DNA of 47,289 bases. It comes from Stutzerimonas nosocomialis (GTDB lineage Bacteria > Pseudomonadota > Gammaproteobacteria > Pseudomonadales > Pseudomonadaceae). The notes under the pieces are model-generated. The model ran no database searches. It saw only the letters and a list, made by a program, of their open reading frames with translations, and was not told where the DNA came from. Positions within the stretch are counted from its first letter, which is position 1. Every line of letters begins with the position of its first letter. The stretch spans positions 1-47,289 of the forward strand of contig NZ_QLAE01000039.1 in assembly GCF_005876855.1 (NCBI RefSeq), given 5' to 3'. Positions 1-47,289 of the stretch are shown one piece after another. A program made the translations under genes and the position numbers.

Positions 1-39
1 CCCCGAAGAAAGAATGGCCTTCAGTTCTTGTGGATTCAT
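1..39 (-). CDS. kdgD: 5-dehydro-4-deoxyglucarate dehydratase KdgD, N-terminal fragment
   Basis: Only the first 13 codons are inside the window, reading MNPQELKAILSSG leftwards from an ATG at 39-37. This matches the N-terminus I remember for pseudomonad KdgD (5-keto-4-deoxyglucarate dehydratase/decarboxylase, DHDPS superfamily), which converts 5-keto-4-deoxy-D-glucarate to 2-oxoglutarate semialdehyde, water and CO2. The gene is divergent from gudD, whose product is the KdgD substrate, which supports the call. The two share the control region at 40-608. The catalytic lysine and the rest of the barrel lie outside the window, so the identification rests on the N-terminus and context only. A second kdgD piece ends the window at its right edge. 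Confidence 0.72.
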   Translation of the reverse strand, partial: MNPQELKAILSSG

Positions 40-96
40 TATTTGAAAACCTTGCGCAGCAGTGGGGTGAAACTCGACATGAGTAGAGATACGTTA

Positions 97-134
97 TCGT
101 ACGACAATTGACATTGCCAGCCCCTGTCGTACGA
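97..134. promoter_or_regulatory. Paired TCGTACGA palindromes, candidate GntR/FadR-type operator
   Basis: The 8-bp palindrome TCGTACGA occurs twice, at 97-104 (continuing as CAA) and 127-134 (preceded by TG), so the outer bases also mirror as TCGTACGACAA and TGTCGTACGA. The pair sits between divergent kdgD and gudD and spans a TTGACA hexamer at 108-113. GntR/FadR-family regulators of sugar-acid genes commonly bind short GTC-centred palindromes of this kind. The regulator itself is not in the window. Its assignment is an inference. Confidence 0.5.
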
Positions 135-254
135 ACGCGACCAACGTCTTACCCGCCGGGCCGCAAGCCCCGCCAGCTCTAGTCTGGGCTCGAGCCCATG
201 GCTAGTGCCAGCGCGACGCCGCGCCCCAACGGCGGTGAATCGACGCTGCCAGGT

Positions 255-303
255 TTGACAAGGCCCGCCAGAGATGGGTAATAATCTCGCCAAGTCATAT
301 GAC
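255..303 (+). promoter_or_regulatory. Sigma70-like promoter for gudD with an overlapping operator-like palindrome
   Basis: A consensus -35 TTGACA (255-260) is followed after 18 bases by TAATAA (279-284) as -10. About 10 bases downstream, at the expected start site, lies the perfect 10-bp palindrome GTCATATGAC (294-303). A repressor bound there would block initiation. Transcripts would carry a leader of roughly 310 bases before the gudD ATG at 609. The promoter call is from consensus only. Confidence 0.5.
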
Positions 304-608
304 AACCTATGACACCAATAACAACAACAGCAGAGACAGGCCCATGCCCACGATCCGTGGTACAGCCACACGCCCGCTCCCCTGCCGTCTCGCCATGATC
401 CTCGATCATCGCCTGCGCGCCCCGACCCGTCTGGTCGGGCGGCACCTTCCCTCCGGCACTGCGCAGCACCCACTACCGAACATCGACAGCCACCGGCGCC
501 TCCGAGCCCCGGGGGCCGGCCGTGTGCGCCCGCTGGCCGGGCCGGCTGCGCGAACACCTTCTTCCCTGACGGCGATCGGCGCCACACTTTCGAGGAGTGA
601 AACGGAAA
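304..608 (+). other. Long structured untranslated leader of gudD
   Basis: About 300 bases without a convincing gene lie between the putative start site and gudD. The stretch contains two compact hairpins: ATGATC-CTC-GATCAT at 395-409, and CCCGACC (421-427) with GGTCGGG (433-439). A reading frame from 299 to 616 runs through it and overlaps gudD, but it has no recognisable domain, starts inside the operator palindrome and lacks a ribosome site. The region could be a regulatory leader or the remains of a lost gene. Nothing known was recognised. Confidence 0.35.
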
Positions 609-2006
609 ATGGTTGATCAAACGACGGCGACCCCGGTCGTGCGGGACATGCAGGTCATTCCGGTGGCCGGCTACGACAGCATGCTGCTCAACCTGTGCGG
701 CGCCCACGCGCCCTACTTCACCCGCAACCTGGTCCTGCTCAAGGACAGCGCCGGACGCACCGGCATCGGCGAAGTCCCCGGCGGCGAAGGCATCCGCCAG
801 GCCCTGGAACGCACCAAATCGCTGGTGATCGGCCAGCCCGTCGGCCGCTACAACCGCATCCTCAATCAGCTGCGCCATGCGATCGCCGGCAACGGCCAGG
901 GGCCCCAGGCCACCCGCCACGAAGTCACCTCCGAGGCCGAGGCCGCGGTGCTCAAGCAGCCACATGAAATCAACCTGCGCCTGGACAACGTGATCACCGC
1001 CGTCGAGGCCGCCCTGCTCGACCTGCTCGGCCAGCACCTGCAAGTGCCAGTGGCCGACCTGCTCGGCAACGGCCAGCAGCGCGACAGCGTGCCAATGCTC
1101 GCCTACCTCTTCTACATCGGCGACCGCAACAAGACCGACCTGCCCTACCTCGCCGGCAACGGCAGCGGCGACGACTGGTATCACATCCGCCACCAGGAGG
1201 CCGTGACCCCCGAAGCCATCGTCCGCCTGGCCGAAGCCACCGTGGCCCGCTACGGCTTCAAGGACTTCAAACTCAAGGGCGGCGTGATGAGCGGCGCCGA
1301 GGAGATGCAGGCCATTGCCGGCATCAAGGCGCGCTTCCCGGAGGCCCGAGTGACCCTGGACCCCAACGGCGCCTGGTCGCTGGACGAGGCCATCGCGGTG
1401 TGCAAGGGCCAGGGCCATATCCTGGCCTACGCCGAGGACCCGTGCGGTCCGGAAAACGGCTACTCGGGCCGGGAGGTGATGGCCGAGTTCAAGCGCGCCA
1501 CCGGCATTCCCACCGCCACCAACATGATCGCCACCGACTGGCGGCAGATGGGCCACTCGCTGCGCCTCGAAGCCGTCGACATCCCGCTGGCCGACCCGCA
1601 TTTCTGGACCATGGCCGGCTCCGTTCGGCTGGCGCAGATGTGTGACCAGTTCGGCCTGACCTGGGGTTCGCACTCCAACAACCACTTCGACGTGTCATTG
1701 GCCATGTTCACCCATGCGGCGGCCGCCGCGCCCGGGCGCATCACCGCCATCGACACCCACTGGATCTGGCAGGAAGGCCAGGAGCGCCTGACCCGCGAAC
1801 CGCTGCAGATCGTCGGCGGCGAGGTCCGGGTGCCGGACAAGCCGGGCCTGGGCATCGAGCCGGACATCGACCGGATCATGGCGGCCCATGAGCTGTACAA
1901 CAAGGTCGCCACCGGCGCCCGCGACGATGCCATGGCCATGCAGTACCTGGTCCCGGGATGGACCTACGACCCCAAGCAGCCGAGCCTCGGTCGCAAAACC
2001 CGCTAA
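609..2006 (+). CDS. gudD: Glucarate dehydratase GudD
   Basis: Enolase-superfamily enzyme that dehydrates D-glucarate (and L-idarate) to 5-keto-4-deoxy-D-glucarate in the cytoplasm, the first committed step of glucarate catabolism. The 465 residues fit the family, which is about 450. The active site is complete: KxK lysines 221 and 223 (FKLKGG), metal ligands Asp251 (LDPNGAW), Glu276 (AEDPCGPE) and Asn305 ([10 protein letters not shown]), Asp329, and general-base His355 (WGSHSNN). I chose ATG 609 because GAGGAG at 592-597 lies 11 bases upstream. A GTG at 597 would overlap that ribosome site. It is followed 34 bases later by the tctCBA transporter, so the module imports and dehydrates an aldarate. 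KdgD, encoded divergently, takes the product. Confidence 0.95.
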
Positions 2007-2040
2007 CGCATCACGCCCACGTCCCCCAGAGGAAATAACA

Positions 2041-3009
2041 ATGAGAAAAACCCTTTGCGCCTCCCTGCTCTGCGCCGCCATGAGCTTCACCGCCGCCAGC
2101 ACCTTCGCTGCCGAGACCAAATGGCCGACCCGGCCGGTACAGGTCGTGGTGATCGCCAACGCCGGAGGCGACACCGACTTCAACGCCCGCACCATGGCCA
2201 AGTACTTCACCAAGATCACCGGCAAGCCGATGGTCATCACCAACATGGCGGGCGGCGGCGGCACCATCGCGGCCGACCAGGTCAAGAGCGCCGCGCCTGA
2301 TGGCAACACCATCCTCTTCACCCATACCGGGCAGATGATCGTCAACGAGGTCGCGGGCCTGACCGAGGATTCCTTCGAAGCCTTCGACATCTCCTGCATC
2401 GCCGGCGTCGACAAGGGTGCCGTGTTCGTGTCGTCCAAGAGCTCCGGCCTGACCACTCTCGACCAGCTGATCGACAAGGCCAAGGCCGAGCCCAACACCG
2501 TCACCTACGGCACCGAGATGGGCAGCTACTCCCACCTGCAGGGGCTGATGTTCGAGAAGCTCACCGGCGCCAAGATGAAGATGGTCGACGCGGGCACCGT
2601 GTCCGAGAAGGTCGTGGCGCTGCTGGGCGGCCGCATCGACCTGGGCGGCATCAGCTACGGCTCGGTGCAGGACTACGTCGCCAGCGGCGAGATGTTCGCC
2701 CTCGGCCAGCCCAACGACGAGCGCAACCCGCTGCTGGGCGACGTCAAGACCTTCAAGGAGCAAGGCGTCGACTTCGTGATGGAGAAGCCCTACATCGTCG
2801 CCTTCCCCAAGGGCACCGACCCGGCCATCGTGCAGAAGATGGCGGACGTGATGAAGCAGATCACCGAAGACCCCGCCTACGGCGAGGAGCTGAAGAAGAC
2901 CTTCAAGCAACCGGTGAGCTACTACGGCACCGAAGAGTCGATCGCCCTGCTGCGCAAGACGCGCGAGGAATTCATGCAGTTCAAGGACGAGTTGCGCCAG
3001 GGCAAGTAA
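2041..3009 (+). CDS. tctC: Tripartite tricarboxylate transporter substrate-binding protein (TctC family)
   Basis: Periplasmic solute receptor of a TTT-family uptake system. The 322-residue protein starts with a Sec signal peptide (MRKTL, hydrophobic core, likely cut after STFA/AETK near residue 24). It continues with the Bug/TctC fold, including the WPTRPVQVVV start of the mature domain and the glycine-rich AGGGGTIAADQV segment that lines the ligand site in this family. AGAGGA at 2028-2033 supports ATG 2041. Position directly behind gudD indicates an aldarate, probably D-glucarate, rather than citrate as ligand; that is inferred from context. A strong hairpin follows the stop codon, which may raise the amount of this receptor over the membrane subunits. 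Confidence 0.9.
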   Translation: MRKTLCASLLCAAMSFTAASTFAAETKWPTRPVQVVVIANAGGDTDFNARTMAKYFTKITGKPMVITNMAGGGGTIAADQVKSAAPDGNTILFTHTGQMIVNEVAGLTEDSFEAFDISCIAGVDKGAVFVSSKSSGLTTLDQLIDKAKAEPNTVTYGTEMGSYSHLQGLMFEKLTGAKMKMVDAGTVSEKVVALLGGRIDLGGISYGSVQDYVASGEMFALGQPNDERNPLLGDVKTFKEQGVDFVMEKPYIVAFPKGTDPAIVQKMADVMKQITEDPAYGEELKKTFKQPVSYYGTEESIALLRKTREEFMQFKDELRQGK

Positions 3010-3021
3010 GCGCTGCGCACC

Positions 3022-3048
3022 GGCCGGACGCGCTCGCCGCGTCCGGCC
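3022..3048 (+). promoter_or_regulatory. Intercistronic stem-loop between tctC and tctB
   Basis: A perfect 11-bp stem (GGCCGGACGCG at 3022-3032, CGCGTCCGGCC at 3038-3048) with a 5-base loop begins 12 bases after the tctC stop. There is no T-run, so it looks more like an mRNA 3'-end stabiliser or partial terminator than a full stop. In other uptake operons such hairpins protect the receptor message and set the receptor-to-permease ratio. Confidence 0.6.
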
Positions 3049-3078
3049 TCCATGCCCTTAACCCATGAGGACCCGCCC

Positions 3079-3555
3079 GTGGACACCTACAAGAAAAAGG
3101 AGCTGGCGGTCGGCGCAGTGATGCTCTGCGCTGGCCTGTTCTACCTGGTGCTGACCATCAACCTGCCCCGCAAGGGCACCATCGACGCCTCCACCGTTCC
3201 TTACGTGCTCGCCTTCGGACTGTGCCTGCTCGGCCTGCTGCAACTGCTGAGCGCGCGCAAGGCGACCCGGCCTGAAGCCGAGCCGGACGCGGCGCCGAAG
3301 ACACCCGCCGATTACCCGACCGTGCTCAAGACCCTGGCGCTGATCGCGGCCTACATCGGGCTGCTGGAGCCGGTCGGGTTCCCCATCGTCACCGCGCTCT
3401 ACCTCTACGTGCAGTTCATCGTGCTGACCCCGAGCGAGCAGAAAGCCAATCACCTGACCTACGCCCTGATCGCGGTCATCGCCTCGGTGGCCATCTTCTT
3501 CACCTTCCGCCACGGCTTCGACCTGATGCTCCCGGCCGGCTTTCTGGACCTTTAG
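3079..3555 (+). CDS. tctB: Tripartite tricarboxylate transporter small membrane subunit (TctB family)
   Basis: Small membrane subunit of the TTT transporter, 158 residues with four hydrophobic segments (about residues 10-30, 40-57, 85-105 and 120-150), the usual size and layout of TctB. I prefer GTG 3079 (MDTYKKKELAVG), which has GAGG at 3067-3070 eight bases upstream. The in-frame ATG at 3052 has no ribosome site and would overlap nothing useful. The stop codon TAG is part of TAGGAGG, the ribosome site of tctA, so the two membrane subunits are probably translationally coupled. Sequence in this subunit is always poorly conserved, so the family call rests on topology and gene order. Confidence 0.85.
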   Translation: MDTYKKKELAVGAVMLCAGLFYLVLTINLPRKGTIDASTVPYVLAFGLCLLGLLQLLSARKATRPEAEPDAAPKTPADYPTVLKTLALIAAYIGLLEPVGFPIVTALYLYVQFIVLTPSEQKANHLTYALIAVIASVAIFFTFRHGFDLMLPAGFLDL

Positions 3556-3564
3556 GAGGCGGAC

Positions 3565-5085
3565 ATGTTCGAGCTACTGCAGGCAGGATTCGGCGCTGTC
3601 TTCACGCCCTACATCCTCGTACTCATCACCCTGGGCGTCGCCGTCGGGATCGTCTTCGGCGCGGTACCCGGTCTCTCGGCCACCATGGCCATCGCGCTGT
3701 GCCTGCCGCTGACCTACACCATGGGCCCGGCCGCCGGGCTGTCGTTGCTGGTCGCCCTGTTCATCGGTGCCACCTCCGGAGGACTGATCTCGGCGATCCT
3801 GCTGAAAATTCCCGGAACACCCGCCTCCATCGCCACCACCTTCGACGGTGCGCCGATGATGGAAAAGGGCGAGGGCGTGAAGGCGCTCGGTCTGGGCGTC
3901 GTGTTTTCCTTCATCGGGACCATCCTCAGCATCGTCGCGCTGATGTCCATCGCGCCCTGGCTGGCCAAGACCGCCCTGCGCTTCGGCCCGCATGAATACT
4001 TCTCCATCGCGGTCTTCTCGCTGACCCTGATCGCGACGCTTTCCGCAGGCACCCTGCTCAAGGGCATCTACGCCGGCACCCTGGGGTTCGCCTTCTCCAC
4101 CGTCGGCATCGCGCCGGTGGAGGCGATTCGCCGCTTCACCTTCGACTCGCCCAACCTCAACGCCGGTTTCGCCATGCTGACGGTGATGATCGGCATGTTC
4201 GCCGTCGCCGAGGTGATCAAGATCGCCGAGACCGGCCGGTCCATTCACCGAACCCGCATCCCGGACGTGAACATGAAGAACGTCAGGGGCTTCGGTTTCT
4301 CCATCAAGGAGTTCTTCGGCCAGATCCCCAACGCCATCCGCTCCTCGCTGGTGGGCATCGGTATCGGCATCCTGCCCGGCATCGGCGCGGGCACTTCGAA
4401 CATCGTCTCCTACATCTTCGCCAAGAAGCGCTCGAAACACCCCGAGCGCTTCGGCAAGGGCGCGCCTGAAGGCGTGGTGGCCAGTGAAACGGCCAACAAC
4501 GCCGGCATCGGCAGCGCGATGATTCCGCTGATGACCCTCGGCATCCCGGGCGACGCGACGACCGCGATCCTGCTCGGCGGCTTCCTGATCCACGGCATCC
4601 AGCCGGGCCCGATGCTGTTCATCAGCCAGGGACCGCTGGTGTACACCATCTTCGCCGCGCTGCTGCTGGCCTCGGTGATGATGCTGGTGCTGGAGTTCTA
4701 CGGGCTGCGCATCTTCATCAAGCTGCTGGCGGTGCCCAAGCACATCCTGCTGCCGATCATCCTGGTGCTCTGCGTGGTGGGTGCGTTCGGGCTGAGCAGC
4801 CGCCTGTTCGACGTCTGGAGCATCATGCTGTTCGGCCTGATCGGCTACGGCTTCGTCAAGGGCGGCATGCCCGCGGCGCCCTTCATCATCGGCTTCATCC
4901 TGGGGCCGATGGCCGAAACCAACCTGCGTCGCGGGCTGATGCTGTCGGACGGCAACTTCAGCGGGTTCATCACCAACCCGATCTCCTGCGCCTTCCTCGT
5001 GCTCGCCGCCGCCTCGATCGCCTGGAACCTGATCCAGGCCCTGCGCTCGAAGAAAAGCGCTACGGCCCAGTTGCTACGCAGCTGA
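3565..5085 (+). CDS. tctA: Tripartite tricarboxylate transporter permease (TctA family)
   Basis: Large permease subunit, 506 residues, about 12 membrane segments. It has the two family signatures: a proximal VPGLSATMAIALCLPLTY-type motif near residues 34-52 and the repeated GILPGIGAGTSN motif near residues 270-282, followed by SETANNAGIGSAMIPLMTLG. The start ATG has an ideal ribosome site (AGGAGG at 3554-3559) that overlaps the tctB stop. With TctC and TctB it would import the aldarate that GudD consumes, by proton or sodium symport. Nothing is missing from the three-gene set. Confidence 0.93.
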   Translation: MFELLQAGFGAVFTPYILVLITLGVAVGIVFGAVPGLSATMAIALCLPLTYTMGPAAGLSLLVALFIGATSGGLISAILLKIPGTPASIATTFDGAPMMEKGEGVKALGLGVVFSFIGTILSIVALMSIAPWLAKTALRFGPHEYFSIAVFSLTLIATLSAGTLLKGIYAGTLGFAFSTVGIAPVEAIRRFTFDSPNLNAGFAMLTVMIGMFAVAEVIKIAETGRSIHRTRIPDVNMKNVRGFGFSIKEFFGQIPNAIRSSLVGIGIGILPGIGAGTSNIVSYIFAKKRSKHPERFGKGAPEGVVASETANNAGIGSAMIPLMTLGIPGDATTAILLGGFLIHGIQPGPMLFISQGPLVYTIFAALLLASVMMLVLEFYGLRIFIKLLAVPKHILLPIILVLCVVGAFGLSSRLFDVWSIMLFGLIGYGFVKGGMPAAPFIIGFILGPMAETNLRRGLMLSDGNFSGFITNPISCAFLVLAAASIAWNLIQALRSKKSATAQLLRS

Positions 5086-5100
5086 CCCGGATGCCCTGGC

Positions 5101-5123
5101 CGGCGGCCTGGGCCAAGCCGCCG
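5101..5123 (+). terminator. Hairpin after tctA, possible operon end
   Basis: CGGCGGC (5101-5107) pairs with GCCGCCG (5117-5123) around a 9-base loop, 15 bases after the tctA stop. The next bases are CCCCTCTCCCC rather than a clean T-run, so factor-independent termination is uncertain. Confidence 0.35.
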
Positions 5124-5313
5124 CCCCTCTCCCCACAGGGCTCTGCCTCGGGGAAAGGGCCGGGGCGACAGGGCAGCGGACCAGAGCCCCGCCCCGCACA
5201 CCCCGCCACCCGATGCCAACGCCGACTGCCCGCATCCCTCGCCCAGGCGAACAGAACCCCGCACCGCTGGTCGAACCACGCGAAGAACAATGATGCAAAG
5301 GGCAAGGTCAGCC

Positions 5314-5853
5314 ATGAAAACACCAACGATGATCGTGCTGCTGCTCGCCTTGGGCGGCTGCGCCTCGCAATCGTGCGACATGCCGTGGAGCGAGAGCGCC
5401 TGTCGCGAGGATCGCCTGCTTTACCAGAACGACCTGATGCAGGCGAAGATACTCATCGCATCGGGCGACGAGGAAGGCTACGAGCTGGCCCATGCGCTGC
5501 TCAACCGCAGCGCCAGGCAGGATCAGCGCGGCGAGACCGAGTTCTACCGTGCTCTGCTGATGATCCGCCAGGGCCCGCAAACCACCGAGGTGATCCGCAT
5601 GCTGGACAGGGCCGCCGACAAGGATCACCCGCACGCCATCGCCCTGCTCTACAAGATCTACGACGAACCCTACCTGGTCGACCAGACCGACCCCGCCAAG
5701 GCCCGGCAGTACCGGGAGCGCTACGGGGAGCTGGACGTGGCCCAGAGCGGCTACCCCTCCTTCGACAAGGCGCGCGAGGTCGTCGATCAGTTGCTCGACG
5801 CCCCGCAACAGCTGGTCGAGCAGCGCACCGCCGAGGAACCGGCCGACGACTGA
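5314..5853 (+). CDS. Hypothetical lipoprotein with Sel1-like helical repeats
   Basis: Predicted lipoprotein of 179 residues. The start MKTPTMIVLLLALGGC carries a lipobox (LGGC), with acylated Cys at residue 16 of this start. The rest is helical and alanine-rich, with segments such as YELAHALLNRSA and MLDRAADKDHPHAIALLYKIY that resemble TPR/Sel1 repeats. I chose ATG 5314, with AAGG at 5304-5307, over ATGs at 5290 and 5293, which would bury the signal peptide. No partner or function is evident, and the 228-base gap from tctA suggests it is not part of that operon. Confidence 0.75.
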   Translation: MKTPTMIVLLLALGGCASQSCDMPWSESACREDRLLYQNDLMQAKILIASGDEEGYELAHALLNRSARQDQRGETEFYRALLMIRQGPQTTEVIRMLDRAADKDHPHAIALLYKIYDEPYLVDQTDPAKARQYRERYGELDVAQSGYPSFDKAREVVDQLLDAPQQLVEQRTAEEPADD

Positions 5854-5871
5854 TCGGCCGGCCCCTGCCGA

Positions 5872-6057
5872 TCACAGCGCCGTGTGATCCGTATCCGGCG
5901 CCTTCTCGCCGTTGGCCACGGCCTGCGCTTCGGCTTCCGAGGCATAAGGGCCGCCCATCATGGCGCCGTCGAGTTCCACGACCCAGCACACCACCCAGGT
6001 GGGCCGCCAGGATGCGGGCATTTCGTCGCTGGTCAGTTTGCGTACGGTTGGCTTCAT
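5872..6057 (-). CDS. Small conserved-looking protein, 61 residues
   Basis: Short leftward gene with a strong ribosome site (AGGAGGA, on the plus strand TCCTCCT at 6061-6067) ending three bases before the ATG. The protein starts MKPTVRKLTSDEMPASW and has a tryptophan-rich centre (RPTWVVCWVVELDG) and an acidic tail. There is no signal peptide or membrane segment. It lies convergent with the lipoprotein on its left and divergent from the lipoprotein on its right. I do not recognise the family. The good ribosome site and lack of any competing gene are the main support. Confidence 0.65.
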   Translation of the reverse strand: MKPTVRKLTSDEMPASWRPTWVVCWVVELDGAMMGGPYASEAEAQAVANGEKAPDTDHTAL

Positions 6058-6207
6058 GGGTCCTCCTGTTTGGTCGATAACCCTGTACAGCTGACCACCA
6101 CCGCCCGGCTTTGCTCGATTCCAATTGAAACGACTTGCATCGAAGCGCCGGCGAACGGTACGCGCCCGTTGGGCTCTATTGACCAGGTACCGGAGATCGA
6201 GGCCCCG

Positions 6208-7074
6208 ATGCATCACTCGCCGACGCTGACCAGAACCCTGCTGCTGACGCTGGCATTCGCCGTTGCCCTGGCCGGCTGCACGCGGATCACCCTGGTCTAC
6301 CGCAACCTCGATACCCTCATCCCCTGGTCGCTGAACGACTACCTGGCGATGAACGCCGAGCAGCAGCGCGGCTTCAAGGCCGACCTGCGCGAGCACCTGA
6401 GCTGGCACTGCAAGACCCAGCTGCCCGACTACCTCAACTGGCTCGAGCGGCTGCAGCGACAGGTCGCCAGCGGTTCGGTGGACGAACAGACCCTGCGCGC
6501 CCGCTACACCGAGGCCAGGGAGGCGGTCCAGGTGATCGCGGTCGAAATCACCCCCACCACCGTGGAGCTTCTGCGCGACCTGGACGATCGCCAGCTCAAG
6601 GTGCTGGAAGACAAGTTCGACGAGCAGCGGCGCGAGCGCCGGGAAAAGTACCTCGACCCGCCCCTCGACCGGCAGATTCGCGACCGCGCCGACCGTATGC
6701 AGGAGCGCCTGGAAGACTGGGTCGGACGGCTCAGCGCCGAGCAGCGCCAGCGGGTGCTGGCCTGGTCCCACGCCCTGGGCGACCAGAACCGCCGCTGGAT
6801 CGACAACCGGGACCAGTGGCAACAGGCGCTCGTCGAGGCGCTGGCGCAGCGCCACTCGCCGGCGTTCCCCGAGCGCATGGCCGGCCTGCTGCAGGATCGC
6901 GAAGCGCACTGGACCGAGGCCTATCGCCAGACGTTCGAGCGCAACGAGCAGGCGGGCATCGATCTCGCGCTCGATCTCTACGCGATGTCCAGCGAGACCC
7001 AGCGCGCCCGTCTGATCTCGCGCCTCGAAGGCATCCGCAAGGATTTCAGCTCGCTGCGGTGTTTGAGGGATTAG
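6208..7074 (+). CDS. DUF6279-type lipoprotein
   Basis: Predicted outer-membrane or periplasmic lipoprotein, 288 residues. A signal peptide with lipobox (VALAGC, Cys24) is followed by TRITLVYRNLDTLIPWSLNDY and a long charged helical body, features of the DUF6279 family common in pseudomonads. The repeated RERREKYLDPP, RQRVLAWSHALG and ERMAGLLQDREAHW stretches indicate a helical bundle. The start has GAGG at 6199-6202, five bases upstream. The function of the family is unknown to me. Transcription runs into the heptamer repeat at 7075, which may end it. Confidence 0.8.
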   Translation: MHHSPTLTRTLLLTLAFAVALAGCTRITLVYRNLDTLIPWSLNDYLAMNAEQQRGFKADLREHLSWHCKTQLPDYLNWLERLQRQVASGSVDEQTLRARYTEAREAVQVIAVEITPTTVELLRDLDDRQLKVLEDKFDEQRRERREKYLDPPLDRQIRDRADRMQERLEDWVGRLSAEQRQRVLAWSHALGDQNRRWIDNRDQWQQALVEALAQRHSPAFPERMAGLLQDREAHWTEAYRQTFERNEQAGIDLALDLYAMSSETQRARLISRLEGIRKDFSSLRCLRD

Positions 7075-7197
7075 GGAAGCTGGAAGCTGGAAGCTGGAAG
7101 CTGGAAGCTGGAAGAGAACAGTCTGGGGCTGTCCTGGAGGCACGCGGGTTTATCTCATGGCGTCGATCATTTCCCGGCCAAGACTTCAAGCTTCAAG
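7075..7197. repeat. Heptamer repeat array GGAAGCT with opposing CTTCAAG copies
   Basis: Five exact tandem copies of GGAAGCT fill 7075-7109, plus a sixth partial. About 75 bases on, two tandem CTTCAAG copies (7184-7197) run in the opposite sense with one mismatch per unit, so the two sets could pair as a long imperfect hairpin. The block lies between two convergent genes and reaches up to the lhr stop codon (7199-7201). It probably acts as a two-way transcription end. Similar heptamer tracts are scattered through P. stutzeri-type genomes as far as I recall. Confidence 0.7.
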
Positions 7198-7198
7198 C

Positions 7199-11542
<4,344 letters not shown>

Positions 11543-11664
11543 CGACGCAATATGGTGCCGGCCGACCGCCTCGACAAGGCCGCGCTGACGGCTGGTCGCG
11601 CCCCGGGGAAACGGCGGCCGCGCCCGGGGGTCTACCCCTGGTACACCCACCTCTAGGAGGCAGC

Positions 11665-11973
11665 ATGAGCAATCCATCGATGACCCTGGACGATGCGATG
11701 AAACTGGCATCCGAAGCCTTCCTGCCGCTGGGCTGCGTGACCAGCGCCAACCCCGAGGACGACAGCTTCGGCTTTACCGTGATGAACAGCGGCGGCGAGC
11801 CGGTCCTGCAGGTGGCCAACGTCCCGAGCAGCCAGTACGCCGACCCGGTCAGCCTGGGCGGCGTCCTGCAGCAGGCGCGCCTGGACGTCGAGCACAAGGG
11901 CTGCCACCTCGAGCCCTGGACCATGCCGATGGAAGACGCCACCGGCATTCCGGTCACCCCGCCCAACTACTGA
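11665..11973 (+). CDS. Conserved hypothetical protein, 102 residues
   Basis: Small soluble protein starting [19 protein letters not shown], with an excellent ribosome site (AGGAGG at 11655-11660, four bases before the ATG). It has no signal peptide, membrane segment or motif that I can name. The pattern of a helix followed by strands ([21 protein letters not shown]) suggests a compact alpha/beta domain. It lies 14 bases ahead of an SDR gene on the same strand, so the two are probably co-transcribed, and it is divergent from lhr. Confidence 0.75.
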
Positions 11974-11987
11974 GCCAGGAGACGCCC

Positions 11988-12680
11988 ATGGCCGATCCCG
12001 TACTGCTGATCACCGGCGCCTCGTCCGGCATCGGCGCCGCCACCGCCCGGGCCGCCGCCGGAGCCGGGTACCGCGTGGCACTCGCCGCGCGGTCGAAGGA
12101 CAAGCTCGAGTCGCTGGTGCAGGAACTGGGCGGCCCCGACCGCGCGCTGGCGATCGCCTGCGACGTCAGGGAAATCGACGACCAGCAGGCCATGGTCGCC
12201 AGGACGCTGGAGACCTACGGCCAGCTCGATGCCGTCTACGCCAATGCCGGGATACCCGGCGCCGAGGGCGGGTTCGCCGGTGCGGACCCGCACGTCTGGC
12301 GCGAGATGCTGCTGACCAATGTGTTCGGCGTCGCCCTGACGGTGCGCTACAGCCTCGATGCCCTCAAGGCCAGCCGTGGTCACCTGCTGCTGACCGGCTC
12401 GGCGGCCGGGCGCTTCGTGATCCCGGGCTCGATGTACAGCGCCAGCAAATGGGCGGTCACGGGCCTGGGCCACAGCCTGCGCGAGGAACTGCGCGGCAGT
12501 GGCGTGCGGGTCACGCTGATCGAGCCGGGCATGGTCGACACCCCGCTGTTCGACGAACCACCCGCCTATGCGCTGCAACCGCAGGACATCGCCAATGCGG
12601 TGCTCTACGCGCTATCGCAGCCGGCGCACGTCGATCTCAACGAGATCCTCATCCGTCCGACGCCCCCGCTGGACGACTGA
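11988..12680 (+). CDS. Short-chain dehydrogenase/reductase (SDR)
   Basis: Classical SDR of 230 residues. The nucleotide site is TGASSGIG (9-16), the NAG-type motif is ANAGIPG, and the catalytic Ser, Tyr150 and Lys154 are present (LTGSAAG, YSASK). An Arg after the second strand (AARSKDK) points to NADPH. The substrate cannot be read from the sequence. The ribosome site AGGAG lies just ahead of ATG 11988. It follows the 102-residue gene by 14 bases and precedes egtB by 97 bases containing a hairpin, so a role tied to ergothioneine is possible but unproven. Confidence 0.88.
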   Translation: MADPVLLITGASSGIGAATARAAAGAGYRVALAARSKDKLESLVQELGGPDRALAIACDVREIDDQQAMVARTLETYGQLDAVYANAGIPGAEGGFAGADPHVWREMLLTNVFGVALTVRYSLDALKASRGHLLLTGSAAGRFVIPGSMYSASKWAVTGLGHSLREELRGSGVRVTLIEPGMVDTPLFDEPPAYALQPQDIANAVLYALSQPAHVDLNEILIRPTPPLDD

Positions 12681-12739
12681 TCGCCCGCCCGCCGCGTTTC
12701 ATCGCAGCGAACTTTCGCCGTCTATTTCAGGTCGTTACA

Positions 12740-12757
12740 GGAGCGGTTTGCCGCTCC
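12740..12757 (+). promoter_or_regulatory. Hairpin just upstream of egtB
   Basis: GGAGCGG (12740-12746) pairs perfectly with CCGCTCC (12751-12757) around TTTG. It ends seven bases before the GGAG ribosome site of egtB (12765-12768). It could end SDR transcripts, be a REP-derived half element (GGAGCGG core), or influence egtB translation. No T-run follows. Confidence 0.4.
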
Positions 12758-12777
12758 ACCCACCGGAGACGATGCCC

Positions 12778-14073
12778 ATGGCGTACCTGGCCCGCGAGCC
12801 CATGCCACGACCGGCGCAGGCCTGTCTGGATCAGGCGCTGCGACGCTACCAGCAGGTGCGTGCGACCAGCGAATCGATCTGCGCGCCGCTCTCGATCGAG
12901 GATCACCTGATCCAGAGCATGCCCGACGTGAGCCCGCCCAAATGGCACCTGGCCCACGTGAGCTGGTTTTTCGAGACCTTCCTGCTCAAGCCCTACCTGG
13001 CCGGTTACCGGACGCCCAACGAGGCCTTCGACCACCTGTTCAATTCCTATTACGAAACCCACGGCACCCCTTTCCCGCGGGCCCGGCGCGGCCTGATCTC
13101 GCGCCCGGGCGTGGCCGAGGTCTACCGCTACCGCCACCACATCGACCAGGCCATGGGCGAGCTGCTCAGCCAGCCGCCGGCAGAACACGCGACAGAGATC
13201 GCGCGCCGGGTGGAACTCGGCCTGCAGCACGAGCAGCAGCATCAGGAACTGATGCTGATGGACATCAAGCACATCCTCGCGCAGAACCCGCTGCATCCGG
13301 TCTACCGCAACGACCTGAAACCAGCGCCGGCGCCCTCGCCGCAGACCCTGCGCTGGCTCCGCATCGAAGGCGGCGTACGGCACATCGGGCACAGCGGCGA
13401 TGACTTCGCGTTCGACTGCGAAACACCCCGGCACCGCCAGTACGTCGAAGACTTCCAGCTCGGCAGCCGGCTGGTCACCAATGGCGAGTACCTGTCGTTC
13501 ATCGTCGACGGCGGCTATGCGCGCACCGAACTGTGGCTGTCGGATGGCTGGAACCTGATCCGCCAGGCGGGCTGGAACGCGCCGCTGTACTGGCAGCACC
13601 ACGAGGGTTTCTGGCACGAGATGACCCTCGGCGGCCTGCGCCCGCTGGACCTCGCCGCACCGGTCTGCCACCTCAGCCATTACGAGGCCGACGCCTATGC
13701 GCGCTGGGCCGGCGCGCGCCTGCCCACCGAGGCCGAATGGGAAGTCGCCGCCACCGGCCAGCCGCTGCGGGGCAATTTCCTGGAGAGCGATCACCTGCAA
13801 CCGGTGGCGGCCAGCGCCTCGCCGGACGCACCGGCGCAGCTGTTCGGCGATGTCTGGGAGTGGACCGCGAGCGCCTACCTGCCCTACCCCGGTTTCCGTC
13901 CGCTCGAAGGTAGCCTGGGCGAATACAACGGCAAGTTCATGTCCGGCCAGATGGTGTTGCGCGGCGGGTGCTGCGCCACGCCCGAGTCCCATGTCCGAGC
14001 CACCTACCGCAACTTCTTCCCACCCGCCTCGCGCTGGCAGTTCGCCGGCCTGCGCCTGGCCAAGGAGAGCTGA
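12778..14073 (+). CDS. egtB: Ergothioneine sulfoxide synthase EgtB
   Basis: Non-heme iron enzyme that joins a thiol donor (cysteine or gamma-glutamylcysteine) to hercynine with O2, making the sulfoxide precursor of ergothioneine. The 431 residues comprise an N-terminal DinB-like domain with the three-His iron site (WHLAH, His57/His60; HEQQHQE, His151 and His155) and a C-terminal formylglycine-generating-enzyme-like domain (from about 195), including GDVWEWTAS and RATYRNFFPP. Two ATGs are possible: 12772 lies only three bases from GGAG (12765-12768), while 12778 is spaced nine bases and preferred. In the usual RGGSCATP segment the Ser is Cys here (RGGCCATP). EgtD follows directly. No egtC-like amidohydrolase is present nearby, which would suit a cysteine-using EgtB. 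Confidence 0.93.
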   Translation: MAYLAREPMPRPAQACLDQALRRYQQVRATSESICAPLSIEDHLIQSMPDVSPPKWHLAHVSWFFETFLLKPYLAGYRTPNEAFDHLFNSYYETHGTPFPRARRGLISRPGVAEVYRYRHHIDQAMGELLSQPPAEHATEIARRVELGLQHEQQHQELMLMDIKHILAQNPLHPVYRNDLKPAPAPSPQTLRWLRIEGGVRHIGHSGDDFAFDCETPRHRQYVEDFQLGSRLVTNGEYLSFIVDGGYARTELWLSDGWNLIRQAGWNAPLYWQHHEGFWHEMTLGGLRPLDLAAPVCHLSHYEADAYARWAGARLPTEAEWEVAATGQPLRGNFLESDHLQPVAASASPDAPAQLFGDVWEWTASAYLPYPGFRPLEGSLGEYNGKFMSGQMVLRGGCCATPESHVRATYRNFFPPASRWQFAGLRLAKES

Positions 14074-15033
14074 ATGGCCCTTGCCGTCCGCTTTTACGAC
14101 CAGTCCCATCACGAACAGACCGCCTCGCTGCGCGACGAAACCCTTGCCGGCTTCGCCGCGACGCCCAAGTGGGCCTCGCCAAAGTTCTTCTACGATCGGC
14201 GCGGTTCGGAGCTGTTCGAACAGATCTGCCAGCAGCCGGAGTACTACCTCACCCGTACCGAGGAATCGATCCTGCGCAGCGCCGCCAACGACATCGTGGA
14301 GATCGCCGGCCCCCACGCGGACCTGATCGAGTTCGGCAGCGGTGCCAGCCGCAAGGTGCGCCTGCTGCTCGAGGCAATGCACCCGACCAGCTACCTGGGC
14401 ATCGACATCTCCGAGGACTTCCTGCTGTCGAGCACCCAGCGGCTCGCCGCCGACTACCCCTGGCTGGACGTCCATGCCGCCTGCGCCGACTTCACCGGTG
14501 AACTGACCCTGCCCCAGGGCTTCGACAGCGAACACCCGCTGGCCTTCTTCCCCGGGTCGAGCATCGGCAACTTCACCCCCGACCAGGCGCGGCAGTTCCT
14601 GTCTTCCCTGCACGGCATGCTGCCGGCCGGCGCCGGGCTGCTGATCGGTGTCGACCTGGTCAAGGACAAGGACGTGCTCGAAGCCGCCTACAACGACCGG
14701 GCCCACGTCACGGCCGCGTTCAACCTGAACCTGCTCGAACGCATCCGCGAGGAGCTGGACAGCGACATCGACCCCTCGCGCTTCGTCCACCACGCCTTCT
14801 TCAACGAGCGCGAGTCGCGCATCGAGATGCACCTGGTCAGCCCGCAGGCGCAGGACGTGGTCATCGAGGGCCGGCATTTTCACTTCGATGCCGGCGAAAG
14901 CCTGCACACCGAGAATTCCTACAAGTACACGCGCGAAGCCTTCGTCGAGCTGGCTCGAAGCGCCGGCTTCGAGTCGACCGCCTATTGGACCGACCCCAAG
15001 GCGCTGTTCAGCGTCCATTACCTCACCCGCTGA
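14074..15033 (+). CDS. egtD: L-histidine N(alpha)-methyltransferase EgtD
   Basis: SAM-dependent enzyme that trimethylates histidine to hercynine, the first step of ergothioneine synthesis. The 319 residues contain the histidine-site tyrosine in QQPEYYLTRTE, SAM motif I LIEFGSGASRKVRLLL, and FPGSSIGNFTPDQA followed by LIGVDLVKD, all typical of EgtD. The ATG touches the egtB stop (TGAATG) with ribosome site AAGGAG inside egtB, so the pair is tightly coupled. Hercynine made here is the EgtB substrate. A C-S lyase (EgtE) is not in the window and must come from elsewhere. Confidence 0.94.
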   Translation: MALAVRFYDQSHHEQTASLRDETLAGFAATPKWASPKFFYDRRGSELFEQICQQPEYYLTRTEESILRSAANDIVEIAGPHADLIEFGSGASRKVRLLLEAMHPTSYLGIDISEDFLLSSTQRLAADYPWLDVHAACADFTGELTLPQGFDSEHPLAFFPGSSIGNFTPDQARQFLSSLHGMLPAGAGLLIGVDLVKDKDVLEAAYNDRAHVTAAFNLNLLERIREELDSDIDPSRFVHHAFFNERESRIEMHLVSPQAQDVVIEGRHFHFDAGESLHTENSYKYTREAFVELARSAGFESTAYWTDPKALFSVHYLTR

Positions 15034-15066
15034 GCCTTGCCCTGTCACCTCCACCATGAGACCGCA

Positions 15067-16836
15067 ATGCCCAACCCCACCCTGCTCCCCGGCCTCGCGC
15101 TGGGGCTTTCACTCGCATTCGGCACCTTCCCTGCGCTGTCCGACGAACCGCTGCGGATAAAGCAGCTCCAGCGCTGCGGCGACCTGCTGCAGGCGCAGGA
15201 GATGACATTCTGCCTGCGGGCGACCGGGCTGGATGGCGACGCCGCGGACCTTCGGGTCCTGCTCGATGGCAAACCGGTGGAGCAGGATGACCTGGTGCGC
15301 GATGGCCAGACGCTGCGCCTGACCCTGCGCGCCCGCGAGCGCCAGAGCGGCCCGCTGTGGATCGAGCGCGGCGAGCAGCGCAGCAACGCCGCCTGGCTCT
15401 CGCTGCGGAGCAGCCACGTGCTCGCTGCAGGGCCGGACAAGGTCGCCGAGAACATGGAAGGCCTGACCACCTACGTCGACCTCATCAGCGTGGTGATCGA
15501 GGAAAACCACGACGGCCTGGAAGAGGCCCGGCGCCTGGCCGAACGCTACGGCGCCGAGGTGGTGGGGGCGATTCCGCCGCTCAACACCTATCAGCTGCGC
15601 CTGCCGGCGACCAACCTCACCGAGCGCGACGCCCTGGTGCTGCGCATCGGCAGCGAGATATCGGTGGATGCCGTGGTAATCGAGGAATCGAGCCCCGAGA
15701 GCGGCGAGTCGGAACATCGCCCCGAAACCCGTCCGGCCCCCGAGGAGTGGGCGGCCAACCGCTTCATCGACGCGGTGAACTACTACCGGCGCCGCGTGCC
15801 CGTCACCGAGTCGCCCATCGAGCCGGTGCCGGTGCGCATCGGCGTGATCGAGCGCGACGTGGACTTCGACGCGCCGGACTTCGCCGATTACCTGGGCGCC
15901 TGCGAAGGCGAGCGCCGCACCTGCCTCTACGCCCGCGATGGGGACAAGCCTGACGGCCACGGCAGCACGGTGGCCGGCATACTCGCCGCCGACTGGAACC
16001 AGGGCGGCAATACCGGCTTCCTGCGCGGGCTCGACGAAGTGGGCGGCGGCTTCGAGGTGATCGTCGACCGCAATTCCGACGCCGGCATCCTCGGCAACAT
16101 CGCCGCCTCGGTGAACCTGGTCGAAGACGGGGCACGAATCCTGAACTGGAGCTGGGGCATCCATCGCCTCGGCGCGCTGGACGTCAAGGGCGACGAAGTG
16201 GACTCGCTGGTGCGCTCGGGGCTGGCGTTCAGCGGCTACGAGGAGCTGCTCGAAGAGTTCTTCCTCTGGCTGCGGATGAAGCATCCGGACGTGATCGTGG
16301 TCAACTCGGCCGGCAACGGCTCGTCCTTCAGCAGCGCCGACGAGTACCGGCTGCCGTCATCCTTCGTCACCGAACAACTGCTGGTGGTGGGCGGCCATCA
16401 GCGCAGCGACGAGAAAAAGGTCTCGGTCAGCGACCCGCGCTACGTCGAGCGACGCGCTTCGTCGAACCTGGACATGCGCGTCGACATTTCCGCCTCGGCC
16501 TGTGCCGAAGCCTCGACCCGCGAGGCCGAGGCGCGGGGCGAGCCGCACTGCGGCACCTCCTACGCGACACCGATGGTCGGCGGCATCATCGCCGCCATGC
16601 TGTCGATCAACCCGGACCTGACGCCCGAACAGGTGCGCATCCTGCTGCGCCGAAGCGCCATGACCATCGGCGATGAATTCGACTTCGAGCCCACCGACGC
16701 CGACGACCTCACCGCCCCGATCCTGCCCTCGGAGCGTGGCTATGAGCTCGATAACAAGGATGTCGGCCGCTCGGCGCGGCTGGACATGCAGAAGGCGCTG
16801 GACCTGACGGTCAGAAGCCGCGACCGGGTGCGTTAA
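15067..16836 (+). CDS. Subtilase-family (S8) serine protease homologue with Asp-to-Glu at the catalytic position
   Basis: Exported protein of 589 residues: signal peptide (about 1-25), an N-terminal region with two Cys, a fervidolysin-like prodomain (about 135-205, HDGLEEARRLAERYGAEVV), then an S8 domain. The His motif GHGSTVAG (His298), oxyanion Asn417 (NSAGNG) and Ser498 (GTSYATP) are intact. The Asp motif, normally VIDTGVD, reads VIERDVD, placing Glu262 at the catalytic aspartate, with Asp264 two residues on. It may use Glu or the shifted Asp, or be inactive. It starts 33 bases after egtD on the same strand, so may share its transcript, although its ribosome site is weak. The in-frame TTG at 15037 would add ten residues. 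Confidence 0.85.
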   Translation: MPNPTLLPGLALGLSLAFGTFPALSDEPLRIKQLQRCGDLLQAQEMTFCLRATGLDGDAADLRVLLDGKPVEQDDLVRDGQTLRLTLRARERQSGPLWIERGEQRSNAAWLSLRSSHVLAAGPDKVAENMEGLTTYVDLISVVIEENHDGLEEARRLAERYGAEVVGAIPPLNTYQLRLPATNLTERDALVLRIGSEISVDAVVIEESSPESGESEHRPETRPAPEEWAANRFIDAVNYYRRRVPVTESPIEPVPVRIGVIERDVDFDAPDFADYLGACEGERRTCLYARDGDKPDGHGSTVAGILAADWNQGGNTGFLRGLDEVGGGFEVIVDRNSDAGILGNIAASVNLVEDGARILNWSWGIHRLGALDVKGDEVDSLVRSGLAFSGYEELLEEFFLWLRMKHPDVIVVNSAGNGSSFSSADEYRLPSSFVTEQLLVVGGHQRSDEKKVSVSDPRYVERRASSNLDMRVDISASACAEASTREAEARGEPHCGTSYATPMVGGIIAAMLSINPDLTPEQVRILLRRSAMTIGDEFDFEPTDADDLTAPILPSERGYELDNKDVGRSARLDMQKALDLTVRSRDRVR

Positions 16837-16860
16837 CGGAAAGCGCAGGTATAACAACAC

Positions 16861-17190
16861 GCGTGGATGAAAAAAGCGTCATCCACCCTACGGACCATCG
16901 TTCGGTAGGGTGGATCACGCTTTACCGATCCACCACCCAAATCCGCGACCCGCTTGCCAGACCGGCCCGATCAGCGCGTAGGGTGGATCACGCTTTACCG
17001 ATCCACCGCCCAAACCCGCAACCCGTTTACCAGACCGGCCCGGTCAGCGCGTAGGGTGGATCACGCTCCACCGATCCACCGCCCACCCGCAACCCGTTTG
17101 CCAGACCGGCCCGGTCAGCGCGTAGGGTGGATCACGCTTTACCGATCCACCACCCGAACCCGCGACCCGCTTGCCAGACCGACCCGATCA
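16861..17190. repeat. Tandem repeat block: four 71-73 bp units with internal hairpins
   Basis: Four direct units begin with GTAGGGTGGATCACGCT at 16905, 16978, 17051 and 17122 (lengths 73, 73, 71 and about 69). Each contains the inverted pair GGTGGATC and GATCCACC, which folds into a hairpin. A reversed half-element with ATCCACCCTACG ends near 16892. The third unit differs by CTCCACC in the loop and a 2-base loss. The fourth runs into the stop codon of the leftward gene at 17188. Single copies of this GTAGGGTGGAT element are common between genes in gammaproteobacteria as I recall; a four-copy tandem is less usual. It fills the whole gap between two convergent genes. Confidence 0.85.
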
Positions 17191-17583
17191 GTTGCCGGCC
17201 GCGGCCCTGGCGGCGATATCGTCGAACACCTCGGGGACCAGCGCGGCCTCGCCCTTTTCGTCGAGCTGCCGGCGAAAACCGTCGCTGGCGGGCGCGCCCG
17301 CCTCGAGCAGGCGCAGCAGCTGGGCGCCGCGCTCGGTGAGCACGAAATTCTCGCCGGTGCCGCCCTCATCGGTCGGCCGTGCGGCGATGAACTTGCCCTC
17401 GAAGAGCAGGCTTTCGTAATCGGAGGCTTCGGCGCGCAAGTGATCGAGGTTCGGCAACGGCTGGCCGGCCGCCTCCATCGCCTGGGCGTGCTCTTCGGCA
17501 TAACGGCGCGGCTTGAAGGTGTCGTTGGCCGACGTCTGCACCTCGTGCAGCAGGCGCAGGATCAGATCCCAGTTGTAGCTCAT
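17188..17583 (-). CDS. DUF2513-like protein
   Basis: Predicted cytoplasmic protein of 131 residues, starting MSYNWDLILRLLHEVQ, with YESLLFEGKFIAARP and LTERGAQLLRLL, which match the DUF2513 pattern of a small winged-helix-like domain with unknown role. ATG 17583 has GGAGAG a few bases upstream. The stop codon TGA (17190-17188) is inside the last unit of the tandem repeat block, so the repeat has expanded right up to the gene end. Phage-associated relatives exist, but nothing else here is phage-like. Confidence 0.72.
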   Translation of the reverse strand: MSYNWDLILRLLHEVQTSANDTFKPRRYAEEHAQAMEAAGQPLPNLDHLRAEASDYESLLFEGKFIAARPTDEGGTGENFVLTERGAQLLRLLEAGAPASDGFRRQLDEKGEAALVPEVFDDIAARAAAGN

Positions 17584-17750
17584 CACGTCTCTCCTTTTGC
17601 CGGTGGCGGCCGCACCGCAGGCACGGCGTACATGCATAGTGACCCTGAGGCTCACCGCTAGGTTCGATCGTCCGTCGGGGGGTGGGCGCGCTGAACTTAA
17701 CCGGCGGATCGACGATCCACCGTTCAAGACGTCCTGCGAGGAGTTACGCC

Positions 17751-18032
17751 ATGAAATCCCTGATCATTTCGCTTACCGCAGCCTTGCTGGCCAGCCCCGC
17801 GGCATTCGCCTGCACCACCGACGAAGCCAACGCCAAGGCTCAGGAACTGGGCAAAAGGGTCAACGAACTGACCAAGAGCGACCCCGAGCGCGCCGCCAAG
17901 ATCAACGCCGAAATCCGAGACCTCCAGCTCAAGCGCTCCGCCAACGAGCTGGGCAACGAATGCGAAGCCTACGACCAGCGCATGCGCGACCTGGAAAAGG
18001 CCGAAGACAAAGCCGACATCCCGGCCAGCTGA
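17751..18032 (+). CDS. Small periplasmic protein with coiled-coil character
   Basis: Predicted secreted protein of 93 residues. The signal peptide ends AAFA/CTTDEAN, so the mature protein begins with Cys; the preceding residues do not form a good lipobox. The mature part is a charged helix (AKAQELGKRVNELTK, ERAAKINAEIRDLQLKR) with a second Cys (GNECEAYDQR), suggesting a disulfide-linked helical hairpin. The ribosome site GAGGAG at 17738-17743 supports ATG 17751. Function unknown. Confidence 0.75.
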   Translation: MKSLIISLTAALLASPAAFACTTDEANAKAQELGKRVNELTKSDPERAAKINAEIRDLQLKRSANELGNECEAYDQRMRDLEKAEDKADIPAS

Positions 18033-18109
18033 TCCTACCCGGCGGCACCGACGTGAATGGGCTGCGCGCCCGAGCGGCCAGCGTGAGGCGCTGGCCTGAC
18101 AGACCACCC

Positions 18110-18180
18110 TCGCAGCCCCACCTCCCGCGGGAGCGGTCGGGGACGCCCAGTCTTGACCGCGAAGGGGCTACTCCCGAACG
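18110..18180. repeat. REP-like remnant between convergent genes
   Basis: The stretch contains CGGGAGCGGTCGGGGA and TCTTGACCGCGAAGGGGCT, the two halves of the pseudomonad REP consensus also seen at 46937-46966. It sits between the small periplasmic gene and the DEAD-box gene, which converge here. Imperfect copy. Confidence 0.55.
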
Positions 18181-18181
18181 C

Positions 18182-19498
18182 TTATTCCGCCGGCTTCTTA
18201 CGCTTGAGCGGCGCCAGGCCGTCCTGGCTGACGACCTTCGACGGGGCCTCGCGCTTGGGCTTGCGCGCGGCGGGCTTGGCCTTCTTGTCGGCGGTTTTCT
18301 TCTCGATCTTTTTCTTCTTGGTGCCGGCGGCCTTGCCTGACGCCTTGAGGTTCTTCGGCCCCTGGTAGGTGCCCTTGAGTCCCTTGATCACGCGACGCTC
18401 GAAGCGCTGCTTGAGGTAGCGCTCGATGCTGGACATCAGGTTCCAGTCGTTGTGGCAGATCAGCGAGATCGCCAGGCCATCGCCGCCGGCACGGCCGGTG
18501 CGGCCGATGCGGTGCACGTACTCGTCGCCGGAGCGCGGCATGTCGAAGTTGATGACCAGGTCCAGCCCATCGATGTCCAGGCCGCGGGCGGCGACGTCGG
18601 TCGCCACCAGCACCTTCACCCCGCCCTGCTTGAGGCGATCGATGGCGAGCTTGCGGTCCTTCTGGTCCTTCTCGCCGTGCAGCACGAAGACCTTCATCTC
18701 GCCGGCGACCAGGTGGCCGTAGAGCCGGTCGGCCTGGGCGCGGGTGTTGGTGAAGATGATCGCCTTCTGGAACGGCTCGTTGGCCAGCAGCCAGTGCACC
18801 AGCTTTTCCTTATGCGCCGGGTCGTCGGCGGTGATGATCTGCTGGCGGATGTTCTCGTTCAGCTCGCTGACGCGGTTGAGCTGCAGGTGCAGCGGGTCAT
18901 CGAGCACCTGCGCCGCCATCTCGCGCAGCGCCGCGCCGCCGGTGGTGGCGGAGAACAGCAGGGTCTGCTCGCGCTTGCCGCACTCGCCGACCAGGCGCTG
19001 CACGTCCTCGGCGAAGCCCATGTCGAGCATCCGGTCGGCCTCGTCTAGCACCAGCAGCTCGACGTCCTTGAGCACCAGGTTGCCGGCGTTGAGGTGTTCG
19101 ATCAGCCGGCCGGGGGTGCCGATCAGGATGTCCGGGCACTTGCGCAGCATCGCGGCCTGGACCTTGAAATCTTCCCCACCGGTGACGATGCCGCCCTTGA
19201 TGAAGGTGAACTGGGCGAAGCGCTCGACTTCCTTGAGGGTCTGCTGCGCCAGCTCGCGGGTCGGCAGCAGGATCAGCGCGCGCACGTCGGTGCGCGGCTG
19301 GGCGTCGCGGATCAGGCGGTTGAGCATCGGCAGCACGAAGGCGGCGGTCTTGCCGCTGCCGGTCTGCGCCGTCACGCGCAGGTCGCGTCCTTCGAGCGCC
19401 GGGGGGATGGCCGCCACCTGCACGGGCGTGGGCTCGACGAAGTTGAGTTCGGCGACCGCCTTGAGCAGGCGTTCGTGCAGGGCGAATTGGGAGAACAA
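18182..19498 (-). CDS. DEAD-box ATP-dependent RNA helicase
   Basis: RNA helicase of 438 residues with all core motifs: Q-motif region (LNFVEPTPVQ), AQTGSGKT (44-51), PTRELAQQ, TPGR, DEAD (152-155), SAT, and HRIGRTGR. A lysine-rich tail (about 380-438, KKKKIEKKTADKKAK) probably binds RNA. It resembles the SrmB/RhlE-like helicases of pseudomonads used in ribosome assembly or mRNA decay. The likely start is TTG 19498, giving (M)FSQFALHERLLKAV, the N-terminus usual for the family, with GAGG seven bases upstream (CCTC at 19506-19509). No ATG fits unless 21 non-conserved residues are added. Paralogue assignment within the family is not certain. Confidence 0.88.
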   Translation of the reverse strand: MFSQFALHERLLKAVAELNFVEPTPVQVAAIPPALEGRDLRVTAQTGSGKTAAFVLPMLNRLIRDAQPRTDVRALILLPTRELAQQTLKEVERFAQFTFIKGGIVTGGEDFKVQAAMLRKCPDILIGTPGRLIEHLNAGNLVLKDVELLVLDEADRMLDMGFAEDVQRLVGECGKREQTLLFSATTGGAALREMAAQVLDDPLHLQLNRVSELNENIRQQIITADDPAHKEKLVHWLLANEPFQKAIIFTNTRAQADRLYGHLVAGEMKVFVLHGEKDQKDRKLAIDRLKQGGVKVLVATDVAARGLDIDGLDLVINFDMPRSGDEYVHRIGRTGRAGGDGLAISLICHNDWNLMSSIERYLKQRFERRVIKGLKGTYQGPKNLKASGKAAGTKKKKIEKKTADKKAKPAARKPKREAPSKVVSQDGLAPLKRKKPAE

Positions 19499-19673
19499 GG
19501 CGACACCTCGGGCGAAGACGGGAAAAACGGCTGCATAGGTTACCCGGTTACGCCGCCGCACGCCGCATCCGCAGGGCGGCCCATGTTCGCTGAGCGCCGG
19601 GACGGCTAAGCTTGGCCGCCGGCTCCGGGCTTGGCCCGCGAACCCTTCGTGCCGCTATCGGGCAGAGGCGCGC

Positions 19674-19994
19674 TCACTGCGGCTCGCAGGTCAGGGTCGC
19701 GCGCAGGCGGATGACATCGCGCTTGAACTTGACCGTCATCGGCACTTGCGCGCCGGCCGCGATCACCGCCCGGCGGGTACGTGGCGACTCGGGGCCGTTG
19801 CGAAACACGGCGGTGCAGCTGACCGGCGTCGGCCCGTAGTTGTAGAGCAGCAAGGCGGACATGTCCCGGTCGATGGCCTGGGGCGTCACCGAGATCTCGG
19901 TATCGTTGAGTTTCTGTTCGACTTCGATCGGATAGGTCGCGGCAAGGCCGGCAACGGGCAGCACGGCAAGAAGCACGCAGCAGAGTCTTTTCAT
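19674..19994 (-). CDS. Small periplasmic protein of unknown function
   Basis: Secreted protein of 106 residues: signal peptide [19 protein letters not shown], then an all-beta-like domain ([36 protein letters not shown]) with two Cys (VSCTAVF and LTCEPQ at the end) that could form one disulfide. GGAG precedes the ATG by about ten bases. I recall similar pseudomonad proteins being mislabelled as 3-phosphoglycerate kinase; nothing here supports a kinase. It is divergent from the LysR gene. Confidence 0.75.
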
Positions 19995-20065
19995 TTTTGG
20001 CAATCTCCTACGGGGCGGACCCGAGCGTATCAGACCGCCCATGGCGCAGCAGAAGGAAACAGGCA

Positions 20066-20974
20066 ATGAAAGCCCCCCGCGTGACCCTCGACCAGTGGCG
20101 CACCCTGCAGGCGGTCATCGACCACGGCGGTTTCGCCCAGGCGGCCGAGGTGCTGCACCGCTCGCAGTCGTCGGTGAGCTACACCGTGGCGCGCATGCAG
20201 GAGCAGCTCGGCGTGCCACTGTTGCGCATCGACGGGCGCAAGGCGGTGCTCACCGACGCCGGCGCGGTACTGCTGCGCCGCTCGCGCCAGTTGCTCACCC
20301 AGGCCGGCCAGCTGGAAGAGCTGGCCCATCACATGGAACAGGGGTGGGAAGCCGAAGTGCGCCTGGTGGTGGACGCCGCCTACCCCAACCAGAAACTGAT
20401 CCGCGCCCTGACCGCCTTCATCCCGAAAAGCCGCGGCTGCCGGGTCCTGCTGCGCGAAGAAGTGCTGTCCGGCGCCGAGGAGGTGCTCAAGGAGGGCCAT
20501 GCGGACCTGGCCGTCAGCGCACTGGACATCACCGGCTACCTCGGCAGCGAACTGAGCACGGTCGAATTCGTCGCCGTGGCCCAGGCCCAGCACCCGCTGC
20601 ACCAGTTGCAGCGCAAGCTCAGCGTGCAGGACCTGCAAACCCAGATGCAGATCGTGGTGCGCGATTCGGGCCATCGCCAGCCACGCGACAGCGGCTGGCT
20701 GGGCGCCGAGCAGCGCTGGACGGTCGGCAGCCTGGCCACCTCGGTGGCCTTCGTCCGCAACGGCCTGGGCTTCGCCTGGCTGCCACGGCACATGATCGAA
20801 CGCGAACTGGCCGAAGGCGTGCTCAAGCCGCTGCCGCTGGTGCAGGGCGGCGTGCGCCGGCCCTTGTTCTACCTCTACACCAACAAGGACAAGACCCTCG
20901 GTCCGGCCACGCAGATTCTCATCGAACTGATCAAGACGTACGATGCCGAACCGCTCGCGGCCTTCGCGGGTTGA
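20066..20974 (+). CDS. LysR-family transcriptional regulator
   Basis: LTTR of 302 residues. The N-terminal helix-turn-helix ([29 protein letters not shown]) is followed by the linker helix and a periplasmic-binding-like effector domain from about residue 95. AAGGA at 20053-20057 supports ATG 20066. The effector is unknown. The flanking genes (a small periplasmic protein divergent, a cyclophilin downstream by 29 bases) give no clear target. LTTRs often act on the divergent gene, here the 106-residue protein, but this is only a guess. Confidence 0.87.
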
Positions 20975-21003
20975 TCGACGTACCAACGCAGGGAAATTCA
21001 TCC

Positions 21004-21558
21004 ATGTTCAAACGATTGCTACTTGCTGCCTCCACCCTTCTGCTGACCGGCCAGCTGCTGGCCGCCGACAAGCCTCAGGTGCTGCTCAACACCAGCCTCG
21101 GCGAAATCGAGATCGAACTCGAGGCGGACAAGGCGCCGGTCAGCGTGCAGAACTTCCTCGCCTATGTGGACAGCGGGTTCTACGACAACACCATCTTCCA
21201 CCGGGTGATCTCCGGCTTCATGATCCAGGGCGGCGGCTTCACCGAAGACATGCGCCAGAAGGACACCCAGGCCGCGATCAAGAACGAGGCCGACAACGGC
21301 CTGCACAACGTGCGCGGCACCCTGGCGATGGCGCGCACCCAGGCGAAGGATTCGGCCACCAGCCAGTTCTTCATCAACCATCGCGACAATGCCTTCCTCG
21401 ACCACGGCTCGCGCGATTTCGGCTATGCCGTGTTCGGCAAGGTGGTACGCGGCATGGACGTCGTCGACCAGATCGCCCAGGTGCCCACCGGGCGCAAGGG
21501 CATGATGCAGGACGTACCGCGCGAGCCGGTCAGGATCATCTCCGCCAAACGCCTGTAG
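21004..21558 (+). CDS. ppiA: Periplasmic peptidyl-prolyl cis-trans isomerase (cyclophilin, PpiA type)
   Basis: Cyclophilin that speeds proline isomerisation in exported proteins. The 184 residues open with a signal peptide ending LLA/ADKPQ near residue 21. The catalytic core is intact: [13 protein letters not shown] with the active-site Arg, then [10 protein letters not shown] and the [12 protein letters not shown] segment. Start ATG 21004 is preceded by AGGGA. It lies 29 bases after the LysR gene and is followed by a GC-rich hairpin that probably ends the transcript. Confidence 0.9.
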
Positions 21559-21566
21559 TTTCCGCG

Positions 21567-21587
21567 GGGCGGGCCCTGCGCCCGCCC
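21567..21587 (+). terminator. Terminator-like hairpin after ppiA
   Basis: GGGCGGGC (21567-21574) pairs perfectly with GCCCGCCC (21580-21587) around CCTGC and is followed by TTCTCC. It begins eight bases after the ppiA stop and lies before the ABC exporter gene. Confidence 0.5.
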
Positions 21588-21605
21588 TTCTCCAGCGAGG
21601 CCTGA

Positions 21606-23438
<1,833 letters not shown>

Positions 23439-23447
23439 GGGCCTCCG

Positions 23448-23500
23448 CTTGGGAGCGGTCCTGAGCGCGAACGGCGCCGCACCCTATAGCGGTCGAGACT
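23448..23500. repeat. REP-like remnant after the ABC gene
   Basis: TTGGGAGCGGTCCTGAGCGCGAACGG at about 23449 resembles the REP element found at 46937. It sits between convergent genes. Degenerate single copy. Confidence 0.45.
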
Positions 23501-23552
23501 CGGCGCCTTCGGCCGCTTCCACGACGAACCGGCGCCTGAGCCCCCCACCGCG

Positions 23553-24683
23553 CTACGAATCGCCCTGGCGATACGGCAAGGCCTGGCGGGCGGCTTCGGC
23601 GTAGCGCAGCACCCCTGCGCGCTCCTGTTCGAGAAAGTCGGCGACCGCGGCGCGCAGTCCCGGGTGCCGCAGGTAGTGCCAGGAGCGGGTGATCACCGGC
23701 TCGAATCCGCGGATCAGCTTGTGCTCGCCCTGAGCGCCCGCGTCGAAGCGCTGCAGGCCCATGGCGATGGCCTGGTCGATGCCCTGGTAGAAGCAGGTCT
23801 CGAAGTGCAGCCGGTCGAATTCCGCCAGGCATCCCCAGTAGCGCCCATAGAGGCTGTGTCCGTCGGTCAGGCAGAACGCCATGGCCACCGGCCGGCCGCT
23901 CTGCACCGCCAGCACCACGCGAATGGCCTCGGGCATCCGTTCGGCCAGCAGGCTGAAGAATGCCCGCGTCAGGTACGGGGCCTGGCCACGAACCTCGTAG
24001 GTGTTGGCGTAGCAGGCATAGACGAAATCCCATTCACGCTCGCTGAGCTGGTGCCCCTCGCGCCAGTCGAAACCGATCCCCTGCCCCGCCACCTGCTCGC
24101 GCTCCTTGCGCAGTTGCTTGCGCTTGCGCGAGGCGAGCGCATCGAGAAAGTCCTGGAAGTCGCGGTAACCGCGGTTGTGCCAGTGGAACTGGCAGCCGAT
24201 GCGTTCGAGCCAGCCCGAGCGAGCGCCCATCCGCTCGTCACAGGCAGGGCTGGTGAAATTGATGTGCAGACTCGACAACCCCTCCTGCTCCAGGCCCGAC
24301 TGTAGCGCGTCGAGCAAGGACGCAGCGGCCTGCGGGTCACCGAGCAGGCGCGGCCCGCAGACGGGCGAGAAGGGAATGGCAGCCAGCAGCTTGGGGTAAT
24401 AGGCGATGCCAGCGCGACGGCAGGCATCGGCCCAGCCGTGATCGAATACGAATTCGCCGTAGGAGTGTCGCTTCAGGTAGGCCGGGATGGCGGCAAGCAG
24501 ATCGCCACGCTCATCCAGCCACAAACGGTGCGCTGGCTGCCAGCCACTGTGGCCGCCCACGCAGCCAGCGTCTTCCAGCGCGCTGAGGAAAGCATGGCGC
24601 AGAAATGGCTGCGCCACGGGCAATAGCGCATCCCAGCGAGCCGCCGGTACAAGATGCAGGGAATCGGCGAGAAGCACGGTCAC
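23553..24683 (-). CDS. GNAT-fold protein of the COG3146/DUF482 family
   Basis: Protein of 376 residues of the family often called putative peptidoglycan-related N-acyltransferase (FemAB/GNAT superfamily). Recognisable parts are FLRHAFLSALEDAGCVG near the start, the central SPVCGPRLL and SLHINFTSP segments, FQDFLDALASRKRKQLRKERE, and the C-terminal DFLEQERAGVLRYAE. The start is GTG 24683, with GGAG at 24691-24694 seven bases upstream. The biochemical role is not established as far as I know. It is convergent with the ABC gene and divergent from the porin. Confidence 0.8.
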   Translation of the reverse strand: MTVLLADSLHLVPAARWDALLPVAQPFLRHAFLSALEDAGCVGGHSGWQPAHRLWLDERGDLLAAIPAYLKRHSYGEFVFDHGWADACRRAGIAYYPKLLAAIPFSPVCGPRLLGDPQAAASLLDALQSGLEQEGLSSLHINFTSPACDERMGARSGWLERIGCQFHWHNRGYRDFQDFLDALASRKRKQLRKEREQVAGQGIGFDWREGHQLSEREWDFVYACYANTYEVRGQAPYLTRAFFSLLAERMPEAIRVVLAVQSGRPVAMAFCLTDGHSLYGRYWGCLAEFDRLHFETCFYQGIDQAIAMGLQRFDAGAQGEHKLIRGFEPVITRSWHYLRHPGLRAAVADFLEQERAGVLRYAEAARQALPYRQGDS

Positions 24684-25067
24684 GACAAAACTCCGGCACG
24701 AGAATTCTTTTCAAAAAGGAACGGTTCTTTTTCCGTTTTACACCTGTTGATGGAAGCAGATCCTGCCCAAATAACTGTAAACCATGACGCAGTCGAAGTT
24801 TCTCTAATTCAACTTGCCTTCATTCTCCAAAACTTAACATTTCATCGATAAGGTCGCGCGGCCTCTTTACGCCTTTATTATTTACAACCCCCTCCGAGCG
24901 CGCCCTTAACTCGTCCTAAATACTTGTTTTTGAAAAAGTTCCTATAACTCTAAAATGTCATATGGCAGAAAGCCTTCTGTCATATCGCATTTCCATAATC
25001 GCCTCCGTTCACACAACGACGTCATGGCATTCGCAGGGCGGCGTTTCATAAACGAAGGAGTTTTTCG
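24684..25067 (+). promoter_or_regulatory. AT-rich control region of the porin gene
   Basis: About 380 bases without a gene, clearly richer in A/T than the surroundings, as expected for a strong outer-membrane-protein promoter. TTGAAA (24930-24935), TATAAC (24943-24948) and TAAAAT (24951-24956) are promoter-like, but no pair has ideal spacing. A near-perfect inverted repeat follows at 24960-24985. The ribosome site AAGGAG lies at about 25055-25060 ahead of ATG 25068. No open frame with coding character was found. Confidence 0.6.
24956..24985 (+). promoter_or_regulatory. Inverted repeat in the porin leader or operator
   Basis: ATATGGCAGAA (24960-24970) pairs with TTCTGTCATAT (24975-24985) around AGCC, with one G-T pair in 11. 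TGTCATAT also occurs twice as a direct repeat 22 bases apart (24956-24963 and 24978-24985). It could be an operator or a stem in the untranslated leader that stabilises the porin message. Confidence 0.5.
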
Positions 25068-26168
25068 ATGAAGAAGAAGTTGATTGCGATTGCTGTTGGC
25101 TCTGCGCTGTCGATCCCGGCTGTAGCACTGGCCGATGTAAGTATCTATGGCCGTGCACACGTATCGGTGGACTACCTCGATGATGGCGCCGACTACTCTG
25201 AAACCAACCTGTCGAGCAACTCCTCGCGCCTGGGCTTCAAAGGCAACCATGACATCAACCCTGATCTGAAAGCCTTCTTCCAGATCGAACAGCAGATCAA
25301 CTTCACCACCGGCGCCTCGAGCGGCGGTACCGACTTCGCCACCCGTGACACCTTCGTCGGCCTGGGCGGCAACTTCGGCGCCGTGCAGATCGGCCGCTTC
25401 GACAGCCCGTTCAAGGTAGCCCGTGGCCCGTTCAACCTGTTCGGTGATCAGGTCGGCGACATGAACAACCTGGCCCGCGTCACCAACGGCCGCCTCGACG
25501 AGCGTTATGACAACACCATCCAGTACACCACGCCGACCTTCAACGGCTTCAACGCCCGGGTGGCCTACTCGATGTACAAGGGCCAGTCGCTCAACATCAC
25601 CGACACCACCAGCAACAACGAAGACAGCGATGCCTTCAGCGCGTCGCTGAACTATATCGGTGGCCCGCTGGAAGCCACCCTGGCCTATGAGCAGGTAGAA
25701 GAAGACACCCTGCGTGGCGAGGCCGATTCCATTCGCGCCGCTGCCGCCTACAAGCTCACCGATGCCTTCAAGCTGGTCGGCTTCTACCAGACTACCGACT
25801 ACACCGGCTACAGCGATACCACCAGTGCCGCTCGCGACTCCGGCACCTTCAACGTCTACGGCCTGGGCGGCGAACTGGCGATTGCCAAGAACACCGCACT
25901 GAAAGCCACCTGGATGACTCACGACAGCGACGCCAAGAGCGCCGATGCCGACATGTGGGTCATCGGTGTCGAGCACAAGCTGGACAAGGCCGTGCGCGTC
26001 TACGCCAACTACGCCGTAGTCGACAACGACGACAACGTTGCCTACTCCCCGTGGATGCAGTCCCGTACCGCCACCCCGAGCAACCAGTCGATCGATGCCA
26101 ACGGCGTGAACCATGCGCTGGGTGAGAAAGCGGCTGGCTTCACCGTAGGTCTGCGCTACGACTTCTGA
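25068..26168 (+). CDS. Outer-membrane general porin (Gram-negative porin family)
   Basis: Trimeric 16-strand beta-barrel porin, 366 residues. The signal peptide (MKKKLIAIAVGSALSIPAVALA/DVSIYG) is cut near residue 22. The barrel shows alternating strands, SSRLGFKGNHDI, FVGLGGNFGAVQIGRFDSP and the terminal strand GFTVGLRYDF with C-terminal Phe, the BAM recognition signal. The family is Porin_4/OmpC-like rather than the OprD or OprF types. Codons are uniform and the gene has its own AT-rich promoter and strong terminator, consistent with high expression. Substrate specificity cannot be read. Confidence 0.92.
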   Translation: MKKKLIAIAVGSALSIPAVALADVSIYGRAHVSVDYLDDGADYSETNLSSNSSRLGFKGNHDINPDLKAFFQIEQQINFTTGASSGGTDFATRDTFVGLGGNFGAVQIGRFDSPFKVARGPFNLFGDQVGDMNNLARVTNGRLDERYDNTIQYTTPTFNGFNARVAYSMYKGQSLNITDTTSNNEDSDAFSASLNYIGGPLEATLAYEQVEEDTLRGEADSIRAAAAYKLTDAFKLVGFYQTTDYTGYSDTTSAARDSGTFNVYGLGGELAIAKNTALKATWMTHDSDAKSADADMWVIGVEHKLDKAVRVYANYAVVDNDDNVAYSPWMQSRTATPSNQSIDANGVNHALGEKAAGFTVGLRYDF

Positions 26169-26190
26169 TCCGTCAAGGATCGGATGTAAA

Positions 26191-26228
26191 ACAAACCGGG
26201 CTGCTCCCCAAGGGACAGCCCGGTTTGT
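26191..26228 (+). terminator. Rho-independent terminator of the porin gene
   Basis: A perfect 13-bp stem (ACAAACCGGGCTG at 26191-26203, CAGCCCGGTTTGT at 26216-26228) with a 12-base loop lies 22 bases after the stop and is followed by CATTTAAT. It is the clearest terminator in the window. Confidence 0.85.
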
Positions 26229-26325
26229 CATTTAATCGACACCTACCCGTCTTATTCTTGTTTCCGGACTGTAACCGACCCAAACCGCCGAACTTCGGCG
26301 GGGCCCTTCGCACCTAGGAGTTTTC

Positions 26326-27021
26326 ATGCGCCGCTTGTTCGTTATCGCCATGGCCGGCCTGCTGGCCGCCTGCGCCCAGCAACCCAAAGTCCAACTGTAT
26401 TCCGGCGCGCCGCAGCCGCAGAGCGAAGTGCTGACGCTAGTGGTTCCGAGCGAGTTGGAAATTCGCACGATCAATGGCCAGCCCTACTCCACCGCCAACG
26501 CCTCGTTCGGCCTGGACGACAAGCAACTGCTCCTGCAGCCGGGCGCCTATCAGGTTCAAGCCTTCTACAAGAACGGGTTCGACGTCGCGGGCGGCATGAG
26601 CCATGAAGTGGTTCGCGGCCGCACCGCCATCTTCAACATCGACGGCAAGGCCGGCGAGCTGTGGCGCCTGGAATTCGACCGCCCGGCCAACCTGGCCGAA
26701 GCAAAGAAGTTCGAGGATGAATTTCCCGCCTGGGCCGTGAACACCCGCACCGGCGAACGGAAGCAAGCGCAGGCCGGCAACCGTAACGTCTCGGCCTTCA
26801 GCGTCATGATGGGCTCCAGTGAAGTCGCTCCCCAGGCCGCCAGCGTTGCGCCACTGGGTACGGCGCCTGCTGCCGCGACCCCGCCGGTAGCGCTGAATCC
26901 GGCACCGGCCCAGACCGCTGCGCTGCCGCACAGCGATGCCACCCTGACCACCCTGCAACAAATGTGGAATCTGCTGACCCCGGAAAGTCGCAAGGCCTTC
27001 CTGAACTGGGCTCAACAGTAA
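26326..27021 (+). CDS. DUF2057 (YccT-like) lipoprotein
   Basis: Predicted lipoprotein of 231 residues. The signal peptide MRRLFVIAMAGLLAAC has a lipobox (LAAC, Cys16). The middle part, LTLVVPSELEIRTINGQPY to LQPGAYQVQAFYKN, matches the DUF2057/YccT beta domain. An alanine/proline-rich linker (about 165-205) leads to a short C-terminal helical piece (LQQMWNLLTPESRKAFLNWAQQ) that is also found at the end of some envelope proteins. AGGAG precedes the ATG closely. Function unknown. Confidence 0.8.
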   Translation: MRRLFVIAMAGLLAACAQQPKVQLYSGAPQPQSEVLTLVVPSELEIRTINGQPYSTANASFGLDDKQLLLQPGAYQVQAFYKNGFDVAGGMSHEVVRGRTAIFNIDGKAGELWRLEFDRPANLAEAKKFEDEFPAWAVNTRTGERKQAQAGNRNVSAFSVMMGSSEVAPQAASVAPLGTAPAAATPPVALNPAPAQTAALPHSDATLTTLQQMWNLLTPESRKAFLNWAQQ

Positions 27022-27031
27022 GCACCCAACA

Positions 27032-27056
27032 GGGCTGCTGCCGCGCGTAGCAGCCC
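27032..27056. terminator. Hairpin between convergent genes
   Basis: GGGCTGCT (27032-27039) pairs perfectly with AGCAGCCC (27049-27056) around a 9-base loop, ten bases after the DUF2057 stop. No T-run follows. It may serve the rightward gene. Confidence 0.45.
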
Positions 27057-27196
27057 GCTCTCAAAGCGAAACACGGTCAGTCCAGGGTCTCTCTGGCAAG
27101 ACCGTTACCCGTCGAAAGCCTCAACACACTGCGCGCTCAGGATCATATCGCCGCTCAGCACCGATCCGGCAATCGCCACGAGCGCCGCCTGGGCAC

Positions 27197-28318
27197 TCAG
27201 CGCTTGCGCAGGATCACGCTGCCGATCGAGTAACCGGCGCCGAACGAACTCAGCACGCCGAGGCTGCCGGCCGGCAGGTCGTCCTGGTGCTTGTGGAAGG
27301 CGATCACCGAGCCGGCCGAGCTGGTGTTGGCGTAGCTGTCGAGAATGACCGGCGCCTCGTCGGGCTCGGCATCGCGACCGAGCAGCTTGCGGGCGATCAG
27401 CAGGTTCATGTTGAGGTTGGCCTGGTGCAGCCAGAAGCGCTTGACCTGGCTGGCATCCAGGCCGTTTTCCTGCAGGTGCTGGCCAATGAGGTCGGCGACC
27501 ATCGGACAGACTTCCTTGAACACCTTGCGCCCTTCCTGGACGAACAGCTTGTCCGGGTTGGTCATGTATTCCTCGGCGGTGCGGTTGAGGAAGCCGAAGT
27601 TGTTGCGGATGTTGTTGGAGAACTCGGTGAGCAGCTTGGTGCTGACCACTTCCCACTGGTAGGGCGAGGTGGCGAGGTCGGCGCGCTCGATCACCACGGC
27701 GGTGCAGGCGTCGCCGAAGATGAAGTGGCTGTCGCGGTCACGGAAGTTCATGTGACCGGTGCAGATTTCCGGGTTGACCATCAGGATAGCCCGCGCCTGC
27801 CCCAGCTGGACCGCGTTGACCGCGTTCTGGATGCCGAAGGTGGCCGACGAGCAGGCCACGTTCATGTCGAAGCCGAAGCCGGAGATACCGAGCGCCGCCT
27901 GCACTTCGATCGCCACCGCGGGATAGGCGCGCTGCAGGTTGGAGCAGGCGACGATGACGCCGTCGATGTCGGCGGCCGTCTTGCCGGCACGCGCCAGCGC
28001 TTGCTCGGCGGCCTTGACCGACATCTCGCACAGGATCGACCACTGATCGTTGGTGCGTTCGGGGATGCGCGGCACCATGCGCTGCGGGTCGAGGATGCCG
28101 TCCTTGTCGGTCACGTAGCGGCTCTTGATGCCCGAGGCCTTCTCGATGAAGGCGACGCTGGATTCGGCCAGCGGCTGGATTTCACCGGCCTCGATGGCGG
28201 CGGCGTGTTCGCTGTTGAAGCGGTGCACGTAGGTATTGAACGACTCGACCAGCTCTTCGTTGCTGATGCTGTGAGGGGGGGTATAGAGCCCGGTGCCACT
28301 GATGACGACGTTGAACAC
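27197..28318 (-). CDS. 3-oxoacyl-ACP synthase III-type enzyme (PA3286-like)
   Basis: Thiolase-fold condensing enzyme of 373 residues. The FabH-type triad is complete: Cys156 (NVACSSATF), His298 (WLHQANLNM) and Asn331 (SYANTSS). The protein is longer than typical FabH (about 317) and, from memory, closest to P. aeruginosa PA3286, reported to divert octanoyl-CoA from beta-oxidation into fatty-acid synthesis. That activity is inferred here. The start is GTG 28318 (MFNVVISGTGLYTPP), with AGGAA upstream. The Lgt/TlpA gene lies 157 bases upstream on the same strand, probably as a separate unit. Confidence 0.88.
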   Translation of the reverse strand: MFNVVISGTGLYTPPHSISNEELVESFNTYVHRFNSEHAAAIEAGEIQPLAESSVAFIEKASGIKSRYVTDKDGILDPQRMVPRIPERTNDQWSILCEMSVKAAEQALARAGKTAADIDGVIVACSNLQRAYPAVAIEVQAALGISGFGFDMNVACSSATFGIQNAVNAVQLGQARAILMVNPEICTGHMNFRDRDSHFIFGDACTAVVIERADLATSPYQWEVVSTKLLTEFSNNIRNNFGFLNRTAEEYMTNPDKLFVQEGRKVFKEVCPMVADLIGQHLQENGLDASQVKRFWLHQANLNMNLLIARKLLGRDAEPDEAPVILDSYANTSSAGSVIAFHKHQDDLPAGSLGVLSSFGAGYSIGSVILRKR

Positions 28319-28475
28319 AGTCGTTCCTCTTCGATAAGGCGGATCGTTGTCGGCACCCGGAAACGCAACGACCGGCGGGTGGCCGGTCCGGGTCGTTTTC
28401 CTGTACCTCGTTGATGGCGGCTATTGTGCACCAAAACGTAACAATTTCCCCAGTGCTCGCGCTCAATGGTGTCAA

Positions 28476-29294
28476 TCAGTTCCGTCTTTCAACGCCCTGC
28501 AACCGTTCCAGCGCGCGGGAGAGGCTGGCCTCGGACAGCTCGCCCAGATGGCTGCCGCGCTGGCGACCCTCGGCATCGTAGAACAGCGTGGTCGGCAAGG
28601 CCCGGGACCCGACCCTCCGCCCCAGCTCCCCGGCGGGGTCGAGCAGCAGGTTGTCCAGCGCCAGGCCCTGGTCGGCGAGATAGCCCTGGGTCACGGCGGG
28701 CCCCTCGCCCTGGTTGACGAACAGGAAGGTCACCTGCGGCAGGCGCTGCTGCGCCTCGGCGAACACCGGCATTTCCCGCCGGCAGGGCGGACACCAGGTG
28801 GCCCAGAGGTTGATCACCAGCGGCTGGCCGATGAAGCGTTCGAGTTCGACCGCCTCGCCACTGGCGGTATGAAGGGTCAGCGACGGCAGGCGCGTCTGCT
28901 GCTCGAAGCTCTGCCAGGCGAAGGAGGCGATCATCCAGGCGCCGACGCCGACCGCCAGCGCGACGCCCGCCGGCTTGCGCAGCGGCCGGTCCCGCCACAG
29001 CCGCCAGCCGGCATAGAGCGCTGCCGCGACGAGGCCTGGCCAGGCGATGAAGCCCCCGTCGCGGATGTCCAGTACCCGCCAGGGTTGCTCTGCGAAATGC
29101 CCGGCGTACCGCGCGACGAACGCGAGCCGCGCCACCAGCAACGCCAGCAGCAACAGGCGAAACAGCAGCGCTTCGGGATTGATCCCCTGCCCGCGACCGA
29201 GCCACCAGCCGACCAGCACCGCCAGTGCCAGGCTGCCGAGCAGGATCAGGTGGGCCAGGGAAAACGTCAGGGGTCCGAGAGAGAGCGTCAGCAT
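28476..29294 (-). CDS. Membrane-anchored TlpA-type thioredoxin with Lgt-like membrane domain
   Basis: Inner-membrane protein of 272 residues with two parts. Residues 1-125 hold about four membrane helices and a loop (RLAFVARYAGHFAEQPW, DIRDGGFIAWPGLVAA) that resembles the core of prolipoprotein diacylglyceryl transferase (Lgt). Residues 135-272 are a TlpA/ResA/DsbE thioredoxin domain with WCPPC (Cys168, Cys171) and cis-Pro (RALPTT), expected in the periplasm as a thiol reductase. The Lgt part is too short and lacks the full Lgt active site, so it likely serves as an anchor or electron-passing helix set. No strong ribosome site precedes ATG 29294. Confidence 0.82.
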   Translation of the reverse strand: MLTLSLGPLTFSLAHLILLGSLALAVLVGWWLGRGQGINPEALLFRLLLLALLVARLAFVARYAGHFAEQPWRVLDIRDGGFIAWPGLVAAALYAGWRLWRDRPLRKPAGVALAVGVGAWMIASFAWQSFEQQTRLPSLTLHTASGEAVELERFIGQPLVINLWATWCPPCRREMPVFAEAQQRLPQVTFLFVNQGEGPAVTQGYLADQGLALDNLLLDPAGELGRRVGSRALPTTLFYDAEGRQRGSHLGELSEASLSRALERLQGVERRN

Positions 29295-29393
29295 GGGTGA
29301 TCCGATCCGGGCGAAGCGGCCATGTTCGCACAGGTGGATCGCCGACCTGCCTGGGGTATCCTGCGCACCCCTCAGGCCCACCAGGACATCCCC

Positions 29394-29924
29394 ATGAACG
29401 CCCCGCTCGTCGAACTCATCACCCAGATAAGCTCGGGTTGCCTGAGCGACGCCCAGATCCGCCAGATCGCCGACGAAGCCGCCCAGGCCTACGCCGACCC
29501 GCAGGCCTTCCTGCAGGCCAACCCGGACATCAACTACGACGACAGCTTCCCGATCCCGCTGGGCGAGTGGGTGGTGGTCGGCAGCCTGCCAGACACCGTG
29601 CTGTTCCAGGCCGACAGCTACGAAGAGCTGTTCGCCCAGATCGTCGCCTCGTTCGGCCCGCAGGTGAACTTCGTGCTCAAGCCCAAGCAGTTGGCCAAGA
29701 CCGAGCCGCTGGTGGCGCTCAACCGCATCCAGGTGCAGCTGGGCAGCCTCTACCCGGAGAAAGGCGGGTACGTGCTGGTGGATTTCAGCGAGCCGCTGGA
29801 CGACGCGCTGCAGGCGGTGCTGGTCTACCGCAGCGACCTGGAGCGGATGATGGCGCTGGCGGTCGAGGTGGGCATCTATGCCGCGCCGTCCTACGAGGCG
29901 CTGCGCGACGCCGGCGACGAATGA
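29394..29924 (+). CDS. Conserved hypothetical protein, 176 residues
   Basis: Soluble protein starting MNAPLVELITQISSGCLSD, without signal peptide or membrane segment. It has a helical N-terminus (DAQIRQIADEAAQAYADPQAF) and a beta-rich remainder (PIPLGEWVVVGSLPDTVLFQA, NRIQVQLGSLYPEKGGYVLVDF). AGGA about ten bases upstream supports ATG 29394; an earlier frame to 29322 lacks a ribosome site. I do not recognise a named family. It is divergent from the TlpA gene, and its end lies four bases from the convergent DUF3820 gene. Confidence 0.72.
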   Translation: MNAPLVELITQISSGCLSDAQIRQIADEAAQAYADPQAFLQANPDINYDDSFPIPLGEWVVVGSLPDTVLFQADSYEELFAQIVASFGPQVNFVLKPKQLAKTEPLVALNRIQVQLGSLYPEKGGYVLVDFSEPLDDALQAVLVYRSDLERMMALAVEVGIYAAPSYEALRDAGDE

Positions 29925-29928
29925 CGCC

Positions 29929-30141
29929 TCAGCGCCGGCGCAGGGGATCGAGCAGGCCCGACAGGCCGTTGTGGTCGATCTCCTGCATCAGCTGCAGCAG
30001 CCGGCCGATGTCGCCGGGCGGGAAGCCCTCGCGGGCGAACCAGTTGAGGTAGTTGCCGGGCAGATCGGCAATGATCCGCCCCTTGTATTTGCCGTAGGGC
30101 ATCGTCTGGGTTACCAGGCGTTCGAGGTCTTCGGGTTTCAT
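29929..30141 (-). CDS. DUF3820-family protein
   Basis: Small protein of 70 residues with the DUF3820 signature: MPYGKYKGRIIADLPGNYLNWFAREGFPPGDIG, which in this family covers nearly the entire length. Related segments (GKYKG.....P..YL.W) occur in exonuclease-associated proteins, which hints at a nucleic-acid role, though none is shown here. It ends four bases from the convergent 176-residue gene. Confidence 0.82.
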   Translation of the reverse strand: MKPEDLERLVTQTMPYGKYKGRIIADLPGNYLNWFAREGFPPGDIGRLLQLMQEIDHNGLSGLLDPLRRR

Positions 30142-30187
30142 GGCACAGCGTGTCGGTCGGTGGCCGGCGATACTGCCACAGCAGCCA

Positions 30188-30352
30188 CCCTGGCTGAAGC
30201 GCCAGGGGTTAGGTCGATTCTGCGTAAGTCTTTCCCAGATCGGGGAGAAAAGACATAAGCCGCCGCGCCCGATTCTCCCGAGGCCGCTACGGCCGTGGCT
30301 TGACGGTTCGGGGCGCTCCGTTGGTTGACTCGCTCAATCACCTTCATAGAGT
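30188..30352 (+). promoter_or_regulatory. Candidate promoter and hairpin ahead of the di-heme cytochrome
   Basis: The 293-base gap between divergent genes holds a perfect 7-bp hairpin, CCCTGGC (30188-30194) with GCCAGGG (30201-30207). Further on, TTGACT (30325-30330) and TAGAGT (30347-30352), spaced 16 bases, fit a sigma70 promoter about 80 bases upstream of the cytochrome start. No open frame with coding character was seen in the gap. Confidence 0.4.
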
Positions 30353-30434
30353 AAGGCTATTTTCGCAACGCCCAGGGCTTGGCTAGGCCTGCTGGTACGG
30401 CTCGATGAGGAGCCCATCCAACAGGAGAACAACA

Positions 30435-31820
30435 ATGACCCATCCCCTTGCCCGCCAAGCGGCCACGCTGGGCCTGCTGCTCGGGGCGGCAACCGCCTTC
30501 GCGGCGGACGCCCCGCCCACCAGCTATTCGCCCGTGGTGATCACCGAACCCTTCGACGTGATCATGAAGCGGATGTCCGAAGCCAAGCCCGGCATCATGG
30601 AAAAGCACCGGGCACTGCTCGAGCAGCGCTACGACCTGGCCGACAGGCCGGCCGAGGGCGTGACGATGAGCAAGGGCAAGCCGGTCCAGGGCGGCGTGCG
30701 GGTCCGGCTGCCGGCCGACACCAGCTGGGAACAGCTCGCCGCCCTGAGCCCCGACGAAATCCGTGAACGCAATCTGTTCCCGGCCGGTTTCCTGCCCCTG
30801 CCGCATCCCAACCACACCGAAGGCGGGATGGTCTTCCCGCAGTTTCAGATCGACGAGGTCAATCGCATCGAGCAGCGCGACCTGACCCGCTTCGACCTGG
30901 ACTTCGACCTGCCCGACCACCTGCTGCCGGAGTTTCCGGCGCCGATCTACCTGACCACCCGGCCGGACCTGGGCGACGTCTCCCAGGGCAAGCTGGTCAA
31001 CCTGCGCAACTACTTCGAGCTGTTCAACGGCATCCTCAATCCCAAACAGCTCGAAGGCCTCCGACTGCTGGTCACGCCCTTCACCCAGCAGCAGTTCAAC
31101 CCCACCGACGACCGCCGCAGCGAACATCCCCATACCGGCGTCGCCTGCCTGGACTGCCATGCCAACGGCCATACCAATGCCGCGACGCACCTGGCCGGCG
31201 ACGTCAGGCCCCAGGCCTTTCGTCACCGCCTCGACACGCCGTCGCTGCGGGGCGTGAACATCCAGCAGATCTTCGGCTCGCAGCGCGCCCTCAAGACCGT
31301 GGAGGACTTCACCGAGTTCGAGCAGCGTGGCGCCTATTTCGACGGCGATCCGGTGATGGCGGCGAAAAAGGGCATCAACGTGCTCGAGCGCGGCAGCCAG
31401 GTGCATTTCATGGGCGAATTCCAGGCCATGCTCGACTTCCCGCCCGCCCCCAAGCTGAACCTCGAAGGGCGGCTGGACCCGGCCCGGGCGACCGAGCAGG
31501 AGCTGCGTGGCGAGCAGGTGTTCCACGGCAAGGGCGCCTGCGCCGGCTGCCATGTGCCGCCTTATTACACCGATCACCTGATGCATAACCTCAAGACCGA
31601 GCGCTTCTTCAAGCCGCAGGAGATCAACGGACGCATGGCGATAGGCGACGGGCCGATCAAGACCTTTACGCTGCGGGGCATCAAGGATTCGCCGCCCTAC
31701 CTGCACGATGACCGGCTGCTCACCCTCGAAGACACCGTGGAGTTCTTCAACCTGGTGCTGCAGCGCCGCCTCGACGAGCAGGAGAAGGCCGACCTGGTGG
31801 CCTTCCTGCGGACCCTCTGA
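30435..31820 (+). CDS. Periplasmic di-heme cytochrome c (cytochrome c peroxidase/MauG-like superfamily)
   Basis: Exported c-type cytochrome of 461 residues: signal peptide ending TAFA/ADAPP near residue 24, then two heme sites, CLDCH (238-242) and CAGCH (369-373). The C-terminal half (KTFTLRGIKDSPPYLHDDR, LTLEDTVEFFNLV) is the pattern of di-heme peroxidases, where it carries TL(R)(N/G) and HD segments near the active heme. The N-terminal 200 residues are unlike classical peroxidases. Annotation pipelines often call relatives cytochrome B6, which the CxxCH motifs do not support. Ribosome site AGGAG precedes ATG 30435. An ankyrin gene follows across a strong hairpin. Confidence 0.83.
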   Translation: MTHPLARQAATLGLLLGAATAFAADAPPTSYSPVVITEPFDVIMKRMSEAKPGIMEKHRALLEQRYDLADRPAEGVTMSKGKPVQGGVRVRLPADTSWEQLAALSPDEIRERNLFPAGFLPLPHPNHTEGGMVFPQFQIDEVNRIEQRDLTRFDLDFDLPDHLLPEFPAPIYLTTRPDLGDVSQGKLVNLRNYFELFNGILNPKQLEGLRLLVTPFTQQQFNPTDDRRSEHPHTGVACLDCHANGHTNAATHLAGDVRPQAFRHRLDTPSLRGVNIQQIFGSQRALKTVEDFTEFEQRGAYFDGDPVMAAKKGINVLERGSQVHFMGEFQAMLDFPPAPKLNLEGRLDPARATEQELRGEQVFHGKGACAGCHVPPYYTDHLMHNLKTERFFKPQEINGRMAIGDGPIKTFTLRGIKDSPPYLHDDRLLTLEDTVEFFNLVLQRRLDEQEKADLVAFLRTL

Positions 31821-31833
31821 AACATCCGCCGAG

Positions 31834-31867
31834 GCCGGCGCCGTGCGCGGGAACGCACGGCGCCGGC
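31834..31867 (+). terminator. Very stable hairpin between cytochrome and ankyrin genes
   Basis: GCCGGCGCCGTGCG (31834-31847) and CGCACGGCGCCGGC (31854-31867) form a perfect 14-bp stem with a 6-base loop, 13 bases after the cytochrome stop. There is no T-run. It may terminate, or attenuate and protect the upstream message while letting some transcripts reach the ankyrin gene. Confidence 0.55.
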
Positions 31868-31923
31868 TGATTGCGGTCATATCGACTCGAGAAAGCCTTT
31901 CCATCCGCCCACAGGGAACCACC

Positions 31924-32466
31924 ATGACGGACGACATCACCCGCGGCCCCGCGTCGTCGATGAGCGAAGAGGAAATGCAGGAATTCGCCAGCCAGGTCTT
32001 CGACGTGGCCCGCAAGGGCGACGCCGGGATGCTCGGGCGCCTGCTGGACAAGGGCCTGCCCGCCAACCTGCGCAACCAGAAGGGCGACACGCTGCTGATG
32101 CTGGCCAGCTACCACGGCCATCTCGACGCCGTCCGCGTGCTGCTCGAGCACGGCGCCGACCCGAACATCGTCAACGACGCCGGCCAGTCGCCGCTGGCGG
32201 GCACCGGTTTCAAGGGCGACCTGCCGATGGCCGAGCTGCTGGTGCGTCACGGCGCGGACGTCAATGCCGCCTCCCCCGACGGCAAGACCGCCCTGATGAT
32301 GGCCGCCATGTTCAACCGCACCGGAATCGTCCAGCTGCTGCTGAGCCACGGCGCCAACCCGGCGACCGCCGACATCAACGGCGTCACCCCGCTGGCCGCC
32401 GCCCAGACGATGGGCGCGGCGGATACGCCGAGGCTGCTGGCCGAAGCCCTGGCCGCGCGCGGCTGA
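31924..32466 (+). CDS. Ankyrin-repeat protein (AnkB-like)
   Basis: Protein of 180 residues made of about four ankyrin repeats: GDTLLMLASYHGHLDAVRVLLEH, AGQSPLAGTGFKGD, DGKTALMMAAMFNRTGIVQLLL and NGVTPLAAA. No signal peptide is visible, so it is probably cytoplasmic as translated here. Its position behind a peroxidase-like cytochrome parallels P. aeruginosa ankB beside the catalase gene katB, where AnkB supports catalase activity. A similar helper role here is an inference. AGGGA precedes ATG 31924. Confidence 0.85.
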   Translation: MTDDITRGPASSMSEEEMQEFASQVFDVARKGDAGMLGRLLDKGLPANLRNQKGDTLLMLASYHGHLDAVRVLLEHGADPNIVNDAGQSPLAGTGFKGDLPMAELLVRHGADVNAASPDGKTALMMAAMFNRTGIVQLLLSHGANPATADINGVTPLAAAQTMGAADTPRLLAEALAARG

Positions 32467-32490
32467 GGCCGCCCGCCGCGCGGGACAGGC

Positions 32491-33420
32491 TCAGCGCGCG
32501 CCGCGATTGGTCAGCATCACCCCGCCGATGGTCAGGACGCCGCCGACCAGCATCGCCAGCGTCAGGGGCTCGTCGAGCAACAGCGTGGCCAGCAACACGC
32601 CGAAGACCGGCACCAGGTTGTTGAACACCGCCGTGCGCGCGGGGCCGATCGCCTGCACGCCCTGGTAATACCAGACGAAGCCGATCACGGTGCCGCCCGC
32701 GCCCAGGTAGAAAATCGCCGCCAGCTGTTGCCAGCCGAGGCTGCCGAGCTGCAGCGGCGCCGGATCGAACACCGCGCCGATGCCCAGTAGCAGCAGCCCC
32801 CAGAGCGCCGCGTAGGTGGTGGTGACCAGCGGTGACATCCCGCGCAGCGCATGGCGGCCGATCAGGGTGTAGGCGGCCCAGCTGGTCACCGCGCAGAGCA
32901 TGAAGAGTTCGCCCTTGCCCACCGCCGAACCGATGTCCCGTGCCGCGCCGAGCAGGTCGCCGCGGCTGATGACGATCGCCGCGCCGCAGAAGGCGACCAG
33001 GATGCCGACCCATTTGCGCAACCCGAGCGGCTCGCGAAAGAGTGCCGCCAGCAGCAGCGCGGTGACGATCGGATTGAGCGCGACGAACAGCGCCGTGCGC
33101 CCGGCCGGCATCTGCGACAACGCCGCGAAGAAACTGATGTTGTAGAGAAACACCCCGGTCGCGCCGAGGGCGAAGGTGGTCAGCGTCTGTCCCAGCGTCA
33201 GGCGCGGCATCCGGCCCTCGACCCGCCAGGTGAGCGCCAGCAGCAGAAGCACGGCGACGGCGAAACGCCCGGTGGCCGCCACGCTGGGCGCCAGCGACTC
33301 GGCCAGCAGCCGCCCGGCGATGAAGGTGCCGCCCCAGAGCAGCGCCACGGCGGTGAGCTTGCAGTAGATCGGCAGGTGGGACGGCGCGATGCGATCGGCC
33401 GGCGGGGTGGCAGCGGTCAT
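32491..33420 (-). CDS. EamA/DMT-family transporter
   Basis: Inner-membrane protein of 309 residues with ten hydrophobic segments in two EamA repeats, first LTAVALLWGGTFIAGRLL and second ending MLVGGVLTIGGVMLTNRGA. Features such as AGRTALFVALNPIVTALL and ARTAVFNNLVPVFGVLLA match the conserved ends of each repeat. Members export small metabolites; the substrate is not predictable. The ribosome site ahead of ATG 33420 is weak. It converges with the ankyrin gene and diverges from the aldo/keto reductase gene. Confidence 0.88.
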   Translation of the reverse strand: MTAATPPADRIAPSHLPIYCKLTAVALLWGGTFIAGRLLAESLAPSVAATGRFAVAVLLLLALTWRVEGRMPRLTLGQTLTTFALGATGVFLYNISFFAALSQMPAGRTALFVALNPIVTALLLAALFREPLGLRKWVGILVAFCGAAIVISRGDLLGAARDIGSAVGKGELFMLCAVTSWAAYTLIGRHALRGMSPLVTTTYAALWGLLLLGIGAVFDPAPLQLGSLGWQQLAAIFYLGAGGTVIGFVWYYQGVQAIGPARTAVFNNLVPVFGVLLATLLLDEPLTLAMLVGGVLTIGGVMLTNRGAR

Positions 33421-33611
33421 GGCGAGTACTGTCGTTGAACGGGGCGGATATAGTCCGGCTTATCCGGCTCCTCGTCGAGATCGCCATGACGCGTGAAGAA
33501 CGCGGCGGGCCGATCTGGCCGCAACGGCCGCACACCTGGCGCCGGCCGCTGTCTGTACTCTTGCCCGGCCGGCACGGCTGGCCGCTACCGGACAGACACG
33601 AGGAGCCTTGC

Positions 33612-34598
33612 ATGACCATCGAAACGCGTTCGATCGAGGGCATCGCCACGCCCGTTTCGCGCATCGGCCTGGGCACCTGGGCCATTGGCGGCTGGATGTG
33701 GGGCGGCGCCGACGACCGCAATTCGATCGCCACGCTCCACGGCGCCCTGGAGCGCGGCATCAACCTGATCGACACGGCGCCGGTGTATGGCTTCGGGCAT
33801 TCCGAAGAGGTCGTCGGCCAGGCACTGGAAGACCGTCGCGACCAGGCCGTGATCGCCACCAAGCTGGGCCTGGACTGGACCGACCGGGGCCCGCGCCGCA
33901 ACTCCACGCCGCAGCGCATCCGCCAGGAAATCGAGGACTCGCTGCGGCGCCTGCGCACCGACCGGATCGATCTCTACCAGGTCCACTGGCCCGACCCGCT
34001 GGTGCCCATCGAAGAGACCGCCGCCGAGCTGGAGAAGCTGCGCCGCGAAGGCAAGATCCTCGCCATCGGCGTCAGCAATTATTCGCCCGAGCAGATGGAC
34101 GCGTTCCGCCGGGAAGCCCCGCTGGCCAGCGTCCAGCCGCCCTACAACCTGTTCGAGCGCGCCATCGAGAAGGACGTGCTGCCCTATGCGCGCCAGCATG
34201 GCCTGGCGGTGCTGGGCTACGGCGCCCTGTGCCGGGGGCTGCTGTCCGGCCGGATGAAGCCCGACACCACCTTCGGCGGCGACGACCTGCGCACCTCCGA
34301 TCCGAAGTTCCGCGCCCCGCGTTTCGCGCAGTACCTGGCCGCCGTCGAGGCGCTCGGGGCACTGGCCCGGGAGCGTCACGGCAAATCCGTGCTGGCGCTG
34401 GCGATCCGCTGGGTGCTGGAGCAGGGTCCGACCATCGCGCTCTGGGGCGCACGGCGTCCGGACCAGCTGAACGGCATCGACGAGGCGTTCGGCTGGACGC
34501 TCGACGAGCAGGACCTCAAGGACATCGACGCGCTGCTGGCCGAGCACGTCAAGGAACCGGTAGGCCCCGAGTTCATGGCACCCCCGGCGCGGAACTGA
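33612..34598 (+). CDS. Aldo/keto reductase
   Basis: NADPH-dependent (beta/alpha)8-barrel reductase of 328 residues. The catalytic tetrad is intact: Asp54 and Tyr59 (LIDTAPVYG), Lys84 (IATKLG) and His125 (YQVHWPD). The N-terminus (RIGLGTWAIGGWMWGG) and the region SNYSPEQMDAF match the AKR families that act on sugars or general aldehydes (AKR11/YajO-like). Ribosome site GAGGAG-like lies just before ATG 33612. No linked pathway gene is apparent. A hairpin at 34668-34690 may end the transcript. Confidence 0.9.
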   Translation: MTIETRSIEGIATPVSRIGLGTWAIGGWMWGGADDRNSIATLHGALERGINLIDTAPVYGFGHSEEVVGQALEDRRDQAVIATKLGLDWTDRGPRRNSTPQRIRQEIEDSLRRLRTDRIDLYQVHWPDPLVPIEETAAELEKLRREGKILAIGVSNYSPEQMDAFRREAPLASVQPPYNLFERAIEKDVLPYARQHGLAVLGYGALCRGLLSGRMKPDTTFGGDDLRTSDPKFRAPRFAQYLAAVEALGALARERHGKSVLALAIRWVLEQGPTIALWGARRPDQLNGIDEAFGWTLDEQDLKDIDALLAEHVKEPVGPEFMAPPARN

Positions 34599-34667
34599 GC
34601 GCACCTGCCCCGCCGAGCGGAAACACTTTGTAAAACCTGACGAAACCACTCAAGATCCTTCTCCTTC

Positions 34668-34690
34668 GGGCAGGCCGCAAAGGCCCGCCC
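34668..34690. terminator. Hairpin after the aldo/keto reductase gene
   Basis: GGGC-A-GGCC (34668-34676) pairs with GGCC-C-GCCC (34682-34690), with one internal mismatch and loop GCAAA, followed by TTGAG. It lies 70 bases after the stop and 59 bases before the MFS start. Moderate quality. Confidence 0.4.
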
Positions 34691-34749
34691 TTGAGCGGTT
34701 GCGTCGAACGAACGCAATCGCCTTCGCGCAATCGATCATGAGGTTGGAC

Positions 34750-35967
34750 ATGACGGAACAGGCCCTGGCGGCTGCGCCACGTCTTTCACCGCGGGCCGTG
34801 CTGTTGCTCGAGTTCGCCCTGGCCATGGGCGGCTTCGGTATCGGCACCGGCGAGTTCGCGATCATGGGGCTGATGCCCAACGTGGCGCAGGGCCTGGGCA
34901 TCAGCGAACCGCAGGTCGGCCATGTCATCAGCGCCTACGCCCTGGGCGTGGTGGTGGGCGCCCCGCTCCTGGCGATCCTCGGCGCCAGGCTTGCGCGCCG
35001 TCGGCTGCTGCTGATGCTGATGGGGTTCTTCGCCCTGGGCAACCTGGCCAGCGCGCTGGCGCCCGACTACCACGCGCTGCTGGCGTTCCGCTTCGTCACC
35101 GGGCTGCCCCATGGGGCCTACTTCGGCGTCGCCACGCTGGTCGCCGCCTCGATGGTGCCGCCGAACAAGCGCGCCCAGGCGGTCAGCCGGGTGCTGGCCG
35201 GCCTGACCATCGCCATGCTGGTCGGCAACCCGGCGGCGACCTGGCTGGGGCAGTGGCTGAGCTGGCGCTACGCCTTTGCGCTGGTCGCGGCGATCGCCTT
35301 GCTGACGGTGCTGCTGGTGGCGATCTTCCTGCCGCTCGACCGCAACGAGCCGCGCAACGAGCCCATGCGCGAGCTGCGTGCGTTCAATCGCAAGCCGGTC
35401 TGGCTGGCGCTGGCCATCAGCTCGATCGGCTTCGCCGGGATGTTCTGCGTGTTCAGCTACCTCGCCCCGACGCTGCTGGAAGTGACCCGGGTCAGCCCCG
35501 GCTGGATTCCCCTGGGGCTCGCGGCCTTCGGTCTCGGCGGGATCATCGGCAACCTGGCCGGCGGCTGGCTGTTCGACCGCCTGCAGTTCAAGGCGGTGGC
35601 CTGGGTGCTGGTGTGGAGCACGGCGGTGCTGCTGATCTTCCCGCTGGCGGCCCACTCGCTGTGGACGGTGCTGCCGGCGCTGTTCGCGGTGGGCACCATG
35701 GTCGCCCTCTCCCCGGCCCTGCAGACCCACCTGATGGACGTCGCGGCCGATGCCCAGACGCTGGCCGCGGCCTCCAATCACGCCGCGTTCAACGTCGCCA
35801 ACGCCCTGGGCCCCTGGCTCGGCGGACTGGCCATCACCGCCGGCTTCGGCTGGACCTCCACCGGCTACATCGGCGCGGCGACGGCCGTGTGCGGCCTGGC
35901 GATCTTCTTCTGGGCCTGGAGTGGCCAGCCGGCCACCTCCCGCGCGACGGTGGCCGCCAGGCCCTGA
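34750..35967 (+). CDS. MFS transporter (AraJ/YdhP-like sugar or drug efflux)
   Basis: Twelve-helix major facilitator protein of 405 residues. It shows the DHA12/AraJ pattern FALAMGGFGIGTGEFAIMGL, LGARLARRRLLLML (motif A-like loop) and PHGAYFGVATLVAASMVPPN. I chose ATG 34750 with GAGG at 34740-34743; ATG 34738 and an ATG at 34699 are possible but have weaker sites. Members export arabinose-like sugars, purines or drugs, and the substrate is not clear. The stop codon lies at the base of a hairpin shared with the convergent oxidoreductase gene. Confidence 0.87.
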   Translation: MTEQALAAAPRLSPRAVLLLEFALAMGGFGIGTGEFAIMGLMPNVAQGLGISEPQVGHVISAYALGVVVGAPLLAILGARLARRRLLLMLMGFFALGNLASALAPDYHALLAFRFVTGLPHGAYFGVATLVAASMVPPNKRAQAVSRVLAGLTIAMLVGNPAATWLGQWLSWRYAFALVAAIALLTVLLVAIFLPLDRNEPRNEPMRELRAFNRKPVWLALAISSIGFAGMFCVFSYLAPTLLEVTRVSPGWIPLGLAAFGLGGIIGNLAGGWLFDRLQFKAVAWVLVWSTAVLLIFPLAAHSLWTVLPALFAVGTMVALSPALQTHLMDVAADAQTLAAASNHAAFNVANALGPWLGGLAITAGFGWTSTGYIGAATAVCGLAIFFWAWSGQPATSRATVAARP

Positions 35968-35987
35968 GCCGGCCGCCTCAGGCCGGC
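35968..35987. terminator. Two-way hairpin between convergent MFS and oxidoreductase genes
   Basis: GCCGGCC (35968-35974) pairs with GGCCGGC (35981-35987). The loop contains the stop codon of the leftward gene (TCA at 35978-35980). The two genes are only ten bases apart, so this hairpin is the likely transcription end for at least one. Confidence 0.45.
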
Positions 35988-38134
35988 GGTTCGCTGACGC
36001 GCCTGCGGTTGATGCGTTCCGCCCAGCGGAGCAGGCGCTGGCGGCGCGGTGCGTGATCGCGCTTCCAGAGCGTCGCCAGGCGATGGTTGGCTTCGCCGAA
36101 GGTGGGGTAGATGTGCACCGTCGCCAGCAGCTTCTTCAGGCCGATCTTGTGCTTCATCGCCATGACGAATTCGGCGAGGGTCTCGCTGGCCTGCTCGCCG
36201 ACCACGGTGACGCCGAGGATGCGGTCCTTGCCCGGCACGGTGAGCACCTTCACGAACCCGTCCGGGGCTTCGTCGATCTGGGCGCGGTCGAGCGCGGCGA
36301 GGTCCAGACGGGTCACCTCGAACTCCACCTCCTGCTCCCGCGCCTCCTGCTCGCTGAGCCCCACCCTGGCGACCTGGGGCGAGGTGAAGGTTGCCCTGGG
36401 CGTGACCCGGTAGCTCACCTTCAACCGCCAGAACATGCCGAACAGGGCATTGAACACCGCATAGCGCGCCTGGCGCACCGCCATATGGGTGAACCGGTAG
36501 GGCCCGGCCACGTCGCCGATCGCATAGATGTTCGGCATGCGCGTGGCGAGGTACTCGTTGACCTCCAGGGTGCCGTCCTCGCCCGGCTCGAGGCTGAACT
36601 GTTCGAGCCCGAAACCATCGAGGTTGGCGCTGCGGCCCACCGCCACCAGCACCTCGTCGAAAGGCAGGCTCAGCTCGCGGCCATGGGGGTCCTGGCAGAC
36701 CATCCGGCGCTCGCCTTCGCCGATCTCGAAACGCTGGGTGACGTGCCCCAGGCGCAGGTCCACTCCGTCGGCGCGCAGCGCCTGGGCGAGCACCTCGCCC
36801 GCCTCCTCTTCCTCGCAGGCGAGCAGCCGTTCGCCGCGGTGGACCAGCGTCACCTGGCTGCCCAGGCGCTGGAACGCCTGGCCCAGTTCGCAGGCCACCG
36901 GCCCGCCACCGAGCACCAGCAGGCGCGCGGGCCGCTGGCGCAGCTGCCAGATCGAGTCGGAGGTCAGCGGCTCGACCTCGGCGAGCCCGGGGATGTCCGG
37001 TATCGTCGGTCGGCTGCCGGTGGCGAGGATCAGGCTGCGGGCGCTCAGCGTGCGGCCGTCCACCTCCACTTCCCAGGGCGATACGACCCGCGCCTCCCCG
37101 GCGATGACCTCGACGCCGAGCTGTTCGTAGCGCGCGGCCGAGGCCTGCGGCGCGACCTTCCCGACCGAGGCCCGCACCCCGTCCATCACCGCGCCGAAAT
37201 CCAGCTCGCCACGCGCCCGGGCAAACCCGAGACGCTCGCCGCACACCCTGTCGTGCGCCAGCCGGGCGAAGCGAACCAGCGCCTTGGACGGCACGCTGCC
37301 GGCGTTGAGGCTGTCCCCGCCCAGGGCGTTCCTTTCGATCAGCGCGACCCGGGCTTTCATCGACGCCGCCAGCTCGGCCGCCGCCAGCCCGCCGGCGCCA
37401 CCACCGATCACGATCAGGTTGCGCTCGAAGCGCCTGGGCTTGCGCCAGCCCTTGTAGGCCTTGCGTGCCTTGTAGACGCCGAGCAGCTTGTTGGCCAGCA
37501 GCGGAAACACCCCCAGCAGCACCAGGGTCGTGATCATGCTGGGCGACAGGATGCCCGACAGCGAGTCGATCCGGGCCAGCTCGCGCCCCGCCGCGACGTA
37601 GACCGCATTGCCCGGCAGCATCCCCGCCCAGGTCGTCCACCAGAAGGTCCAGAACTTCACCCGGGTCAGGCCCAGCGCCGGATTCAGCAGCACGAACGGG
37701 ATGACTGGCATCAGCCGCAGCGAGAACAGGTACAGCGGCCCGTCGCGGGTCAGGCCCCGGTCGATGCCGGCGATGTGCCGGCCGAAGCGTTTCTGGAACC
37801 AGTCGCGCATCATGAACCGGCTCATCAGCATCGCGATCGTGGCGCCGACGGTCGAGGCGAAGGACACCAGCAGCGTGCCGCCGATCAGGCCGAACAGCGC
37901 CCCGCCCAGCAGCGTCAGCACGACGGTGCCGGGAAACGAAAAGGCGGTCAGTGCCACATAGGCCAGGAAGAAAAGGGCACCCGCCCACCAGGGGTGGCCG
38001 CGCACCTCGGCACGCAGCGGCCCGTGCAGCCTCTTGATCGACTCCAGCGTCAGGTACTGGCCGAGATCGAAGAAAAAGAAGCTCGCCACGGCGGCGAGGA
38101 TCAGACCAATCACGACGAGCTTGCGTGCATTCAT
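35978..38134 (-). CDS. TVP38/TMEM64 membrane domain fused to a flavin disulfide-oxidoreductase domain lacking both redox cysteines
   Basis: Protein of 718 residues. Residues 1-220 are a TVP38/TMEM64 (SNARE-associated, DedA-like) membrane domain, with FSFPGTVVLTLLGGALFG and RLMPVIPFVLLNPALGL. Residues 238-718 are a class I pyridine-nucleotide oxidoreductase: FAD site IGGGAGG (243-249), NAD(P) site LVLGGGPVACELG, second FAD site IYAIGDVAG, and the dimer-domain His674 (VHIYPTFGEA). The redox loop, normally GGxCxNxGCxPSK, reads GGDSLNAGSVPSK, so both cysteines are serines (275 and 280, AGC codons). It cannot carry out normal disulfide exchange and may be a quinone or oxygen-type flavin reductase. 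The start ATG 38134 has AGGAA thirteen bases upstream. Confidence 0.9.
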   Translation of the reverse strand: MNARKLVVIGLILAAVASFFFFDLGQYLTLESIKRLHGPLRAEVRGHPWWAGALFFLAYVALTAFSFPGTVVLTLLGGALFGLIGGTLLVSFASTVGATIAMLMSRFMMRDWFQKRFGRHIAGIDRGLTRDGPLYLFSLRLMPVIPFVLLNPALGLTRVKFWTFWWTTWAGMLPGNAVYVAAGRELARIDSLSGILSPSMITTLVLLGVFPLLANKLLGVYKARKAYKGWRKPRRFERNLIVIGGGAGGLAAAELAASMKARVALIERNALGGDSLNAGSVPSKALVRFARLAHDRVCGERLGFARARGELDFGAVMDGVRASVGKVAPQASAARYEQLGVEVIAGEARVVSPWEVEVDGRTLSARSLILATGSRPTIPDIPGLAEVEPLTSDSIWQLRQRPARLLVLGGGPVACELGQAFQRLGSQVTLVHRGERLLACEEEEAGEVLAQALRADGVDLRLGHVTQRFEIGEGERRMVCQDPHGRELSLPFDEVLVAVGRSANLDGFGLEQFSLEPGEDGTLEVNEYLATRMPNIYAIGDVAGPYRFTHMAVRQARYAVFNALFGMFWRLKVSYRVTPRATFTSPQVARVGLSEQEAREQEVEFEVTRLDLAALDRAQIDEAPDGFVKVLTVPGKDRILGVTVVGEQASETLAEFVMAMKHKIGLKKLLATVHIYPTFGEANHRLATLWKRDHAPRRQRLLRWAERINRRRVSEPPA

Positions 38135-38394
38135 CGAAGCGGCGGGTTCCTGAAGTGAAGATCCGAAGCCATCGCTGCGCCAGGCAGCGGGACGGCGAAG
38201 GCCTGTGGAAAGTCTCACGAGACGGAGATTGGAGGGGCTGCCGCGCCCGGCGTTCAGTCCGCTCGGCGATGCGCCCTCCGGGAGCGGCGGATCATCGCCC
38301 CGCGCACCCGAAAATCGCGGCGAACGCCCGCCCCGGCTGCCGCTCGCCGGCCCGCTGTGCTCTACTGAAAGGCCCACCGACACGGACTTCATCC

Positions 38395-39006
38395 ATGGCG
38401 CTGCATACCTGGCTGCTCTATCTCGTCGCCGTCACCGGCCTGGCCCTGACCCCGGGGCCCAACGGCCTGCTGGCGCTGACCCACGGCGCGCTCTATGGCC
38501 GGCGCCGGACCCTGTGGACCATCGGCGGCGGCGTGCTGGGCTTCGTCCTGCTGATGGCGCTGTCGATGTTCGGCATCGGCGCCCTGCTGCAGGCCTCCGC
38601 CCAGGCGCTGACCCTGCTCAAGCTGATCGGCGGCCTGTACCTGATCTGGCTCGGCATCCAACTCTGGCGGACCCCGGCGATGCGCCTGGGCACGCTGGAA
38701 AGGAGCGCGCCGAAGGCCGCGGGCAGCCTGTTTCGCCAGGGCCTGTTCTCGGCACTGTCGAACCCCAAGGTGATCCTCTTCTTCGGCGCCTTCCTGCCTC
38801 AGTTCCTCGACCCGCAGGCCCCGTTGCTGCCGCAGTTCCTGGTGATGGCCGCCACTTTCGCCGCGGTCGAAGGGCTGGTGGAGATTCTCCTGGCGAGCCT
38901 GGCCAACCGTGTCCGCCCCTGGCTCGAGCGCAGCGGCAAGGGCTTCAATCGTTGCTGCGGCGCGCTCTTCGCGCTCATGGGCGCCGCCCTGCCGATGACC
39001 CGCTGA
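38395..39006 (+). CDS. LysE/RhtB-family amino-acid exporter
   Basis: Inner-membrane protein of 203 residues with about six helices. It shows the family signature near the start (VAVTGLALTPGPNGLLALTHGALYG) and the mid-protein SNPKVILFFGAFLPQFLD. Such proteins export basic or hydrophobic amino acids such as lysine, threonine or homoserine lactone. No clear ribosome site precedes ATG 38395. It is divergent from the TVP38-oxidoreductase gene, with 260 bases between them in which I see no other feature. Confidence 0.87.
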   Translation: MALHTWLLYLVAVTGLALTPGPNGLLALTHGALYGRRRTLWTIGGGVLGFVLLMALSMFGIGALLQASAQALTLLKLIGGLYLIWLGIQLWRTPAMRLGTLERSAPKAAGSLFRQGLFSALSNPKVILFFGAFLPQFLDPQAPLLPQFLVMAATFAAVEGLVEILLASLANRVRPWLERSGKGFNRCCGALFALMGAALPMTR

Positions 39007-39122
39007 GCGGGCCGATCGGCACGACCAGCAGGCATTGCGCGGCTCGCACGGCGCGTGTGGGGCCGTTAGGATTGGCCCTGGCCTTGCGCGCCTTCGAGCG
39101 CGACGCAACCGAAAGGATTCCC

Positions 39123-39839
39123 ATGCGTAACCTATGCCTCGCCACGACCGCGGCGCTCTGCTTCGCCGCCCATGCCGACGAGCCGGCCTTGCGCTTTTCG
39201 GTCAGCGACAGCTCGACCATGCCGATGATGCGCATCGAGGACGGCGTGGCGCGCGAAGGGATTCTCTACGACCTGCACCTGCGCATCGCCGAGAAGGTCG
39301 GGCGGCGCGCCCAGCAGACGGTGATGTCGCGCCTGCGCGTCCAGAAGATGATGAGCGACGGCCGGATCGACGTGAGCTGCTACCTGCACCCGTCCTGGCT
39401 GCGCGAGAACGGCCATCGCTACCGCTGGACGGTGCCGTTCATGGTCCAGCGCAACCAGCTGGTCGGACGCGACAACAGGGTCACCGTGCCCGAGCATGGC
39501 GAAGTCATCGGCACCGTGCTGGGCTTCAGTTACCCCTTCGACAGCATGTTCGCCAGTGGCGCGCTGCGCCGCGACGACGGCCGCACCCAGGAAATCGTGC
39601 TGGCCAAGCTGGAGGCCGGGCGCTATCGCTTCGCGATCAGCAACGATCTGTCGCTGCGTTGGTTCAACCGCGACCTGCCCCCGCACGAGCGTCTGCTCGC
39701 GTTGCGGGAGCTGAGCGCCGAGCCCGTTGCCTGCATCGTCCGCGACGTTGCGCAGGTGCCGACCGCGCAGGTGATCGAGGCGATGCAGCAGATGCAGCGT
39801 GACGGCGAATTCGAGGCCATCCTGGAGCGTTACCGCTAG
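39123..39839 (+). CDS. Periplasmic solute-binding protein, family 3-like
   Basis: Exported protein of 238 residues: short signal peptide ending HA/DEPALR near residue 18, then a type-II periplasmic-binding fold (LRFSVSDSSTMPMM, GILYDLHLRIAEKVGRR, GRIDVSCYLHPSWL, and the closing QMQRDGEFEAILERYR). No transporter genes are linked, as is common for pseudomonad orphan SBP_bac_3 proteins. The ligand is unknown. AAGGA lies about seven bases ahead of ATG 39123. The gene converges with pgm across a hairpin. Confidence 0.82.
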   Translation: MRNLCLATTAALCFAAHADEPALRFSVSDSSTMPMMRIEDGVAREGILYDLHLRIAEKVGRRAQQTVMSRLRVQKMMSDGRIDVSCYLHPSWLRENGHRYRWTVPFMVQRNQLVGRDNRVTVPEHGEVIGTVLGFSYPFDSMFASGALRRDDGRTQEIVLAKLEAGRYRFAISNDLSLRWFNRDLPPHERLLALRELSAEPVACIVRDVAQVPTAQVIEAMQQMQRDGEFEAILERYR

Positions 39840-39840
39840 C

Positions 39841-39866
39841 GCCCGTCCGGCACGCGCCGGGCGGGC
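39841..39866. terminator. Two-way terminator between SBP and pgm
   Basis: GCCCGTCCGGC (39841-39851) pairs with GCCGGGCGGGC (39856-39866) over 11 bases with one G-T pair and loop ACGC. It starts just after the rightward stop and lies 12 bases before the leftward stop. Confidence 0.55.
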
Positions 39867-39877
39867 GAATCGCCGGA

Positions 39878-41527
39878 TCAGCCCTTGAGCGCCTCGTCGA
39901 CGATCTGCTGCGCCTCGCCGAGGATGCGTTGCAGGTGCGCCTCGTCGCGGTAGCTTTCGGCGTAGATCTTGTAGATGTCCTCGGTGCCCGAAGGACGCGC
40001 CGCGAACCAGCCGCCTTCGCTGGCGACCTTGATCCCGCCGATGGCTGCGCCGTTGCCCGGCGCCTTGTCGAACACCGCGGTGATGGCGTCGCCGGCCAGC
40101 TGGCTGCTGCGCACCCGTTCCGGCGTGAGCTTGCCGAGGGCCTTCTTCTGCTCGGCATCGGCGGCGGCATCGACGCGGTCGGCGTAGATCGCGCCGAATT
40201 CGTCGGTCAGGGCGCGGTAGCGCACGCCCGGGTCGCGTCCGTCGCGGGCGGTCATTTCCGCGGCCAGCAGCGCCATCACGATGCCGTCCTTGTCGGTGGT
40301 CCAGACGCTGCCGTCACGCCGCAGGATGGTGGCGCCGGCGCTTTCCTCGCCGACGAAGCCCAGCGAGCCGTCGACCAGGCCGCCGACGAACCACTTGAAG
40401 CCCACCGGCACTTCGACCAGCGGGCGACCCAGCCGGGCGGCGACGCGATCGATCATGGCGCTGCTGACCAGGGTCTTGCCGACCGCGGCCCCGGCGCTCC
40501 ACTGCGGTCGGTTCTGGAACAGGTAGTCCACCGAGACGCTCAGGAAATGGTTGGCCGGCAGCAGGCCGACGCTCGGTGCGACGATGCCGTGGCGGTCGTA
40601 GTCGGTGTCGCAGGCGAAGGCGATGTCGTAGCGATCCTTGAGGCCGATCAGGCGCTGCATCGCGTTGCTGGACGAGGGGTCCATGCGGATCTTGCCGTCC
40701 CAGTCCAGGGTCATGAAGGCGAACTGCGGATCGATGGTCTCGCTGACCACGTCCAGGTCGATGCCGTAACGCTCGGCGATCCGCGACCAGTAATGCACGC
40801 CCGCCCCGCCCAGCGGATCGACACCCAGGCGCAGCCCGGCGGCGCGGATCAGGTCGAAGTCGATGACGCTGCCCAGGTCGTCGACGTAGGCGCTCAGGTA
40901 GTCGTGGCTATGGGTGTTCGCCGCCTGCCGGGCCTCGCCCAGCGGCATCCGGCGTACGTCCTTCAGGCCGCCTTCGAGCAGTTCGTTGGCGCGGTTCTGC
41001 ACCCAGCCGGTGACGTCGGTGTCGGCCGGACCGCCGTTGGTGGCGTTGTACTTGAAGCCGCCGCTGTCCGGCGGGTTGTGCGAAGGGGTGATGACGATGC
41101 CGTCGGCCAGCCCGCTGCTGCGCCCTCTGTTATGCACCAGGATGGCGTGGGACACGGCGGGCGTCGGCGTGTATTCGCCTCCGGTCGAGAGCATGGTCTG
41201 CACGCCGTTGGCCGCCAGCACTTCCAGCGCGGTGTCCAGCGCGGGCTGGGAGAGCGCATGGGTATCGGCGCCGATGAACAGCGGGCCATCGATGCCCTGG
41301 CCCTTGCGGTAGTCGCAGATCGCCTGGCTCATCGCCAGGACGTGGTGGCGGTTGAAACCACGGTTGAGCGAGCAGCCCCGGTGGCCGGAGGTTCCGAAGG
41401 CGACGCGCTGGGTGGCCACGCTCGGGTCCGGCTGGAGGTCGTCGTATGCCGCCAGCAGGCCCTCCACGTTGGTCAGCATCGAAGCGGGTGCCGGCTGGCC
41501 GGCCAGAGGATGGATACGCTCGCTCAA
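39878..41527 (-). CDS. pgm: Phosphoglucomutase (alpha-D-glucose phosphate-specific)
   Basis: Enzyme of 549 residues that interconverts glucose 1-phosphate and glucose 6-phosphate, feeding glycogen, trehalose and surface sugar synthesis. The phosphoserine loop is ITPSHNPPDSGG (Ser149), the metal loop DTDYDRHG is present, the sugar-specificity loop reads GEESAG, and the phosphate site is RPSGTED. Near the start, FGTSGHRG fits the family. The likely start is TTG 41527 (LSERIHPLAGQPAPAS), with GGGAG (CTCCC at 41535-41539) seven bases upstream; the next ATG would lose conserved sequence. The size matches the E. coli Pgm type of about 546. Confidence 0.92.
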   Translation of the reverse strand: MSERIHPLAGQPAPASMLTNVEGLLAAYDDLQPDPSVATQRVAFGTSGHRGCSLNRGFNRHHVLAMSQAICDYRKGQGIDGPLFIGADTHALSQPALDTALEVLAANGVQTMLSTGGEYTPTPAVSHAILVHNRGRSSGLADGIVITPSHNPPDSGGFKYNATNGGPADTDVTGWVQNRANELLEGGLKDVRRMPLGEARQAANTHSHDYLSAYVDDLGSVIDFDLIRAAGLRLGVDPLGGAGVHYWSRIAERYGIDLDVVSETIDPQFAFMTLDWDGKIRMDPSSSNAMQRLIGLKDRYDIAFACDTDYDRHGIVAPSVGLLPANHFLSVSVDYLFQNRPQWSAGAAVGKTLVSSAMIDRVAARLGRPLVEVPVGFKWFVGGLVDGSLGFVGEESAGATILRRDGSVWTTDKDGIVMALLAAEMTARDGRDPGVRYRALTDEFGAIYADRVDAAADAEQKKALGKLTPERVRSSQLAGDAITAVFDKAPGNGAAIGGIKVASEGGWFAARPSGTEDIYKIYAESYRDEAHLQRILGEAQQIVDEALKG

Positions 41528-41814
41528 GATAAAGCTCCCTGAATATCGAATGACGGCAAGAGAATCGACGACGCACGGGCATTGCTGCGCGCGCGGGTGC
41601 GCAAGCTGGGATGCCGGAACGGGCGCGGAGTTCGATGCGCCGTCGGCAATATCGCGGCGCGCAGTGTGCGCAGCGCGCGGGCGCGGGTCCAGTGCTGATG
41701 CATGCCGCCCCACCGCGGCGCGCCCGATGGCCGGAAAACGCCGGGTCATGGCGCTCGGAGCAGCGCATGCGACCGGCTCGACGGCATGGAACCCCGGGGC
41801 TCGCCAGTCGATCT

Positions 41815-41828
41815 AGTGAGCACTCACT
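41815..41828. promoter_or_regulatory. TetR-like palindrome upstream of the metallopeptidase gene
   Basis: AGTGAG-CA-CTCACT is a perfect 6-bp inverted repeat with a 2-base centre, followed by CAAGAGGTGG (ribosome site). This sequence type (TGAGTGNTCACT-like) is common as an operator for TetR-family repressors. It lies 17 bases ahead of the ATG at 41845, in the 317-base gap between divergent pgm and the peptidase; the rest of that gap shows nothing I can name. Confidence 0.45.
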
Positions 41829-41844
41829 CAAGAGGTGGCGATCC

Positions 41845-42996
41845 ATGGACGCGTTCTTCACATCGCTCTCCCGCCGACTCAACGACGCCGCCCACCCGCT
41901 GCGGGCGGTCACCCCGCGTATCGATCAGTGCACCTGCGGCCAGCCGGTCTACTTCGGCAACAGCGTCTGCCTGGTCTGCCAGTCGGCGCTCGGCTACGTC
42001 CCCGAGCGCGGCAGGCTCGCCACCCTGCGCCCGGGATCGGACAACGGCACCTGGCGGCTGGCCGAGGACCCGCAGTCGCCGTCGTACCGGCGCTGCGCCA
42101 ACCTGGACAGCGCGGCCGGCTGCAACTGGCTGCTGCCGGCCGGCGGCCAGGACCGCCTGTGCCTGGCCTGCCGCCTCACCCGGGTCATCCCCGACCTCTC
42201 GGTGGAGGGCAACGACCTGCGCTGGCGCAAGCTCGAAGCGGCCAAGCGCCGGCTCGTGGCCCAGTTGCTCGCCCTCGGCCTGCCCGTGGTGCCCAAGCGG
42301 GAAAACGAGCGGGACGGCCTCGCCTTCGAGTTCCTCGGCACCGACACGAGCGGCCGGCAGCCGATGACGGGCCATGCCAGCGGGGTGATCACGCTGAACA
42401 TCGCCGAGGCCGACGATGCCCGGCGCGAGGAAGTCCGGGTGCAGATGCACGAGCCCTACCGAACGCTGCTCGGGCACTTCCGCCATGAGGTCGGCCACTA
42501 CTACTGGGACCGGCTCATCGCCGACGGTCCATGGCTCGAGCCCTTCCGCCAGCTGTTCGGCGACGAGCGCGAGGACTATGGCCAGGCCCTGCAGCGCCAC
42601 TACGACGACGGCCCGACGCCCGGCTGGCAGACCGGCTACATCAGCGCCTACGCCACCATGCACCCCTGGGAAGACTGGGCCGAAACCTGGGCCCACTACC
42701 TGCACATGATGGATACCCTCGACACCGCCCTGAGCTTCGGCATGCGCGCCGCCCCGGGGGCGCTGGAGCTGGCGCCCTTCACCCGCGCGGCCCTGTACGA
42801 CCCGGACGACCCGGAAGGCGACGCCTTCCTGAACTTCATCAACGCCTGGATCGAGCTGGCGGCGATGCTCAACGAACTGGCGCGCAGTATGGGCCAGCCG
42901 GACCTCTACCCCTTCGTGCTACCGGCGGCGGCCATCGGCAAGCTGCAGTTCGTCCACCGGGTGATCCAGGCCGGCCGCCCGCTCGGGGGGCACTGA
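41845..42996 (+). CDS. Putative zinc-binding metallopeptidase (DUF2248/COG4307)
   Basis: Cytoplasmic protein of 383 residues. The N-terminus is a zinc-ribbon (Cys29-x-Cys31 and Cys42-xx-Cys45) with a second Cys cluster (CANLDSAAGCNWL, CLACR) near 93-120. The peptidase signature HEVGH (His214 to His218) follows, with downstream WEDWAETWAHYLH supplying a third ligand. This arrangement is the COG4307 family, whose substrate is unknown to me. GAGGTGG lies before ATG 41845, and a TetR-like palindrome sits immediately upstream. Confidence 0.85.
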   Translation: MDAFFTSLSRRLNDAAHPLRAVTPRIDQCTCGQPVYFGNSVCLVCQSALGYVPERGRLATLRPGSDNGTWRLAEDPQSPSYRRCANLDSAAGCNWLLPAGGQDRLCLACRLTRVIPDLSVEGNDLRWRKLEAAKRRLVAQLLALGLPVVPKRENERDGLAFEFLGTDTSGRQPMTGHASGVITLNIAEADDARREEVRVQMHEPYRTLLGHFRHEVGHYYWDRLIADGPWLEPFRQLFGDEREDYGQALQRHYDDGPTPGWQTGYISAYATMHPWEDWAETWAHYLHMMDTLDTALSFGMRAAPGALELAPFTRAALYDPDDPEGDAFLNFINAWIELAAMLNELARSMGQPDLYPFVLPAAAIGKLQFVHRVIQAGRPLGGH

Positions 42997-43142
42997 ATCC
43001 GAACGACCGCAGGCGCCTGTAACCGGGGCCTGCCGACGGACGGCGAGCCTCCCTGGGACCCGTTGTGCTGCTAAAGTAACCGGCCGCGCCATCGCGCCAT
43101 CGGGCACCCGCTCTGGCCGTACAGCGACGCGACAGGACTACG

Positions 43143-45719
43143 ATGACCGACCTGGATGACACCCGCCGCCGCACCCATTCGCAGGGGCGGCAGGCGCAGC
43201 AGCCCAAGGTGGCGGATCAAGGCGACGTGAACCGCCTGCTGGCGGCCAGCGAGGAGCGTTACCGCACGCTCTTCAAGGCCATCGACTCGGGGTTCTGCAT
43301 CGTCGAGATGCGCTTCGATGACGCCTTGCGGGCAGTCGACTACCGGGTCGTCGAGGGCAACCCCGCCTTCGAGCGCATGACCGGCCTGTTCGATGCCGAC
43401 GGCAAATGGGTCAGCGAAATCGCCCCCGACCTCGAACGCCACTGGTTCGACCTCTATGGCCGCGTCGCGCTGACCGGCGAGCCGGTGCGCTTCGAAAACG
43501 CCGCCGAGCCCTTCGGCTGCTGGTACGACGTGCAGGCGCTGCGCATCGGCGAGCCCTCGGAGCGGCGCGTGGCGATCCTGTTCAACGACATTTCCGAGCG
43601 CCGACAGGCCGAACTGGCCCTGGCCCGCAGCGAGGAACACTGGCGCAGCCTGTTCGAAAGCCTCAGCGAAGCCTTCATTATCGGCCAGCTTCTGCGCGAC
43701 GAGGCCGGCCATCCGGTCGACTGGCGCTACCTGGACATCAACCCGGCCTGGGCGCGGATGACCGGCGTGCCCGCCGGAGACGCCACCGGCAGGACGGTGC
43801 GCGAGATCTTTCCCGGCGTCGACCCCGCCTGGATCAGCGAAACGGCCCAGGTGGTCGCCTCCGGGCACTCGGCCACCTTCACCCGGCAGATCGCCGGCCG
43901 CTGGTACGAGGGGCGCGCGCATCGCGTCGATGCGCACCGCGTCGACGACGAACGTTTCGCGATCATCTTTCGCGACGTGACCGAGAGCCGGAAGGCCGAG
44001 GTACGTCGCAACGGCCTGCTCGAACTCGGCGACCGCCTGCGCAACATGAGCGACCCCACCGAAATGTCCTACGTGGCCGCCGAGCTGCTGGGCACCACGC
44101 TGGGCGTCAACCAGACCGGCTACTGCATGCTCGACCCGGACACCGAAACCGCGCTGCTCGAGCGCGACTGGGTGGCGCCGAACGTGCCGAGCAACACCGG
44201 CGAATACCGGATGCGCGACTTCGGCTCCTTCATGGACGACCTGGGCCGGGGCGAAACCGTGGCCATCACCGATACCCACCTGGACCCGCGCACGCGGACG
44301 CATGTCGAGGCTTTCGACGACCTCTCGGTCCGGGCGCTGCTCAACGTGCCCGTCGTCGAACATGGCCGCACCGTCGCCTTCATCTTCGCCAACTGCTCCT
44401 GGCCCAGGCCCTGGGAAGACGCGGAAGTGGCCTTTGCCCGCGAGGTCGTCGAGCGCACCCGGGCCGCCATCGAGCGCCGCCGCGCCGAAGACAATCTGCG
44501 CGAGCTCAACGCACGGCTCGAGAGCCTGGTCGCCGAGCGCACCGCCGAACTCCTGAAGTCCGAGGAACTGCTGCGCCAATCGCAGAAGATGGAAGCGGTC
44601 GGCCAGCTCACCGGCGGCCTGGCCCACGACTTCAACAACCTGCTCGCCGGTATCGGCGGGAGCCTCGAACTGCTGGGCAAACGCCTGCAGCAAGGGCGCC
44701 TGGACGAGTTGCCACGCTATCTGGACGCGGCCCAGAGCGCGAGCCGGCGCGCCGCCGCCCTCACCCACCGGCTCCTGGCCTTTTCCCGCCGCCAGACCCT
44801 CGACCCCAGGCCCACCGACGTCAACCGTCTGGTGGACAGCATGGAAGAGCTGGTACGGCGCACCATGGGGCCGGAAGTGGTGATCGAAGTCGTCCGCGCG
44901 GCCGGGCTCTGGTCGACCCTGGTCGACCCCAACCAGCTGGAGAACACCCTGCTGAACCTCTGCATCAACGCCCGCGACGCCATGCCCAGCGGCGGCAGGC
45001 TGACCGTGGAGACCAGCAATCGCTGGCTGGACACCGACGCGGCGCGCGAGCTGGACGTGCCACCCGGGCGCTATGTCTCGCTATCGGTGACCGACACCGG
45101 CAGCGGTATGCCGCCGGAGGTGCTGAACAAGGCGTTCGACCCGTTCTTCACCACCAAGCCGCTGGGCATGGGAACCGGCCTCGGGCTGTCGATGATCTAC
45201 GGCTTCGCCCGGCAATCGGGCGGACAGGTGGTGATCCAGTCCCGGCCCGACGAAGGCACTCGGGTCAGCGTGCTGTTGCCTCGCCATTTCCAGCAGGCCG
45301 GCGCGGCCGAGCCCTTCCCCGCACACGGCGAGCCGCCCCGTGCCGTCGCCGGCCAGACCGTGCTGGTGGTCGATGACGAGCCGACCATCCGCATGCTGGT
45401 CTGCGAGATTCTGGAGGAACTGGGCTACGCCGCGATCGAGGCCGAAGACGGCGCCACGGGCCTGAAGGTGTTGCAGTCGGACCGGCGCATCGACCTGCTG
45501 GTCTCGGACGTCGGCCTGCCGGGCGGCATGAACGGCCGCCAGATGGCCGACGCCGCCCGCGTCGGACGGCCCGGGCTGAAGGTCCTGTTCATCACCGGTT
45601 ACGCCGAAACCGCCGCCGCGATCGGCAGCGCCCACCTGGAAGCCGGCATGTACGTGATGACCAAGCCCTTCGACATCGAAGCGCTGGCCGTGCGGATCAA
45701 GGAACTGATCGGCGACTGA
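43143..45719 (+). CDS. PAS-PAS-GAF hybrid histidine kinase with C-terminal receiver
   Basis: Sensor protein of 858 residues without membrane segments, so it probably senses a cytoplasmic signal. Order: PAS (about 35-155), PAS (about 165-285), GAF (about 290-450), a coiled-coil linker (ELNARLESLVAERTAELL), a HisKA-type dimerisation domain with phospho-acceptor His495 (GGLAHDFNN), an HATPase domain with DTGSGMP and GTGLGLSM, and a receiver with Asp789 (LLVSDVGLPGG). No response regulator or output gene is linked, so phosphotransfer to the attached receiver and then to an unlinked partner is likely. The gene ends seven bases from the convergent dehydratase gene. Confidence 0.9.
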   Translation: MTDLDDTRRRTHSQGRQAQQPKVADQGDVNRLLAASEERYRTLFKAIDSGFCIVEMRFDDALRAVDYRVVEGNPAFERMTGLFDADGKWVSEIAPDLERHWFDLYGRVALTGEPVRFENAAEPFGCWYDVQALRIGEPSERRVAILFNDISERRQAELALARSEEHWRSLFESLSEAFIIGQLLRDEAGHPVDWRYLDINPAWARMTGVPAGDATGRTVREIFPGVDPAWISETAQVVASGHSATFTRQIAGRWYEGRAHRVDAHRVDDERFAIIFRDVTESRKAEVRRNGLLELGDRLRNMSDPTEMSYVAAELLGTTLGVNQTGYCMLDPDTETALLERDWVAPNVPSNTGEYRMRDFGSFMDDLGRGETVAITDTHLDPRTRTHVEAFDDLSVRALLNVPVVEHGRTVAFIFANCSWPRPWEDAEVAFAREVVERTRAAIERRRAEDNLRELNARLESLVAERTAELLKSEELLRQSQKMEAVGQLTGGLAHDFNNLLAGIGGSLELLGKRLQQGRLDELPRYLDAAQSASRRAAALTHRLLAFSRRQTLDPRPTDVNRLVDSMEELVRRTMGPEVVIEVVRAAGLWSTLVDPNQLENTLLNLCINARDAMPSGGRLTVETSNRWLDTDAARELDVPPGRYVSLSVTDTGSGMPPEVLNKAFDPFFTTKPLGMGTGLGLSMIYGFARQSGGQVVIQSRPDEGTRVSVLLPRHFQQAGAAEPFPAHGEPPRAVAGQTVLVVDDEPTIRMLVCEILEELGYAAIEAEDGATGLKVLQSDRRIDLLVSDVGLPGGMNGRQMADAARVGRPGLKVLFITGYAETAAAIGSAHLEAGMYVMTKPFDIEALAVRIKELIGD

Positions 45720-45726
45720 CCCCGGC

Positions 45727-46878
45727 TCAGGGCCGCGCGCCGAAACTCCGCTCGGCCAGCGTCCAGCCGCCTACCTGCTCATGGATGCTGAGGCCCAGCC
45801 CTGGCCGCTGCGGCACGATCAGGCTGCCGTCGCGGATTTCCAGGCGCTCGTTGAAGGCCGGCTCCAGCCATTCGAAGTGCTCCACCCAGGTCTCGTGCTC
45901 GTAGGCCGCCGCCAGGTGCAGATGGATCTCCATGACGAAGTGCGGCGCCAGGGTCATGCCGCGGATCTCGGCCAGCGTGGCCGCCTTGAGGAAGGGGGTG
46001 ATGCCGCCGATGCGCGGCGCATCGTGCATCAGCACGTCCATCGCCCCGCTTTCGATGAAGGCATGGACGTCGGCGCCGCTGGTGAGCATCTCGCCCGTGC
46101 CGATCGGCGTGTCGAGCTGGGCGGCCAGCGCCGCGTGGCCCGCCATGTCGTGGGCGTCCAGCGGTTCCTCGATCCACTCCAGGGCGTAGCACTCCAGCGC
46201 CCGCCCCATGCGCAGGGCCGTGGTGCGGTCCCATTGCTGGTTGACGTCGACCATCAGCGGCACCTCGTCGCCCAGCTGCCTGCGCAGCGCTTCGACGCGT
46301 TGCAGATCGACACGCCGGTCGGGGTGGCCGACCTTCATCTTGATCCCGCCGATGCCACGCGCCCGTGACGCGGTGGCCTTGTCCAGCACTTCCTCGATCG
46401 AGGCCTGCAGGTAACCACCGGAGGTGTTGTAGCAGCGCACGGCATCACGCCGCGCGCCGAGCAGTTTGGACAGCGGAAGCCCGGCCCGCCGCGCCTTCAG
46501 ATCCCAGAGCGCCGTGTCGAGGGCGGCGATCGCCTGGACCGCCACACCGCTGCGGCCGACCGAGGCGCCGGCCCACAGCAGTTTGCTCCAGAGCCGTGAA
46601 ATGTCGTTGGGGTCTTCGCCCAGCAGCAGCGGCGCCATCTCGCAGGCATGCTCGAACTGGGCCCGGGCACCGGTGCGCAGCGTGTAACCGAAGCCCATCC
46701 CGGCGTGGCCCTGGGCCGTTTCGAGTTCGGCGAACAGCAGCGCGACCGAAGCCAGGGGACGCTGCTTACCGGTGAGTACCTTGGCGTCGCTGACCGGTGC
46801 CGCCAGGGGCAGGTCGACCGAGCGCAGCCTGATCCAGGCGATGCGATCGCCCTGTGTTTCGGTGCTGGATACGTGCAT
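45727..46878 (-). CDS. L-talarate/galactarate dehydratase (enolase superfamily)
   Basis: Enzyme of 383 residues that dehydrates L-talarate and galactarate (mucate) to 5-keto-4-deoxyglucarate. It matches from memory the Salmonella TalrD/GalrD sequence closely, including PVSDAKVLTGKQRPL, LLWAGASVGRSGVAVQAI and the ending GLGLSIHEQ. Catalytic residues: KxK Lys180 and Lys182 (GGIKMKVG), metal ligands Asp211, Glu237 and Glu263, and His313 (APHFVMEIHLH). AGGAGG (CCTCCT at 46884-46889) is five bases upstream of ATG 46878. kdgD lies upstream on the same strand, so the product goes straight to KdgD. The spacer holds REP elements. Confidence 0.9.
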   Translation of the reverse strand: MHVSSTETQGDRIAWIRLRSVDLPLAAPVSDAKVLTGKQRPLASVALLFAELETAQGHAGMGFGYTLRTGARAQFEHACEMAPLLLGEDPNDISRLWSKLLWAGASVGRSGVAVQAIAALDTALWDLKARRAGLPLSKLLGARRDAVRCYNTSGGYLQASIEEVLDKATASRARGIGGIKMKVGHPDRRVDLQRVEALRRQLGDEVPLMVDVNQQWDRTTALRMGRALECYALEWIEEPLDAHDMAGHAALAAQLDTPIGTGEMLTSGADVHAFIESGAMDVLMHDAPRIGGITPFLKAATLAEIRGMTLAPHFVMEIHLHLAAAYEHETWVEHFEWLEPAFNERLEIRDGSLIVPQRPGLGLSIHEQVGGWTLAERSFGARP

Positions 46879-46904
46879 GGCATCCTCCTGTGTGCAGTGT
46901 GCAG

Positions 46905-47083
46905 CCCGTGGGAGCGGACCCAAACCTCATGGATGTCCCGTGGGAGCGGTCTTGACCGCGAATGGGGCATTCGCACCAGCGACCATCCAGCAGAACATTT
47001 ACGGGCCTTGAAAGCGCGCGGTCGAGACTAACCATCCCCGACCGCTCCCACGAAAAACTCACGGTCCCGTGGGAGCGGTCCGG
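46905..47083. repeat. Cluster of REP elements in the kdgD-dehydratase spacer
   Basis: Four copies of the GTGGGAGCGG core: partial at about 46915-46924, full at 46937-46966 (with GTCTTGACCGCGAATGGGG), inverted at 47036-47052, and direct at 47066-47083. The last two form a perfect 13-bp hairpin (GACCGCTCCCACG at 47040-47052, CGTGGGAGCGGTC at 47068-47080). It starts soon after the kdgD stop on the leftward transcript and could reduce read-through into the dehydratase gene or protect kdgD mRNA. No RAYT transposase gene is in the window. Confidence 0.8.
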
Positions 47084-47097
47084 AGACGCTCGAAACC

Positions 47098-47289
47098 TTA
47101 CTGCGCGCCCTGCTTCTCGATCAGCGCGGCCAGGCGTTCGTACTCGTCGGGCTTGAGATCGGTCAGCGGCGCGCGCACCGGGCCGGCGTCGTGGCCTGCG
47201 ATCTTCGCTCCGGCCTTGACGATGCTCACCGCGTAGCCCTTGCAGCGGTTGCGGATGTCCAGGTACGGCAGGAAGAAGTCGTCGATCAG
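47098..47289 (-). CDS. kdgD: 5-dehydro-4-deoxyglucarate dehydratase KdgD, C-terminal fragment (second copy)
   Basis: The last 63 codons and TAA stop of a leftward gene that begins outside the window. It reads [21 protein letters not shown], then [20 protein letters not shown], ending [11 protein letters not shown], which matches from memory the C-terminus of pseudomonad KdgD. The dehydratase gene downstream supplies its substrate. The window's left edge carries the N-terminus of a kdgD on the same strand, so these are two genes, not one, unless the sequence is circular or rearranged. If the edges were joined, the product would be only about 76 codons. Confidence 0.85.

Follow-up and report, generated by a model that had tools for sequence, protein, structure and literature searches.

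A clade of TVP38–flavoprotein disulfide reductase fusions without redox cysteines in Stutzerimonas

Introduction

What does a flavoprotein disulfide reductase (FDR) do once both cysteines of its redox motif are gone, and what becomes of the membrane domain to which it is fused? The question is raised by a gene of the window, i.e., the whole 47,289-nucleotide stretch of Stutzerimonas nosocomialis DNA analyzed here, that encodes a TVP38/VTT domain and a Cys-less FDR as a single protein of 718 aa (35978..38134, minus strand; assigned by ORF and Pfam). The first-pass annotation of this DNA had read the loss as a sign of a changed function, perhaps electron transfer from NAD(P)H to a membrane partner. 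Fusions of VTT and FDR domains are already known (PMC10127716; like the other papers cited, represented here by the sections available to us), and what is new is the Cys-less form, of which no description was found in the available parts of the open-licence PMC literature searched. What bacterial COG0398 (TVP38-type) proteins do, and why some are fused to a disulfide reductase, is an open question according to the same paper, and the locus bears on it.

Results

The reading frame starts with the ATG at 38134 and its stop codon ends at 35978 (minus strand). It is open throughout, and VTT_dom, Pyr_redox_2 and Pyr_redox_dim are each above the Pfam cut-off (79.5 bits vs. 33.9 for the VTT domain, PF09335), in line with the earlier statement that the protein is otherwise intact. 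The presence of the three domains in a single chain makes it a member of the TVP38-FDR fusion family, as do its full-length matches to both Cys-less and Cys-Cys relatives, and it has the two dinucleotide folds and the dimerization domain of an FDR. The membrane half comprises residues 1-225 (37460..38134, minus strand; VTT_dom at 67-184) and the FDR half residues 236-690 (36065..37429, minus strand; Pyr_redox_2 at 239-556 and Pyr_redox_dim at 578-684). A predicted structure of the monomer, based on a 21-row alignment, has a mean pLDDT of 76.7, with block means of 53-82 in the membrane half and values below 50 at residues 675-688. The solved structures listed as similar concern the FDR half alone; no VTT structure is among them, and they do not bear on the VTT fold. 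The further VTT proteins of the window genome (two above the cut-off and one below) are more distant.

The redox motif, GGDSLNAGSVPSK (residues 272-284; 37283..37321, minus strand), retains Lys284 and has Ser275 and Ser280 where the CXXXXC pair would be, as had been claimed. That is, the protein reads SXXXXS, its only cysteines are residues 298, 415, 440 and 480, and the loss of CXXXXC chemistry, including disulfide cycling through that pair, is certain. A sequencing error is not a plausible source of the change because both serine codons are AGC and the closest named relative, the separately sequenced Stutzerimonas azotifigens (89-90% identical), is likewise Ser-Ser with both codons AGC. The FAD dinucleotide fingerprint GGGAGG (residues 244-249; 37388..37405), the NAD(P) fingerprint GGGPVAC (residues 409-415; 36890..36910) and the C-terminal His674 are present, as the first-pass annotation had noted, and so are Glu681, which completes the His-Glu pair of the C-terminal HIYPTFGE (36092..36115), and Asp541 of the GD motif (36512..36514), all on the minus strand and identified by sequence and alignment.

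No NCBIfam model had its cut-off passed by the window protein among the best 25 of 53 matches, of which the top one was NF004991, an FAD-containing oxidoreductase (458.9 vs. 620). The scores were 251 vs. 465 bits for the transhydrogenase (STH) model NF003585, 230 vs. 479 for NAD(P)H-quinone dehydrogenase, 355.7 vs. 454.45 bits for MerA (TIGR02053), and 336.7 vs. 408.8 bits for dihydrolipoyl dehydrogenase (TIGR01350), an enzyme class whose CXXXXC is also absent here. Nor does the protein carry the STH motifs CXXXXT and YXXXXE, having SXXXXS and His674 instead.

One of the scans for relatives used short exact peptides of the window protein and favors close relatives. The S. azotifigens gene is identical with that of G047, a genome of the Stutzerimonas set. 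The fusion gene was found in 23 of 56 Stutzerimonas genomes, Cys-less in 21, Cys-Cys in 9 and in both forms in 7, and 74 of the 398 genomes of the family sample had a match. The order survey matched 214 of 390 genomes at E up to 1e-180, and all 14 order loci in which the motif was newly read (L184-L197) were Cys-Cys. Altogether, 132 loci gave 131 motif rows (L091, a fragment, gave none), 108 of them Cys-Cys and the other 23 made up of 22 Cys-less rows and one duplicate. Among the family matches with the motif read, i.e., all except a contig-end piece in G262, the only Cys-less copy outside Stutzerimonas was L115 (G190:C21:56951-59065). This copy, from another genus of the family, sits on the tree inside a subclade of Stutzerimonas copies, which suggests transfer. 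The tree was built from 122 of the 131 rows. The nine dropped were L061 (the gene of L032) and eight Cys-Cys rows, namely the truncated L113 and seven frames with the FDR half only. L113 (G343:C1:4901639-4902808) is a second Cys-Cys copy, cut to 392 aa (matching residues 1-384), in a genome that also has a full copy.

In this tree, both cysteines are present in 100 rows, neither in 22 and just one in none, and the 22 Cys-less rows, 21 proteins from Stutzerimonas and the one from another genus, form one clade with a single change (SH-aLRT 100), recovered again in a 63-row tree with the motif columns taken out. One loss of the cysteines is the simplest reading of the sampled set; several independent losses were considered and are not needed, the tree showing one change. 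The tree places the Cys-less clade as sister to all Cys-Cys copies of the family (support 89), but the alternative of grouping it with 11 rows (nine Stutzerimonas Cys-Cys copies plus L121 and L122 from other genera) was not rejected (AU p 0.426), and whether the duplication would fall before the family or near Stutzerimonas is uncertain. The window and S. azotifigens proteins (hereafter, the window pair) are sister to the remaining 20 members. The first-pass annotation had asked whether the Ser-Ser form is a clade. It is the Cys-less form that makes up the clade, with Ser-Ser, confined to the window pair, as its least altered end; the other 20 combine Ala or Thr with Ser, Gly or Asn (residue 275: 19 A, 2 S and 1 T; residue 280: 14 S, 7 G and 1 N).

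How far the loss extends beyond the cysteines was read from 19 tabulated positions in the 22 Cys-less and 100 Cys-Cys rows. Gly244, Gly246, Gly249, Glu267, Gly373 and Gly540 are retained in 22/22 Cys-less rows, and Cys275 and Cys280 in 0/22. Lys284 is Arg in 16 of the 22 and kept in six, Asp541 is Ser, Ala or Gly in 20 and retained only in the window pair, His674 is Gln or Leu in 11 and retained in 11, Gly411 (the second Gly of the NAD fingerprint) is Asp, Glu or Asn in nine, and Arg501 is lost in 12, whereas all five are invariant in the 100 Cys-Cys rows, bar one His674. We take Lys284 and Asp541 to be flavin contacts and His674 the acid-base residue, by comparison with glutathione reductase and lipoamide dehydrogenase. 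Position 414 is Ala in 22/22 Cys-less and Gly in 100/100 Cys-Cys rows; GxGxxA is an NADPH-type fingerprint. With fingerprint residues kept and catalytic residues lost, the picture is one of an eroding catalytic center beside dinucleotide binding that seems to be retained. At the sequence level, the clade as a whole has the marks of a pseudoenzyme, i.e., catalytic residues lost from a fold under purifying selection; the window pair makes a weaker case. Among the 19 positions, only the Cys pair and Gly414 set it apart from the Cys-Cys rows, and Lys284, Asp541, His674, Glu681, Gly409 and Gly411 are all in place. Of the sites conserved in the Cys-Cys consensus, 122 of 145 are unchanged in the FDR half of the window protein and 45 of 57 in its VTT half, leaving 23 and 12 departures, respectively.

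The same rows bear on whether the protein might act as a thiol, metal or mercuric reductase through other cysteines, given that the family scan matches MerA and lipoamide dehydrogenase models and that Cys415 is present in 22/22 and Cys480 in 21/22 Cys-less rows. However, none of the four cysteines of the window protein lies in the redox motif, and Cys415 is part of the NAD(P) fingerprint and equally kept in the Cys-Cys rows (94/100). MerA has a C-terminal Cys pair, named in the title of structure 4k8d, which is absent here, and the MerA score is below its cut-off. We regard such an activity as extremely unlikely.

Selection on the two halves was compared in the seven genomes that have both paralogues. 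The mean amino-acid difference of the FDR half is 0.267 in the Cys-less vs. 0.134 in the Cys-Cys copies, and that of the VTT half 0.128 vs. 0.155; the corresponding omega values, which stand without a likelihood-ratio test, are 0.088 vs. 0.062 (FDR) and 0.030 vs. 0.067 (VTT). Variable sites number 217/452 vs. 127/453 in the FDR half (p 6e-10) and 63/225 vs. 79/225 in the VTT half (p 0.13, alone not significant), by Fisher tests that take sites as independent, and the FDR/VTT ratio is greater for the Cys-less copy in 21/21 genome pairs. Over all pairs, its median is 1.71 for the 22 Cys-less and 0.91 for the 100 Cys-Cys rows, with 0.8% of the Cys-Cys pairs above the Cys-less median. The other large Cys-less subclade (12 members) has omega values of 0.040 (VTT) and 0.105 (FDR), and, as an extreme case, the window and S. 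azotifigens proteins differ at 4/225 VTT positions (omega 0.010) and 70/455 FDR positions (omega 0.082). Omegas of close pairs are noisy (VTT and FDR, Cys-less: 0.046 and 0.162 for L106/L108, 0.081 and 0.126 for L034/L040; Cys-Cys: 0.313 and 0.107 for L043/L046, 0.045 and 0.030 for L094/L100). An FDR omega of 0.08-0.16 across the Cys-less sets and pairs tried is clear purifying selection. As judged from these substitution patterns, purifying selection is shown to persist in the Cys-less clade and to be concentrated on the membrane half.

Sites conserved in the Cys-Cys rows and relaxed in the Cys-less ones make up 75/149 in the FDR half vs. 10/60 in the VTT half (p 5e-6), and sites re-fixed to a new residue in the Cys-less clade number seven in the VTT and four in the FDR half (re-fixed vs. 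relaxed, p 4e-4). Four of the seven fixed VTT changes (A70T, F148V, I150L, L152P, M154L, V167T and F204L), i.e., those at 148, 150, 152 and 154, bunch at PVIPFVLLNPALGL, which we take as the putative second re-entrant loop by analogy with the protein described in the available part of PMC7818093, the placement being ours and not that paper's.

A decaying copy or a sequence error could account for the faster evolution of the FDR half relative to the Cys-Cys copies. Yet the frame is open, both changes are shared with a separately sequenced species, no internal stop occurs in the 21 full-length Cys-less matches of the genus, omega ranges from 0.010 to 0.162 over all Cys-less sets and pairs compared, and the gene is kept over deep divergence. 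We find this explanation hardly credible and reject it. Cys-Cys copies do occur in the same genus (9/56 genomes), an arrangement that would have spoken against a new activity only together with decay of the Cys-less gene, of which there is none. With an intact protein, one Cys-less clade and purifying selection, the inference of a changed function was therefore the right one.

Whether the changed function is electron transfer is another matter. In a Cys-less oxidoreductase, NAD(P)H would reduce FAD and the flavin would hand its electrons directly to an acceptor in or close to the membrane (a quinone, O2, a metal or a second nucleotide), and the small departure of the window pair from the Cys-Cys rows at the 19 tabulated positions favors this, as do the precedents of E. 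coli SthA, the SXXXXT transhydrogenase of Streptomyces avermitilis and Irc15p (below), and the window genome's own STH, in whose motif, GGNSTHLGTIPSK, Ser and Thr occupy the two Cys positions. Against it, Asp541 is lost in the other 20 members, often together with Lys284, His674, Arg501 or Gly411; even when the window protein is compared with its closest relative, change in the FDR half greatly exceeds that in the membrane half; and the transhydrogenase and NAD(P)H-quinone dehydrogenase scores are below the cut-offs. The first-pass proposal of electron transfer to the membrane is thus unlikely as a clade-wide activity, with residues lost and constraint moved to the membrane half, while it is a possibility for the window pair because this pair keeps Lys284, Asp541, His674 and Gly411. 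Overall, we consider an oxidoreductase a serious but unlikely candidate.

The genomic neighborhood separates the two forms. In the 42 of 58 family Cys-Cys loci that have 5-kb flanks (frames called mechanically), an ArsS-type radical SAM cluster adjoins 39 and a TIGR04282/04283 glycosyltransferase cluster 33. NCBIfam identified two of the ArsS members, far above the cut-off; among the glycosyltransferases tried, two stand-alone TIGR04282 matches and one TIGR04283 match scored too low for their cut-offs, whereas a fused protein exceeded both. Because the Cys-Cys fusions mostly adjoin ArsS and glycosyltransferase genes, the data suggest that the parent fusion belongs to an arsenosugar pathway. 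Most of the Cys-Cys loci L174-L181, L114 and L116-L148 have this arrangement with ArsS and arsenosugar-type glycosyltransferase genes.

The Cys-less paralogue might continue an arsenosugar-linked role from another locus, given that 6 of the 14 Cys-less-only genomes have ArsS and that no fusion gene was found in the flanks of at most 5 kb around it. ArsS is above the cut-off in 17/56 genus genomes, i.e., in 9/9 with a Cys-Cys fusion, in those six, and in two with neither form. In the latter eight genomes (L198-L205), ArsS occurs together with glycosyltransferase-like matches and with no fusion gene in the flanks of at most 5 kb on either side, six carrying the Cys-less copy elsewhere and two none. 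However, the other 8 of the 14 Cys-less-only genomes, the window genome among them, have no ArsS above the cut-off, and 0/22 Cys-less loci have an ArsS or glycosyltransferase cluster nearby (the L033 flank being just 4.3 kb). From this distribution and the lack of adjacent loci it follows that the arsenosugar pathway and the Cys-less gene are not linked, and a continued role at another locus is very unlikely.

No conserved partner gene was found clade-wide for the Cys-less clade. A LigD-type gene lies within 5 kb of 7/8 members of the AALH subclade (one named by family search), an error-prone DNA polymerase near three other members (one named), a DAO/Rieske oxidoreductase near four (its cluster also by four Cys-Cys loci) and GrxB near three (its cluster also by one Cys-Cys locus); these are not read as functional links. 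Elsewhere in the window (30405-31820, plus strand) lies a gene for a protein of 471 aa that had no Pfam match at 1e-8; its CLDCH and CAGCH motifs suggest, by eye, the binding of c-type heme.

Discussion

We favor, with slightly better than even confidence, the hypothesis that the window gene is a neofunctionalized paralogue in which the membrane domain would do the work, with the FDR half kept as a scaffold or regulator that binds dinucleotides. Under this hypothesis, the window protein would belong to a Cys-less paralogous TVP38-FDR lineage, sampled almost only in Stutzerimonas, whose VTT domain may translocate or scramble a lipid or other amphiphile, like related DedA/VTT proteins, and may have been refitted to a different substrate. 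The FDR half would no longer do thiol-disulfide chemistry and would instead serve as an FAD/dinucleotide-binding dimerization scaffold or would cap the membrane domain as a regulator. Both the flavin and the NAD(P) site look intact in S. azotifigens and the window species, where the cap could still sense the NAD(P)H or flavin redox state. We take the VTT domain as the working part because catalytic residues beyond the cysteines are gone from most members, the membrane half is under the stronger selection, and the genus yielded no copy without the FDR half: with the window VTT half as the query (E up to 1e-15, 56 genus genomes), 0/30 matches lacked it, all 30 belonging to frames of 710-817 aa.

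Several observations weigh against this hypothesis. The purifying selection on the FDR half exceeds the needs of a mere spacer, and the key residues retained by the window pair leave room for an active flavin site there. Further, the departure of the window protein from the parent form is not concentrated in the FDR half, which means that the case rests on change within the clade, and re-fixed VTT sites are also expected from shared ancestry along a long stem. Finally, STH, Irc15p and Mtb LpdA are Cys-deficient FDR folds that are real oxidoreductases.

A more specific, speculative and rather doubtful possibility is that the VTT translocator or scramblase is gated by a captive flavoprotein that reads the FAD or NAD(P)H state without substrate turnover. 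If so, an enzyme would have been converted, within a single bacterial genus, into a regulator that couples a membrane transporter to redox state. What sets the lineage apart is that its two halves have been treated differently, the membrane half kept and apparently refitted and the disulfide chemistry gone, with the reductase fold present in every genus copy seen. The seven genomes with both versions thus provide a ready-made pair for studying VTT function and how a flavoprotein may act on a transporter without chemistry.

Known systems place the Cys-less fusion in context. Irc15p of Saccharomyces cerevisiae is a lipoamide dehydrogenase paralogue that lost both cysteines after duplication and kept FAD; it accepts electrons from NADH or NADPH and donates them to menadione and ferricyanide, not to disulfides (PMC6296175). 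The likeness lies in a Cys-less paralogue that shifted function after duplication; Irc15p differs in being microtubule-associated, in having no fused VTT domain and in its demonstrated flavin reduction by NAD(P)H. Mtb LpdA, an FDR relative without one Cys, the His and the Glu, has quinone reductase activity (PMC6296175). The window protein, in contrast, keeps the His and Glu and is without both Cys. Mtb LpdA is not known to have a fused VTT domain.

STH proteins (SthA/UdhA) are also FDR relatives without the CXXXXC pair. According to the available sections of PMC9460512, their motifs are CXXXXT, as in E. coli SthA, and YXXXXE, and there is one report of an SXXXXT transhydrogenase, in Streptomyces avermitilis. 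NADH can still reduce the C45A variant of SthA, which then loses 37% of its electrons to H2O2. They are soluble and have Thr at the second place and a C-terminal Tyr for His, whereas the window protein has Ser and His. The window genome's own STH (L003:1486-2880, G000:C5, outside the window) scores 743 vs. 465 bits with NF003585 and has Ser for the usual Cys, i.e., SXXXXT as in Streptomyces avermitilis.

On the membrane side, the eukaryotic VTT proteins TMEM41B and VMP1 are not known to carry a flavoprotein domain. They are phospholipid scramblases and most closely related to COG0398, for whose proteins a scramblase role has been suggested (PMC10127716). They share the VTT family with the window protein, in which scramblase activity is only putative. 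The closest systems are the fusions of COG0398 (TVP38-type) DedA with PF07992 and PF02852, the commonest COG0398 fusions (mBio 2023, PMC10127716), which have the same domains in one chain. The available sections of that paper make no mention of a Cys-less form, and it is by the lost redox cysteines and the re-fixed VTT residues that the window clade differs from the fusions described there.
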